The notes beneath the pieces were generated by a model, which was not told the DNA's origin, did not search any database, and saw nothing but the letters and a program-made list of their open reading frames with translations. Source: Mesodorylaimus sp. YZB2_4 (taxonomy: Eukaryota; Nematoda; Enoplea; Dorylaimida; Dorylaimidae). Taken from it: a stretch of DNA of 64,000 nucleotides. The stretch lies in the NCBI GenBank assembly GCA_030248295.1, contig JASANH010001188.1:281757-345756 (forward strand). The letters are read 5' to 3'. The position numbers and the translations under genes were made by a program. Shown here piece after piece: positions 1-64,000 of this stretch (its first letter is position 1; each line of letters begins with the position of its first letter).

Positions 1-1075
1 CTGATCAGGTAAAGGCTGTCGGCGAAGCAGAAAGTTGAGAATTTAGATGATTGATGTGATGCGATGACTAAGTAAAACATGGAGCCATTAATTTTTTGAA
101 AAAACCCCTGCATGCAGTAGCAGGAAAGGTAGAAGAAATACCCACTAAAGGGAAATTGCTTTCTTATGTATATACATACCTTTCAGAAATGCTACGACTT
201 TTTATTTCACGCAAACTACAAAATTCTTCATATGGAATCATCCATATGCACCATGCTACGCAGTATGTGTTCACACAGTAGCCTGCATACAATATGGGAG
301 AAAGGCTTCAATCTCGATCATAATAGTGAATTTGATCCACTGACCCACCAGAGAGCAAAGCCAACACTTTTGCAATCATTTGCGGTATTTATGTGTCTGA
401 AAAATGTATGACGTGGATTTTGGGTTCTCAGGTGCTTCGAAATCTACATTCAAATTTCGCGCGTTTTTGATGTTTAAAGAATCTAAACTTGGAGATAAAA
501 CAGCAGCAATATAAGCATTGTAAAGTGGTATGCATCGAAAAACTGGTCGCCGGTTGTTTTATCTTTAAAATTCGATTTCTGGGAAAAGAAATTGCCCAAA
601 CATCATTTTTGGTTTTCGAAAAGAAAACTTCAAAATTCACTTCAAAACATGAACTCAAAATTTGATATCTAGAGAAGAAACAAAGTATTGGGCCAAACAA
701 GCCCCTAGTCGAGAGTCCATAAGAGGACTAACTTGCTGAATATCCAAGAAAATGGAACTGTAAAAGGCAGTTTTTCAAAGTTCCACTTTTTTGGTCCAGT
801 CTGTCGCATACCCTAACAAGCCCATGCAAGCACTCGGCCTCGTGCTGAGTGAAACATACTATAGTGCATTTATTTTGTCGAAAAAACAATACTTCACCAC
901 TGCATTTTGAGAAATCTGCGATAGAAATGCGCAGTACATTACACAAAGGCAATTCTATTGAAATTTTGGCAGTGGATTTTCAAGAAAGACGCACTATGCA
1001 AATCAATTAATAACAAAGAAATTCAAAAATTGACTTAGATTTCTTATCAGTACGAAACTTATTGGCTATCAACTA
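1..1075. other. 3' flank of the collagen gene
   Basis: No coding sequence is supported here. The stretch lies downstream of the minus-strand collagen stop codon and should hold its 3' untranslated region. Open frames are short and resemble no family I know. Confidence 0.6.
869..874 (-). other. candidate polyadenylation signal of the collagen gene
   Basis: An AATAAA hexamer on the minus strand (TTTATT on plus) lies about 200 nt past the collagen stop codon. It is the only exact hexamer I noticed in the first kilobase in that orientation. Assignment is by position only. Confidence 0.4.
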
Positions 1076-3372
1076 TCAACTAAAACACACTGCTCCAACT
1101 TCGAAACCGAAAGCTTGATCGGGTTTGCCATAATCATGAACCATAAAGTCGACGAGCGGCAATTGATGAAGTTTTCTCGTGCGCACTTCAACCACAGTTT
1201 TCCCATTCTCTTCTCCGTTCTGAAAAAATATTATTGACATTATGACTGCAAAAGGCCGTTTCACAGACCTGTTACAGCGCGAAATTTGAATTTCCCGCCG
1301 CATGTCTCTTATGACAATTTGCAAAGTCCCTTACGTATGTGCGCAAGTGGTATTGAAAGCAGTTTTCCTGATTTATGGCTCTAATTAGTCCTCTTTTCAA
1401 AGAACGGCAAGAATTTGTAGCTATTCTGCTTAAAAAAGCTTCTAAGAGAGGGCGCGCACATGCTTTGACGTGGGGAACTTTTTGTCTATGTAAAACTGTC
1501 ATAAGCAGCTTGCAGCGGGAAATTGAAAGTTTGCGTTCTTCAAGCTTTGTGAAGCGGTCTATACACTGTCAGGTACTGAACGTGCTTCCAGAGGGTATGG
1601 TACAGTATGCCTGCGCTACACACCTTAATCTTCATGGCCAATAGTCAGGTGCACACACGCACGTTGAAATGCGCTTTTGCGCCATCGCCACATTTAGGGC
1701 ATTTTATTCGAAATTTTCATCGATAATGTGGGCTGATGCCAGCGAAAAACTTGTTGAGAAACGAAGCTCTATCGCTTATGTGATTTTGCTTTTCTTGTTC
1801 TGCTTTAATTCGATTTTCATGAAAGTTTTTCCATCTGCATCTCAAAACTTTATGAAAATACTTAAAGTGCAAGATCCTGCCTTGAAATTATATGTAACTG
1901 TTTGATAGATAATTCTCTACAAAATTGACACCAGCATCAACTTATGTTACCACCAAAAATTTCGTGGAAATATCTACTGCGCATACTGTATACCGCGTAG
2001 TGCACAGCAGCGATTACAGTATGCCGCGGGGCCACAATCAATCAGCAACACAACTTTTCTCCCCTGCAGATGTAATCAGAGCACCCAGATGGTGGGGTAT
2101 ACGAGAGACCAAAGTCTTTGGGACAAAAAACTCTGACTGGAAGTCTCCCGACTATACCTGCCGCTGAAGCATCAATCAGAGGGGGCTCGCAGCCAGGGGA
2201 GAGTATCGAGCCCGACCGCCAGGAATGCTGGTTACGCAGACTCACAGAGCGTGTAAGCACCAGGCAAAATCTGTACAGTGCCGGCAGTTTACACAGTCCG
2301 ACTCCGCGTTCACCATTGATTGAGGACAGTCTCACATGCCACAGCGTCCCAAACGCTCATTTGGCAAAGTAGGTATCAGTTAGAGTGTGCGTGCCTTTTG
2401 CAACAACCACTTTTTACCTGGCATTTGTCCAGAATAAGATGGGGTTTATAATAACGAGAATGGGGTGACCATTCCATTTCATTCGCACCCATCAATCGAA
2501 CAGCATATTTTAGGTTTCCTCTCGTGTCATTCCACATCACCGATTTTTGGCAATTAAATGTGATATTTTGGTAGGCCCGCGAACTTAGTAGGCGCAAAAA
2601 ATTCATCTGCACTGCTCCAATCGCTTCGTAAGTTATCTTCAAGAAACGAAAAATACATCATGCTCTTTTTACCAGGCTTGTTTTTCTGTTAGCCGTGCTT
2701 TTCTTATCCATCTTATTTCTCTTGTGACAATGGTGTACCTTGAGCACTGCTATAGACAGCGGGAATAGCCAAAAAGCACCAAAATAACTTTTCTGCTGTT
2801 TTTCATATCTTGGAAAAGTCGAGTGTCTGTTACTGCACGGCTAACAGAAGAGTTCATGCATGCCAATCACAGGGCCAATAAGCCAGGTTAGAACAAGGTG
2901 TATGGTCACTGAAACAAACTTACTTGAAATCCACCAGGCATTTGACTGAACCATAAACCACCAGCACTAGTTGGTTTCGACCATTTCCGCATTTCAAGCT
3001 GAAAAAAGATTACTGCTTCGCTTTCTTGATTTCTGCTTCTGGCCTCTCAAAGTTAGTTTTTTGCATACCTTTTTCACCCCAGCGTCCGGGTACACGCACG
3101 TTTCACCTTGACTGATTTTGCAAAAGACATAGATGGCATCATTGGACATGCCCAAATTTGGATCGATCCAGTACCAGCCTGAAAAACAATCGTCTCCTCA
3201 TAGCATGATTCTGAGACCAAATCAAGATGTTACCATCAGGAGATTTCGGATGGGCGTAATGCAGATCCCTGCACGTACGAGCGGGACTTATTTGACTGCC
3301 CAGGGGAAATCTTAACCGATCGATATCTTTCTTAATACTGTAGATCGATTTGTAAATGTCCGCCATGGCCAC
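1076..3372 (-). other. COLFI C-propeptide exons of the collagen gene
   Basis: Exons read from the sequence are 3234-3372, about 3069-3178, 2924-2998, 2418 to about 2627, and 1076-1219. They carry the COLFI landmarks in order: the PARTC motif, an aspartate-rich calcium-site segment (YWIDPNLG), ETCVYPDAG, a WFS motif, a [10 protein letters not shown] motif, and the closing [10 protein letters not shown]. Six of the eight cysteines usual for vertebrate chains are present. The two between the PARTC cysteine and the fourth position are replaced by Ala (before HPKSPDG) and Met (in LGMSND). The final intron, 1220-2417, is unusually long for this gene and shows nothing coding. Confidence 0.9.
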
Positions 3373-6300
3373 CTAAATCGTATTTTATCGTGCATCTTTT
3401 TCAAAAATTTGATTAATTGGTGGGAATCGAACCTGCGACTTCTGGCTCTACTTCAAGGAGTATTTCTCACTCGTTGATGTAATCAAGGAAACGTGATCTT
3501 TTGAAGACGGCACATCAGAGATGCAGTCACGACATCATGCACTGAATTACACTATGTTCACAGACTCGGTAGCACATGTGCATCTAGTTGGCCACCCACA
3601 TTCTGTATCTACTGTAATTTGCGATGACATTTTCACTTTTAGCTGCAAAACTTGCAAAAATCATACCTCATATTGTTTTTGTTCAGCGGTGTCTCCTCGT
3701 TTACTTCGTCTGACGGGTCCTGGTCCCTTTTCTCTGGCGGCCAACAACTCTGGAGGGATGACTGGTGGCTCGCCGGGAGGGCCCTGCGAGTAATATACAG
3801 TCCGAAGTGACTACGTTGGGACTGCAGAAACAGCTCCTTACTGGTCTTCCTGGCACTCCCTTAAAGAAATTTTGAGGAGAAATTACGCGAGGTCGAATAA
3901 CAAACTCCATGAACTTACAATTGGCCCGATATCGCCTTTCTCTCCCACGGTGCCGGGTGTGCCTTTGGGTCCTGTCTCCCCAGCGGGGCCCTGAAAAAGG
4001 GTCACGTGCTCATGTCCTCCATCAACAAGATATCGTGTAGTCTTACAGGTGTTCCTGGTGGTCCATCGACACCGGGTGGTCCTTGTGGTCCAGGTGGACC
4101 CTAAAATATACAATACGCCTATCTTACTTTCAAAAAACCTGGGTCAGCATTGGTTAGAGGGGAAGTGAGGTCGCAAGAAACTAGAGTACTTACAGTATCA
4201 CCTTTGGGGCCTGGTCTGCCAGACTCCCCTGCAGCGCCTGCAGATCCTTTCTCGCCAGGTTTTCCGCTGGGGCCCATGGCACCGATATTTCCAGAGTGTC
4301 CTTTCTCGCCTTTCATCCCACGATCGCCTTTGCCTCCTGGCACACCAGCAACGCCCTGAACATAGAGGTGGTCAGGCAGTTTGGAGAAGGATTCTTAGAG
4401 TTTTGACCCATCGAGAGTCCTTTCATCAGGTCAGTCTGATGACTCACGTCAGCGGCCTGAGTGATCTGAAACTACGTATGTTTTACCCACCCACTCGAGA
4501 ATTTGTCATTTATATTACATGTCCCTCGCCTTGATGACTTGAAACACCTTATTCTTGCTCATAGTGTGTAAAATATAGTTTCAGGTTTCATTTTCTCCAC
4601 AAATAGAAAGAAAGCTTACGGGTTCTCCAGGCGGTCCCACTTTTCCACCTGGTCCAGTCAAACCGACTTCTCCCTAAAACTGCACACATCAAGGATTATT
4701 GTACCGCACAGCAGCACATTGACTATACCGCAGGTCCAGGCAGGCCGGGTGGTCCTTGAGGTCCTCTAAAATTAAAAAAAGGACATTAAATTGGATGAAG
4801 GAAATACACTTTGCTGGCCTTACGGTGGGCCAGGCTTGCCTTCCGGCCCGACAGGTCCTTCCACTCCTAAAATACAAATTTTCGAGCGACAGAATTCATG
4901 TACAGCAGTTTATGCATTACCTTGTGGTCCAGGTGGTCCAGCATCTCCTTTCTCCCCTGGCGTTCCAGTGTCACCCTGCGCGCCAGCTGGACCTGGTGGA
5001 CCCTAGGCACAAACAAAAATCAGGACATTAACATATATGAGACTGGCAGATCACCTACCTGCCTCCCAGGTTTCCCAGGGGAACCAGGCAATCCGACTTT
5101 TCCAGATGGACCAACTGGCCCTCTAAAATGACAGCTGGCTGGGAACTGGGGGTTACAAACAGAGCAATCACTGACCTGTCCCCTTTGTCACCCAGTGCGC
5201 TCGGCCTGCCTCGTTCTCCCTGAAACAAAGGATTGAGCCGAACATGGCATTCGCGCAGTGCGCACAGAATTTACCTTCTTGCCTGGAGCTCCAGGTTGAC
5301 CAGGGTCGCCAGGTATGCCAGGCGGTCCCTGCAACACACAGTTCATGTCACACGCATCCCGGCAGACTGAGTGCATGTCACAGCAGTTTCCATGCTCTCC
5401 CAGTCAACTGACTGCTCATTCCCGGTTTATGTCAATAAAACCATACTTACAACGTTGCCACGCTGTCCTGGCTCGCCTGGTGGCCCTCTGGGACCAACGG
5501 TGCCAGGTATTCCCCTGAAACAGTCCGTAGCCTGGAAAATCCTAGAAATGCTTTTTAGCACGGCTTACTCCTTTCCAGGCTGCCCAGGGGCACCAGCAGC
5601 TCCTCTAGCGCCCTAAATTGAGCCGAATCAGCTTATCGATTTCTTATCAGTCACAAAACGTCTTACTGGTTCGCCATCTTTTCCTGGCGGTCCCGACGGA
5701 CCAGCGATACCCTGCACAAGAAATAATGGCTAGGGTGGCAAGAAGAATCCAAAATGTCTTACCGTGTCTGAAAAAGATGGCAGTTTACTGTGCTTAGCTA
5801 ATGGAAGGACACTCAGTGCGCTTACCGCCTTTGGGACCCCGTTTGCCTTCGGGACCAGGTGGACCAGGCACGCCATCACCTGAAGAGATAGGGTCATCTC
5901 ACGCCACCCTTACGAGATATACAGGCACCCAAAAAGTCTTTGTTTAACTTGAACTGAATAGTAAGCTGCACTCAACTTAAAAAATTTACAAGGTTGACGA
6001 CCTAGGACCTAGGGTGTAAGAGCGATCAGAGACTGGCGCCATACGAAGCAGATAATCAGGTCCCTCGAAATGAATGATCACTTTCCTATCCTTACCTCCT
6101 GCGGGTCCAGGTGGGCCAGTCAATCCAGTTGGGCCAGGTCTAAAATAAATATGAGCACGGCTCTACGTCGTCTGCATTGCGGGCACCACCTGCACTTACA
6201 ATCCAGGAGCACCAGGGGGACCAGCGTCTCCTACTTCGCCTTTTTCACCAGCTGGCCCAGGTAAACCCTGCGGAAGAGGGAAATGTGACTCAACTATTTC

Positions 6301-9300
6301 CAGTCAGGGCGCAGCAAAACTTACTTGCAGGCCAGGAAATCCTCTCGGACCCATTTCGCCAGGCAATCCATCATCGCCTTTCGGACCAAGCAGACCTTGC
6401 GGGCCAGTTGACCCTGGTTGACCAGATTCCCCCTGAGCATAATCAGAAATGAGATGCCTGAACAAAGAGTACAAAAGATGGCTTACGGGTGGGCCAGGCA
6501 AACCTCGTTGACCACTCGGGCCCATATTTCCAACGGGACCCTATCAATGTCGACAAATATATGAGGACAGTCAAACTGTGACCTCTAGCCATCATACCTT
6601 CTCTCCTTAAAATGTAACAAGTCTCAATAAGTTATCTGCCAGGAAAAATCGAAAAGTACCTTTTGGCCCAGTCCTGCCTCTTTCTCCGGGTGCTCCAGTC
6701 TCCCCTTTATCACCCTACACGTATAAACGTTATCAGTGCCCTTTTGGAGACAACTGCTAGCTTACGTCCATTCCAGGCGGTCCTCTTGGTCCGACGGGGC
6801 CAGCTGGGCCTTGTGGACCTAGGATCGCAAATCTGATAATTCATCAGTTATATGTGCTCCCAAAACAGGGACTTACCAGGCGGCCCATCGTTTCCTGTTG
6901 GTCCAGACGGTCCCGGTGGTCCCTGAAACGCCACTGGTCTGTGCTATATGTCAATGTGATCACCAATCCTACTTGATCTCCTTTCGGACCAGCTTGACCA
7001 GGCAGTCCTCTCAAGCCTGGTTTGCCATGTTCGCCCGCTGGGCCGGGGTAGCCCAGGTCGCCTGGATTACCTTTTTCACCCTGTGAAATTCACGGATTCC
7101 AGCTCCAGACTGATTGAATCTACTCTGCGCATACTCTGGGACCAGCTGTGCCAGGTGTGCCTTGATCTCCTTTCTCGCCAGGTAAACCAGGAACGCCAGG
7201 CAGGCCACGCGATCCGGGGGCGCCCTGCAAACATGAGTATGCACAGAGGGCGACACATCCATTTCTATTGTAGCTTACAGTAAGACCAGGGGCGCCAGCA
7301 TCGCCGACAGGGCCTGGGACGCCCGGAGGACCCTGAAAAAGAGTGCAATGGTATTTCTCTCAGTTGCAACCTTATCATGCAAGCATACCCTGACGCCTTC
7401 TTTTCCAGAAGCTCCAGGCTGGCCGGGCTCTCCCGGTGGACCTAAATAAAAACTTCCTGGCTAGAGCCTTCAGGCACGCTCAGGGCGAGAGTACCTTGCT
7501 GGCCAGGATCGCCGGGGCTTCCGCGTGCTCCAGTTTCTCCTCTCGGGCCCTAAATGTAGGCCTGTTTTGTTGGAAGATGTCAGCTGGTGGTGAGAGGATC
7601 TTACCTGTGGGCCAATCACTCCCGCGGGTCCTGGTGGCCCAGGTTCGCCAGCTTGGCCATTGGGACCTCGCTCGCCTAAAGTCATAACCGCTATTGATAA
7701 TCTTGTCAGACTACGCAACATGAAATCATTTGGAAAAAAGCATTCCCTTCCAGCCTTTGGAGCAGAAAACCAGAATCAGGGCTCCCAAAACGGCCTTTTC
7801 CGGATCAAGATTTTGAGATGCTCCAGACTCCCTTAAATCCACCTAAAATCCGCCGTGGAACAGCTGGTTTTCCACATGGATCCTTCATGGAAATGGCGGA
7901 TTCCCCGTGGATCTTGAAACTTGAAGATAATTATCATAAAGGTTTTGCAGAATTGCTGTCTGGTGGAACTTTGTTTCCACGTAAGAATGGTACCAGAATA
8001 CACCGCCATCACATGCGCGCAAGCCAGCACTCACCAGGATATCCAGGTGCGCCATCTTTTCCGGGCAGTCCTGCAAGCAAACAAGGATTTATGATCTGCC
8101 ACATATTTTTAAACAACGAGTTCTACCTTGTGGTCCCGGGGGGCCAACAGCGCCAGCGTGTCCTTGATCGCCCTTTTCGCCTTGGTCACCTGTAAAGCAC
8201 ATCCACTTTATATCAAAGCATGCACTCACGATCAGCATAAGGGACCAAAGACGCCTTACCTTGAGGGCCAGGCTCGCCAGGAACACCAGCGCTTCCCTAA
8301 AATCCCCAGCTGATTTACTGCCGTATCCCATTTTAGCAGCCAAGAGCAGCTCACCTTTGGACCCCGCAGTCCAGCAGCACCACGATGACCCCGTTCTCCA
8401 GGTGGCCCCTGCAAAACCAAATGCATTACCAAACTGGTTACAAGAAAACTACAGTAAAGACTTACTGTCAGGCCAGGTTCTCCTTGCAGGCCTTGCAGCC
8501 CGGGTGGTCCCTGATGAGAGCACAGTCAGTCACGCGACCGAGTGGTCCTACTCGTTACTTACACTGTGACCTTTCTCGCCCTAGAAAGTCACAAAGCAGT
8601 AAAAATATCCAGGTGACAGCACAGCAGCAAGTTCTTACGGGATATCCAGGTTTTCCAGGCTCTCCTACTTCGCCCTAAAATTTTCGTACAGTCGAGATCT
8701 GATGTTGGACAGAATAAAAACTAATATATTCCTTTAGTCCCGGCGCTCCAGAAAAGCCCATTGGACCAGGTAAGCCCATCGATCCCTTCTCGCCATGAGG
8801 GCCTGAAATGGGATGTTAAGTAGTGGCAGTTAGGCACGAAGGGTGGCATACCGATCGGTCCTACTTCGCCCCTCGGGCCACTCGATCCCTAAAATAGTAT
8901 GCGGTGATAAGCGACAAATCTGCTGCTATTGAGTCCTCGTGGAGAGGATGGGCTGCTACCTGAAACTGTTATATCAAAGGGCCATGTGTCCAGAAAGCAC
9001 CCTGCTATAATCGACAGAATAGAAAAGAGAAGGACAGGAGGACAAAGAGCCCCGCGATAAGAATAGTGATAACCGTTGGACGATAAGCTGATGCAATCAA
9101 TGCAGTGCAGCCAAAGAGGCTTGCCAAGTCAGACAAGCAAATGATATAATGACTGCTACTCTACCTTTTGCCCCTCGGGTCCTTCCGGTCCTGGCATCCC
9201 CCTGAAATGGATAGACCTCAGTCGAAGCCAACAAAGTTTTATCCTGCTAAAACGTACACATTTCCTTTCTGTCCCTTTTCTCCAACTGGCCCCACATCGC

Positions 9301-12300
9301 CTTTCATGCCATCCAGTCCACGATCGCCCTTGTCACCTTGCATGCCTTGCGCTCCTCTTTGGCCAGCGTCGCCCTGCATGCATCGGTGTCAGCACAAGTA
9401 CCACACAGCTATGGCGTCTACCTTGATGCCCCTATCTCCTTTCAGTCCAGTCAATCCCGGCGATCCAGGTGGGCCCTGAAACAAAAATTTCAGCTTTGTG
9501 CATAAAAAAATGGAAATTAGACGACCCACCTTCTCGCCTTTTGCACCAGCAGGACCTTTCATGCCTTGAGCACCCTGTCAAAAATCGTGTGATCATTCAG
9601 TCGGACAGAGCAGTGCAACGAGCTTACTGTGGCACCGTCAGCCCCAGGTATACCCGGAAGTCCCGGCTTTCCTTCTGGTCCCTCAAAACATAGTACTTTT
9701 ACTGGTCGGAAAGGCGGGATCACAAGACGGCTTACTGATGGTCCTGGTGGTCCCTGTGGTCCGGGCTCCCCTGAGACTCCCTAAAGACAAAACTTGTTCG
9801 ATGTGCGCATGTGAATTACCAACTCTTTCTCACTGGTGGGCCAGGAATGCCTGAAATGGAAGGGCGCATTGGGGATTCAGCTACTGTTTGGCCCGCGGGA
9901 CACAAACCTGTCGATCCAACTGGTCCTGGTGGGCCAGGGGGACCTGAATTTCCTTTCAAGCCTGGCATGCCGTCTTGACCTGGTATTCCCTGAAATAAGC
10001 GTCCTCGTCTGCATATCGGTCATGTACAGCGGACTCTGTAGTATCCTTACAGGTGCACCAGCAGGACCAGGGAATCCTCCTAGAAACACCAATGCATTTG
10101 TAAATCAAAAAAACAGTTGAAACAGGTTCTGATCATACTTGGACCAGGGAAGCCAGTCGGGCCCTAAATGCAAGAAAATCTTATTCTCTGCTGATTATGA
10201 CCAAGTGCTCTTACCATTTCACCCTGAGGGCCATGAAGACCAGGCGCGCCCTAAAAGTCATTGGGATGAGGACAGAGGTGGCCAGTAAGAGACATGCGCT
10301 GCTCACATGATCACCAGGCTCGCCAGGATGCCCCATTTGTCCCTTTTCACCAGGTTTGCCTTGATAGCCCTGGAAATGACTAAAATTAGTGCTGATCGAG
10401 GGAAGTGCGTGCCCGCTTCATCCACTGGCTCGCAATTGTAAGTGCGTGCCATGTGCGCGAATGCGTGCATCATGTGTGTGCGTGATAGTGGTGGTTAGTT
10501 GCTGTAAAGTGCTATGCGTTGGATGGGCAATATGAAGATACAGTATCTCTGTGGGATCACCAATGCGGATATTGGTGGACTCTATTAGGCAGGACGAGCA
10601 TTACGTACCCTGTGGCCTTTAATTCCAGGTAGACCTGAAACACAACAGACATTCTGATGAGTATGCCCATACAGTATATGGGGAGCCACTTTGCACACAA
10701 TGAGGCGAGGTCAGGCAAAGTACACCTGCCTGGACTCCTGTGTCAACCAGTGCCTGCAGCAAATGAACAATCTATTTACCGGGAATTCCGGGAAATCCAG
10801 CTGGTCCCTTGGGCCCGGGCGGACCCGGATTGCCAAGTTGTCCATCACGACCTGGGCGGCCCTGTCAGACAACTTTGAGGATTATATTCCAAGATCGATC
10901 CGTTCTAACTTACTGCTTTTCCCGGTGGTCCTGGCAATCCAACTGGGCCTCGCAATCCTCGAGCGCCCTGTGCAACAGTGGATTGAGGCAGCGGAAACAG
11001 CGCGTGGGAATGCTTACCTGCTCTCCCCTGGGTCCTTCCTCTCCTTTCAGCCCTGACTCTCCTGGCGGCCCCTGAAGACCAAGAATTCCGTGGCCAGTCA
11101 TTGAATGCATGCCTCTATACATACGATTGGTCCTGTCAATCCAGCCGCTCCTTGTGGTCCGGGCACGCCGCGCATGGACATCTAAGGGAAACACATTCAT
11201 GAACTCTGGGCACTCAACTACTTCTCAGCCTTTACCATATGTTGATTAAGCATTTGCTGGAAAACGCCGAGATTAGTCGGCCCCTTCACGCCCAGCGGGA
11301 TATCAATCTGGAATGATAAGGCTTATCAGTGCGGATCGCCATGAAGAATGCAGCACTTACAGGGATCATGAACACGTGGCCTGGCGGACCAGTAATACCA
11401 TTCGAGCCCGGAATACCATCCAAGCCTCGATCGCCCTAAATACGCAAATATTCAAGCCAGCAACGCAGATGCAAGTTTTAGCGTTAAAGTCTCACTTTTT
11501 CACCAGGCGGTCCTGTTGGACCAGGTGGTCCTGGATATCCGCGCGGGCCAGCTGGACCCTGCAATAGCAAGTTTGTATAAACCCGAATTCAGATCAGCTT
11601 GCCGTGCTTACCGGCTCTCCGTTTCCTGGTGAGGCAGCGTCGTAGTCGCTATCGAATTCTTCTTCTGCTGTAACATTCGAATTTTCGACCACTCCTCCAT
11701 TAGTCCTTATTCGGGGCACGATCGCACTGGCCGTGGTTGTCACTGCAGCGGGCGTCAGCTTTGGTCTCGTTCTTGGTTGCGGGACTTCTTCTTGCTCGTA
11801 GTCTTGTTCGCCGTTGGTCGCATCCTCACCTCCTTCGTCGCCTGCTCTATTCAGGCTTACTGTAATCACGCCTCCTTCACCAACGCCTTGATGGCCTTCG
11901 CGAGCGCGTCCATCTTGCAAAGCGTAGTAAAGCTACAACATGATTTTCAAAATTTTGCATGACGGATTTACATAAAAGGTTAAAGTGTCGAATGCAATAT
12001 CACAGCATTAACAGGGAGACAAGCTGGCTTACCCTGGACAGTGGTATGTCGCATTCTGGCATGTAGTCTTTGGACTGACGGTAGGCGGCTTCTGGCGAAC
12101 TGAACAATTGGATTTGTTGAATATTTCCCTGAAACAGAATCAAACAAAATCATTATTCATTTTTCATTAGAACAAGATTGGCCAGAAAACTGAAACTGAG
12201 ACCCGTCCACAGCCCATTTCATAGCATGAACCCACTTCAAAACTCCTCGCTTCCAAATCGGAGCCAGATGCAGACGAGAATTGGGCGGCAACCACAGTCA

Positions 12301-13395
12301 GGCCATTGTTATCCATTGGCTGATTGCTCCTGACCAAGTGCTCTTTCGACACTACTTTGCCTTCAGAAAAGAGAGTCACCGAATTGCCCTCAATACCAAA
12401 CGCCAGTCGATGCCATCTGCAAGAAAGCATTTTGCTGATGAGTGACAGATAGGATAGTTCGAGTAATTTTACGTTTTCACGCAAGCTTTAGCTGATATTA
12501 TACTGGGATGTGCAGGTTTTAAAAAATTCAAAATTGACGACAAATCTAGCCAAAACTGCGCAGGAAAACCTTGATCTGAAACCAAATTTTACACACCCCG
12601 TGAAATCATGTGCCACAGTACTTCCGGTTGTTGAAGCAGGATGCCAGATGGAAACGAAACTGGTTCTTGCACAGGAAGGTCACCCCAACTGAACCCGAAG
12701 TGCTATATCCCCTGGGGCAGTGTAAAAATCAGTTTCAGATGGGAGTTCGCTAAAGTGTTCCGGGCCTTACTCTCCATCAGTCACGTTCAATTTGAATGTT
12801 GGATATCGTTTAATCGGTTGATCCATATCCCTTGTACCATCCTCATAATACAGTATCACCTTCTCGTCCTTGGAAAACTGCACAGCTAATTTAGCATCGG
12901 CTGATTCAGAATAAAAACCAAATAAATTGCCAGAATATCCTATCGGGGCTTGGAAAGTCAAATGAATCGAAAAATTGTACGGCATGGTTTCTGTAAAGTA
13001 AAAGGATAACAATAGTGCTTGTCCAAATTGTAGTTAAGAAAGTGACGATGATGCAACAAAATAATTTGGGTACCTGTGAATATTTGATGGGTGGGTGTGG
13101 CCATGACCACGTCGGGACTGATTGTGAATGCCGCATCGGCTTGGTGGCCCTTTTGTCCATGGAATCGTGTTGGGCACATGCCCGTCACCCTGCTCACTCC
13201 CTCGGGCGCATTATAAACACCAGTGGCCAATAGGAGATCATAAATTTTTAATTCTGATCCATTATCTGCGCAAAAATGGTTTCTCGATTACTTAGCTATC
13301 GGAATCTTAAATGTCGGCTTAAGCTTACTGTCCGAATTCGCAAACTCTGAGAAAAGGAAAATGCAAAAAATCGATAAAAGTGATCTCAATTTCAT
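1076..13395 (-). CDS. fibrillar procollagen alpha chain (type V/XI-like layout)
   Basis: This encodes a secreted extracellular-matrix chain that trimerises through its C-propeptide and assembles into fibrils. Reading 13395 to 1076, the domains are: a signal peptide starting Met-Lys-Leu-Arg; a TSPN (laminin-G-like) N-propeptide domain; an acidic linker of about 107 residues; a short hinge ending Met-Ser-Met-Arg-Gly; a long uninterrupted-looking Gly-X-Y helix; and a COLFI domain ending in Ala-Val-Cys-Phe-Ser. The order matches bilaterian fibrillar collagens of the V/XI type. Exons are small and in-phase, with introns mostly of 50-100 nt. The start was chosen because the ATG at 13395 begins a typical signal peptide whose exon (13329-13395) joins in phase to 13074-13265. 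I did not resolve every helix exon. The family is very secure; the exact type is not. Confidence 0.93.
3700..11560 (-). other. triple-helix exons of the collagen gene
   Basis: On the minus strand this stretch is a succession of several dozen short exons made of Gly-X-Y triplets (GPPG, GEKG, GPQG, GLKG and similar). They are separated by introns of roughly 50-100 nt beginning GT and ending AG. The hinge before the helix lies near 11175-11310, with [14 protein letters not shown] followed later by [11 protein letters not shown]. Larger introns sit near 4360-4615, 5890-6090, 7690-8030, 8890-9160 and 10380-10605. On the plus strand the same DNA gives many Pro/Gly-rich open frames that are only antisense shadows. 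Confidence 0.9.
11612..13395 (-). other. signal peptide, TSPN domain and linker exons of the collagen gene
   Basis: In order, the exons are 13329-13395 (signal peptide), 13074-13265, 12771-12990, 12236-12416, 12033-12128 and 11612-11932. Phases fit at every junction. The 63-nt first intron starts GTAAGC and ends GCGCAG. TSPN landmarks are [16 protein letters not shown], a VTGMCPTRF segment, the [13 protein letters not shown] motif made across a splice junction, and a closing NIQQIQLF...YMPECD. The last exon encodes a flexible acidic linker rich in Glu, Asp and Thr (for example EEEFDSDYD), typical of the variable region of these procollagens. Confidence 0.88.
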
Positions 13396-14190
13396 CGATT
13401 CAAAATTTGGTATGGACGAAATACAGATATTGGATGTGCAGCCTCCTATCCGAGGGTCACACCTTCTCGCACTCACTCGACTCGGGGTCTGTTGTCGGAC
13501 TGGAGGCGGGAGGGGATTCGACTACTCCTTGCAGACACGGCCCGACCAGTACAGAAAGAGTTGGCTGGCTTGTTATTCGAGTTGTAGGAACAAGTGCTAA
13601 ATTTTTCAAGAAACCGTCTTACACCTCGCCTTGGTCGTCTTAAGCGGATGGGCCGGGCTTATACGTGTGCAATGGCACGGTTTTATGCGCTTTTCAGTCC
13701 CCTGGCCTCCAAGCGTAAACAATGCCCCGGGCGGGAGTCTCGAAAAACGGAGACGGTTTACGTTGGGGCTATTAGCCACTTCCCAGACCCTGTTGCGCAG
13801 CTTTATCTGCCATACGGCCAGCACGCCCTGGTGCATTCCCTGGACTAGCCTAAGCTACCCAACCATTCGGACACCCATAGCAAATCGGAACATCTGTTTT
13901 AGGCACTATCTCGAAGTCTGCTGCACCGGTGGAGAGGGGCGGTGGCATGTAGCTGCTTTTTCCTTGCACCTTTGTTATCAGCCCAGGGATTTCCAATTTC
14001 TCCTGGCTATAGGACAAAATGCAGAACACTATGGCGATAAGAAAAGCACGCTTAAAGAGTTTTCACATGTTTTTCACCTAATCTTATTTTGTACCGCTTA
14101 TAAGTGCCAAGTCTACGCAAACTAACTGTGCACATATTGCTTTGTATCCTTTGAATACTCCTTTGGACATACTGTAGATTGGATTGGATT
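13396..14190. other. intergenic, upstream of the collagen gene
   Basis: This holds the presumed collagen promoter in its left part. Open frames of 76-164 codons occur on both strands from 13606 to 14125 but show no recognisable motif. A short GTTGCGCAGCTTTAT string near 13790 recurs near 19734, which suggests repeat content. Confidence 0.4.
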
Positions 14191-14194
14191 GTAC

Positions 14195-16130
14195 ATCCTG
14201 ACCAAACCTGCTCTGTACCAAAAAGGGACATCCGAGATGGTTTACTAACGCTCTACAACGCAGTGGAATATATAAAATAGAAGGAAATATCCGCCTTAAT
14301 TTTGTCACTTGGCCACATGTCAGCCTTTGACATAATCGAATGGGAATATGTATTCCGTGTTTCGGATTTTTTTGAATTGGGTCCTGTATTTCAGCAGTGG
14401 GTTCACCTTATCTGTAAAACGGCTTTAGTAACTTCATCAGTTCAGGTAAACGGTTGTGTGTCAGGGGCATTGTGCAGGGTTGCCCCCTGTCTGCATTGCG
14501 CTACGTGCTAGTGTCTGAAACGGTAACGAATTGCATAAGGAGGGACATGGCTGTGACTGGAATTGACTTGGTTGGGGAACATCTCAAATTGCGCAACTAT
14601 GCAGATGACACAAATTTTCTACTCTCTGATTGTGGTTTTCTAAAAGAAAGAGAAGGGATGGAGATAGCTGTAAACTGGGATGGTGTCCGAAACCACATAG
14701 GCACGCTAGGAAACATGACACCACACAATGACATGTCCTATTTCGGTGGGGTATACGTGCCTAATACTTATTTCTTGTCCAAACTTTGGTACTTAGCATC
14801 AGTGATTGCACCAAAAGATGATTTGCAACGGTTTGCTGAGACACATATGGATTCATATCTCAGGCATCCGGCCAAGCAGAATGTAATAAACAAGCGCATT
14901 TTGAAAAGGACCAAAGAGCAAGGAGGAGTGGGATACCCTGGCTTTAAAATTGAGCTAGCCAAAAAGAACCCAGACCATACAAGTGCAAGCCCTTATATCC
15001 AGAAGTTCACGCAGTCCTGTAAAGGCGTGGCTAATCCACTTCCAGTATGAATTGCACAGTGCACACGCGGAATAGACATGCCATCATGTGCGTGGCTAAA
15101 TGGTCATTGGCTACAAGGAAACTATTATGCTACCATGAATAGGCTATGACTAGGTAGTCCGTTACCTTATTTGCACAATGAGTATGCACGCGTGTGAATG
15201 AAATTTGCGTCTGCTTTACACTCCAGCCATGATTTCACAGGTTGCTCCATGGTTTTTTTGTCACGTACCAAAGTGTTTGAGTATTTGATTATGATTTTTC
15301 CAGGATGTAGATACTTTTTTGATTAAATGGTTATACGGAAAAAAAATGACTAATGAGCCCAGGATTTATGGCGCCGGCGATGTAGGCGGGAATGAAAACA
15401 TAAAAAAGCATAAACTAATCCTGACTAAAGGAAAAACAGGTGCTCACACAAAATGCGTCTGTTGCGTCTGGACTAAACCAAAACAAGTGCAATTGACAGT
15501 CGACACTCGAAAATCGAGCATACAACAAATGAAGCATGGAAAAAGCAAGCTTTTGTACAGACGCATGCTTGAGAAAATGGTGGGCAAGGCCACAATGGCG
15601 ATGGAGGAATATTGGAGGGAGAAATTTGGGAAAGGATCGATTGACTTTAGTGCATATTGGAGACTAAATACAACAAAGCACGTCGATGGTCTAACACAAA
15701 GCACACATTACTCCCTTCTGTACAAAGGATTGTATACAAGGAGCAGAGTGTCCAAGTTTACAGATGTTACTTCAAACTGTAAGTACTGGACAGAGCTGGC
15801 TGGCTAGGATAAATACGAAGACGTTTAATATGTTTTTGTCGAAAGTCACAAAGTTCAGGTTTTTTTGGGACAGGGTGAATGTATTTATTCAGGAAATTGA
15901 CCAGACCGTCACTCTGAACCATGAAAGCATGATTTTCGGAGTGACTGGCGGAAAATCCTCACATTTGAAGATGATTGTAAACTCGATTTTACAATCAGCG
16001 CAGGAATGCATTTGGTTTGCTAGAATGGATTGAGGAAAAGAACTCAGACACTGACCTTTGGGTTTCACTTTTAAAGCGAAACCGACTGTTGTTTAAAAGA
16101 GCTAGGTATTTTGTAGATATTTGTTGGGGT
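14195..16130 (+). pseudogene. decayed Tx1/L1-like LINE, ORF2 remnant
   Basis: The sequence follows the reverse transcriptase of the near-intact LINE at 37.85-43.1 kb, beginning at the palm motif before GRDIRDG and continuing through HMSAFDIIEWEY and NYADDTNFLLSD. It then passes the later domains (YFLSKLWYLASVIAP, AYWRLNTTKHVDGLT) to near the ORF2 C-terminus. It is broken by stop codons, frameshifts and deletions: one stop falls at about 14278, and sequence after the YADD box is missing. It lacks ORF1 and the endonuclease, as expected of a 5'-truncated insertion. Divergence from the 38-kb element is clearly higher than between the 17.4-kb and 45.6-kb copies, so it is an older or separate subfamily. 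Confidence 0.85.
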
Positions 16131-16227
16131 TTATACGGAGATTTGTAGATCCTGTTTGTAGATACTGATTAAATCTGAGAAAATCGAACGACACTGTCGT
16201 TTCATGGTCCTGAATGGGCAATCAAGG

Positions 16228-17255
16228 ATGCTGACGACGTCAATGGGGACAAAGAGGACAAAGACGCCTCTGGCCAGTCCGCATTGACCTCGTCTGAGCA
16301 GGGTGTCGCCCCAGCCTATATAAGGGAGGGGATCCGAGGGGCAGTCATTCCACCTTCCTTTCTTCCCCAGCCTCCGTGGCGGAATTTTGTGCCTCTGTCG
16401 GGCTGGGACCGACTGCTGCGGTCGGAACTGTGGTCGTGTCGGACGTGCATCGTACTCTTGGTTCGTTGCACATTCGCCACAGGCCTGGAGTTCTGGTCGG
16501 CCGAGCGGAATGAGGGACGGCTGGTCGGGCCAGTTCGGGTTTTTGGTGTTGTGTCCAGTCATCACAGCCTGCAATGGCCTGCACCAGTCCTCCCACTCAT
16601 GTCTTCCCTCTCACTCGCGGCCCGTTCGGGGTGTGTGTTTGGTCGTGGGGAGACGAGTCATGACTAGACCCACACTCCGCACGGTCCTCGGACCCATCTG
16701 CTTGTGTGGCCAGTGCAATGTGTGGACGTGGTCATATTGCACCAGTTCCAGGCCGGGGCGAGTGCACACCGAGTCAGCTCGGACCTCGTTGCGTGCATGT
16801 CAGCTCGGTGGCGGGGTCTGGTCGTCACCGAAGCTGAGCATTCACGCATCGAGGCCTCGAAACCCGACATTCGTGCAGGCTGGCCACCCTCGTGGGCGTG
16901 TTTCTGGTCGTGCGGGATTCAGTCATGACTAGAGCCACACTCACCAGGGCGGCCAGCACTCCCTCGAATGCGAGGTGGGAACGTGAATTTGTGCCTCGGT
17001 CAGCGTGCCTGACGAGCTCACCGGGTTCAAATTCATTTTTTCGTCTCGTTGGTCCGTTGCGGGAAAAGCTTTTTTGAGCGTTTGTCCTCTCCCAAGCGTA
17101 TTTCCGGTGATGCTGTCCTCGTTCATGACCAGTCGTATGCTCGGTGGCAAGGATCAATGCACATGCGGGGTCGAATAGTGAATTTGTTCCTCGGTCAGCC
17201 AGTTTCAGAGCTCACCGGGTTCAAATTCATCCTTCCTCCTTGTAAAATCAGCGTT
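16228..17255 (+). repeat. GC-rich interspersed repeat with TATA box, copy A
   Basis: About 1.03 kb, related over its length to the reverse complement of 44040-45145. It opens with TGACGACGTCAATGG, passes a CTATATAAGGG box, and contains two similar GTCATGACTAGA-type subrepeats (near 16656 and 16923). It ends with two copies of a CTCACCGGGTTCAAATTC segment (near 17018 and 17211). Long open frames inside (up to 181 codons) differ between the copies and look incidental. It could be the control region of a retroelement or a composite SINE; no protein domain was found. Confidence 0.75.
16317..16324 (+). promoter_or_regulatory. TATA-like box in repeat copy A
   Basis: TATATAAG followed by GGAGGGG, in a GC-rich setting, about 85 nt after a CRE-like GACGTCA. 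The same box is kept in the inverted copy at 45053-45060, which supports a promoter role in the parent element. Confidence 0.5.
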
Positions 17256-17434
17256 GGAACGCAGAATTCTGCGCATGCACTTGAACTTTGCACTTGCTCT
17301 TTAAGATTCTTGCTGATTAAGAAATTAAGGATACCGGTAAATGTATACTGCAATCTACACATTCAATGTAATAAAACCCCAGTTTTTATGGAATTACCAT
17401 GGTTCCATGCCAGGATTTTGGCAAAGGAACAATA

Positions 17435-17715
17435 TTACGGGGACTATCCAGACGTGAATACCAAGGTTCTAGCTTTCAGATTGATGCTTCTTCTACGTAG
17501 GCTGACTGCACAGCAGGATGCTGCGTGGGGTGCGTGCTTTGTTTTTTTCTATGAGAGTGCGATATGCGAGCCTGAACCAATTGGACAGCATAATGGTCCC
17601 CCAGCTGTACAGGGATATACGCAGGGCTTTGAACACGTCAAGACCAAGCTGCTGTATGAGCACATGATGGAAAAGAAGGCGGGGAAATACATAATAGGAA
17701 TTTAAGGGAATAGGA
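17435..17715 (+). pseudogene. short LINE ORF2 fragment
   Basis: Closely matches 45620-45930, with only scattered differences, starting at NYPDVNTKVLAF-like coding and running to the HMMEKK segment, after which it ends in an A-rich tail near 17720-17765. One stretch present in the 45-kb copy (the VGLDTRTYPI region) is missing, so this is an internally deleted, 5'-truncated copy. Confidence 0.8.
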
Positions 17716-17774
17716 AAAGAATATACTAAACAAAAACAAAAATAATAAAAAATAAAAATTAAAAAGCATATTGA

Positions 17775-17870
17775 CTCGTATAGTGAATTTGTTCCTCGGT
17801 CAGCCATATTCAGAGCTCACCGGGTTCGAATTCATCCTTTTTCCTTGCAAAATCAGCGTTATCCACTCCG
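17775..17870 (+). repeat. partial copy of the CTCACCGGGTTC repeat segment
   Basis: About 90 nt matching 17172-17255 (GTGAATTTGTTCCTCGGTCAGCC then CTCACCGGGTTCGAATTC), placed right after the A-rich tail of the LINE fragment. The GGTTCGAATTC core resembles a tRNA B box, so the segment may be the RNA polymerase III part of a SINE-like unit. Confidence 0.6.
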
Positions 17871-18347
17871 GAACGAAAACTTGTGTGTTTGAAAACATTG
17901 GTTGAAAAGATTGTTGGTTGGAAAAATCAGCTCGCCCTGAATTTTTCAAACTCTTTTAGCATCGAGTAGGTCCAGGCTGTACATCTAACTTGTGGCATGG
18001 CAGCTGTGGCCTTTGTCCTCTTATAGCAACTTATAGTTGTATAGTAGAAATAACTAGCTACTCTGAACGCCACTGGCCACGACAGAACACCCGCAGCCTG
18101 AAGGCGGAAGCAGCCTCGGCCCAAGCATGCATCGTTTACCAATTCGTATTCTGTAAAATTTCAATTCCCCGCCATTTCAATATCCTTCTTTTCTCCTCGC
18201 AATTTTCACACCATTGCAGCCGTGTTTGCGCACTGGCCAAACAATCACATGAGTCGCCACCCGGCAGCCTGGCTGGTAAGCAGGCCTAGCGGCGTAGAGA
18301 AACACATTTCCTCTGAGTGATCCTATTGCAGATCGTGCAGATTGCAG

Positions 18348-18926
18348 ATGATGGCTTTTCTCGATCCACCACCCACACCGCCAGATTGGCTAAAAACTTC
18401 ATTGCTTTGTCAATTTTTCTTTTCCTTCTCTTTGGCTGTGGCTGGCTTTTGCCACTTTGCTGCGCACGGCGTTTTTAGCAGACTTTTTACTGGTATATAT
18501 GTGGGCCTGCTCACAGCATTGGCCACTTATTTCGAGAAATGGATTCTGCAGAGAACATCGAAAACTGGTGTGAGCTATTCAATCAATCAACTACGTGCTT
18601 GTCAAGTGTTGGCCGTGCTGGCCCTGTTGTTGTGTTCAATCAACGTGCCCCTGGTTTCCCTGTTCAGCATGGCTTACGGCGATGCATTTGGGCGTCCACT
18701 CGACCCGAATGCTCCTTACTGTTTCTTATGCATGGACTATTATTACGGATTGCAAGGGGCCAATATGCCAGCTCTGATTTGTGATGCGGCCTTGTTACTG
18801 TTCGCCATGATCACTTCCTTATTGTTATCAGCCAGCGGGTCCTATTACTGGACATTGATCATCAGTGATCGATTGTGGATGATCGATCGTGCCCCTTATC
18901 AGCCCACGCAGGGCGACCGAATATGA
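18348..18926 (+). CDS. predicted four-helix membrane protein, family unknown
   Basis: An intact 192-residue frame. The ATG at 18348 (with another immediately after) follows an acceptor-like TATTGCAG, so an untranslated or upstream exon is possible. A Pro-rich cytosolic-looking N-terminus (PPPTPPDW) is followed by four hydrophobic segments near residues 17-38, 41-58, 80-105 and 133-158. A loop between the third and fourth holds a CFLCMDYYYG cluster, and the C-terminus is polar. The layout is tetraspan-like (MARVEL, claudin or CD20-type topology), but I see no diagnostic motif of any of these. The length, hydrophobic pattern and absence of stops make a real gene likely. Confidence 0.6.
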   Translation: MMAFLDPPPTPPDWLKTSLLCQFFFSFSLAVAGFCHFAAHGVFSRLFTGIYVGLLTALATYFEKWILQRTSKTGVSYSINQLRACQVLAVLALLLCSINVPLVSLFSMAYGDAFGRPLDPNAPYCFLCMDYYYGLQGANMPALICDAALLLFAMITSLLLSASGSYYWTLIISDRLWMIDRAPYQPTQGDRI

Positions 18927-19756
18927 AGACAGTGGGAGGGCATTCCTTTGGTGATAACGCTTGATCACTTACATAATCACGAAATTTCTATCACGAGGTG
19001 GTAAGAATATTGTAGTTTATGGAGCTTGCGCCCTTTGATTGCGCCTTATGCCCGTGTGTGTAGTTTTAAGAAATGTGCATGATCCTTGACTGTCACCAAA
19101 TATATTATATTCTCTTGACACAACCGCCTTGCCAAGTTACGCTGTAATTCGTGTGTTGATACTTTGGTTTATGGTAAACGACAAGAGGTGGGTGTACGAA
19201 GAATAAGCCGACTTGCGGACCAGACCAAGTCGGGTCGCAATCTATGCAAACAACAGACAAGCTGGCGAGTGGGCTGGCTTGGACTCGGCATCACTGTGAT
19301 AACAGTGTTTGGCAGGGACTGATGATAAAGGCAGCAGCTCAAAAACATTTACTCACCGAGGTCGAGAAAGAAACTTATCCTCCAGTCTGGAGCGATATTC
19401 ACGCAATGCAGTCCAGTCTAGTGAAGGTGAAACGCAAATCGGGAAGGCATTAGCCAATGAAAAAGGCCATGAATACGGCCCAAGAAGTCAGGGATCGTAC
19501 TCTCGTAGTTTGCTCAATGAGCAGCTTCTTCCTCCTCTTCTGTATTAGACATCATGACTGTGCCCACGTATTAAGGACAAGTCATCGGACTGAAGTACAA
19601 AGGTAGCCCAACCGACCCAGAGGCGCTTTAATGTATGAGAGATATGAAAGGCATGTGTTCTCTATCACTCGAGTGCGCTGTATGGTGCTTGTCTATGGAT
19701 AAAGTATGACACGACACGACATGACATGCCTTGTTGCGCAGCTTTATATTGCGTGT
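18927..19756. other. intergenic
   Basis: Nothing recognisable beyond short open frames. It contains a GACACGAC / GACATGAC-type run near 19705-19730 and the recurring GTTGCGCAGCTTTAT string near 19734. Confidence 0.4.
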
Positions 19757-20517
19757 CCAAAGTTTCTAGCTTGATTTTTTTCAAGATCAAAAAAGTAGGT
19801 TTTGAAAAATCAAATTTTTAAGATCTTGATTTTTTTCAAGTTTTGAAGTTTAATCGGGTGAGATATACTGCTTTGATGCCTGGCCATCTGTTCGAGGTCG
19901 GGAATTCCTGGCTTTTAATTACAAGCTTCGTGGTACTGTATTTCCAGCGCAGGCTCTCCCTAAAAGGACAATTCTGTCGCGAGTGTGGCCAATTCGCGGC
20001 AGGGCAACTATGTAGGACTACAAGGAACTACACGTCCTAGCGCATCCAATACGTTTGGCACCCGATGTTGATTGTTATTGCTGTATACCCGCTAGAAATA
20101 GGAGCTTACAATTCGAGCTACCGTTACTTTGGTCCAGTGGGATAGAGAGTAATCTGGAAGCAGTTACCCGTATTTCCTGTACCAGCTGGTGATACCAGTA
20201 TTTATGGCGGCTGTGTTCTGGCAAGCGGCTTTTGAGCAAGACAACGCAAAGATGACACAACGCAAAAACAATTGATGAAGCCAGTTACCGCTCACAAAGC
20301 ATTTGGCTTCATGAACTGCCCTTGCAGCCAAGTAAGACATCACCAAAGCGGAATTGCCTTCTCCCGTTTTCTCAGGCCGTCCTTAAAACGATAAACGCGC
20401 GGGTAGCCATAAAAACAGTAAATCTCACCTGTTGAAAACATGAAAAAATCAAGATTTTAAAAACTTGGTTTTTAAAAACTTTTTTTGATCTTGAAGAAAT
20501 CAAACTAGAAACTTTGG
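19757..20517. mobile_element. non-autonomous element with long terminal inverted repeats
   Basis: The outer ends are inverted copies of each other. CCAAAGTTTCTAG then TTGATTT...CAAGATCAAAAAA at 19757-19847 is mirrored by TTTTTTTGATCTTG... and CTAGAAACTTTGG at about 20430-20517. The arms are about 90 nt and AT-rich; the 580-nt interior is of normal composition and holds only short open frames. This layout fits a MITE or a deleted cut-and-paste transposon. I could not identify target-site duplications with confidence, and no transposase is encoded. Confidence 0.6.
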
Positions 20518-21147
20518 TGCTTCAAAATTTTTTTCAAGTCCATGTGTTTCAAACTGAAAAAATCAAAATTGAGAAAAATCTTGATTTTGTCACTTGTGGT
20601 ACAGCGTAGTACGGAGTTGTTGCAGTAGCGCGCCAGGTTGTGCGAGGGTCTATTACGGAGTCATCTTGAGCGCAATTCGTCAGTCCAACATCGTGGACCA
20701 CGATTGCTGTCGACGAAAAGATTCTCTTGCCGTATCTCTCGGCTGATATGCTTGGTATTCCAATAAGACGAACCACGTTTAACCGGTATATTCCTTGCTC
20801 GCGCTGGATGGGTAAGACTTGTTGAGGGTAACCGGATTTCGTGGATCCATACGCGCCGAGAGTAGCCATCATCTAGCTCTACACAGCCTCATCATACAAC
20901 AAACAAATGAATTCAAAAATACATAGTTTGTGTGTACATGGTTTCCATGCAAATTGTCAAATTATGTACAGTAATTAGCTTTAAGATCTTTTCAACAAAA
21001 TTAATGTTTTTTTGGGCTCTGCTCTCCATCCTCGCCTTAGCCAGCCTAATTGGGAGCAGGACTTCCGGCATACTGCATATACATAAGTCTGTCCCTACCT
21101 ATTTAAATGTATATAACGCGCGCGCGAAAAAGAGTTACTGTATTATT
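20518..21147. other. no confident gene
   Basis: A 107-codon frame on the minus strand (20549-20872) has no recognisable domain. The AT-rich stretch at 20520-20590 repeats pieces of the neighbouring inverted-repeat arm (AAAAAATCAAA, AAATCTTGATTTT). Confidence 0.35.
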
Positions 21148-21313
21148 TCATGTTCATGTTCATGTTTTACCACATCACCAAACGCTTATGCGCACTCGAG
21201 GGTGAAGGGACACATTTTACACGAAATGATTTACCGGCCCGCGAGTCGAACACTCGCCCGTAACAGCGCACCTGGCGTGAGAGGCAGACGCCTAACAACC
21301 AGGCCAAGAGGCC
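21148..21313 (-). repeat. tRNA-derived SINE, copy 1
   Basis: On the minus strand this reads GGCCTCTTGGCCTGGTTG, GGCGTCTGCCTCTCACGCC and then a B-box-like GTTCGACTCGCGGGCC. A non-tRNA tail of about 90 nt follows, with CCCTTCACCCTCGAGTGCGC and GATGTGGTAAAACATGAAC. The copy at 48358-48532 shares the whole unit and the copies at 36218-36285 and 50967-51064 share parts. The tRNA-like head plus unrelated tail and multicopy state identify a SINE and not a working tRNA gene. Confidence 0.75.
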
Positions 21314-21410
21314 GATATATCAGAAATTTTCCTCAACCTCTGCTTGGTGCTAGTCCGCGCACGGGACATCCCTCCTCCTACTGGAGAAGTCACGCGCTTC
21401 CATCACTACG

Positions 21411-21977
21411 CTATTGGGGCGGCAGCGACTGGCGCTCGGTGTAGCTTAATTTATGCTTTGCGAAAGCGATGTTCGGGTAGACATCGACTTTGAAATATTC
21501 CGTAATCTCATCTCCATTATCATGATTAGTGAAAATAAACTCTTCATCATCCTTTAGGTTGCCCCATCGATGCATCTTAGCAGACATGAAATCACGCCGC
21601 GCTATCACCTTGCGACTTTGATATGTTTCTGCGTCCAGAATATCTCCAACGGTTCCAACCTTCTTCTCTTTCTCTGTAGCTTCGACCTTCTCAATAAGCG
21701 TAACGATACTGCGAGACTCCGCTGGCTCAGTTCCCATCGCCGGTTTGTCTTCAAATACGTCAAGTAGAGCATAAGCCTTATGACCCAATCCTCCGCCTGG
21801 AATCGGGGTGGCAGTAACCACTGACACTCGCGCATCACCGAATGGGTGCTTCTTTCCAGAAAGATCAAGCGGTGAAGAGTCGCTCCTTTCTTCTGTAGAG
21901 CGGAAGCCAAAACCTTTTTCATAAATGAAAAATCCAACGCCAACAGCTGGAAGGACGAACCGTGTATTCCTGTCCAT
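21411..21977 (-). CDS. orphan open reading frame, 188 residues
   Basis: A single uninterrupted frame. The first ATG on the minus strand is at 21977, giving an N-terminus with a hydrophobic patch (FVLPAVGVGFFIYEKGFGF). This is followed by a charged, soluble-looking body (EKVEATEKEKKVG, NLKDDEEFIFTNHDNGDE) and the C-terminus SYTERQSLPPQ. I do not recognise a family. Amino-acid composition looks protein-like, not like antisense noise. It may be a short membrane-anchored or secreted protein, or an exon of a longer gene. A SINE lies about 100 nt beyond its stop codon. Confidence 0.4.
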   Translation of the reverse strand: MDRNTRFVLPAVGVGFFIYEKGFGFRSTEERSDSSPLDLSGKKHPFGDARVSVVTATPIPGGGLGHKAYALLDVFEDKPAMGTEPAESRSIVTLIEKVEATEKEKKVGTVGDILDAETYQSRKVIARRDFMSAKMHRWGNLKDDEEFIFTNHDNGDEITEYFKVDVYPNIAFAKHKLSYTERQSLPPQ

Positions 21978-22007
21978 TCCATCAATAAAGACTACATTTG
22001 TATGCAA

Positions 22008-25000
22008 CGATCGTGTTTAATTCGCATTGGTAATCGCTAAAAAATCACTATGTGTAATACTAGGGAAGATCTTCTGAACTGTCGTTCCATATCCTTGGAT
22101 TCCAATCCCATGCAACACATCCCAATCCGGTCGTACTCCAAGAATTTGGTCACTCTCATAAATCATATAGACCAATGGATAATGACTCTTCTTATCTGGG
22201 ATGCCACTATCTCTTGCGCTTATACCTGGCCGAATAGCCGGTCGCGCTTCCGACTTTCCACGCCCAAATCCCTCACCCGATAACCTCCGCCTCTCTCTGA
22301 CGTCGGTTCATTAGAAACGGCCACATCCGCGCAAGTCCAAGGGTCGCTCATCGTCTCAAATACGAGAACTTACCACGCGTGAAGCAAAGTTAGCCCAATA
22401 AATTACAGCTTTGGAAGATTAACTTAGGAGATTATTTAGCCTCGTTGTTTGCCCAGCCTTGTTTTTTTTGCATCGGGATAAATTACCGCTAATCAATCGG
22501 ATTCGGACGACAAGTTTCAGCTCTGCCAGGCAGGAGTTTTAGTGACAATGCGTATGCAGAGAGAACATTACCGGGTTCTCGTAAGGACTGATAGACGAAA
22601 GGGCAGGCAAGCAGAGGCAGGCAGGCCCTCTCTCCGCTATGCCGCCACGCCGCCACGCCACCAGCCTTGTGTTAGTGTGTGCTCTAAGGGCGTTGGACGC
22701 ATTGCCAGTTGATGACCTACAAACAGCGACTAGCCAGGCAAGCAGTTCAGTCGGCTATGCTCACCAGTGTAAGAATGAGTAGGCGACCTTTGCTTCAACG
22801 GACGTGTTTATTCGAGCCTTTCGTTGAAGGAAGAACATTGCAATGCGCGCTGCGATGGTGGTGATAAACCCGAAACTTGCTCTCGCTCCATTTGCACAGA
22901 ACGCATAACTATTTTTGATGGCCCAACAAATGGGGCAACCAGAAAGGCAGCTGTGGCGTTGCTTGTTGTGCACTGGATCGACGACGAAGATACCTCAAGG
23001 TAGAGATACCTACCCTTTTCCTTTTGCGTTTAGCTAACCAAGGAGAGGTGGGTTTGATTTGGTGACTAGTATTAGAAATATCGTGCTGACTTTTATTTCT
23101 TTTTAATAAATGTGTGGTCAAAGTAAAATCTTCCATGAATAAAAGTGGATGCGCAATAGTAAAGTACGCATGAGCAGTGCTGCAGTTTGTAGGCCAAGAG
23201 AGAAGAACGCAAATCAGCTATCGGCTTTGGACTATTGGTCGAGAAGGAACCAATTCGGGTTCTGTCTTTGTTCGACGGCAGTAGAACTGAAAAAGTCGCT
23301 TAGAACAATATCCGTCTGGAAATCGACGCTTATTACGCATCCGAAATCGATTTCAGGGCCGCCTTGATGACCAAATATGTGAAAGAAAGAGAGTATTTAG
23401 AAGCTGTTCGAAAACAGACAAGCAAGGCGATCCAAGATATCGGCCGATCGATTTGCTGGTCGATGGATCGCCTTGCAACGATTCAAGTAGAGCAAACGCC
23501 AACAGACGCGGACTATGCGAGAAAAGCGGAACAACGTCGTGGATTTCCGAATATGCTCGAATTCTCGAACACTAGCAAAATTTGAGCGAGCGAGAGGGCC
23601 GCAACTTATTTTGGATGTTCGAGAATGGTCATCTTTGCAAATGTTTGGCGCAAGTTTGGAGGACTTCTCGGCGCAATGCGGGAACGGTACTTTTGGGGAA
23701 ACATCCCTGGCATGCACGAGAACTCAACCTAAAGAAGTAGGTTAGATGCGTCCAGTTATTTATGTGTTTTTATGATAATGATGATTTTACTTTCAGCTAA
23801 GCTGGTCAACTTCTCAAGTGCTGAAAACGAATGTGATAGACTGAGCAGAATAAAGCATGCCAATGAATCGGAATAAAAGTGTTGTAGAAAGCAAAACGTA
23901 CAGCCACATTTTAAAAAATCGTATCGTCGGATAGCACAAATTTTTGGAACCAATTACGAGGCAATGTCGCTGCGAAGCCCAGTTTTATAATTAAACCGAT
24001 GAAAAATAGAATTACGTATGGGGATGGCTGGTGTTTCTCAACCATGTCACGCTGGACGCTGCCTCTGTCGCCGAATATGGGAGATTGTGTGAAAAGGTTT
24101 GAATGATTTAATCAGCTTCAAGTTTTTCTAAGGAGTTATATGGTTTTTGCATTTGTTGCGGCGGCGTGGAGCAGCTCGAAAAGATTCGTAGTTCGCAAAG
24201 AAGAGGCACGATAGAAAAGGTCGGTCCCTCGAAAACGCACCTAAATGCAGGGACCTTCGAATATAAAGGACTGTGGCCGACGGACCTGAAATGCAGTTTG
24301 CAATGCTACAAATGTGAGCGGATTTTGCAGCGCGGAGCAGCAAAAACTGATCGGGCGAGGATGGACTGAAAATGGACGAAAGTTATTGCTATTTATTCTA
24401 GAACCACGACTGTAACGATATGTTGCTCAGGTCGATGGTGCTTTCTGTAATGGATCATTTCACAGGTTTGTGATGCACTGAAATTTAAATTTCGCGCGCA
24501 CATTTGTGCTTGCTGCTTATGACAATCATAAATGAATAAACGTTCCGGCCAGATACTATGCGCGCAATTAGCGTACTGTAATGCGTGGTGACATCTTTCC
24601 TGTTTTTCCCATCGCTTTATTTACTTTTCTTCCCGCTTCTACGTGGTGTCCCCAGTGTCTCTATGAAATTTTTTTTTGTGCATTATTTAGAAGTGGTCCA
24701 ATAAATGCCTCGAGTATTTTGCGAAAACGTTGTCAATGACGACATGGACTACGATTTTTGGTATGGTTACAGCGCAAAAGCCTTGATATATAAGATCCAG
24801 TTTGTGCACCATGATAATGATACCTGTGTCTGGTGTATTCATGCTACCTTTGCTTGTTAGGGTTAACAGGTAAGTCAACATTGGGTCAAGTTATGCTGAC
24901 TGGTTCCTTGGTCTTCTTTGGTTTTGTGAATTGCACTGTTAACCTTTTGTTGGTATCTCATGCAGTCTACTCGGTGTATCTCGTAGTGTACGGTGCGGTC

Positions 25001-26070
25001 GAATGAATCTATAATAACACTCGACTTATTGTGAGACAAGACGTCTTACAGAGCGTCCTGCTAGTTGCGGCGACAAATGAGCTGATGCTTCCCTGTATGG
25101 TTTCCTATCACTCAAAGACTCAGTGGTTTTCTCCTAGTGTAAACGGATAAACATATTCTTTTTGTCGCATGCCTACGCAAATACAATGCTAGTGTAGTAT
25201 GCACTGCCCAGCATGTGTGACTGCAGCGTATCATCCCTGCGTGTATTTCACCTTGCTCCAAATTGCTGTCGCTGGATAGTGGCTTGACCGAAACGTGGAC
25301 AGCGCCGGTATCTGGCTATACCGCCTTCTTTGCCTTCCCCTTCTACTGAACCATTTCGACCAAGCATCACGCCTTATCACAAGCACCATCTCATTCCCTT
25401 GCATCCAACAATGATTCAGGGCACGTAATTGTGGTAAAGGCTCGTCCTGGTTTGGCTTCCCTGGCTCCATTTTAGGTGTGCTTCGACTCGATAGGAGATG
25501 GCATTTTGCATCGTAGAAAATAGAGTCAGCTGACCCTGTTGGACTGATCACGTGGTAATTCCCACACAAGGCATACACTCTATTTTCAGATGCACAGTAG
25601 CTTTGCCTGTTTTATTAAATTACGAGGCCATTCTAACCTGACACGCTCATGATCTTTTCATTTGAACTCGAGCACTTTTTTTAAAGCCAATGAAGTGCGC
25701 ACTCGACAACGAGCTTATCGCAAAAATCATTCTGCACACTAAAATGATATTGCCCTTGCAGTATACCCATCAAGTAAAGACACTTATCATTAGTTGTGAG
25801 CCTGACGCTCAGGACCAAGGGGAAAGAACTGCGAGAAGAAACTTTGTCCTAATCTCTATTCACGCAGATAAGGCAAAGAAAACTTTGAGTTTCATTTTTT
25901 TCCGACTAGACGGCCTATTTTCATTAAGGAAGGCTGCATTTGGCAAGATTGAAAAGGAGCGATGTAAGAATTTGTGTTTCTGGCTCAGTAATCTGGCCTG
26001 TTGTTTGGCAGTCGTGTTGTCTTTTTGCAGGCAGAACGGCCAATGTCGCAATTCAGGTGCGAGCAGTTGC
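22008..26070. other. intergenic, 4 kb
   Basis: No gene can be supported. Short frames at 23149-23745, 24166-24369 and 25231-25578 have no clear motif. A frame from 25690 runs in register into the first exon of the transporter gene but looks like read-through of its 5' flank. GAAATTTAAATTTCGCGCG at 24480 resembles a motif scattered through the window. Confidence 0.4.
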
Positions 26071-29000
26071 ATGGAAGATTCTACACACATCTATCAGGAC
26101 AGCAGTCACGATAAAAATTCGCAGCCAAACAAGGGGAATATGGCGATATCACCAAGGTCGAAAGAGTCGCCAAAAATGGAGTGGAAATCAGTTATTGTGG
26201 CAACCTTTTGTCTCTTTATCGTTGCTGTACAGTTTTCGATATATTTTTCCTCATTGTGGCCTTATATGAGACAGGTAAATAAAGAATTTTTTATCAACTA
26301 TTTTCAATACAATTGCTCATTACCAGATCGACAGGACTTCTACTCAGACATTCTACGGGCTCGCATTAGCGGCGTTTAGTTTGGGTCAGATGGTGTCTTC
26401 GCCAATATTTGGTTTTCTAAACGTTAAATTGAAAAAAGCTCGACCAATTATTGCTGCTGGGGTCAGCATTTCGATTGTTGGTAATGTGATTTATATTTGC
26501 ACAGAACTCTCACCAACACATCGGAAATGGGTGATTGTGTGCGGTCGGATATTTGGAGGAGTTGGAGCAGGTATGCGATGCGCTAATAATACGTACTGTA
26601 CAGAATTGGTTCCTGTTTTGTGTTTAAGTACAGTATTTCAAGTTATTTAGGTGTCGTAGGCACGATACGCGGCTATATTGCAACAGCCAGTACATTCGAG
26701 CACAGAACGAGAGCCATAGCCATCGGGACAACTGCTCTTTCGCTGGGCCTTACTGCTGGACCAGGTGATGTTTCTGAAACCTGTTCCAGCATTATCTAAC
26801 TCTTATTTTTTAGCTCTCCAAGCAGCGGTGACCCCGATCGGCTACCCGGGGGTCAAACTTGGTTCACTAAATTTCAGCCAGTACACTGCACCGGCTTACA
26901 TATCAGTCGTAGCTGCCTTGATTCTTCTTGGTTTCCTATTCACTATGTTTAAAGAGAACACGATTGGCATAGATACCAAAAAGGAACATGGTAAATGGTC
27001 TCAGGTGGCGGTTGGGATCCTGCCAACAAAAACTTTTACGACGCTCAGTTAGCTTATCAAAAGAGTGTATAAAAAGTTTTTTAATTAGATTTTGGCAAGT
27101 GCCAAACCACTTACCACTGCGGTAAACGATTCAAAGCGACAAAATTCTTTTTGACTGTTTGCACTTGGGCGCGTGTCATGAGGGGACGATGCGTTGACTT
27201 GTTTCAATAACGTTGAAACAATTTGATGTGCTACCCGATATTACGATAACAGGTAGCGTTTTCGCTCGCGAAGAAGACAGGGTCCTTTTTCTACAACTAC
27301 AAGGGCATTCATAGTTTGGGGGGGACGCAAAAATTTGCTGTAAGAGTTATTCTTAACTGGACTATTTCATATGAAGCCGCTTATCCACGCTGCAGACTCG
27401 TCAAAACTATTTCAGGGCGCTTCTTTTACAGGATCTGCAATGCTATGTTACGCTGTTATATCGCCAAGCACTCTCCAGTGCACCGGGACTGCAGGTACAT
27501 GGAAACGCAAAGAAAGCAACATCGAAATAAGAGAATTATGAAAACTAAAACTGAGTCACCGAAACATGCTGCTTGAATACAGATATTAACCTATCACATT
27601 ATCGTATGGTAACGTTCCAGCATCGACCGATCCGCCGATCTGAGAGGTGGATCAGTTTCCGACCCAATCCGTCTGCCGGATTGGGGGATTAGGAACTAAT
27701 TTTTTTTAGCTTTATCTGCTAGGAAATGATAAAATGTGGCACCCTATAATTTGAAAATCTAGTTCCTTCTGTCAAATCAGCAGATAGTTAATCCCACTTC
27801 TAGCGCTGATTAGCTCTGCTGCGCCCTTTGGAGGGTGTTACTGGGAGTAAAGGGAGGAAACAGAGCTGCCTGGTGAGGACGCCACGCCAGATAATTCATT
27901 CCAATCAATCTTTTATTTTTGACATGGATCGATCTGATCGGATCAGGATCCAGCCAGGCCTAGGGTCGGATCATCCTATATTGGGTAACGTTTTTCATCG
28001 CGATTCCATGGGCCCTTGATTACCGAATATTCGAAACTTCGCCGATATGGTAATTTCGAAAGAGCAGATACAATGAGGCGATGTGATTGTTGCGCGAACT
28101 TCTGTTTGACCATCATCAAAATCTCTAGCATAGTCGCTACTATTTTCCACCTCCACGATGCGTTAAACGACAATTCGGTTCGGACATGCTGCAATGCCAG
28201 TGTAGTACTTGAAAAACTGGCATGGTTTTGATTGGTCGCGACGCACAGACATCTGCGACGGCTATACAGCCTATGGATCGACGTTTCTAACATCAAGCAG
28301 ATATAGGATTGCTTAGGAGCGCTGGATTTCTGTACGTTCCAACTTCATTTTTTGCTTGCGCTGAATCATAGGACTACTTCTTCACAAATTTTTTCATAAA
28401 ACTTTTACCAAATGATTTTGTGATAAAACTGCAGACGCTGCGTGAATTCCTTTTTCTAAGTGATCATTACAGCTTTCTTTTTCTTCTTGTTTACAAATCC
28501 ATGAATCTTGTGTGTTTAGCGCGCTTGTGCGCATTTTATTGACGCTATTGGTGGTAAATGACGAATTGACCAGAGGCGCGCCAAAGTGCTGTTCCGTCAA
28601 CCCTAAAAAGCATCACTAACGTCTGTGCAGGGTATTCGACCGCTGTGTAAATAAAGAGCTATTTCTGCCCCAGTACCAGTTGCTGTTTGGCCCCTGCGAT
28701 ACGCTATTTCTCCCGAATTTCACTATTGCATTTATTTTCTAGATCCATTTCATTACGTCCCTAAATACGATCGGCTGGCAGCCGTTCTGTGCATCCTTGC
28801 TTGGTTTTCGCTTTTTTTTTCAATAACTAATGGCGAAACTGTTGGATCGCCGTACACAATGGCTGTGTTTGGGTGGTCTAACGATGAAGCAGTTTATTAC
28901 AACAGCGTCATCTTGGCTGTTTCATCAGCTATCTCGTTCTTGACTTATACTGGATTCGTCATTTATGGACAACGCTTAAATGAACGCGCTGGGGCACTAG

Positions 29001-29769
29001 TGGGTTTGACCATGCTATGTGCCTATTATATTGTCACATACCCATGGCCATTTTTCACTGGAAAATTGAATCGCGATACAAGTGCGGTCAAGTACAGTGA
29101 GTTGATCCGTTTCTGGACCTGAAGGACCACCCATAACTTCTGATATAGCCAATTCTTTAGACCCCAAGTTTCTATATGACGACGAAAATTAATCTTTTTT
29201 TTTCAACCTCCTATGTCTACCCTTTTCAGCCGACACCTTTAATCCCAACTACACCACAACCTCGACGTGGGCGACTGCAAGTCCGCAAAGTACCACAGAC
29301 CTACTCGACGTGCCAGGAGGATGCTTCTCGGAATGGTGCAACTTTACGCCACGAATTCCATTGACTCTCTATCTAAGCGCATATCCTCTTCTATCGTTCG
29401 GTCTACCCTTTTGCCAAGTTCCAATTTCCACTATATTCTCAAAGGTACTCGGCCCGCGTCAGCAAGGCTTTATGCAAAGTTTGATGATCATGGCTGGAAG
29501 TTGCGCACGAATGTTGGGTCCCGTTCTCATCAGGTAATTTCTGTCGTTATGACAAAAAATTTTAGCTTCATAACGTTTTTCAAAATTGCAGCTGGCTTTT
29601 TGACCATTATGGTCCACGAGTGGCGTGGACAATGACTGCGGCAGTGGTGTCGTTGAGCGTATTTTCTGTTTCTGCATTCTATTACCGTCTTATTCCATTA
29701 CAGATGCGTCCTACACTGAAAAGTGGAGATAAGATAAGATATGATGGAGGCTGGTTAGTGCGACTCTAA
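26071..29769 (+). CDS. mfsd8: MFSD8/CLN7-like lysosomal major-facilitator transporter
   Basis: Seven exons: 26071-26274, 26327-26570, 26651-26764, 26814-26990, 28743-29096, 29230-29533 and 29592-29769. They splice in phase at every junction to 524 residues, close to the 518 of human MFSD8. Family landmarks include SLWPYMRQIDRTSTQTFYG, LALAAFSLGQMVSSPIFG, RIFGGVGAG (the MFS signature region), the TAGP segment, LSAYPLLSFGLP and SKVLGPRQQGF. MFSD8 is an endolysosomal membrane protein of the major-facilitator superfamily, mutated in human CLN7 disease, with reported anion-conducting activity. The start was placed at the ATG at 26071, which gives a short polar cytosolic N-terminus before the first helix (VIVATFCLFIVAVQFSIYF). 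Intron 4 is 1.75 kb; the others are 49-133 nt. No break was seen. Confidence 0.92.
26991..28742 (+). other. long intron 4 of the MFSD8-like gene
   Basis: Starts GTAAATGG and ends TTTTCTAG. The 1.75 kb between them contains no conserved transporter sequence. It holds only short open frames and may carry repeat debris, though none was identified with confidence. Confidence 0.7.
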
Positions 29770-29969
29770 AGTTTTGTTAGCCTACATACAGTCCTGCATT
29801 TCTACATATATAGCCTGCATTTTCCTGTGCATAAGATCATTTACATATGAGGATTGGAGGGGTTTGATCTTTCCGGAGTTGATTGCGCAGTCATGTTTGT
29901 CACCTTGGTATCGTTAGGGGAATACATCCTCCACGACGGCGCTGCAAGATTTATTGATCTGCATGGTTC

Positions 29970-29975
29970 AATAAA
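29970..29975 (+). other. candidate polyadenylation signal of the MFSD8-like gene
   Basis: AATAAA, 200 nt after the stop codon of the transporter gene and correctly oriented. Confidence 0.5.
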
Positions 29976-31480
29976 GCTTTTTAAAAATGTAAAAACATCA
30001 ATGGCAGTCGACGCCGGTGTTTTTTAAGTTTTATGGGTTGAACCCCATGCCCCCCCCCCCCCAGTTCATCTCGGGGCTTCCACCCATGCAGTCGTGATAT
30101 GACAAGCGAGGCCGTGATGTAACCAGCTCTCGCGGCAGCTTCCCTCTGTCCTTTATCCATTAGCAGCACCTGCACACGAGGGCATCCTGTGCAAGCACCT
30201 TCCCGACTGTTGTTCGAGAACCAGTTTCCTGATTCTCTACTCTCCCGGCGTCCGCCACTCGACGGTACCCGGTGAGTCGTCCAAAGCCAGATGTGGAAGG
30301 CTAGGTAGGGACTTACAAAATCGCTGTCGAAAACCAGTTCCCACTCTGAGAACGGGCAGCTGGCGTCTTCAGCCAGGACAGTACCTGCGACCTCCCAGTC
30401 TGGGCTGCTGGCTCAAGCAATATGGGACCAACAGCAAAGTTGTTGTTGCGAGCGTACACTTTAGGATAGGCCTCACGAATAAGCAGGGTTTCTAGGAAAT
30501 TACATACTTTAAGTTCTGGATCGCCCACGTGAGTCTGGATCTTATGTAGTTTTGCTAACTAACCTAACGCTCACGTTTTCAAGTACAGTTCATCGACATA
30601 TGCTGCTCCTGCTGAAAATGCGAATTCTATATGGCGAAGGAAGAAAATTAGTTTACTTATTTATTCATTTTTTCATTTTTCGTATTATATGGTTATTAGG
30701 CACAAAGCAAAATGTAAGCAAAAACCAGAAGCATCATAGCCGTATTCACATGTTATCGTATCATCACCCACCTCATTCTCCGAAAGCCATGATGCCTGTT
30801 TCCATGGCACTGGAAGACCTATCCTCAATTGCTAGCAAGAGACAAAGGACAGGAAATACAGTCGAGTCCACTTATAGTCACACAGGATAATGTCACAGTC
30901 AGGTTATTATCACAGGTTTTCAAAGTCCCGAATTTCTTCCCTATACTTTGTGTGCATATTGAGTTCGCTTATTATCACGCTGAATTTGGCTTTGTCTGCT
31001 TACTGTCACATAAATTTCTTGGCCAAGCGGAACAAGTATGAGAAAAGAGTCACATGTCCACTCTTGTCAGTCTGAAACAAATGCAAAATCGTCACAAACT
31101 AGGATTTCTCTCGAGAAAACGCTTGCATGAAGGCGCATGGCACCTTTATGCTTCAGCTTTGATCTGACTGATCCTCATATTTTAGATTTCTTTGGTTACG
31201 AAAATTTTTGAAAAAGCGTTTCGTCTTTTAAAACGCGGGGATATATGAAAATGATACGAAATGGCGATGAAACGCATAAAAGTAAAATTTTGGCCATACA
31301 GTGTACTTCGGTCGTAGTCACAGTCCGGATATAGTCACATTTTCGTGTCGATCGCGCAGTGGGAGGAACGGGTCAAGTGGAATGAGCTCGCTGCAGAGCA
31401 GAGAACAGGCCCGCTGTTGCATCAGCGCATAAGTTTCATCGAGCATAGGATCTTGCCTCCAAATCGGCTAAGCAGTTTTA
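29976..31480. other. intergenic
   Basis: No gene supported. It includes a run of C residues near 30051-30062 and only short open frames on both strands. Confidence 0.45.
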
Positions 31481-31481
31481 C

Positions 31482-32040
31482 ATGGAGAAACCTCGTTTTG
31501 CCATTCGTGATGGCGGGTTAGTGCACCTTACCAAGTGGGGTAAGACGGCAGATCCGACCGTGCAGGCTGTGGTTCCTAGGCACCTGCGGTTGGAGATCCT
31601 GCAGCAATGTCATGGAGACGTCTTTGCTGCTCATTTCGGTACAGCCAAGACATTCGCGAAGTTGTCCACTCGGTACTACTGGGATGGTTACTACAAGGAC
31701 ACCGAAGATTTCGTGAAAAGATGCGCCTCGTGCGCTAGGTTTAAGGATGCTCCTAAGAAAGGCAAAGCACCCTTGCAGCCTATCCCTTTTGCGGGTCCCT
31801 GGGAGCGAGCTGGAGTGGACTTGCTAGGACCCTTACCAGTCACGCGTAGGCGGAATCAGTACATCGTAGTTTTCACAGATTATTTCTCTCGGTGAGTGAA
31901 GGCGGTACCCTTACCGAATTCGGAAGCGCCTACTGTCGCGAATGCATTTTTGCGTGAGGTCATATTTCGCCATGGAGCGTGTGATCAGCTGCTCAGCGAC
32001 AAAGGACCACAGTTCTTGTCTGAGGTCATGAAAGTCCCCA
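31482..32040 (+). pseudogene. Ty3-type retrotransposon integrase fragment
   Basis: The frame shows an HHCC zinc-binding region (His in QQCHGDVFAAHFG, then CASC) and a GVDLLGPL segment with the first catalytic Asp. After an in-frame TGA at 31893, it continues with the second catalytic Asp in DQLLSDKGPQF. The reading is lost soon after SEVMK, before the catalytic Glu. Gag, protease, reverse transcriptase and LTRs are not present around it, so this is a dead internal fragment. In intact relatives a Trp usually follows the Ser-Arg where the stop lies. Confidence 0.85.
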
Positions 32041-34423
32041 TACTCGGTCTAGGACGTACAGGAGCTGGGAGCCCATCCGTAGAGAAGGAACATCATTACA
32101 TTTGCTTGTGGTGTTTGCTTCAGTGACTAGGCAACGAGCTTCTACTCGGCGTGGCTCTCTAATTTTCACAAACACAAATCGACCTCCTAGTGCTCCTTCG
32201 CGTCATATGCAAAGTGGCCCCAGTTGAAGGCACAGTGCCCACATTGACTATCGGGGCGGGGATATGGCGCTGGGCGCTGGCCGAGCATTTTAATTGTGTA
32301 TTCATGGGCCAAAGTGTCATTTTTATCAATACGTATGCAATAGTAATGGTATTTCTGAACCGCACACGGCCAAACTGATTTGCATTTTGCGAAAGGCGGT
32401 GATTTTGCGGTGATTGACACACTGTAAAACGCGCTAGTGAAACTGTAGGCACGCGCCTAGAGCATAGCCAGAACTGACAACGCTGCTCGTATTAGCGTCA
32501 TAAATCAGCGGCTCACGTCGGTGGTTTGGGGCAACGTAGGGCACCTTGTATACATACTACTGTACTACTGTTATCGATGCAGCTGAGCACGTTTGACTAT
32601 CTAGCTAGCTAGCAAAGACTAGCTGCTTCAATAGCTGCAGCAGTGTAGTATTATCTGGTACGAATCTATAAACCCACGCAGGGATCACACCTACAGCGCT
32701 GTACAGATGAGCATAACTGGAGGACAAAGGCCAAGCGAGATTCCGTCGCACGCGACGAGTGAAGACAACCCCCCCCCCCCCCCCTTGGGTTCTACGCAGT
32801 TGGATATGCTGATGTGCGAAAAATTGACACTGGCACGGTGCTCTCGCTTAGAAGCTCCAAATACTGATAGAACGTAGGTCAGGTGGGCGAGGATAAAAGA
32901 TATTTCTATCGCGCTCAACAAGCTGACGCTCGATGGTAAGTATACAATAAGCAACAACCAGTACTCACCTTACGAAGTTTCACACCCAACGCTATGTGAG
33001 GCTTGGGATGAAACCTATTTTCGGATTTTGACCACCAAAACCCAAAGATTTCTCTTAACAAGGGTGCCTGCAACTGCTCTGTGCAATGATACACTAGCCT
33101 GGCTGCAGGTCGAATGCACCCGGTCCTGAGATGCCTGCGCTGGCGAACAGTTCCTCTGTCGATGGCGCAGTAACACCAGAGGACTTCAACACCAGAGGAT
33201 CCTTTACGAAGCACAACGAAACACGACGACGTCTCAACAGTCCTAGATCTTACCCACAGACAAACCAAGTACCTGTGTGGGTCAAGAGATTAGGGTTGCA
33301 TCTGCCCTGGAGTCAACTCCTGGACTTTTCCAGTATGAACCGAAGAAAACGACGACTGCAGAGGCCCTTTGAGAGTACGTATGCTAATCGAAGTCCCTGG
33401 CTACCGCCTGGCCTGCCCCACAGTTCTGCCATGGGGTGGGCAACACAAATTCAGAACAAAACAGATGAAACCGAATCGAGATCGAGTGAAAACAAGCAAG
33501 GGAGAGCCCCAATCTCTCCCGGCGGCCTGCTCGTATACCGCCCTGGCTCCTCCATACCGAGCCAACTACCCGAGTCGCCCCCCTTCCCCCCCCCCCCCAA
33601 GAATTCCAGGCGCCCCAAGCGGCAATGGTCACAACACCTTACATGGCTTCTGATCCATTATCGGCGCATGTGAGAAAACTCTGATTAATGCACATCATCA
33701 CAAAGGGGACAGTGTGCACGGGACTCGATGCACGTTTGGAGCGGACCAGTACAGGTGGACAGAGGTGATCGAGATAAATCTACCCGCAGAGGAAATATTC
33801 TGCAAGGCCAACTTTGGACATGCAATCATTACTTTTCGTTTCAGCAGTCAGGCAAGCCGCTCAAAAATCGCTTGTGAGGCAGACACTTTTCCCGCAAATG
33901 GTGTAATTTCTGCTGGTTCTGAGACATCTGTGGTGGAATTTTCTCATACAGTAGTTTTCTTGTAACATCCTTCAGTCAAGTTGGCGGGCAAGCGTTTCCC
34001 GTCAACGCGCCTGTACCAAAGCTTATTGTTGCCAAAAAGTATCGAGAATGAAATATCAGACGAGAAAAGATTCAGTTACATTTACAGTCACTGCCCCAAC
34101 AGAGATGTTTGCACGGAATAGTACCCGTAATAGCGAACTGCAATATTCTGACAGCCCACGAGCTTGGGCCACCTGCCATACGCCCGCTCCCTCTGCCGCT
34201 TTCCAATCGTTTCGTGTGTCACGCATGCCACTAGCACCAGCCTATCTTCCCTCATCTCCCCTTCCCGCAACGGCCTAGAACCAATCGATAAAGCCAGACG
34301 GCAGTCAGCTAGCTGCCTTCGTCGTGTAAACACGCGGATCGCATTGGCGGCCGAGCCAGCTCTCCTGCTAGCTGATGCTCGTTTACTTCCACCATTTCTT
34401 CCATTTCTTTGCTTTTTTCAAAA
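32041..34423. other. intergenic with homopolymer tracts
   Basis: No confident gene. There are C tracts at about 32770-32784 and 33587-33598. A 180-codon plus frame at 33131-33673 and opposing minus frames have low-complexity Pro/Ser content and no motif. The right end must hold the promoter of the DHRS7B-like gene; no specific site could be assigned. Confidence 0.45.
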
Positions 34424-36792
34424 ATGTACGATTCGTTAATTGGCTTAATTGGCCAATTAATTTTACCTTTTCTTATTTTCGCCCTAATCTTTACTTTGTG
34501 CATGAGATATTACGAGAATCGTCGTCGTTGGTTGCATCGTGGCCAGTACGAACTAGCGGGCAAGTACGTGCTGATCACTGGCGCCAGCAGCGGACTGGGC
34601 AGCGCCTTGGCTGAACAATTCTACCTGGCCGGTGCCAAAGTGATTCTGGCAGCGCGAAGTTTGGATAAATTACATCAATTACGAGATTCGTTGAAGAATA
34701 TTTGCAAAAATGAATCCGCAATCATTAAATTATTAGAACCCGAAGTCATATATTTGGATTTGGCCAATGCTGAAACCATCGACAAAACTGTCGTGGACAT
34801 AATGCAAGTGGCTGGTGGGCGGCTAGACGTGCTGGTCAATAATGCTGGCATGAGCATGCGGGGCTCGTGCGCCGAGACATCGATGGACGTGCATCGACAA
34901 CTCATGCAAGTCAACTACTTCGGCCACATTCAACTCACACAGGCCATTCTGAAATTCATGTTGGAAACGGCAGGTACGTTCGTGGTTGTCCACTTGACGC
35001 TGAGAATGGGAGAAGGACTGAAGGATAGGCTGGCTAGCGAATCACTGTGATCGATACACTGATAAGGATAAGTTATCGATTGATAGTTCGTTGATAAGTT
35101 ATCGATTGATAATTCGTTGATAAGTTATCGATTGATAATTCGTTGATAAGTTATCGATTGATAATTCGTTGATAAGTTATCGATTGATAATTCGTTGATA
35201 AGTTATCGATTGATAATTCGTTGATAAGTTATCGATTGATAGTTCGCTGAGAAGTTATCGATTGATAATTCGTTGATAAGTTATCGATTGATAATTCTTT
35301 GATCACTTATGACAGCAGGCCTGGTCTGTCCTTGTCTAATCGTAAGATCCAAAAACTTAAAAGAAAATTTTACTGAGCCTGAGGCCTTTTATGCAAGAAA
35401 AATTATCGCGTGATGCATGCAAAAGTCCTACATAGTATTTAGTGTTTTAAATTTCGACTTTGTGGCTCTAAAATTTGAATTCCCGCCTGTTGAGTTATTT
35501 GAATCTTTTCTGAGGGATTTTTGAGGACATTGGTTAGTCGGGGGTCAGCAGGGAGATTTGTTAAGAAATTTTACAGGGTACTGGTCTCAGTCTTTGGTGA
35601 TCGGATGATGTTTCTGAGGAAACAAGAAACCAACTTCTCGACGAGGGCTTGAGCATGAAGTAATGGTGGGGTCGAGGAGCTGCGGTCAGGACGGTTTCTC
35701 AGACAAAGCTGAAATCGAATTAGGATGTGAAATCCATCCAATGGGCTAATGTATTGTAGCCTTTCCTGGATTCGACTTGAAAGTGCTCTTTTTTAAACAA
35801 ATTTACTGACTAGCGGCGCTTTCTTAAAATTTTACCTGCAAATCAGGATCAGGATCTACGTGATCAGATAATGCGTTGATCCTCTCACCATTTTATCGCA
35901 GACTGGGCGACTGTTGTCACTGTGTCGATAAATGTTTTATTGAAGAAATCTGTTTGTGATAATCTGAAACAGTAATAAGGTATCCTTATCCAAATTACAC
36001 ATGTTAGATTTACTCTGACTGATACTGCATTATGTTTCGATCATGAGACAATATTGCATTGATTTCAAATGATCTGTCATCAATTAATTTTGTGTGGATT
36101 TTGGGCAGTACGGTTCTCAATCAGTTTTCCATCTTTTAGTGTTTAACCAAACAATTGTGAAGAAGTGTATCACACTATCACTCTGACGCAGTACCCAATG
36201 TCTTATAAATATCCACGATCCCCGGCCTCGTGTGTTAGGCGTCTGCCTCTCACGCCAGGTGATGTGGTAAAACATGAACATGAACGACAGTTTGTTGTAT
36301 CATCATATCAACTGGCTCATGCCACTCATTCCCATTATAGCCACGAATCCCGCATCGTCCAGTCCGTGCATCATTTGCATCAGCAGCGTTCAAGGCCGAA
36401 TCACTCTTCCCTTCCGTAGCGCCTACGCGGCCAGCAAGCACGCTTTCCAAGCTTACTTTGACGCGCTTCGTGCCGAACTGGCTGCTCAGAAAAGGGAGAA
36501 AGGTCGAGTTCGAGTCCTGGTCGTGTCGCCTGGTTATATTCAGACAAACCTCTCCCTGAATGCATTAACGGGCGGTGGAGAGAAGTACGGCAAGATGGAC
36601 GAGACAATACAAGGCGGCATGACGGCCGAGGTGGCGGCCAGGTGCATTGTCGACGGGTTGTTGGACGGGAGGGAAGAGTTGGTGCTGGCGCCCATGGATG
36701 CCAAGTTGGGAATAGTCATACGCACACTGATGCCTAGTCTGTATTTCTGGCTAATGGCCAAACGAGCCATCAAAGGTCGAAAGACTGAGTAA
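34424..36792 (+). CDS. dhrs7b: DHRS7B-like short-chain dehydrogenase/reductase
   Basis: Two exons, 34424-34973 and 36341-36792, join in phase to 333 residues. The length is near that of vertebrate DHRS7B (325). An N-terminal membrane anchor (residues about 5-27, LIGQLILPFLIFALIFTLC) is followed by a Rossmann fold with the cofactor motif TGASSGLG (residues about 52-59), the NNAG motif (about 139), the catalytic Ser in ISSVQG, and Y-A-A-S-K (Tyr about 212, Lys about 216). The family is NADP(H)-dependent; human DHRS7B acts in peroxisomal/ER ether-lipid metabolism as an acyl/alkyl-DHAP reductase-type enzyme. That substrate is inferred, not visible. The ATG at 34424 is used because it directly precedes the anchor; the upstream frame has no ATG. 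The intron (34974-36340) carries a 26-bp tandem repeat and a SINE scrap. Confidence 0.92.
35069..35305. repeat. 26-bp tandem repeat in the DHRS7B-like intron
   Basis: About nine head-to-tail copies of a 26-bp unit containing AGTTATCGATTGATAATTCG. The central copies are identical and the outer ones carry single changes (ATAGTTCG, GCTGAGAAG). The unit includes TTATCGATTGATAA, a near-palindrome with two GATA/TATC cores. Confidence 0.95.
36218..36285 (+). repeat. internally deleted SINE scrap, copy 3
   Basis: Plus orientation. The tRNA-like head (GGCCTCGTGTGTTAGGCGTC then TGCCTCTCACGCCAGGTG) is joined straight to the far end of the tail (ATGTGGTAAAACATGAACATG). Compared with the full copies, the middle, including the B box, is missing. 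It lies 56 nt upstream of the acceptor of the second DHRS7B-like exon. Confidence 0.8.
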
Positions 36793-37586
36793 TGTGGAAT
36801 GAATGTGACTGCGCGTGGATTCTGGACTAGGGGGGAGGAAGGTCATCGGCAAAAGATAAGGTTATGATTTGAAGAGGGTTAGACTGTGATGGGCTGGTGA
36901 TAAGGAGATAGAATTGTGATAAGGGCCTTTAGTGATCAACTAATGACTTGTGCTGTGCAGTGATGATTTCTGTTTATACTTTTTGTACTGATGGAGGAAC
37001 GAGTAATAGATTTGATACTGGGTGTAAGACTTGTGAAAGTTCGCCGCAAACATTGCAAATATACGTGTAAATACTTGAAAATACTGCTGCCTATTCAGTT
37101 TCATTTCGGTGATGCCAATCGCTATCGAGCTTTATAGTCACAGTTTTACAGTAAAAAATGTAACTGAAAAAACTTGTAATTAGGGGGGGGGGGGCATTTT
37201 TATGACGCGTTTCGCACTGGTGTCTTTGCGGAGGCTTATGGTCCGCAAAGGCGAGATAAGTGCCCGGACAGAGTCCAAGTTTCCCTGTGGTCTCCATATT
37301 CTTGCTGTGTGCAGAATGATACCACATTGAAGCGACCACGGATTGTTTTTAGTGCATACTAAGGCGACCGCAGAAGAGCATAAGTGTGAATCCGGCTGAC
37401 GTGAGACACGCACGAAGATGTCTTCAGCGCGGTGCACTTTGTTCACCCTCGAGTGAACGACTACGTCACTCCTTCCACCTGTATACTCGAGACTGCAACC
37501 GAGATCTCGTTCTTGCATGAATTTCTACCATTTCTCTCTTCTGCCTGTTGCCAAAAGTTTACGTTCCCTCTTAACTTGTATACAAT
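36793..37586. other. intergenic
   Basis: The 3' end of the DHRS7B-like gene and the 5' flank of the small gene at 37587. It contains a G tract near 37184-37193. No other feature supported. Confidence 0.5.
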
Positions 37587-37849
37587 ATGGCCAAAAGCAC
37601 AACAGGACCCCGTCGTAAAAATACTTTCCAATCTTGCCATATTGGACTCTACATATTCACTTTGGTCTCGTGTGGACTTATTTTTGTGAGTCAAATTTGC
37701 ACTTCAAGAATTGGAGTTTAAAAATTTAATTGTTTTAGGTGCTTTGGTATAATCCAGATGCAATACCAGAAAAAACATTGATGACTATGATTAGACGCCG
37801 TCGAGGCAAGTCGGGTCTCAACTCTCTCTCCTGCGTGTGCAGAAACTAG
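37587..37849 (+). CDS. small single-pass membrane protein, two exons
   Basis: Exons 37587-37685 and 37739-37849 join in phase across a 53-nt intron with GTGAGT donor and TTGTTTTAG acceptor, giving 69 residues. The N-terminus is basic (MAKSTTGPRRKNTF), followed by one hydrophobic segment (about residues 20-36, GLYIFTLVSCGLIFVLWY). The C-terminal half carries a basic cluster (MIRRRRGK). The short basic-TM-basic layout resembles small subunits of membrane complexes, but I cannot name a family. The last dozen codons (after RRRRGK) run into sequence that may already belong to the LINE inserted behind it, so the native C-terminus could differ. Confidence 0.5.
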
Positions 37850-37995
37850 TTTTTTTACGTAATAGAGCGAAAGGACAACGGATAGAGATCTTGATATTGA
37901 TAAGATTATATCGAATCGATTACCTGATTTCACTTTACGGAATCCTCTGGAGGAGGAAGTATCGTGGTTCAAGGTATTTCACGGGAAGGAGAATA

Positions 37996-39507
37996 ATGGA
38001 GAATCAAGCTTCCAATACGATGGAAATCGAAAATGAGTTCATTTTGGAAAACACCACGTCTGTCAAGAGCGGGTTCGAGTTTGCCTACATCTCATTGCGG
38101 TCGAATGATCTGCTCGACAAGAGTGTAGAGGTGATTATGAAAGCCATCTCGGAAGAAAATCCAAAAGAAAGACATCCATTATTTGCTTGGCGCTTCGCTC
38201 GTGCAATTAAGCTGGCCTATCCAACAAAAGAATCACGTGACCTGGTCGTCAAGGAAAAATTGTCAATTTTCAATATTCGTGTCGATATTGAAATGCCAAA
38301 AGTGTTCACTCCCGAGGGGAGAAAAACCATTCATTTGTTTGGAATACCGATCGACATTGGACACACGGAAGTAGAAAAGTGGCTCAAAGATCACGGATTT
38401 CCAAGCAGGTCAGAAATGAGATGGATCACCTATCGTGGAACGGAAATTAGATCTGGTGCAAGATCAGTTATTGTGTCGTTGCCCCCTGAGAAGGAAATAC
38501 CTGGATACATCGACTTCAAGCCTCGTGATCAAAGAAAAGCATTCTCGGTCCAAGTATGGTATCACGGAATGCCCATTTGGTGCTGGCGATGTAAGAGCAA
38601 AGGCCACATGGCAAGGAATTGCTATCTTGCCGACTACCGACCAGAACCAGGCTCATATGCAGCGATGGCCAGCGGTGGTGGAGGATTTCGACAAGCTGCT
38701 GAATCAGGATCGATAGGACCGACTCCGACAACGAATATATCGAACAAGCCTAATGAGATCAGCAATGAAGAGTACCCCCCACTGACAACCTTGACCGCCA
38801 ATGCACCAGTCATCACTCGACCGAACCGAGAAACAGCTGCCACAGCAGTGGCAAGTGTTCAAGAAATTCTTCCTTTTTTTTCGAAAGAATCGCCTCTTTC
38901 GAATCACCATCCATGCGCCTTTACGATAGATGGCCAAAGCTTCACTTCAACTGAGCAATATCTGTATAAGGAAAGGGCGAAAGCAGTGGGTGACAAGGAA
39001 GACGAAATGAGGATCATGAACGCGGAATCAGCGGCTGAGACGAAAGCGATTGGCAAAAAGATCAAGTGGAACGAAAAGGATATGGGCAAGTGGATTGATT
39101 TCGCGAAGAAAAAATTGTATTTGGCAAACTTCAAAAAATTCGAATGCAATCCGGAATTAAGAAAATTCCTGTTTGAAACATCGCCTAAACTACTGGTGGA
39201 GGGCAATCCGAACGATAGTCGATGGGGTGTTGGCCTGAGCTGTGACGATCTGGAAATTTTTGATCAATCCAAATGGAAAGGGAAAAACGAATTTGGCAAG
39301 CTGCTGACGGAACTGCGAGACAAGATGATGAAATTGCCGCAGTTTGAAAAGGAAGTGCATGAAGTGATGGAGAAAAGAAAGCAAGCCGAAATGAGGAAAC
39401 GACAGCGTAGCAGCGACGGGGAATCGAGTGGAGAGGAGCAATCGGACACGCATCCAAAACGTAAGCAGAGCTGTAACAATGTCCTGGATGAGAGCTTGGC
39501 TTTTTGA
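37996..39507 (+). CDS. LINE ORF1 protein: zinc knuckle plus NADAR domain
   Basis: 503 residues from the ATG at 37996; the frame is open upstream but has no other ATG. Residues about 100-195 match the Tx1-type ORF1 core (RKTIHLFGIPIDIGHTEVE, VQVWYHGMPIWCWRC). A CX2CX4HX4C knuckle follows (Cys196, Cys199, His204, Cys209), then a Ser/Thr/Gly-rich spacer. Residues about 292-445 form a complete NADAR domain: FFSKESPLSNHHPC, the F-T-S-T-E-Q-Y core (Glu320), AAETKAIGKKI, KKLYLANFKKFECNPELR, LLVEGNPNDSRWGVG (Trp410) and a closing FGKLLTELRDKM. The tail is basic and Ser/Glu rich. NADAR proteins act on ADP-ribose-linked substrates, including ADP-ribosylated guanine in nucleic acid. A role in the element's nucleoprotein or in host evasion is inference. 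Confidence 0.9.
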   Translation: MENQASNTMEIENEFILENTTSVKSGFEFAYISLRSNDLLDKSVEVIMKAISEENPKERHPLFAWRFARAIKLAYPTKESRDLVVKEKLSIFNIRVDIEMPKVFTPEGRKTIHLFGIPIDIGHTEVEKWLKDHGFPSRSEMRWITYRGTEIRSGARSVIVSLPPEKEIPGYIDFKPRDQRKAFSVQVWYHGMPIWCWRCKSKGHMARNCYLADYRPEPGSYAAMASGGGGFRQAAESGSIGPTPTTNISNKPNEISNEEYPPLTTLTANAPVITRPNRETAATAVASVQEILPFFSKESPLSNHHPCAFTIDGQSFTSTEQYLYKERAKAVGDKEDEMRIMNAESAAETKAIGKKIKWNEKDMGKWIDFAKKKLYLANFKKFECNPELRKFLFETSPKLLVEGNPNDSRWGVGLSCDDLEIFDQSKWKGKNEFGKLLTELRDKMMKLPQFEKEVHEVMEKRKQAEMRKRQRSSDGESSGEEQSDTHPKRKQSCNNVLDESLAF

Positions 39508-39515
39508 AACTGTAA

Positions 39516-42500
39516 GATTGGGCTTCGGGCGGTGCTAGGTCTTGTTGGTCAATATTTCTTGATCTCATCATAGGTCCAAAAATATTTTTTGCAACTTACA
39601 ATACTGCTGGGCTGAGAAATAAGGTGCCAAAAATTCTCTCAGTTTTTGAATTTTTGAAAGTGTATGATGTAGTTTGTATGCAGGAGACGCATTTTCGAAG
39701 CCACTCTGAAGCGGCCTACTTTGACAGTGTTTTTGAAAGCAGATTTATGATTTTCCATAGTTTTTCACAAGAGTATTGTTCAGGGATATGTATGTTGGTC
39801 AGTAGGGCTTGTTTGTTCTCGGAAATAACTCGCATAACCAGTATTGAAGGTAGAGCAATAGCATTGAAGGTTCGATATGAGTCTAGGATTTTTCTTCTTT
39901 TTGGAGTATATGCGCCTGCTCAAGAGTCCCCTAGGAAAGCTTTCTTTGACCAGTTACTCGACAAGGCTTTAGAAAAGTTCCGGTACCACGATGCTGCCTT
40001 TTGCATGGGAGATTTCAACTTTGTCGAGTCCAAGGAGCTCGACCGAAGTGACCTCACGGTCTATCCAGAGGGCGGGCTAAAAGAGTTTTCTAAATTTTCA
40101 TCTAAATTTAAATTGCACGATATCTTCCGATATCATAATCCGAAGACAAAAGAATTCTCTCATCTTGCTCACAGTTCCAAAACTCAAGGGCGACTTGACA
40201 GAATTTATGGCACTGAAAACGCGGTTGAGTCGTACAGCAAGCATGAATTCATAGAAACAGGACTGTCTGATCATAAGATTTTTCAAATTTCTTTTATATT
40301 TAGCTTTGCGCAGATTAAAAGAGGACCTTCTTACTGGAAACTAGACGTAGAGTTTTTACAACGTGACGATGCTTTGAAGGAACAAGTCAAAAATAAGCTT
40401 TTGTTTTTGGAGGCCTACCTCCAAGGCGCATGCGATAGGGATGTGCTGAGTGCGTGGGATCAGTGCAAGTCTGAAATAGGACGGTTGTGCAGAGCATCTA
40501 AAACTCAGTTCGAGTCCTACGGAAGGAAAAGAAGAGCGGGTATAGCAAAGGACCTGGAGAGGGCTAAGGCACTGCTGGCACAGTATCCCAGGAGTGACGT
40601 GATGAAAGCTGAATACGAGGAAGTAAGGGAAAAACTAAGGAGTTTTGACCGCGAGGAAATCAGGAAGAGATTGACAAAAACGCACTATAAAGATTTGGCA
40701 ACAGACCAGTTCACGCTGGTAACAGCCAAACTAATGCAAAAGAATTCGGCTGAATTAAGAACAGTGTACGCGATTAAAGATGATAAGGGGATCGTGCATG
40801 ATAATCAACTGGAGGTGATAGCAGAAGTGAGAAGACAGTACGCATCGTTGTTCACAAGTGCAGGGACGATCAAGGAAAATGCGGCAAGAATGTTTTTAGA
40901 CCAACCTCCCTTCGGTACAGCCGACGAGGTAGACAGGGCTGCACTGGAGGGAGAGATAAGTGAAGACGAGGTAAAAAAAGCGGTTCTCTCCTTCAGCAAA
41001 AAGAAATCGCCAGGCAGTGACGGGCTGCCAATAGAATTCTATTTGACGTTCTTGGCTGAGCTAAGTGTCATTTTGACCAAAGTTTTTGCAGCTAGCTTGC
41101 GTCTAGGGGAGTTGCCAGGGAGCTTGTACTTTGGAATAATATCCCAGTTGTACAAAGGAGAAGGTGATAAAAAGCTTAGGTCCAATTGGAGGCCACTGAC
41201 CATGCTCAATGTGGACTACAAAATCCTGGCTAAGGTTTTAGTGATAAGGCTTAGGAACATAATGTGCAAGCTTGTGCACCCCGACCAAACGTGCTCAGTG
41301 CCAGGAAGGGACATAAGGGACGGAGTGCTTACTTTGTACAACGCAGTTGAGTATGTCAATGAGAAGGAAATGGGGGCCATGCTGTTGTCTGTCGATCACA
41401 TGTCGGCCTTCGACATCATCGAGTGGGAGTATATGCAACGTGTGCTAGAATGGTTCAGATTGGGCGAGGGGTTCCAGAAATGGATAGGAATAATTTACAA
41501 GGACGGCCTAGTTGCTTCTTCGGTTCAGGTGAACGGTTACATATCCACCAGCTTCCATCCTAGTAGAGGGGTCAGGCAAGGTTGCCCACTGTCCGCACTG
41601 CTATATGTACTGGTGTCGGAAACAGTGACCAATTATATCAGGAGGGACAAACTGGTCAAAGGACTGGACATCTTAGGACAAGAGCAAAAGATAAGTAACT
41701 ATGCGGATGATACGAATTTCTTGGTGTCTGATGAACATTCAGTAGGTCGTATCATGCACATCTATGAGCACTATAAAAGAGCCAGCGGGGCAACATTGAA
41801 AACAACCAAGACAAAGATTCTGTGTCTAGGAAAGAAAGAGCCTGACAGCGTAGGACCCGAGCTGAGGCCCTTTGTTGTAGACAAGGTAAAAGTCTACGGA
41901 TTTTTCATTGGAAAAGAGGGAATGGAAGTTGCGGATAATTGGACTGGGGTACGGGAGCACATCGCTTCATTAGGCACTAGGATAGCACATTCAGAAGTTT
42001 CCCTGTTTGGCAGGATTCATGTAGCAAATACATATTATCTTTCAAAGTTGTGGTATCTTGGATCAGTAATTGCACCTGGAACTGACTTACAAAAACTCAC
42101 AGAAAGAATGATTGACAATTATCTTTGGCATCCAGCCAAAGTCAACAAAATAAACAAACTAGTGCTGAAGAGGAGCAAAGACCTGGGCGGAATAGGCTAC
42201 CCGGACATAGGCTGGAAGATACTCGCTTTTAGGTTGATGTTACTACTTAGAAGAACCCTGGCGCAGCAGGAAGCCGTGTGGCACAGATCTTTCGACTACT
42301 TTTTCGAGCGAGTTAGGCATGCAAAGTTATGTCATGTAGGAGAAATAAAGACACCTCGTCTGTACAAAGATATAAGAAGGGCGGAGCTTACAGCGAACTT
42401 CAAGCTGCTTGACCAGCACAGCGTCGGGCTGGACACGAAAACATACCCGATAAAGCATGTCAAAACAAAGATGCTCTATAAACACCTGATGGAGAAGAAG

Positions 42501-43106
42501 ACAGGGAAGGCCACAGCTGCCATGCAAAGTTACTGGTGTGAAAAATTGAGTACAGCTAATCTGGACTTCAGGGCCTACTGGAGACTAAACACGAGCAAAC
42601 ATGTGGACGGTCTGACCAGGTCGATACACTACAGTCTCCTGTACAAGGCACTGTACACTCGGAGTAGGATCACCAACTTCGCAGATGTAGATGAGTCGTG
42701 CAAGTACTGTGAGACAGTAGCGGGCCAGAGTATCCGCGAGGACGGATACCATGTTTTCGTAGAGTGCCAAAGAGTGCTTGAGTTCTGGAAGAAAGTGGAA
42801 GGCCTTCTCCAAAGAATGGATCCTTCCATCAAGTTCAGAGATGAGAACAAGATCTTCGGTCTGGCGGGCATAAAAAGCAAATCTACTTTCGTGACAGCGA
42901 ACATAGTTTTGCAGTCAGTCCAGAGATGTGTTTGGTTCGCCAGAATGGATTTTGAGGAAAAAGGAAAACTGGTAGATTTATGGGAATCACTGAGGAAGAG
43001 ACTTTGGGTCTTGACAAAGAGGGCTCAATTCATTTTGGACAAGCATCGGTTTGAAGATACTTTTCTGAAGTCTTTTTTCATGCAAGAATTGAAAAATATG
43101 GAATAG
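39516..43106 (+). CDS. LINE ORF2 protein: endonuclease and reverse transcriptase
   Basis: The frame opens after a TAA at 39513 and runs unbroken to 43106 (1196 codons). The APE-type endonuclease begins at ATYNTAGLRNK and shows MQETHF, GDFNF and a SDH motif, so the catalytic Glu, Asp, Asn and His are in place. Reverse transcriptase motifs are KSPGSDGLPIEF, NWRPLTMLNVDYKIL, the Asp of SVDHMSAFD, RQGCPLSALLY, and NYADDTNFL near 41697-41723. A C-terminal zinc motif CKYC...GYHVFVEC (CX2C...HX4C) lies near 42699-42770. The protein nicks target DNA and primes reverse transcription there. No ATG occurs before 39678, which is inside the endonuclease, so the start is marked only as the opening of the frame. 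Confidence 0.9.
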   Translation, partial: DWASGGARSCWSIFLDLIIGPKIFFATYNTAGLRNKVPKILSVFEFLKVYDVVCMQETHFRSHSEAAYFDSVFESRFMIFHSFSQEYCSGICMLVSRACLFSEITRITSIEGRAIALKVRYESRIFLLFGVYAPAQESPRKAFFDQLLDKALEKFRYHDAAFCMGDFNFVESKELDRSDLTVYPEGGLKEFSKFSSKFKLHDIFRYHNPKTKEFSHLAHSSKTQGRLDRIYGTENAVESYSKHEFIETGLSDHKIFQISFIFSFAQIKRGPSYWKLDVEFLQRDDALKEQVKNKLLFLEAYLQGACDRDVLSAWDQCKSEIGRLCRASKTQFESYGRKRRAGIAKDLERAKALLAQYPRSDVMKAEYEEVREKLRSFDREEIRKRLTKTHYKDLATDQFTLVTAKLMQKNSAELRTVYAIKDDKGIVHDNQLEVIAEVRRQYASLFTSAGTIKENAARMFLDQPPFGTADEVDRAALEGEISEDEVKKAVLSFSKKKSPGSDGLPIEFYLTFLAELSVILTKVFAASLRLGELPGSLYFGIISQLYKGEGDKKLRSNWRPLTMLNVDYKILAKVLVIRLRNIMCKLVHPDQTCSVPGRDIRDGVLTLYNAVEYVNEKEMGAMLLSVDHMSAFDIIEWEYMQRVLEWFRLGEGFQKWIGIIYKDGLVASSVQVNGYISTSFHPSRGVRQGCPLSALLYVLVSETVTNYIRRDKLVKGLDILGQEQKISNYADDTNFLVSDEHSVGRIMHIYEHYKRASGATLKTTKTKILCLGKKEPDSVGPELRPFVVDKVKVYGFFIGKEGMEVADNWTGVREHIASLGTRIAHSEVSLFGRIHVANTYYLSKLWYLGSVIAPGTDLQKLTERMIDNYLWHPAKVNKINKLVLKRSKDLGGIGYPDIGWKILAFRLMLLLRRTLAQQEAVWHRSFDYFFERVRHAKLCHVGEIKTPRLYKDIRRAELTANFKLLDQHSVGLDTKTYPIKHVKTKMLYKHLMEKKTGKATAAMQSYWCEKLSTANLDFRAYWRLNTSKHVDGLTRSIHYSLLYKALYTRSRITNFADVDESCKYCETVAGQSIREDGYHVFVECQRVLEFWKKVEGLLQRMDPSIKFRDENKIFGLAGIKSKSTFVTANIVLQSVQRCVWFARMDFEEKGKLVDLWESLRKRLWVLTKRAQFILDKHRFEDTFLKSFFMQELKNME

Positions 43107-44039
43107 AATGTAAACAATAATAAGAATAAAAATATATATAAAAGATTCTTTGATCATTTAAGGACCAGTTTTTTCGTGTTCTTTGTGGGGACTAAAGGAT
43201 GCATTGCGATCTTCAGTATGTGTCTGATTTTGTACCGCGTTTACGTGCCAGTTAAGTAAAATATGCTAATTTAAAAAAAAAAAAAAAAAAGAAAAAACAT
43301 TGAACTATATTGGAAATAAATATAATCTGGTGTTTGGCGCCATGTAAGTCGAAGAAAGTTGATGGGAGACGCCTGTGCAGGATGTGAACAAGGGTCTCGC
43401 ATCGAACTTTTGGTTGGAATTTGTTGGTTGCTTTCTACTGATGAGATGGGGGACGCGTTTTCCAGTTAGCCGTGCCAACTTTATTCTGGCAGCGCCAGAC
43501 AAGAAATGATATGCCGCATATACTTCTGGTACTGAGGGGACTAAGAGAACTAAACTGCCGCACCAGCGCCTAAAATCATGACGGCTAGCAACACTATGTA
43601 CAGTGAATTAAATCCACTTCACTCAGATATTACTGAAAGAGTACTTTTGTAGAACTTGGTTTCTTTTGATTGCGCACGCGGGTGAAGCCTACTACGCCTC
43701 GACATTATGCCGTCAAAAGCAAATCAAAGGATCAGCAAAAGTAAAATGGATCGTGCAAACATTTCTTCTTGGACTCCCATCATTGCTACTATTACGGAAA
43801 CAGAAGCGTGGAGATTAGTTAGACAGGGCTCACTTGCGTCCTTTATAACGCCTTCTTTATTACTGCTTAGTCGTACTGTATTACTTGTATTTCAGATGAT
43901 GCGGCATTGATAACTGGGCGGGTATGTAGTGTTGACAACTTGCCTATAATCCAACGACTTGGAAAGCAAAAACAAAAGCTTTGTGCTGCCAATTGCTTAA
44001 CTCATCGATTAGTCAGCAAAAGAGCAATTTCAAGAAAAA
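43107..44039. other. intergenic with A tract
   Basis: The LINE tail, then an A run at about 43273-43290. Only short frames. The sequence TTTTGTACCGCGTTTACGTGCC near 43230 has a diverged relative near 14088, ahead of the older LINE copy. Confidence 0.4.
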
Positions 44040-44751
44040 GTTGATTCTGCAAGGAGAAAGGATGAATTTGAACCCGGTGAGCTCTGAATCTGGCTGACCG
44101 AGGAACAAATTCACTATTCGACCCCGCTTGAGTGCATGAACAATTGCATTGATCCTTGCCGCCGAGCATACGACTGGTCATGAACGAAGACAACATCACC
44201 AGAATTATGCTCAGGAGAGGACAAACGCTTTTGAACCTTTGAGGATCATGAAGACGTGCTGGCGGCGAAAAGATGAATTCGAACCCGGTGAGCTCTAAAT
44301 CTTGCTGACCGAGAAACAAATTCCCACCTCGCATTCGAGGGAGTGCTGGTCGCCCTGGTGAGTGTGGCTCTAGTCATGACCGAATCCCGCAGGACCAGAA
44401 ACACGCCCACTGGGGTGGCCAGCCTGCACGAATGTCGGGTTTCGAGGCCTCGATGCGTGAATGCGCAGCTTCGGTGACGACCAGACCCCGCCACCGAGCT
44501 GACATGCACGCAACGAGGTCCGAGCAGGGACTCGGTGTGCACTCGCCCCGGCCTAGAACTGGTGCAATATGACCACGTCCACACATTGCACTGGCCCCGA
44601 CCACGGCGCCCGCACCACAAACAGATGGGTCCGAGGACCGTGCGGAGTGTGGGTCTAGTCATGACTCGTCTCCCCACGACCAAACACACATCCCGAACGG
44701 GCCACGAGTGAGAGGAAAGATATTACTGTAGTGGGAGGACTGGTGAAGGCC

Positions 44752-44791
44752 GGTGCAGGCCAGTGCAGGCCAGTGCAGGCCAGTGCAGGCT
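44752..44791. repeat. 10-bp tandem repeat
   Basis: Four near-perfect copies of GGCCAGTGCA inside repeat copy B. The corresponding place in copy A holds a single unit (GGCCTGCACC), so this is a local expansion. Confidence 0.85.
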
Positions 44792-45052
44792 GTGATGACT
44801 GGACACAACACCAACAACCCGAACTGGCCCGACCAGCCGTCCCTAAGTCCGCTCGGCCGACCAGAACTCCAGGCCTGTGCCGAATGTGCAACGAACCAAG
44901 TCCACGATGCACGTCCGACACGACCACAGTTCCGACCAGAGCCACCCCACACCCAAGTGAGCAGCCGGTCCCAGACTGACCAAGGCACAAAGTCAGCCAA
45001 GGAGCCTGCAGAAGGAAGGAAAGTTGGAATGACGGCCACTCGGATCCCCTCC

Positions 45053-45060
45053 CTTATATA
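45053..45060 (-). promoter_or_regulatory. TATA-like box in repeat copy B
   Basis: TATATAAG on the minus strand, the counterpart of 16317-16324, with the same flanks (CC before, GGAGGGGATC after). Confidence 0.5.
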
Positions 45061-45145
45061 GGCTGCGGCGGCACCCTGCTTAGAGGAGGTCAAGGCCGAC
45101 TGGCCAGCGGCGTCTTTGTCCTCTTTGTCCCCATTGACGTCGTCA

Positions 45146-45359
45146 CAATTTTCGACGCAGGGCCAGTTCTGTTCTTCAGGCCATCTTGCTGTATCATCAT
45201 TTCTTTACCTTCATAAACCACTTTTAGCAATTTTGCAGATGGCACTAAATTGAAGCGAAATGACCTTAGATTGGCAGCAGCAAGAGGCAGGGGCTAGGGA
45301 AGGAGTTGCTGCATTTTGTGCAATAAACTAAATATATTTTCATGATTAAACTACCAACA
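45146..45359. other. spacer
   Basis: Short spacer between repeat copy B and the next LINE copy. Nothing recognised. Confidence 0.4.
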
Positions 45360-46600
45360 CACCTAACTGGGCAGCTGCAAGAGACGAGATAGGAACATTG
45401 AATAGTAGTAGTCCCCACAGTGAGATATCATATTTTGGGAGAGTCCATGTCCTAAGCACCTATTTTCTGTCCAAAGTGTGGTACTTAGCATCGATTGTTG
45501 CGCCGGATGCTGATTTCCAGAGATATGTTGAGAAACATATGGATGCATATTTCTGGCATCCTTCTAAATCGAACATGGTGAATAAATTGATTTCGAAACG
45601 AGGCAGAGACCTCGGAGGTGTTAACTATCCAGACGTGAATACCAAGGTGCTAGCTTTCAGATTGATGCTTCTTCTACGTAGGCTGACTGCACAGCAGGAT
45701 GCTGCGTGGGGTGCGTGCTTTGATTTTTTCTATGGGAGAGTGCGATATGCGAACCTGAACCAATTGGACAGCATAATGGTGCCTCAGCTGTACAGGGATA
45801 TACGCAGGCTGTGAAGACAGCCAAATTCAGCTTATCGGATCAAGGCACTGTTGGATTGGATACAAGAACATATCCGATTAAACACGTCAAGACCAAGCTG
45901 CTGTATGAGCACATGATGGAAAGAAGGCGGGGAAAGCTACGCTAGCAATGCAGGAGTATTGGGAGGGGAAGCTAGGAAACGAGCATATCGACTTTAAGGC
46001 ATACTGGAGGCTCAATAGGACCAAGCACGTCGATGGCCATACGCGAAGTATACACTACGCTCTACTGTATAAGGCACTGTACACAAGAAGCAAAGTCTCG
46101 CATTTTGCATCTGAGGTTGATTCACACTGCAAGTACTGTAAGAAGCAGGGAACAGATGAGCACGAGGGTGTGTACCACGTTTTCGTCCAGTGCCCGAGGA
46201 CACGCGAATTCTGGGAAAAAGTGGAGTGTCTGTCGAAGAAAGTTGACCCATCACTAATTCTAAGGGAGGAGAATAAGATTTTTGGTATCACCGGCCTACA
46301 TCGCAAGCATATCGCCTGCTTTGCAAACATGGTTTTGCAGTCAGCACAGCGGTGCATATGGTATGCGAGGGCTGACTTTGAGGATGAAGACAAGATAGTG
46401 GACTTGTGGGATGCACTGCGGAGGAGGATGACAGTTTTGACTAAACGAGCCAGGTGCATTCTGTCACCGCGCATGTTCCAGGATTATTTTGCAGAGCCGT
46501 CTCTCGTGGAGTTGTTAGATTAGGGCTTTGAGGAAATTAACGAAACACAATAAAAAATAAAATAAAATAACAAAATTTAAAAAAAATTGAAAAGAAAAAG
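45360..46600 (+). pseudogene. 5'-truncated LINE ORF2 copy
   Basis: Covers the C-terminal third of ORF2. It begins near EISYFGRVHV, runs through WYLASIVAPDADFQ and NYPDVNTKVLAF to a stop at about 45812, then resumes in other frames (LDTRTYPI, AYWRLNRTKHVDGH). It ends with the zinc motif CKYC...YHVFVQC and a final stop at 46521. Two frameshifts, near 45815 and 45925, break it. The 3' end is an A-rich tail, AATAAAAAATAAAATAAAATAAC. The sequence is close to the fragment at 17435 and more distant from the intact element, so it represents another subfamily. Confidence 0.88.
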
Positions 46601-47617
46601 AAAAATTCAAAAAATTGATCAAATGGATAAAGCTTATATATGGTTTCTCTTTCTTTTGTGTGTGTACCACATTACTGTTTCATTGGTGATGCTGTGTGAG
46701 ATTAGGGCCATGAGCCGGTGCCAGGTTCAGCTGCTAACATGACTAACAAGGGAAGGAGAAAAGAATTAAGATAAAAGATCAAAGATCAATAAGACCAATA
46801 ATCAAATGTATCTTTTTGGAATGCTATAACGCCGTGCATTGTTATAGTAAAACTATTACAAAAAAACACCTACAGTATCTCCTCGAAATTCCCCCCCCCC
46901 CTCCCCGGAAATTCTCCCCCGGGGACGAATCTGAATTACCGCACAAAATCATCAGATTTGGAAAATGTGAAGGATATGAGTGTATGAGTGTGACTTGCAA
47001 AGATTCATCGGAAGGGAAATGCAGTTACCTTTGCCAGCCAGCAAAAGTCAATCAGGCGAATGAACTAGTGTTAAAAGGGACAAATGAACAGGGAGGACTG
47101 GGCCACTCCGAAGCTTGTGGTGCAGTCTGCACAAGCAGGCATCTGGCTGGCCCTACGCGAGAGCTGCGAGGACGGGGACACATAAACTGTAGAAAGGGAC
47201 ATTCGGGCCACACAACTGAGACGACTTCGATTCCTCAGCAAACGAGCTAAAATGACCCAACCAACTGGCGAAAAAAGCTTGCTTCCTAAACATTGTTGGA
47301 AATGGAAATAGAAATATTAAAACCTCGATTCGTTTTCTGGCACAGCAGTTGTTGCTAACCATGTAGAATCCTAGGAGCCCCCCCCCCCCCCATGACACCT
47401 AGCTTAGACACTGTCACTCTCCAAAATTCCGATATAAGCTAGTCTGATTGTGATCGCGTGTTCTGCCATCTGGACGAAAATTGAGTGTATTGCAGAGTGT
47501 AAAGTACACCAACGCCCCTTCTCGCATTCTGCTCATCAGGCATCCCAACGCGCTTCACCATCGGCCGGGCCGCGCTTGCTCGAGATTGCGTCGCTCTTCG
47601 ACTGAAAGCTTTGAAGA
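46601..47617. other. intergenic with a LINE scrap
   Basis: Near 47030-47105 a short piece (CQPAKVNQANELVLKG in translation) resembles the WHPAKVNKINKLVLKRS part of ORF2. C tracts occur near 46892-46901 and 47379-47389. No gene supported. Confidence 0.55.
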
Positions 47618-48175
47618 ATGTCATCGCATAAAATATCGGTCTTTGTTGCTTCGTCCAAAAAAAATTCGCCAGCTCCAAAAAATGATGAATGTGTTTTCAA
47701 ATCGCCGAAGCAATCAAGCGACTCGCCTGTTGCAAAACGAGACGTACAATATTTGGAAGTAAAAGCCGGTATGACTCCGAAAAAACTTCCCAGCGAGAGT
47801 GTGAGATCGACTGGATACGCCCGCGTAAATGCCTACGAAGATTCGGGCACTTACAAAACTGTCAAAACTCATCGTTTACCTGAATTTCGATCAAAATCTC
47901 CCGTCATCACTGCTGATAAATCCAAAAGTAAGAACCCTCATCATTATATTGTTTGTTGCGAATTTTTGCTAAAAAATCCTGCCATTTTTTCAGCTATAAA
48001 ACCCGAACCATCGACGGAGGCGACGGACGTGTCGGGCTCGCGTTTGGCACTTATTCTATCGATCTTCGTCCTACTTCTCACCTCGATCGTGTTCCTGATT
48101 TGTGCTGGTCTGCCCTACCTCTTTCACCACGTCGACATGATGGAGCAACGAACCCATTGGCTCAAATACGATTAA
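47618..48175 (+). CDS. predicted tail-anchored or single-pass membrane protein
   Basis: The ATG at 47618 opens a frame of 185 residues. A GTAAGA donor at 47928 and TTTTTTCAG acceptor ending at 47993 define a 66-nt intron that keeps the frame, so the spliced product would be 163 residues (exons 47618-47927 and 47994-48175). The N-terminal two thirds are Ser/Lys/Pro rich and likely disordered (SSKKNSPAPKND, SPKQSSDSPVAKRD). One strong hydrophobic segment (LALILSIFVLLLTSIVFLIC) lies near the C-terminus, followed by about 20 residues ending HWLKYD. I do not recognise a family. The composition and clean splice sites favour a real gene. Confidence 0.55.
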   Translation: MSSHKISVFVASSKKNSPAPKNDECVFKSPKQSSDSPVAKRDVQYLEVKAGMTPKKLPSESVRSTGYARVNAYEDSGTYKTVKTHRLPEFRSKSPVITADKSKSKNPHHYIVCCEFLLKNPAIFSAIKPEPSTEATDVSGSRLALILSIFVLLLTSIVFLICAGLPYLFHHVDMMEQRTHWLKYD

Positions 48176-48357
48176 TCTGCTCACCTACTGCGATCTATGT
48201 TCTGCTTCAGTGGACACGTGCTCGGTTTTATGTCCTTGTGTACAGTACTAATGTTTGAGGTGAATGAGCTGCAAAGTTTTAGGTTCTGTGCAAATTCTGA
48301 ATATAAAATTGGCAGAGAAGCGCAAGAATTGACGAGACTTGACGACTTATAGCAAAC

Positions 48358-48532
48358 ATGTTCATTTCATGTTAATGTTTTCCCACATCACCAAACGCTT
48401 ATGCGCACTCGAGGGTGAAGGGACACATTTTACACGAAATGATTTACTGGCTCGCGAGTCGAACATTCGCCCGTAACTGCGCACCTGGCTTGAGAGGCAG
48501 ACGCCTTAACCCACCAGGCCACGAGGGCGGTA
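48358..48532 (-). repeat. tRNA-derived SINE, copy 2
   Basis: The best-preserved copy. On the minus strand it reads CCTCGTGGCCTGGTGGGTT, AAGGCGTCTGCCTCTCAAGC, a B-box-like GTTCGACTCGCGAGCC, the tail CCCTTCACCCTCGAGTGCGC, and ends in a CATGAACATG-type repeat. It lies 300 nt upstream of the first GPI8-like gene. Confidence 0.8.
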
Positions 48533-48831
48533 GGTTAGGCGTCTGCCCGCAAAAGATAAATTAGCCGTGCTTGTTATTTCTTAGGAAAGCATCTTTAAGA
48601 GATTTTTTCCATTAGGTCTGTCGGGCTAGTCATTTGCGATAATATACGGCTAGCGTTGACTTTAATTGCAAGCAACACATAAAACTCCTGATTTGAAATC
48701 TTCACGGCTAATTTATCATGTTCGATGCCGAACCGAACGCGCAGTGTAAAGCCACGAGTTTCTTGAAAGAAGCGTGAAGAATTTTTTCAATCACTGCACG
48801 CGATTGCTTCTGACTCATGCGTTTGTCGAAT

Positions 48832-51697
48832 ATGCTTTCGAAAATATACTTGCTTGTTTCATTTCTGTTTATGCTCGATCTATTTATTTTGCAATCCAGC
48901 GCCTCGAAAACGCAAGTAAAAAACTTTCTAAGCGCCGAAAAGATTTTACAGTTTATCTCGCTGAGATACAGAAAAAATTGTTGTATTTTATTTTAGAAAT
49001 CGACAATAAAGAAATTTTTTCGCCGAGGCAATCATTCAGACAATTGGGCCGTTCTTGTCGCGATGATGCCGTTTTATGACAAATACGATAATGAAGCAAG
49101 CACTTTATCGATTTATCACATGCTCAAGAAATTGGGACTTCCTGACAGGTACGTGCTTATTTGATGTAACGAGGACCTAGAAAAACCTTTGGCTTTGGTA
49201 AGCGAATGTGAATCGCCGATACGCCCAGACAGGATGAAGAAAAGCGGGCCCCAGCTGTCTCCAAGTGGGAATAAACGCGCGGAAAATGATGTTGAGTACA
49301 CAAAGAGTTTGATGAGCCTAAAGCTGGCGGAATCAAACCTAAACCGTTGCACGTGCCATATCGCGGCCGGGTTGGAGTGGATCGTGTTAAACATATGCTA
49401 TTTTCTTGACCAATCACAAACGCATCACCATTTTTCAGAGGCTGCTACCATGATGACCATTTTTGTCGTGGGATCCGTTAGGAGCAAACAACGCCCCTCT
49501 TAGACCTTTGGCACTTTGCTCGTCATGGGTCTACTTCACAAGCTGATAAATTAAAGTAGATCCATGCTGCTAATACTTGACCACTCAACCATAAATTCGA
49601 ATCTTTTTTCATGAAAAAGGATATTTCTATGTTTTTCACCCTGCTACTATATTTCTATATCCGGATCCAAATGTTTCAAAATCTGATCGTGAGTCATCCA
49701 TCTACTAGTTGGTGCTTCTAGAATTTTTCGGAGCAAGTCTGCCTCACGAAATTTTTAAAGCATTGCATGTTCAAGGATTGATCTGACCAATATTCAAATT
49801 TTCTACCTAAAGTTTGAGTTTTTTTGAGAGGTTATGAATTATTGATTATATCGGCTGATAATTGCATGGAAAATTCTTTGGCGCATTGAAGCAGTTGCCA
49901 AGAATAAAACTGTGCCTCTCGATTTTTCAGCAACATTATTCTAATGCTGCACGGCAGTTTCGCCTGTCACCCCAACAATCCGTACCAGGGCAGGATGGTC
50001 GGTTTTATCCACGACTTTGTGGATGTGTACGACGATGTCGAGGTGGATTATCGTGGCCAGGAAGTGACTGTTTCCAATATTATTCGCGTTTTGACTGGCC
50101 GCCATCGGCCAAGCACGTCTCGTTCGAAAAAAATGTCAAGCAATTATAGAAGCAATGTCCTCATTTATTTATCAGGTAGGGTAATTTGTGGTATAGTTTT
50201 TCTGGAAAAGATAGAAATTATTTTTGTAGGTCACGGAACGGAGAACGGTGTGATGAAAGTGGGAGAAACGATGGATTTGAACACTGATCAACTTGGTAAC
50301 GCCATTGCTGATATGTACGCTCAGAATAGGTAAGCTTATTTCGGGTTGTGTAAGTCATTTCTCTGCGATCCTTGGCAATTTTCTTGCCAAGATTTTTAAA
50401 AATTTAGGCTTCCCAACATATTAGTTTTTGGGGGATTTATATCGTAGGTTTTTTTGGCTGTTCCGCTTTATCTCCTCTCACTGCGCTTTCCCTTGCTTTC
50501 CCTTCTGTTTTTCAGAGGTTTGGAAGAAGGCGTATGACAATCATACAATTCTCTCAGTTTATCTAACGTTATGTAGGGACATGCAGTATTTTGGGCCAAA
50601 CTACAGCAGCTTGTAGCAAAAAACGAAAAACGGTCTTATTATTTCCAAAAAAGTCTGTTATCCCAGACTCAAATCTTTAAGACCAGCCTGCACACAGTGG
50701 AACCAGGGCTTGGTATGGCTGGTCTACTCGGCCACTGCTAAACGAAAACACGGTTTGGAAAAAAGTCTGGACAGAAGCTGCTTTTTCTGCATGAATATCA
50801 ACTGAACGACTGATCGCGGCAACGAGCAGAGCACCACGCAATCCTGTGCACGTTGCATGGTCCTCTGCTCGTGCAATCCTGCGCTCCAGTGAACAGGTGC
50901 TCTCATGAGTTGTCACATAGGTACTTTATTCATAGCCAAGCACCGGTGCGCGCAAGGGCTAAGGAACACGTATTTTACAATCACTTTTCCCTCAAGCGGG
51001 AGTCGAACCTGCAAGTGCGCACCCAGCGTGAGAGGCGGACGCCTTAACCCGCGGCCGCGACACGACAAGCAACATAGAACTTACAATAGAATCACGTGCC
51101 CCTTTCTTTTCCGAGGATTGAGAGTCTTTTTTCCGTTTTGCTGAGATGTTGTCTCACATTCTATGAAATATTGTTCTTGACTTAGGTATAACGAAGTATT
51201 GGTTATTCCATCAACTTGTCACGCGGCTGCGATGTGTAGCGGCTTGAAAGGAAAAAACGTATTATGCATGGCCACCTCAAAATTAAACGAAAAGTCGTAC
51301 TCGGTAAGAAAGCGCAAAAAGTGCGGGCGAATTTTTTATATTTTTCAGTACCTGCACTTAGGGACCAGTGTCTCATGATCATTTGGGGAAAGTGACTGGC
51401 GAGTTCGAGCTGCATTTATCTCAATTTTTGGAAACTCTCTATAAACAAAAGAATAGTTCACTTTCGTTAGAAGATTTTGTAAGTTGATTTTTGAATGTAG
51501 TTTTGCTTATGCCTATGCTTGTTTCTTTTTAGGTGAATGCTAGGCCTAAACAAGAGATGCGTTCAACTATTACTCTGCGCAAAGATTTGTATCCAAGGCA
51601 ATTAAACACCGTTCGCGCTTTCGATTTCTTCGGAATGAAACGACGAATCGAATTTATACCCGTCATGGAAATTTCAAGTGAAGAATTTAATAATTAG
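48832..51697 (+). CDS. pigk: GPI8/PIG-K-like GPI-anchor transamidase, paralogue 1
   Basis: Seven exons: 48832-48915, 48997-49148, 49931-50175, 50230-50329, 51186-51303, 51362-51478 and 51533-51697. Phases fit throughout, giving 326 residues. A signal peptide (MLSKIYLLVSFLFMLDLFIL) is followed by the C13 peptidase fold: NHSDNWAVLV, LKKLGLPDSNIILML, DVEVDYRGQEVTVSNIIRVL, the catalytic His in LSGHGTENG, and the catalytic Cys in PSTCHAAAMC. GPI8 is the catalytic subunit of the ER complex that cleaves the C-terminal signal and attaches the GPI anchor. The usual Asp two residues before the Cys is Ser here. The protein ends after FGMKRRIEF plus 14 residues, without the C-terminal membrane helix of human and yeast GPI8. 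Exon 6 needs the acceptor at 51361; using the stronger TTTTTCAG at 51348 gives an early stop. Confidence 0.9.
50967..51064 (-). repeat. tRNA-like SINE, diverged copy 4
   Basis: Within intron 4 of GPI8-like paralogue 1. The minus strand shows GGTTAAGGCGTCCGCCTCTC, ACGCTGGGTGCGCACTTGC and a B-box-like GGTTCGACTCCCGC. The tail differs from the other copies, so it is a related but distinct SINE subfamily. Confidence 0.65.
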
Positions 51698-52473
51698 GAT
51701 ATTCCCTTTCAATTTTGGGTCGAATTCAACTGGGATGACTTCATTTGAGCTCTGATTGTGGGACTGCTGATTTTTGCCTTGTCTCATGCGCAGTTAAGAC
51801 ACTGAAGATTACATCAGTTGTTGATATTGTTAAAAATTTTTTGCGAAGTGATAATAAACCTTGTTGGAAGAACATGCGATTTAATGGACGAGACAGGTCC
51901 AAGGTTACTAAAAACGAGAATCAGTGAAAGAAAAAAAATCATGCATTGACGGACGATCGATGAAACAGACTGCAGGCTGTGCTATGATAAGAAATGTTCA
52001 GTCAATTTTTGATTTTGCAAGAGTTCAATTTTTTTGGTTGCTTTTCAGCGAGAGATAAAGTCAGTTAAAATCTTTCTTGAAAGGTCAGAGATCATAGAAA
52101 TCAATTGCCAAAAGAACCGGAAAATTTGAATTCCCGCCAACATATTAGTTGGCGGGAAGCCTGAATTTTTAAACTTGCGGCTGGTCTGCACGGCAAGCTC
52201 GTTCAAGACACAATATCTGATGAACAAAGTTTTGATACACGCTATCCTGCACATTTCCAGAAAGAGGCTATTGGCCATGAAAATTTGAAAATATCAAAAA
52301 CCATATTCAAAAAATTGTTTACACTTTATAGATTTTTCTTCCAGTGTCAAGGACCATGGAAGAAGACTAATTATGGTGTGTAAAGTGCGCACTGCTCCGC
52401 CAGGTCGTGTCTGGTCGTTGAAAGTCCATGGTTTTATGGCGCGCGAGTGGTCGCTGTTTTTACACAATCAAAC
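51698..52473. other. spacer between the two GPI8-like genes
   Basis: Holds a candidate polyadenylation signal, AATAAA at 51853-51858, 156 nt after the first gene. It also holds a perfect 10-bp hairpin, TTCCCGCCAA at 52131-52140 against TTGGCGGGAA at 52149-52158. No additional gene. Confidence 0.6.
51853..51858 (+). other. candidate polyadenylation signal of GPI8-like paralogue 1
   Basis: AATAAA in the right orientation, 156 nt past the stop codon. Confidence 0.5.
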
Positions 52474-54142
52474 ATGCTTCTGCGAAAATATTTTTCTATT
52501 GTTTCGATATTCGTGATCGTGCCGCTCACATTTTTGTGCGACGGGCTGAAACAAAGGGTAAGAAATCATTGTCAGCTTTAAACTTTTTTGCGTTCGACTT
52601 CTTTTTAGTCAGCTATAAAGAACTTTTTGCGCCGAGGTAATCATTCGGACAATTGGGCCGTGCTGGTCGCAATGATGCCCAATACTGACAAATACGACAA
52701 CGAAGCTGCCGCTTTATCGGTGTACTATATGCTTAAAAAATTAGGACTACCTGACAGGTTTGTGATTTTTTTCAATCGAAAAGTATTGAGCTAAATTCAA
52801 AAAAAGGTGATTTGATAATCTGATGTAATAGTTGTAAAAATTAGATTTCGCTCCTGCATTTTATCAGCGTATAAAAGATTTCCGTGGGGCCATCCATAAA
52901 GGTCGACCGCAGCCTTGTGGGGGGGGGGGAGCCTATTACTGAGAAACAGTGCGTGTTGTTTGTTCAAATTTGTACTGACGTTTTCAACAAATATTTCATT
53001 TTTCAGCAACATTATCTTAATGCTTCGAGGAAGTTTTGCCTGTCGCCCGAACAACCCTTACCAAGCCAGGGTGATCAGTTATATCAGCGATTATGTGGAT
53101 GTGTACAGCGATGTCGAGGTGGATTATCGTGGCGAAGAGGTGACTGTTGCCAATCTTATTCGTGTCCTGACCAATAGTCATCCTCCCGGGACCCCTCGAT
53201 CGAAAAGAATGTTGAGTAATTCTAAAAGTAATGTGCTCGTGTACTTGTCTGGTGAGTTATTTTTATTCCGTCCATTTGGAATAATTACAGTACTGAGAGT
53301 ACGAGTAGGCCACGGGTCCAAAGGTGGATCAATGACGATGGGAGAAATGGAAAATTTGAGAACACGACATCTCGGCGCCGTGATCAGAACTATGCGTGCT
53401 CAGACTAGGTAAGGACGCTTGTCCAATGTTCATGGATCAGGGGACCAGTGAATCCAATTCTGGGCATCCAACTTGCATTGGTTTTAACGAACTGTGTCCT
53501 GAGAATGCGGGCTTACATTGTTTTCCTTGCTTTTGCGTTTTGCTTTTTTCCCAGCAAAAACACTGCTTTTTTAAAATTAAATTCTGCTTTATAAATCCAT
53601 CCAGAAAGGTATATTTTAGGTTTAACGAACTGTTGGTCATTCCATCGGCTTGTTACGCGGCCAACATGTGTCGTGGCCTGACTGTACAAAATGTCTTATG
53701 CATCAGCAGTTCGAATGAGACCGAAACGTCCCATTCAGTATGACTATGAGATTAATTGACTCTAACTTACCGTAGTTTCTTTTCTTGTTCTTCAGGACGG
53801 ATCTAAATATCATAGGGAATTATTGCGATCAGTTACTGGCCAGTTCGAGTTACATTTGACCCAGTTTTTGGATATTGTCTATAAGCGATCTAACGAGACC
53901 TTTTCATTACAAGACTTCGTAAGTTGGTGTCGCAGGTTTTTAAGTCACACTTAAATGCTATATCCCTGGTTTTTTAGATTTTTACTGCTCCGAAGCAACT
54001 ACTTCAAGGACAAGTTTCTGTGCGCAAAAATTTTTATCCAAAACCTTTGAAAAATGTGCCGGCTACAGACTTCTTTGCTATGAAACGACGCATCCAGTTT
54101 CTTCAAACAATCAAAATTCCGGATGAAGAATTTGATGATTGA
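52474..54142 (+). CDS. pigk: GPI8/PIG-K-like GPI-anchor transamidase, paralogue 2
   Basis: Seven exons: 52474-52557, 52609-52757, 53007-53251, 53309-53408, 53620-53737, 53796-53918 and 53978-54142. Together they encode 327 residues. Exon sizes and phases match paralogue 1 almost exactly (84, 149 versus 152, 245, 100, 118, 123 versus 117, 165), which proves tandem duplication after the introns existed. A signal peptide (LRKYFSIVSIFVIVPLTFL) is followed by NHSDNWAVLV, LPDSNIILML, DVEVDYRGEEVTVANLIRVL, catalytic His in LSGHGSKGG, and catalytic Cys in PSACYAANMC. As in paralogue 1, the Asp normally two residues before the Cys is Ser, and no C-terminal membrane helix is present. Both copies look intact, so they may be two expressed forms of the ER enzyme, or one may have a changed role. 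Confidence 0.9.
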
Positions 54143-55056
54143 GTGATTTTGGCCATAATTCTCGTTTTTTTCTGAGAATCCAGCTGACCCCTGTGTAGAT
54201 ACACTTCCGGCCAGGGTCCACAACTTTGAAAAGAAGCAGCCTGCTACCCTGTACATTTTGTGCACTCATCGTGTGATAACAGCCGCACATCTCACCCATG
54301 CTGTCGGAAGTGTCCTAATTTCCTGGCTAACACAACATATACAACCCTCATTTCAGTCACGTTTCGTGATCCAAAAAGAATAAAAACGGTCATAATATCA
54401 CGGCAATGCCTTACAGAGCACACCACATCACCATATTAATCATCAGAACCAGAAAAACGTGATCGCCATCAAAGATGCTCTCTTTTTTAACGGCATCACA
54501 TGCCCTTGTACGGCCAGGCCGTCATTCCATAATCCATCAAAAAAGAACGTCCTCGACCATCAATAAAGCACATCACACATGCATGTGCCATATGCCCGCA
54601 CAGAAGCGTCCTAACAGCAAATTATACCCAATATACCTAGTCAAAAAAGTATGTCTAGTTACAGTAAGCCCGTTGCTACAGGCCGCTCGCCATTAAACAG
54701 GCGATAGCAAGGTTAAATTGACAAAAGTCAAGCATGCCTACCTAAAACATGAAACACATGCGCCAGACGATCACATACGCAAGTTAAACCCGAGCAATCC
54801 TACGTGCACTGGCTACTGTAACCGTAGTGCTTACAGTAAGCTGGTCCATAGTGGATCGTCTGAAGATCCTTTGACATCATCAAAATAGGAATGCGCCTAA
54901 TTTCTAATTTTACGTACAAAAAACTGAAACCATAAATGAATAAACCGAGTGGGCGTCATACGCGAACTATAGCAGACTGAGATCAGTAAAAATGATTACA
55001 CTCCAGCCCCCACATGGACAGTATTTCGATGTGCACAAAGCACGATCACCACGACC
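54143..55056. other. intergenic between convergent genes
   Basis: The 3' ends of GPI8-like paralogue 2 (plus) and the ZP gene (minus) face each other across this stretch. Only short frames; no further gene. Confidence 0.55.
54379..54384 (+). other. candidate polyadenylation signal of GPI8-like paralogue 2
   Basis: AATAAA, 237 nt past the stop codon, correctly oriented. Confidence 0.45.
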
Positions 55057-57744
55057 CTATCGAAGTGTATTCAACAGTCTACGCGCTGTGGACGCGTCGG
55101 GAGCATTGGCAATGGGTTCACCCGTTTCGACACCATTAGCACAACATGTCAGCAAAGACGACGAGGGCAAAGACGATTGAGAAGCCGTAGCCGCCTTCTC
55201 AGCACCCACTTGTATCCGTAATGGATGCAGTAAGCTTGCAGTCGCAGATTGTGATGCGGGAGAAATGAGAGAAGGTGCGGGTAATTTTCTACAACCCGAA
55301 CTACTCGAATCACTGCCCGTGTTGTTATCTCGCATTTTCATTCGACTGATAAACCAGGACGGTCTCGTCCGCTGACCCTGCTCGACTTGATTAGATGTGG
55401 TAGCGCCATTTTGAGCAGCACCGTGCGAGTCGCTGTGATCGGGCTCCAGTGAGGATTCCGACTTTGAGGGATCTAGAGTATGTAGCAAAAAGAGTGACCA
55501 GGGTGAGATGAAAATTTGTGGGGAAATCGTACCAGTTCGGTTATGGATCCACCATAATGCCCCCATGACAAATAATCCGAACGAGAAACTGATCAGTGCC
55601 ACCACGATCACAATTTGCGTCCTGACACCTCGAACGAAAGAAGCCTCGTTCGATGCCACGCTTCGTTCCATACTGCCAAGACTAGATCTCAGATTCACCG
55701 CCTGCTGACACGCCATTTGACAACTGGCATTGTTTCTGGCGTCTAAAGTAGAAAAATAAAAAAGGTTCAACTTCTAGTGGGCAGAAATTCCAGAGAAAAT
55801 CTCACTCATTCTAGCTCTGGCCTCTTCGTCCTTGTCTCGAAGTGACACTGGCCCTGCCGAAACAACGTTTCGTTGCACGCTGCGCAACTGAGCGGGCAAG
55901 GCGTGACTGAATTGAGGGATGCCGGTGCAGTAGTAGCTCCTCGGGCACTGTAATAGAAAAAGTCACAATCGGACATCGAGTAAAAAGAAACGCCAAAAAG
56001 TCATATGTTCGCCAATTTCTATTTTGGCCCGCATTGGACACGTTATAACAGCAGTTAACAAAATCTGGCAGTAATTGGCACTCGAAATTATGCTGCAATC
56101 CAGACCCAGGTGTAGGCTCGACTTTCCTCATGGCAAAAGACAAGATAACTTGTTTGAGTTCCCGCAAATTCAGATAGTACCGTTGCCCGCAGGTTCATGT
56201 GCACTTTGCGTCACCTAAACGCTGTTACGTGCGTGTGCGTCGGGCTTTGAAAACAAACAATAATCGCCATTATTTGCTTGTTTAGTAAACTTTTAAACAA
56301 TACTGTAACTTTCACAAAAGATTTGAAGCGTTGATTTTTTTCTGCGACTGGGGTTTCTTAACTTTGATCGGCAGTCAAACCCACGCCAACGGTATACCTT
56401 CTAACGACCTCTGATGTTCAGAGCAGATACGCATGTCGAACAGGTGCTGTTTGCCTTACCTTGGGGATATTGAGCAGGCCAAGAGTAAAGCTTTGCGTGC
56501 ACGGCACTACTTCGCAATTCAGCATAACCATATTGCGGGTTTGTGGTCTCTGCGATGTCGGCGTGGTTGAACGATCCTCCTCGTTTTCGTATTCGTCATC
56601 AAAAAGTAGATATTGCCCCAAATGTATGCTGACTTTGTTGGGTCCATCCTTGGAATGATGAATCTGCGACAGCCCTCGCCCTCGGCTATCGTTCACTTGA
56701 CACCCATCCTTCACAAATATTTTTCGTCTCTGTTTCGAATTAGCATTCGATTGATAAGGCGATGTCCAGCAGTTGACTGGGAAACTGAATAAACCTGATC
56801 AGAGGAGAATCTGGTTGGTGGTTGGATGGTGTGTGCTGTGGTTCACTTACCCGCACCCTTGTACCAGGGTACTGTCGCGTCGCCGTGCAAGTAGACAACA
56901 CTGCCCAAATCGATTGTATGCGGAAAGGTCCAGTAGGATTTGGGATATTTCTCATTGGATAAAAATAATGAAAACGACATTTTCTCTTGACGCTATAAAA
57001 CGTTTTGAATCTCAAAAATAATAAATTCAGTATCTCAACAAGTCATACTTGTTTTCCCACAGGATGCACACACTGGAGTCGATATCGTTCTTGTATTTTC
57101 CGAATATGTTCCTCCTTCGTGTCGCTATCCAGTTCATTTTCTGATTGCTGAGCAGCACTGACATTGACATTCGCTTCAACTATGGTCTAAACCACAAAAC
57201 CACATGACTTGGTTATTTCAATTTCGAAAGGTTTTCATACCGAAATGCTATAAACGACAGTGTCATTCGACCCGGGTCCCATTTCCACACCGCAATCGTC
57301 ATAATCGATAGTGAGCATCAGGGCTCCTTCCTCGTCACCCAGCGGCTGATTGGCCGAACTACTGCAAGTGTCCGAGTCGGGCCCGGAGGCCTCGGTGTAC
57401 AGTTTGCCATTTCGTAATATGTCGACCACAAGGGGTGGGAGGAGACTGTGGGTCCTTTCGTAGTGTAGCATCACAGTCATCTTGTCCGATCGACATCGCA
57501 CTTCCAGCAATCGTTCGAGCACTTCGTGCCACTTGATTGATGAAATGGTGTTATGGAACGACGAGGTCGACGAGGTCGGCCATAATTTCAGCTGGGCGCG
57601 CGCCTTGGAGGCGGCTATTTGAGCAGCGAAGAACGACGAGGAATCGCCTGCTACGCTATTCTTATCGATTCTGTCATCCGAATTTCTAGACGCTGCTCGC
57701 TCGCTTGGAAAATTGAGCTGCGAGAATTGGGCTGAAGCGGAAGA
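55057..57744 (-). CDS. ZP-domain transmembrane protein (5' end not found)
   Basis: Exons on the minus strand: 57241-57744, 57049-57186, 56851-56992, 56460-56794, 55806-55947, 55533-55742 and 55057-55472. All join in phase to 628 residues. ZP-N is seen in LLEVRCRSDKMTVMLHYE, the LTIDYDDCGVEM motif and RLQCVHPVGK. ZP-C is seen in DLGSVVYLHGDATVPWY, SFPVNCWTSPYQ, KDGCQVND, MLNCEVVPC and CPRSYYC. One membrane helix follows (IVIVVALISFSFGLFVMGAL), then a Ser-rich cytosolic tail of about 140 residues. ZP proteins polymerise in extracellular matrices such as cuticle and apical coats. No signal peptide or in-frame ATG precedes the ZP-N in the first exon, so one or more 5' exons are missing, probably beyond 57744. 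The protein type is secure, the role is not. Confidence 0.88.
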
Positions 57745-57799
57745 CTGAATTATAGGCAGAGGCTGGTCAATCCATCGGCCGGTCCCACCAACTCAAAGA

Positions 57800-60700
57800 C
57801 GGCGCACAATTTTTTAAATTCCCGCAAATTCTGGTTAAGTTTCGTACTGCAAAACTACGCTGTGTCAGGGAACGCAGTGTGCGCATGGATTTGGCCATGG
57901 CTATACTATAGTCACCAGGGAAGCCAAATCCATGGCTATACTATATGTGATTTATCACATATAGTATAGCCATGGATTTGGCTTCCGGTGATTTCGTCAG
58001 TGATCGACAATTAACCCAGCTCTATTTCCCCTTTCTTCTTTCTCGCAAAATGACGGAAAGACTTTGAAATTGTGGTGTCCTTTTGATTTCACCCTCTCAA
58101 ACTCCTATTTTTCCCAGTCCGCTCTCATTTCTGACTGATAGACAAGACAGTCACAAACAGAAATGTCTGGCCACACGCGCCTAACTCTCAGAAAAAAACA
58201 TAACGGGAATCTCTTATTTCACCTCCAAAAACTATCACCTTTTGTCTCTATTGTGTAAAAAATCTCCGCTCTCACTGCCTCCTGGCACTAGTTGGTAAAT
58301 GATTCCATTTAACTCCTTGCTCTTCTGTTTTTCCTTTCCTTATCTCCTCAATTATGTATGTACAAGATGGCACCAGGAGAAAAAAAAGGCACGGCGGCCA
58401 GTCGGTCCCCGTCCTGTCCGCATCGTCGTCTGCTCGCCTCCTCAGTCTCGTCTCAGCGAAATTTGTTTTTTTGACCTAACATGTAGACGTCTAGTCTGCT
58501 TTTAAAAAATGACTAGACACACAGTACTTGGCACTTGATTAGTTATTCGCACCAAGTCATAAACTTTCTTATCTCATCACATTTTATGATGGATAATAAA
58601 AACTTTTTCCCGATTTCTTATGCATGGAATCATTTTTTTTAAATCGAACTCTCTACCACGCTCAGACTCATCAAATTTAAGTGGCATCCTTATAAAACTA
58701 AGTCTTTTTAAAGTCAGAGGCATGAGACATTTTCGAAAGTTTTCGCAAAGTAGGATAATAAATTTTAAAGTTTTCAAAACTAGTTTCCAAATAGTTTCTA
58801 CAAGGACGCTGTGTCTTTTGTTGGCTTAGTTTTTTTAGCAGCTTCAAGGACGAATGTAAGAAATATTGATTTTTGAGCCAAGATTTTTGAAAAATTGATG
58901 ACTTTGTTGTTCTCCATAAAATTGACTTGGATAAAAAATTAGTTTTTTTTTATTCCCATAAACTTGTTTTTGAGCTTTAAAAATTCTGACTCAAAGTGTA
59001 CTTTATTGTCTCTTAACAAATAAGCCAAGGTTATCACTGTGTTTCAACATTTAACCTCCAACAAAAACTTTTATTGAGCTAAACGTTGTTTCAAGAAAAG
59101 GTGCCATTTTTTGAATGTCTTGGGTAAAAGCTGGAAAATTGAAAAATCATTGTATGTTATCTTTTATGACGTAGAAGAGAAACAATTTAAAGGGAATGGA
59201 AAATAAATAAGAGAGGCCTTTTGTAATTATAGCAAATGTTAAAGCGGATTATTAAAACATGTCTGGACGAGTTTTTTCCTTAAATATGAGATTCTAGGTG
59301 GTGTTTTTAGGTCTGTGCAAATATGTGCCAGTGAGGACATGGACGTGAGCAAATAATGAGCTAAAATAAAATAGACGACTAAATGAAGCGTGTTAAAAAA
59401 TTTTTTCCATCTGTCAGCTGTCACATTGTGCTGATGGCGTTTTGCCTATAATCAAAAAAGTTGTCTGGATAGGAAAATGAAGAGTTTCTACAGTAAGCAG
59501 CATAATGAAGCAAAAGCCAAAAGAAATGAAGGGACTCGGGTTCGAACTCATGTCAAAGTGTCATGGTGTTTACAAACTTACGTGCAGCGGCAATGATCGG
59601 AGTCGAGTGGGTGATACATAATAGACTTAAAATTATGAAATTGATCCAAATATCGCGAGGCGGCATTTTCTTACCATTTGTTGAAAAAAACCGAATTTAT
59701 CGATCTCGAATGAACTGTGCGTGGCCTCCTGAAATGTGAGATCTATCTCGAAGACGAAAGAGTTAATATGAACTTGAATAACATTGCAAATGCGAGAGTT
59801 TGCAAAAGGAGCGGTGTAAATCAAATTTTTGTATAGATTTTTCAAAAAACTGAGAATGGCTGTCGATAAAGTTAACTATGACGCCCGGATCAGCAGATCG
59901 TTTAGTTTTTATAAGATTCAATGGTGAGCCTGATAAGACAGCATTGTAGTGTGCGGAGGAGTACACTGATCGGTGACTTGCCCAGTCCGCAGGGAAAGCA
60001 CAATCTCGGATATCACAGCTTGACTTACACGAGTCGTTGGTGATGATCTGCAGTGGTCAGATGGATATAGGCACATATCATCTGTGTTTATGTGCCTGTG
60101 ATATACTTGATCAGTGATAAGGGACTCGCTGATAAATGCACCCGCGACACCCCTGACGTTTCTGACGTCAATCTGATTGTGAAGGCTCGAGGCACAGCAC
60201 CAGTCCTAACAGGGCTTGATTGTGTTTACTCTAGTCAAGCCCTCAGAGTAGTGATAAGGCCCATGATCCAGTCCTAGCAAACGACTGAATCTAAAAAGGT
60301 GTTAGCTCCCGATAACAACAAAAAACACCCCTTGCAAGGCTAGGTGAGAAAACTGCTGATGAAGGACGATATTATTTGGGGGTGCTAGCATGTCAACAGG
60401 CCAGTGCCAGCTCGGTGTCAGGTATCACACGCCAGAGGGTCTGGACATAACTTTGTACACATGACTGGTCTGATATGGTTAGCCAGCAAAGGACAGCGTA
60501 TGCTGTGCCTAGCACAGAACTGGCAGTGATTCAGTTAGCTTGGGAAGAGCCAGCCAGCAGCGGCTTGTTAGTGAAGGGAGTAAGCCAAGTGAACGATCGA
60601 CAATTAGAGAGCCTATTTGCTGATATTTGACGTCATAGGCAACCTTTATTGATAACTAGATAAAAAACATCCTTCAGAAATATTGGAGGTGTGAAAAATG

Positions 60701-61889
60701 AAACGCTGAAACTCTTGCTCATGAAAGCAGCCCCCTGACGAGAAAGTGGGCGTCCTTCCTGGCTAGCTCACATGAGTTCGGTTGAATGCGGCAAGTTTTT
60801 TTTGATGGCCGGAAGGGGAAATAACAGATGCAAGAAAAACTTTTCCAGTTCACTTTTCAAAAGGCCTAACTTTTTAAGATAGCTAGAAATATGAGGAAAA
60901 GTGACTGAGCTTATGATCGGGCTTTGAGCCAAATATTTTCCAATTGCAGAGAACAAAAATTCACATTTTAAAAAGAAATTTCAAAGTTTCCTTGGAGAGA
61001 TGAAATTTCAATTGGATTCCAGACGGAGGGGCTCTTGAATTTTCAACGTGTATATCGATGAATAACCTGTTTCTGATCGATATCTTATCAATTTCAAAAA
61101 CACAAAAAATGAGGATTATTTGCTGGCGTGTTACAAAAGTGAAAATGACCTACCTCAACTTGTCATATCACTGATAACCCATACAAAATATGTAAAAATC
61201 AGAATTATTAAATGTTGTTCGAGTTTGCCAGACGGCTTGACTGAGGCAGGTTTGACAAACGACACAGTCATGAGGTCAGGACTCGAAATATCAAACAATG
61301 TCTCACAATAGCCAGCTCGAGTAGACACAATTTTTTGAGTCTTAAAAAACCGGAAAATAACTTGCTGGGCTAGTTTTCTATTCCAAGGCCACCCGAGGTC
61401 CGGGAAGCGTATATCAGTTAGATAAATTTCAGTCTGACCGTCCTCTTAGTCCCCGCCATGATGGACACGAGGGCCAATGAAAATCGGTTCAAAAAACTGA
61501 CGTGAGTGCGCACCATTCGAGGTCACGCACATTGAACGGTGATTTTTTAGATTTACTAATACGTACTAGGCAGGACCGGCTGGCCCTGCTCGCTGTCTAC
61601 GCATTGCATTGGGGAGGAGGCAGCCGGTTGCCAAGCACTGCGCAGAGGAAAAGGAGGCGGCAGAAAACTACTGCGCCCAGTGCCAGACCAGACCTCGACA
61701 CATCGAAAAGGAAGAAATATGCGCATTGAAAAACAGCTGCCCGCCAGTCGACATTATCGAGCGGCGGCAGTCGCGACACCCGCGCGTCCCACAGCCTCCC
61801 GCCGCCACAACAAAAACTGCCTGAGCCGAGGTGCACATGCCGAATGACGTCAGTGCAATTGGACCAAATAGGTGGACTCACTGTTTGTA
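57800..61889. other. gene-poor stretch, 4 kb
   Basis: It may contain the first exon(s) and promoter of the ZP gene, which I could not locate. Frames are all under 80 codons and carry no motif. AT-rich sequence dominates 58500-59500. A long palindrome lies at its left edge. Confidence 0.45.
57919..57986. repeat. perfect palindrome, 33-bp arms
   Basis: Arms at 57919-57951 and 57954-57986 (starting GGAAGCCAAATCCATGGC) are perfect inverted copies with a 2-nt spacer. A third, direct partial copy (ATGGATTTGGCCATGGCTAT) lies just upstream at about 57889-57912. The loop is too short for a normal microRNA hairpin. It looks like a snap-back duplication or the core of a small hairpin element. Confidence 0.9.
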
Positions 61890-62085
61890 CTGTACATGGA
61901 CATAGGCTGGAAGGAAGCACAGGTGTTTCGACTACGTTTTCGAAAGTCTAGCTCAAAAAGTCACAAAGTTGTGCTGTGCTTTCACGCTGTCTAGCTACAC
62001 ACGCGGACATACGAATAAAGCGTGCTCGAAACACCTGATCGAGATGACAGGGAAGGCCACACCAGCAATGCAAAGTTGATTACAG
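61890..62085 (+). pseudogene. LINE ORF2 scrap
   Basis: Three short matches occur in the same order as in ORF2 of the 38-kb element: GGACATAGGCTGGAAG (about 61898), TTTCGACTACGTTTTCGA (about 61926), and GACAGGGAAGGCCACACCAG followed by CAATGCAAAGTT (about 62046). Intervening parts are deleted or diverged. Confidence 0.65.
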
Positions 62086-62409
62086 CTCGCTTGGAGGGGT
62101 CTAATCACCATTTGACATTCGTCGTTTCGCTCTTCTTCGCTTCTCGCCCTCACCTCAGCCCACTTGGTGAAAGAGGAGTCCTCGCAATTTGTAATCTTTC
62201 TTTGAATTTTACAAAAAAAGATTATGCAAATCACTACGCACACATCTACTCCCTGAAACGTTTTCTACTGTTTTTTGTTGAAGCATTGAACAATTTAATT
62301 CAAGTAATAAGCCTGTCACTAGCTACTAAAATAATGTTACCAACAAAAACAAAAACAAAACCCTACAAAAAACCGTGGAGCAACCTGTGAAATCATAACT
62401 GGGGTGTGA
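62086..62409. other. no gene found
   Basis: A 122-codon frame (62022-62390) overlaps the LINE scrap and ends in a CAAAAACAAAAAC-type run. It has no recognised motif. Confidence 0.4.
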
Positions 62410-62600
62410 AGTAGTGTTGCATTGACGTCAATGTCAAAGTCAAAATCCCGTTAAAATCGTATGTTTTCAAAATTCCGTGAAAGTCAATATCAATGTCAAA
62501 AAAATTTTTGGCCTCAGTCAAAGTCAAAGGCAAAAATTTTTTGGGACCCCTGTCAAAGTCACAGTCAAAAATCTTGCGGGAAGTCAAAAAATTGACATTT
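62410..62600. repeat. degenerate GTCAAA-type repeat
   Basis: About fifteen loosely spaced GTCAA(A/T) units, for example GACGTCAATGTCAAAGTCAA and TCAGTCAAAGTCAAAGGC. On the minus strand it reads as alternating DIDIDF / LTLTLT, a sign of low complexity and not of coding. Confidence 0.7.
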
Positions 62601-63854
62601 TGCGCATGCGTTATTCAAATACATGAGCCAAGACCAAGAGTTTACGAGTAAGATTTTCCCTACCAATCTCTGTATATCATTTCGAATCGTTCGTTCTGAT
62701 GTCGTTTCAAAACATGCTGAGCCACTTCCCCACAGTTTTGTAACTAAAAGATTCCTTCCAGTTTGTGGTAACTTTATGTTAGAGTAAGGCGGGTTTTGTT
62801 TCAGTTTCACAGTATCTCTTCGAGAAGATAGATGTACTTTTTCCTGCGCCAGTAAAAGCATTCAGATAAGCACCAAAACCGACCATACATAAGTGACGTT
62901 TTATTGAATATTGAGCAAGCGTAAATGAGTCGTCAATATTGAACAAATTTTGTTCGGACTTTCAGTCATGTCATGTCATGTGTGTGAGGGAAAGGGTCAG
63001 CAGGACCAGTAAAGCGAGATGGTCCACCCCGTGTTATAGTAATATGAAAAATAATTACAATGTAGACAGCGCTTGACCTCTGGCTTTCCTTTTTGAAAAA
63101 AGCGACTTTCTACTCAAGCTTAGCCCATCAGTTCGAAAGTTTATGAAGCAATCCATTCAGTTATCTGACCCAATCAAGGGCAGGCAACAGGAAGCTCAGG
63201 GAAATTCAAGAATTTCCAGGAAAGGAGACGCTCTTTCTTTTCACTGAGACCCACGCCCGGGCTCACGTCAAAAATAAGATTCTGCATGCTCTGTCATGAT
63301 GAACATGCCAACACGCCTCTTTATTCGAGGACTGGTTGTATGGCAATACTGATCTGATGCATCTGCCGGTCAGTTCAGGGGAGCCTCACAGCGCTGCAGC
63401 CTCACAATATTTCATTTGTGCCATCTCTCCACTCTGGGTATCTGCACAGTAAAATGTCGTCATTAGGGGTAGATCAGAATCAGGGCAATCCCAAGCGGGA
63501 TCGGGATTTTTGCATTTTTCTGTTTTTTTTTCTTTTTTCGCATTAAAGCACATTTTTTAGGGATCCAGATTTTTTTAAGCCTTTCCTGACGGCCATCATT
63601 TTTTTAATACTAGTTTACTTTTTGCACGGCTGTTCATATTAAAGCCGGTTCACTAAGACGAAGGTTAGTCATACGATCTCATTATCACTACATCATCATC
63701 GCATCAAGTACTGAGTAGTTCTTTGAAAAAACCAGCCGAGTCCATCGTGATGAGCAAGGACCACTAACATAAGTATATGAGACAAACGCGAGTCGTAATA
63801 AAAAAATAAACAAAGACAAAAAAAAGAAAAAAATAAACAAAGACGGAAGAAAAC
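62601..63854. other. intergenic
   Basis: Nothing coding supported. The right end (63798-63854) is A-rich with two copies of AAATAAACAAAGAC just before the LINE junction. Confidence 0.45.
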
Positions 63855-64000
63855 CGAATATATCGAACAAGCCTAATGAGATCAGCAATGAAGAGTACCC
63901 CCCACTGACAACCTTGACCGCCAATGCACCAGTCATCACTCGACCGAACCGAGAAACAGCTGCCACAGCAGTGGCAAGTGTTCAAGAAATTCTTCCTTTT
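63855..64000 (+). mobile_element. second copy of the NADAR-bearing LINE, 5'-truncated, cut by window end
   Basis: Base-for-base identical to 38732-38877 over all 146 nt up to the window edge, beginning within the ORF1 spacer at CGAATATATCGAAC. The sequence before 63855 is unrelated, so this is an insertion truncated inside ORF1. It continues beyond the window and would include the start of the NADAR domain. Confidence 0.92.

What the first reader, a model, noticed from the sequence alone, without database searches (positions are those of the whole stretch)
37996..39507. A NADAR (YbiA-like) domain built into ORF1 of a LINE retrotransposon
Seen: a single uninterrupted frame joins a Tx1-type ORF1 core and CCHC zinc knuckle (Cys196 to Cys209) to a full NADAR domain (about residues 292-445) with its F-T-S-T-E-Q-Y core, NPNDSRWG motif and closing Leu/Arg helix. 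The retrotransposon ORF2 follows 8 nt later. Known: NADAR proteins handle ADP-ribose-linked compounds, and members remove ADP-ribose from guanine in DNA. Inference: the element may use it to strip host-added ADP-ribose from its RNA or cDNA, or to act on NAD-derived marks, which would be a counter-defence carried by a LINE. I know of no established LINE family described this way, but cannot search the literature.
Basis: partly seen in the sequence, partly recalled or inferred. Interest (0 to 1): 0.92.

Follow-up and report, generated by a model that had tools for sequence, protein, structure and literature searches.

The report
NADAR domain in nematode LINE ORF1
A jumping gene in a worm genome carries, inside its RNA-packaging protein, a conserved enzyme-like domain of the kind that removes ADP-ribose from guanine bases, which suggests but does not prove that the element cleans such marks off its own RNA or DNA; a similar domain in oyster jumping genes was mentioned in print in 2025.

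Summary
ORF1 (37996-39507) carries a full NADAR domain (PF08719, 105 bits, E 5.9e-30) behind an untyped core and a CCHC knuckle; ORF2 is LINE-1-like. The copy is full length, with poly(A) and a 14-bp target-site duplication. The unnamed 145-Mb host, a nematode by its TTR-52 genes, holds several NADAR-LINE families 64-69% alike in DNA. All 11 of 18 fetched loci that match both core and RT also match NADAR; no full-length relative without it was met. NADAR changes as slowly as ORF2 (dN 0.25-0.35 against 0.24-0.32), which points to selection, not a one-off capture. Catalytic Glu, Asp and Trp are kept; an ADP-ribose-contacting arginine (R79) is kept in 0 of 11 lineage rows and a key lysine is Arg in this family. 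Elsewhere, LINE-1 ORF1p-like proteins also carry NADAR (32 of 85 hits). Not wholly new: a 2025 paper reports NADAR in ORF1 of oyster Tx1 LINEs. Counter-defence is plausible but untested; no structure model could be made.

The parts
37768..37781 (.). upstream target-site duplication (14 bp)
   Evidence: same 14 bases follow the poly(A) tail; 2 occurrences on the + strand of the window
37782..43289 (+). full-length NADAR LINE
   Evidence: bounded by the duplication; copy L016 aligns 37789-43297 at 99.5%
37996..39507 (+). ORF1, 503 aa
38089..38565 (+). ORF1 N-terminal core (residues 32-190), no Pfam match
   Evidence: alignment A1; Pfam scan
38581..38622 (+). CCHC zinc knuckle (residues 196-209)
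   Evidence: zf-CCHC 16.2 bits, below cut-off in this copy; C196, C199, H204, C209 invariant in 7 aligned ORF1s
38884..39327 (+). NADAR domain (residues 297-444)
   Evidence: PF08719 5.9e-30; genome search over cut-off
39516..43106 (+). ORF2 reading frame (1196 aa stop to stop)
   Evidence: LINE-1 ORF2p structures E about 1e-68 over residues 26-898
39572..39573 (+). AG after a pyrimidine-rich stretch, like a 3' splice site, ahead of the ORF2 endonuclease
   Evidence: similar site at the same place in L010, L011, L013, L014, L018, L021, judged by eye; function inferred
39591..40274 (+). ORF2 endonuclease (PF03372)
   Evidence: 7.2e-11
41172..41900 (+). ORF2 reverse transcriptase (PF00078)
   Evidence: 9.7e-27
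43273..43289 (+). poly(A) tail
   Evidence: sequence
43290..43303 (.). downstream target-site duplication

Best explanation
This is a recently active LINE of the LINE-1 superfamily whose ORF1 protein joins an RNA-packaging part to a working NADAR enzyme. ORF1p coats the element's own RNA, so it brings the NADAR to the RNA, the cDNA and the target site. There it most likely removes ADP-ribose, or a similar ribosyl adduct, from guanine or another base, put there by host ADP-ribosyltransferases, so that reverse transcription is not blocked. Shown: the domain, its place, its spread over several families, its constraint, the kept catalytic residues, recent mobility. Inferred: that it is active, the substrate, delivery in cis, and the benefit to the element.
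For: Domain match. Of 11 lineage rows the E43, D130 and W133 positions are kept in 11 each, W89 in 10 and E125 in 10 (the E125 exception, L014, is a copy with broken frames) (residue roles from PMC11543638, passages). NADAR dN 0.25-0.35 in 10 pairs of five families, as low as ORF2 (0.24-0.32, 6 pairs of four families) and below core, linker and tail. 35 of 49 core stretches have a NADAR match within 2.5 kb; 13 of the other 14 lie in fetched loci and none of those is a full-length element without NADAR. 10 PARP stretches in the host genome. NADARs of several classes remove guanine ADP-ribose (PMC11543638, PMC11125620). PMC9503650 argues that NADARs of eukaryotic RNA viruses mainly target host ADP-ribosylation of macromolecules (passages).
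Against: Pocket changes: R79 position kept in 0 of 11, R93 position Ala in 11 of 11 (but that position varies in other NADARs too), K50 position Arg in all four window-family copies checked. E. coli C7 NADAR uses the matching lysine (K95) for catalysis (match by spacing). No DarT match in the host genome. One close pair, L012 and L013, shows no constraint in the NADAR part (dN 0.072, dS 0.081), as decaying copies would. No assay, no structure model. dS is saturated in nearly all family pairs, so no exact dN/dS.
Confidence: 0.45

Rival explanations
1. The NADAR processes small or end-linked NAD products (NAD-capped element RNA, ADP-ribose phosphate from RNA repair), and is not a base de-ADP-ribosylase.
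For: The changed pyrophosphate contacts hint at another ligand. PMC12477816 proposes RNA processing for retroelement NADARs; PMC9503650 discusses soluble ADP-ribose derivatives and NAD caps.
Against: No ligand data. PMC9503650 assigns the soluble-product role mainly to phage NADARs.
Confidence: 0.22
2. The NADAR serves as a binding or structural module of the ORF1 particle, with catalysis dispensable.
For: NADARs of the nematode trans-splicing protein SNA-3 work in RNA metabolism, and its first NADAR lacks the catalytic residues (PMC9303266, passages). Pocket altered here.
Against: E320, E402, D407 and W410 positions are kept in all six lineage members with open frames that were tabulated. In SNA-3, mutating the matching residues of its second and third NADARs impaired function, though the authors allow for misfolding.
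Confidence: 0.22
3. A recent one-off capture or read-through with no function.
For: None found, apart from decaying copies such as L012.
Against: Domain in several families 64-69% alike in DNA, constrained like ORF2, and in two ORF1 proteins from other, unnamed sources (P0002, P0003).
Confidence: 0.02

Closest known systems
Tx1 LINEs of Crassostrea gigas with NADAR in ORF1 (PMC12477816; passages seen)
   Same: LINE ORF1 protein carrying a YbiA-family NADAR.
   Different: Other phylum; their ORF1 core, copies, selection and active site are not described in the passage I saw, so kinship of the core is untested.
Ectocarpus Gypsy LTR elements with NADAR at the N-terminal part of Pol (PMC12477816)
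   Same: NADAR in a retrotransposon.
   Different: LTR element; domain in Pol; by that paper's blastp almost only bacterial relatives outside Ectocarpus.
LINE-1 ORF1p-type proteins with C-terminal NADAR (32 of 85 proteins; profile of 19 of them)
   Same: LINE-type ORF1 plus NADAR at the C-terminus.
   Different: Coiled coil and LINE-1 ORF1p fold (2ykp, E 2.3e-12) in place of the CCHC core; DNA context and ORF2 not seen.
NADAR of PDB 8bau, taken here for the Phytophthora nicotianae protein by its residue pattern, and E. coli YbiA
   Same: E43, W89, E125, D130 and W133 positions kept in the window.
   Different: K50 is R, R79 is K and R93 is A in the window.
Nematode SNA-3 (PMC9303266) and the host's own NADAR genes (L039, L040)
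   Same: NADAR in a nematode genome; SNA-3 works in RNA biology.
   Different: Host genes, some split by introns; first domain of the C18 gene is 37% identical to the window NADAR, no nearer than bacterial ones at 38%.

Membership tests
NADAR (PF08719), YbiA subfamily | Profile match over the curated cut-off | tested here: met
   105.1 against 35.1 bits
NADAR (PF08719), YbiA subfamily | Glu at the E125 position (Asp in BC4488, His in phage type) | tested here: met
   E402 (rule)
NADAR (PF08719), YbiA subfamily | Catalytic Glu and Lys (E43, K50) | tested here: inconclusive
   E320 kept; K50 position is Arg in the window family, Lys in 10 of 11 lineage rows
NADAR (PF08719), YbiA subfamily | Hydrolysis of guanine-linked ADP-ribose | not testable with these tools
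   no assay; structure jobs never accepted
LINE of the LINE-1 superfamily | ORF2 with endonuclease and RT, nearest to LINE-1 ORF2p | tested here: met
   LINE-1 1.1e-68, R2 1.6e-8 at best, among solved structures
LINE of the LINE-1 superfamily | Poly(A) tail and target-site duplication | tested here: met
Tx1 clade | RT phylogeny with Tx1 references | not tested
NADAR-bearing Tx1 LINE of Crassostrea gigas | NADAR in ORF1 | tested here: met
NADAR-bearing Tx1 LINE of Crassostrea gigas | Homologous ORF1 core and ORF2 | not testable with these tools
   Repbase sequences not held

The most novel reading that the evidence does not exclude
NADAR is a long-lived LINE accessory enzyme: one retrotransposon NADAR lineage, joined to at least two unlike ORF1 types (CCHC core and LINE-1 ORF1p type), kept by selection as a counter-measure to ADP-ribosylation of element nucleic acid, with a pocket remodelled in the nematode-type lineage for its own substrate.
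Probability: 0.25. Interest if true: 0.85.

Novelty: new member of a known kind. Interest (0 to 1): 0.6.

Why it matters
The role of nucleic-acid ADP-ribosylation in animals, and the substrates of animal NADARs, are open (PMC11125620, section 7). A LINE lineage that keeps this domain under strong constraint gives a natural, testable system: if the domain acts on the element's nucleic acid, hosts must be marking it. I saw one printed passage on LINE NADARs; the families, constraint and active-site data here make the question concrete.

Tried and rejected
One-off capture: rejected.

NADAR-less sister copies: of the 14 core stretches without a NADAR match, C250 (L027) has a core 100% identical but satellite-like DNA from the NADAR start into the RT; C946 and C313 stop at contig ends. 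L175 and L176 hold NADAR remnants. L172 has core and knuckle but neither NADAR nor endonuclease in the next 1.8 kb; L171 has a core piece and a later endonuclease piece with 1.4 kb between them that matches neither; L173, L174 and L177 are short fragments. The C257 stretch is a minus-strand knuckle piece in L026. C175:115877 was not read. Of 15 endonuclease stretches without NADAR upstream (of 53 entered) 5 were read; none has an ORF1 match in 2.4-2.7 kb upstream, as 5'-truncated copies would.

Two independent captures of NADAR: not established. A first tree of 85 rows parted the two ORF1 types, but the AU test did not reject them together (p 0.304); a broader tree of 82 rows put them together (96/54; 98% of bootstraps), though the same label needed more changes in the first. 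Rows dropped: 21 of 105 sequences before the first tree (a second domain of P0005 was added); 27 of 109 before the second, mostly long or near-identical branches; of 129 collection loci (49; 80 kept of 451) 24 were used, picked by hand. Two rows (P0057, P0077) were put in the LINE group after the first tree was seen.

Exact dN/dS: dS saturated in nearly all family pairs. ORF1-ORF2 frameshift: frames differ between families. SL1: exact pattern 0; RNA family 0, but no control rang. Rfam on 37600-38100: none. LINE-1 ORF1p type in this genome: no match, with no positive control. That type in viral contigs: none confirmed. Profile-profile comparison of the two ORF1 types ran through the whole length, so it does not decide whether their N-terminal parts are related. 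Structure prediction: 26 attempts, all answered 'machine busy', so no model and no fold search.

Paper searches: (listings seen). Seen of papers: passages of PMC12477816, PMC9303266, PMC9503650, PMC11543638, PMC11125620, and section 7 of the last.

Full report
What is there. ORF1 (37996-39507) is a single 503-residue frame with a core, a CCHC knuckle and a C-terminal NADAR domain. ORF2 (39516-43106) matches LINE-1 ORF2p structures from endonuclease through RT at E 1.1e-68, and R2 at 1.6e-8 at best. The insertion ends in poly(A) and is flanked by a 14-bp direct repeat, 37768-37781 and 43290-43303. It is therefore a full-length retrotransposed copy. Copy L015 is 99.5% identical with both frames open and lacks the first 35-42 bases; L016 (99.5%) has a broken ORF1 frame, and L024 (98.5%) is 5'-truncated with broken frames.

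Host. It has 27 TTR-52 stretches (0 of 14 control genomes, of which the named ones I saw are bacteria, so the control is weak; that TTR-52 is typical of nematodes is recalled) and several genes with more than one NADAR. I read it as a nematode. An exact SL1 sequence was not found.

Families. The NADAR profile rings 75 times in the genome. In 31 of 75 both the ORF1 core and the endonuclease lie on the right side and at the right distance; 4 have the core only, 11 the endonuclease only, and 29 neither (of the 142 endonuclease stretches I entered 53). Of the 29, 13 lie in 7 loci that I read; none of those shows a LINE part, and I take them for host genes. Eighteen loci around the best matches were fetched. 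By BLAST with window pieces the endonuclease matches in 18 of 18, NADAR in 17 (not L023, whose NADAR was seen by profile with stops), the core in 14 and RT in 14; core, NADAR, endonuclease and RT together in 11, and no locus with core and RT lacks NADAR. The missing parts go with contig ends (L012), 5' truncation (L024) or unexplained loss (for example L013 has no RT match, L011 and L022 no core match). Outside the window family the DNA is 64-69% identical over most of the aligned stretches.

Constraint. Among five families with open ORF1, dN is 0.25-0.35 in NADAR, 0.39-0.56 in the core, 0.21-0.73 in the short knuckle, 0.65-1.19 in the linker and 0.58-0.92 in the tail; ORF2 has 0.24-0.32 over six pairs of four families. 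Synonymous sites are saturated, so only the order of constraint is firm. Close pairs are uneven: L009 and L010 dN 0.008, dS 0.025; L012 and L013 dN 0.072, dS 0.081, without constraint, as expected between decaying copies. The between-family pattern is what selection for the domain's function predicts.

Active site. Using 8bau as ruler, where all eight residues named in PMC11543638 fall on the expected letters with an offset of two, the window keeps E43 (E320), W89 (W366), E125 (E402), D130 (D407) and W133 (W410). K50 is R327, R79 is K354 and R93 is A370. In the lineage (11 rows) R79 is kept in 0 and R93 is Ala in 11. R79 is kept in 13 of 13 bacterial and 10 of 11 viral rows, in 30 of 35 other cellular-type rows and in 14 of 32 rows of the second ORF1 type; R93 varies everywhere (R in 8 of 13, 4 of 11, 6 of 35, 2 of 32), so only the R79 change is telling. 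The catalytic core looks intact while the grip on the pyrophosphate has changed. The K to R change is shared by the four window-family copies examined.

Second ORF1 type. The third hit of the first protein search, P0004, led to 85 NADAR proteins. Of these, 32 carry a related N-terminal part, and a profile of 19 of the 32 matches LINE-1 ORF1p structures (2ykp, E 2.3e-12). Their DNA context could not be seen, so 'LINE ORF1' rests on that homology. Trees do not settle whether the two types share one NADAR capture. In the broader tree LINE NADARs and the host C18 gene stand apart from 43 bacterial, viral and other rows (98/84), so a recent bacterial source is not favoured; in plain identity the nearest non-lineage rows are of the second type (43-44%), then bacterial (38%) and the C18 gene (37%).

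Mechanism. ORF1 proteins of LINEs bind their own RNA (established, recalled). A NADAR fused there would act in cis on RNA, cDNA or target DNA. NADARs remove ADP-ribose from guanine (PMC11543638, PMC11125620). The host has 10 PARP stretches and no DarT match, so the marking enzyme is unknown. I put 0.45 on base de-ADP-ribosylation in cis.

Known before. PMC12477816 (September 2025) states that ORF1 of several Crassostrea gigas Tx1 LINEs appears to hold YbiA-family NADARs, besides Ectocarpus Gypsy elements (passages). In the searches listed under Tried and rejected, which cover open-licence PMC papers only, I saw no other report. I therefore file this as a new member of a known, scarcely described kind.

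Noticed in passing
39508-39680: The open ORF2 frame has no ATG before the endonuclease motif (first Met at codon 55); the same holds in eight other loci tested (L010-L013, L015, L018, L019, L021). A pyrimidine-rich stretch plus AG, like a 3' splice site, precedes the endonuclease in the window and in L010, L011, L013, L014, L018, L021, with a GGCACCAAG-like motif in several: ORF2 may be made from a spliced or trans-spliced RNA.
   Followed up: partly
37789-37830: A 5'-terminal motif of the form GRCGCCG...AGTCGGGYCT is shared, by eye, by four of five families looked at (window, L010, L017, L021); no Rfam match in the window.
   Followed up: partly
45350-46523: A 5'-truncated related LINE (ORF2 C-terminal part, 54-70% identical); further ORF2 pieces at 14188-16118 and 17445-17687.
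   Followed up: no
63855-64000: The window ends at the contig end inside a second ORF1 fragment (146 bases, 100% identical); contigs C946 and C313 end within 16 bases of the same ORF1 place, at or just before a T run followed by a short inverted repeat: probably an assembly break.
   Followed up: partly
L038, L039, L040: Host genes with two or more NADAR domains; L040 has three in one 768-residue frame, recalling SNA-3.
   Followed up: partly
G000:C196:125996: An endonuclease match lies in an open frame reported as 22,320 residues long.
   Followed up: no

Follow-up and report, generated by a model that had tools for sequence, protein, structure and literature searches.

The ORF1 of a LINE retrotransposon in the nematode Mesodorylaimus sp. 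YZB2_4 carries a NADAR domain, and the fusion is genuine, being present in many copies and at least seven families and strongly constrained. The copy from which the analysis started lies in the window, i.e., the whole stretch of 64,000 nucleotides that was analysed, within a full-length element whose parts are collected in Table 1. The sequence-only reading had described one uninterrupted ORF1 frame joining a CCHC knuckle (Cys196 to Cys209) to a full NADAR domain, and in all three respects the description was borne out.

Table 1. Features of the NADAR-bearing LINE, in window coordinates.
Feature	Position	Strand	Remark
Left copy of 14-bp target-site duplication, AGAAAAAACATTGA	37768..37781		Identical to 43290-43303
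Full-length LINE element, 5508 bp	37782..43289	+	Target-site duplication and poly-A
ORF1, 503 aa	37996..39507	+	Stop codon 39505-39507
Predicted RRM fold 1, residues 23-103	38062..38304	+	
Predicted RRM fold 2, residues 108-192	38317..38571	+	
CCHC zinc knuckle (C196, C199, H204, C209)	38581..38622	+	Sequence; Pfam zf-CCHC in C51 copy
NADAR domain, residues 292-447	38869..39336	+	
ORF1 C-terminal tail, predicted helix then Lys/Arg/Ser-rich	39337..39504	+	
ORF2 open frame, 1196 codons	39516..43106	+	Without ATG ahead of endonuclease
AP-type endonuclease domain	39591..40274	+	Pfam Exo_endo_phos, E 7.2e-11
Reverse transcriptase domain, YADD at residue 729	41172..41900	+	Pfam RVT_1, E 9.7e-27
3' untranslated region and poly-A tail	43107..43289	+	
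Right copy of target-site duplication, AGAAAAAACATTGA	43290..43303		

The element is an APE-type LINE: its ORF2 encodes an AP endonuclease together with a reverse transcriptase, and it has a poly-A tail and a 14-bp target-site duplication. Residues 26-898 of ORF2 were matched by LINE-1 ORF2p structures (E 1.1e-68). The duplicated sequence AGAAAAAACATTGA occurs only twice in the window, at the two flanks of the element, and a self-comparison of 35001-47000 gave no direct repeats flanking it. The LINE sequence common to other copies starts at 37788-37790, a 5' end shared with the C250, C6, C313 and C111 copies. The knuckle has the spacing C196-x2-C199-x4-H204-x4-C209; zf-CCHC was not listed for the window copy in a Pfam search at E 0.01, and in the C51 copy it scored 28.7 bits against a cut-off of 20.8. 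ORF2 had been said to follow 8 nt after ORF1, and its frame does open there, but the first Met codon in that frame is at 39678, inside the endonuclease, so that the 8 nt lead to the opening of a frame and not to a known start codon. The missing ATG before the endonuclease, in the window (39516-39678) and in other families, suggests that ORF2 initiation is unusual. The ORF2 frames of C37, C154, C51 and C509 look alike in the stretch read, with no ATG before the endonuclease.

The identity of the domain rests on a significant profile match, PF08719 aligning with residues 297-444 of the window ORF1 at 105.1 bits (cut-off 35.1, E 5.9e-30), and on its fold, which is predicted with high confidence; the predicted model and a structure comparison give the alpha+beta arrangement of YbiA. 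Since a model of the whole ORF1 was of low confidence at residues 402-409, the NADAR domain was modelled alone.

Across the genome there were 75 NADAR matches, a figure that counts exons separately and scores only the best candidates, and so is neither a number of genes nor a full count, and 32 of them lie directly downstream of an ORF1 N-part. The ORF1 copies form at least seven families (window/C171/C6; C37/C352/C118/C31/C72/C550; C154/C90; C509/C1066/C56; C51/C120; C267/C132/C97; C681/C257/C406), most of them about 42-53% identical to the ORF1 of the window, and five have an open ORF1 frame in at least one copy. The ORF1 protein of the window is 100% identical to that encoded at C171. The same layout was present in P0002, P0003, P0006 and P0007 from other public assemblies, P0002 being cut short, and P0008 is a protein of 214 aa with NADAR alone.

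An ORF1 N-part was located at 39 loci, 34 of which extend to the knuckle. A same-strand downstream NADAR match accompanies 26 of these 34, two more (C208, C91) have a NADAR remnant and two (C946, C313) stop at a contig end. The remaining four (C250, C336, C199:142765 and C257:76457) had no NADAR and, in the stretch read, no same-strand ORF2. Three copies whose match stops at residue 290-298 were considered as NADAR-less and rejected, C946 and C313 because they meet a contig end and C250 because its sequence runs into unrelated tandem repeats. Seven NADAR-free ORF2 places, hand-picked from 135 endonuclease matches, were likewise rejected as NADAR-less LINEs; their ORF2 match starts only at residue 12-62 and no real ORF1 match accompanies it, so that they look 5'-truncated. 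The fusion, first noticed in one copy, thus recurs, with no full-length NADAR-less copy among those examined. An eight-T run lies at the start of NADAR (38873-38880 in the window; 63855-64000 is also listed), and C110, C946 and C313 end at or near it; the C6 copy is one T short in this run, which causes a one-base ORF1 frameshift.

Constraint was compared by region among the five families with open ORF1 frames, in 10 pairs, and because synonymous sites are saturated between families the comparison was made by pN and identity and not by dN/dS. NADAR is the most constrained part of ORF1: its identity was 60% and its pN 0.248, as against 48% and 45% (pN 0.338 and 0.367) for the two RRM folds, and 48% (0.341) for the knuckle. 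The linker and the C-tail were the least alike, at 36% (0.469) and 32% (0.462). The pN of NADAR was below that of the RRM folds in 10 of 10 pairs, which share families and are not independent, and a column permutation gave 0 of 10000 outcomes as extreme. In four other families the identity to the window's copy was 58-63% for NADAR and 60-64% for the ORF2 endonuclease. That NADAR has been kept through at least seven families, at about the conservation of the endonuclease, suggests that an ADP-ribose mark or a related compound matters in retrotransposition; conservation is itself silent on which substrate is selected for.

The active site was compared in the residue numbering of PMC11543638 (as given in the available part of that paper) and structure 8bau, E320 and E402 of the window corresponding to E43 and E125. 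In the 12 LINE-type rows of the alignment, E43, K50, K75, G78, W89, E125, D130 and W133 are retained in nearly all. E43 is present in every row and K50 in 11, with R in the window's own family; K75 is R in P0002. The catalytic glutamate at position 125, the mark of the YbiA subfamily, is E in 11 of 12 and G in C681, a frameshifted copy; with C681 outside the set, E320 and E402 are among 16 invariant columns in an alignment of 12 proteins. The Phytophthora nicotianae NADAR (8bau) and E. coli YbiA (2b3w) have the same fold, the same E43/K50/E125 set and the YbiA-type glutamate, but they are free-standing proteins with R at R79 and R or K at R93. These two arginines, which in 8bau touch the pyrophosphate of ADP-ribose, give way throughout the LINE-type rows, R79 to E, K, G or D and R93 to A, and Y84 and D86 are likewise not retained. 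Outside the LINE-type rows, too, position R93 varies, being K in E. coli YbiA and A in four phage or viral rows, and R79 is K in some; E at R79 is confined to the LINE-type rows, so that the pocket of the LINE NADAR may differ in substrate. Judged from the aligned residues, then, a hydrolytic set of the YbiA kind is present, and the side expected to hold the pyrophosphate and adenosine has changed; the catalytic residues of the active site are preserved, apart from K50 in the window's family, and the two arginines are altered.

We see an even chance that the ORF1 NADAR cuts ADP-ribose off guanines of the element's RNA or nascent cDNA, ORF1 being predicted to bind RNA. This supposes an active NADAR whose substrate would be ADP-ribose attached to guanines of nucleic acid, and a benefit in the form of a readable template. 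ORF1 would coat the element RNA via its two predicted RRM folds and the zinc knuckle, acting as a tether that brings NADAR to that RNA; NADAR would then remove ADP-ribose from guanines in the RNA or cDNA, so that reverse transcription would not be blocked and the template could be read through. The marks might be set by a host defence enzyme or arise from accidental ADP-ribosylation. In the accessible parts of the papers concerned, NADARs are reported to remove ADP-ribose from guanine in DNA (PMC11543638) and to be the only family removing it from guanosine in RNA (PMC11833690), the authors of the latter suggesting that the higher rate of one NADAR may be due to nucleic-acid binding. Weighing against guanine removal are the replacement of R79 and R93, the loss of Y84 and D86, K50R in the window's family, the frameshift in C6 and the absence of guanine-directed transferases among the matches found. 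Of the proposal that a LINE carries NADAR as a counter-defence, the genuine fusion, its many copies and families and its strong constraint stand, while the part that concerns activity, substrate and host defence is inferred. The wider view that animals ADP-ribosylate guanines of retrotransposon RNA or cDNA, and that a LINE lineage answers with an eraser in its RNA-packaging protein, is doubtful; if true, nucleic-acid ADP-ribosylation would be the ground of an arms race in the control of animal transposons. If NADAR strips ADP-ribose, jumping genes, like some viruses, would shield themselves from the ADP-ribose mark, and the system offers a handle, with two residues to mutate and jumping measurable with and without a guanine transferase.

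It is somewhat unlikely that NADAR acts instead on small molecules derived from ADP-ribose or NAD (defence signals, RNA-processing by-products or riboflavin intermediates), its place in ORF1 meaning co-expression only. The changed R79 and R93 contacts would fit another ligand, NADAR enzymes act on riboflavin intermediates (PMC9503650, PMC11543638), and many viral NADARs are proposed to prefer soluble ADP-ribose derivatives in the available text of PMC9503650, which nevertheless argues that those of animal RNA viruses target macromolecular adducts; moreover, a NADAR on one chain with predicted RNA-binding units, as in the open ORF1 copies, would be needless for a soluble substrate. The replacement of both arginines in 12 of 12 rows, with R at K50 in the window's family and G at E125 in C681, would also suit a NADAR that hardly catalyses, if at all, and has turned into a structural module or one that binds RNA, ADP-ribose or some host protein, which we consider unlikely given that binding alone does not require the invariance of E320 and E402 in 12 aligned proteins and that C681 is a frameshifted copy. 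As for K50R, its equivalent in the E. coli C7 NADAR, K95R, still hydrolyses in vitro, with no rescue from DarT1, according to the accessible portion of PMC11543638.

A protective role towards the host, whereby NADAR limits damage to NAD or RNA metabolism and the element is tolerated, would be in keeping with a genome that has several cellular NADAR genes; those same genes mean that the host already owns NADAR, however, and its being fused to an ORF1 that is predicted to bind RNA suggests that NADAR acts on the particle of the element, making such a role very improbable. Hardly credible is the idea that NADAR was captured once and passively, in the absence of selection, or that the fusion is an artefact of assembly. 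Four knuckle-reaching pieces do lack NADAR, and the eight-T run or its surroundings is where several contigs break, but in the stretch read the four pieces had no ORF2 on the same strand, and the notion is contradicted already by a NADAR common to at least seven families, five with an open ORF1 frame, by its being the most constrained part of ORF1 and by the relatives in other datasets.

The earlier statement that no LINE family was known with this domain has been overtaken by PMC12477816, in whose available text NADAR domains of the YbiA family are said to be apparent in ORF1 of several Crassostrea gigas LINE families of the Tx1 type, with processing of RNA intermediates suggested as their role. 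The kind is therefore already in print, in one sentence derived from Repbase, and like the nematode case it concerns a YbiA-type NADAR within a LINE ORF1; that text is silent on ORF1 architecture, residues, spread and constraint. That paper also reports a conserved NADAR in Ectocarpus Gypsy retrotransposons, which differ in being LTR elements and whose blastp matches were, in the authors' searches, almost all bacterial. Among the literature matches listed, outside which lie Repbase, preprints and most subscription papers, it is the sole treatment of NADAR in transposable elements, as far as its accessible text goes. Nidoviruses and further plus-strand RNA viruses that infect invertebrates have NADARs for which a role against ADP-ribosylation by the host is proposed; these are similarly borne by a selfish RNA-copying carrier but sit in polyproteins with an RNA-dependent RNA polymerase and not in a LINE ORF1 (PMC9503650, in part). 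Reversible nucleic-acid ADP-ribosylation is established in bacteria, its role in animals, and that of eukaryotic NADARs, being described as open in the available part of PMC11125620. New here are the two-RRM, CCHC and NADAR layout of a LINE ORF1, at least seven NADAR-LINE families in another genome with relatives in other datasets, the finding that NADAR is the most constrained part of ORF1 with a map of which residues are kept and which lost, and a second type of ORF1-like protein that bears NADAR.

That second type is P0004, a protein of 405 aa with an N-terminal coiled coil and a C-terminal NADAR (E 1.5e-42), which resembles the window ORF1 in having NADAR at the C-terminal end of a LINE-ORF1-looking protein and differs in being without the tandem-RRM/CCHC part. 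Its likeness to an L1-type ORF1 was seen by eye, and neither Pfam nor PDB gave an L1 ORF1 match. In a NADAR tree of 26 rows, the 12 LINE-type rows form one side of a branch with support 100/98, and P0004 falls outside them, possibly as a second, independent capture of NADAR by LINEs; a joint clade was not rejected (AU p 0.29). The nearest outside relative of the LINE-type clade falls in an open fork, where the one host NADAR sits too, as no more than a possible sister. The tree took in three plasmid records (of 66, with 20 listed), three phage records (of 599, with 15 listed), five IMG/VR loci (of six) and one of several host NADAR genes, the prokaryote genome collection being outside the sampling.

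Candidate writers of the mark were sought in the same genome. A profile search gave no DarT match (the control matched in 1 of 14 genomes), and with ORF2 as the neighbour of ORF1 the arrangement is not that of a DarT-NADAR toxin-antitoxin pair. Scabin-like and ART profiles each gave no match in the genome, the control genomes being silent as well. PARP had 10 exon-level matches and KptA/TRPT1 one; NADARs are reported to be inactive on the phosphate ends that TRPT1 modifies (PMC11833690, available part). Six loci (L042, L043, L046, L048, L049 and L050) hold cellular-looking, intron-split NADAR genes, some with at least two NADAR copies, and with several such genes in its genome the host probably makes use of NADAR chemistry itself. 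A further NADAR piece is multi-copy, in frames of 97-100 aa (L044, L045, C929, C765, C491, C936, C134 and C444); behind it, at L044 and L045, comes a short stretch whose G-D-S-x-x-R-N motif makes it look SGNH-hydrolase-like by eye, with no Pfam match.

The exact nematode SL1 sequence had no match. The 15 cox1 matches (L009 and 14 more) are spread over several contigs, and each contains stops when read in the standard code; the best copy, on a 488-kb contig, is open in the invertebrate mitochondrial code (table 5), the sole animal code tried; nuclear copies of mitochondrial DNA are therefore likely. Within the window, diverged fragments at 14189-14630, 15546-15788 and 45413-46426 are akin to ORF2 of the NADAR LINE and to other repeats.
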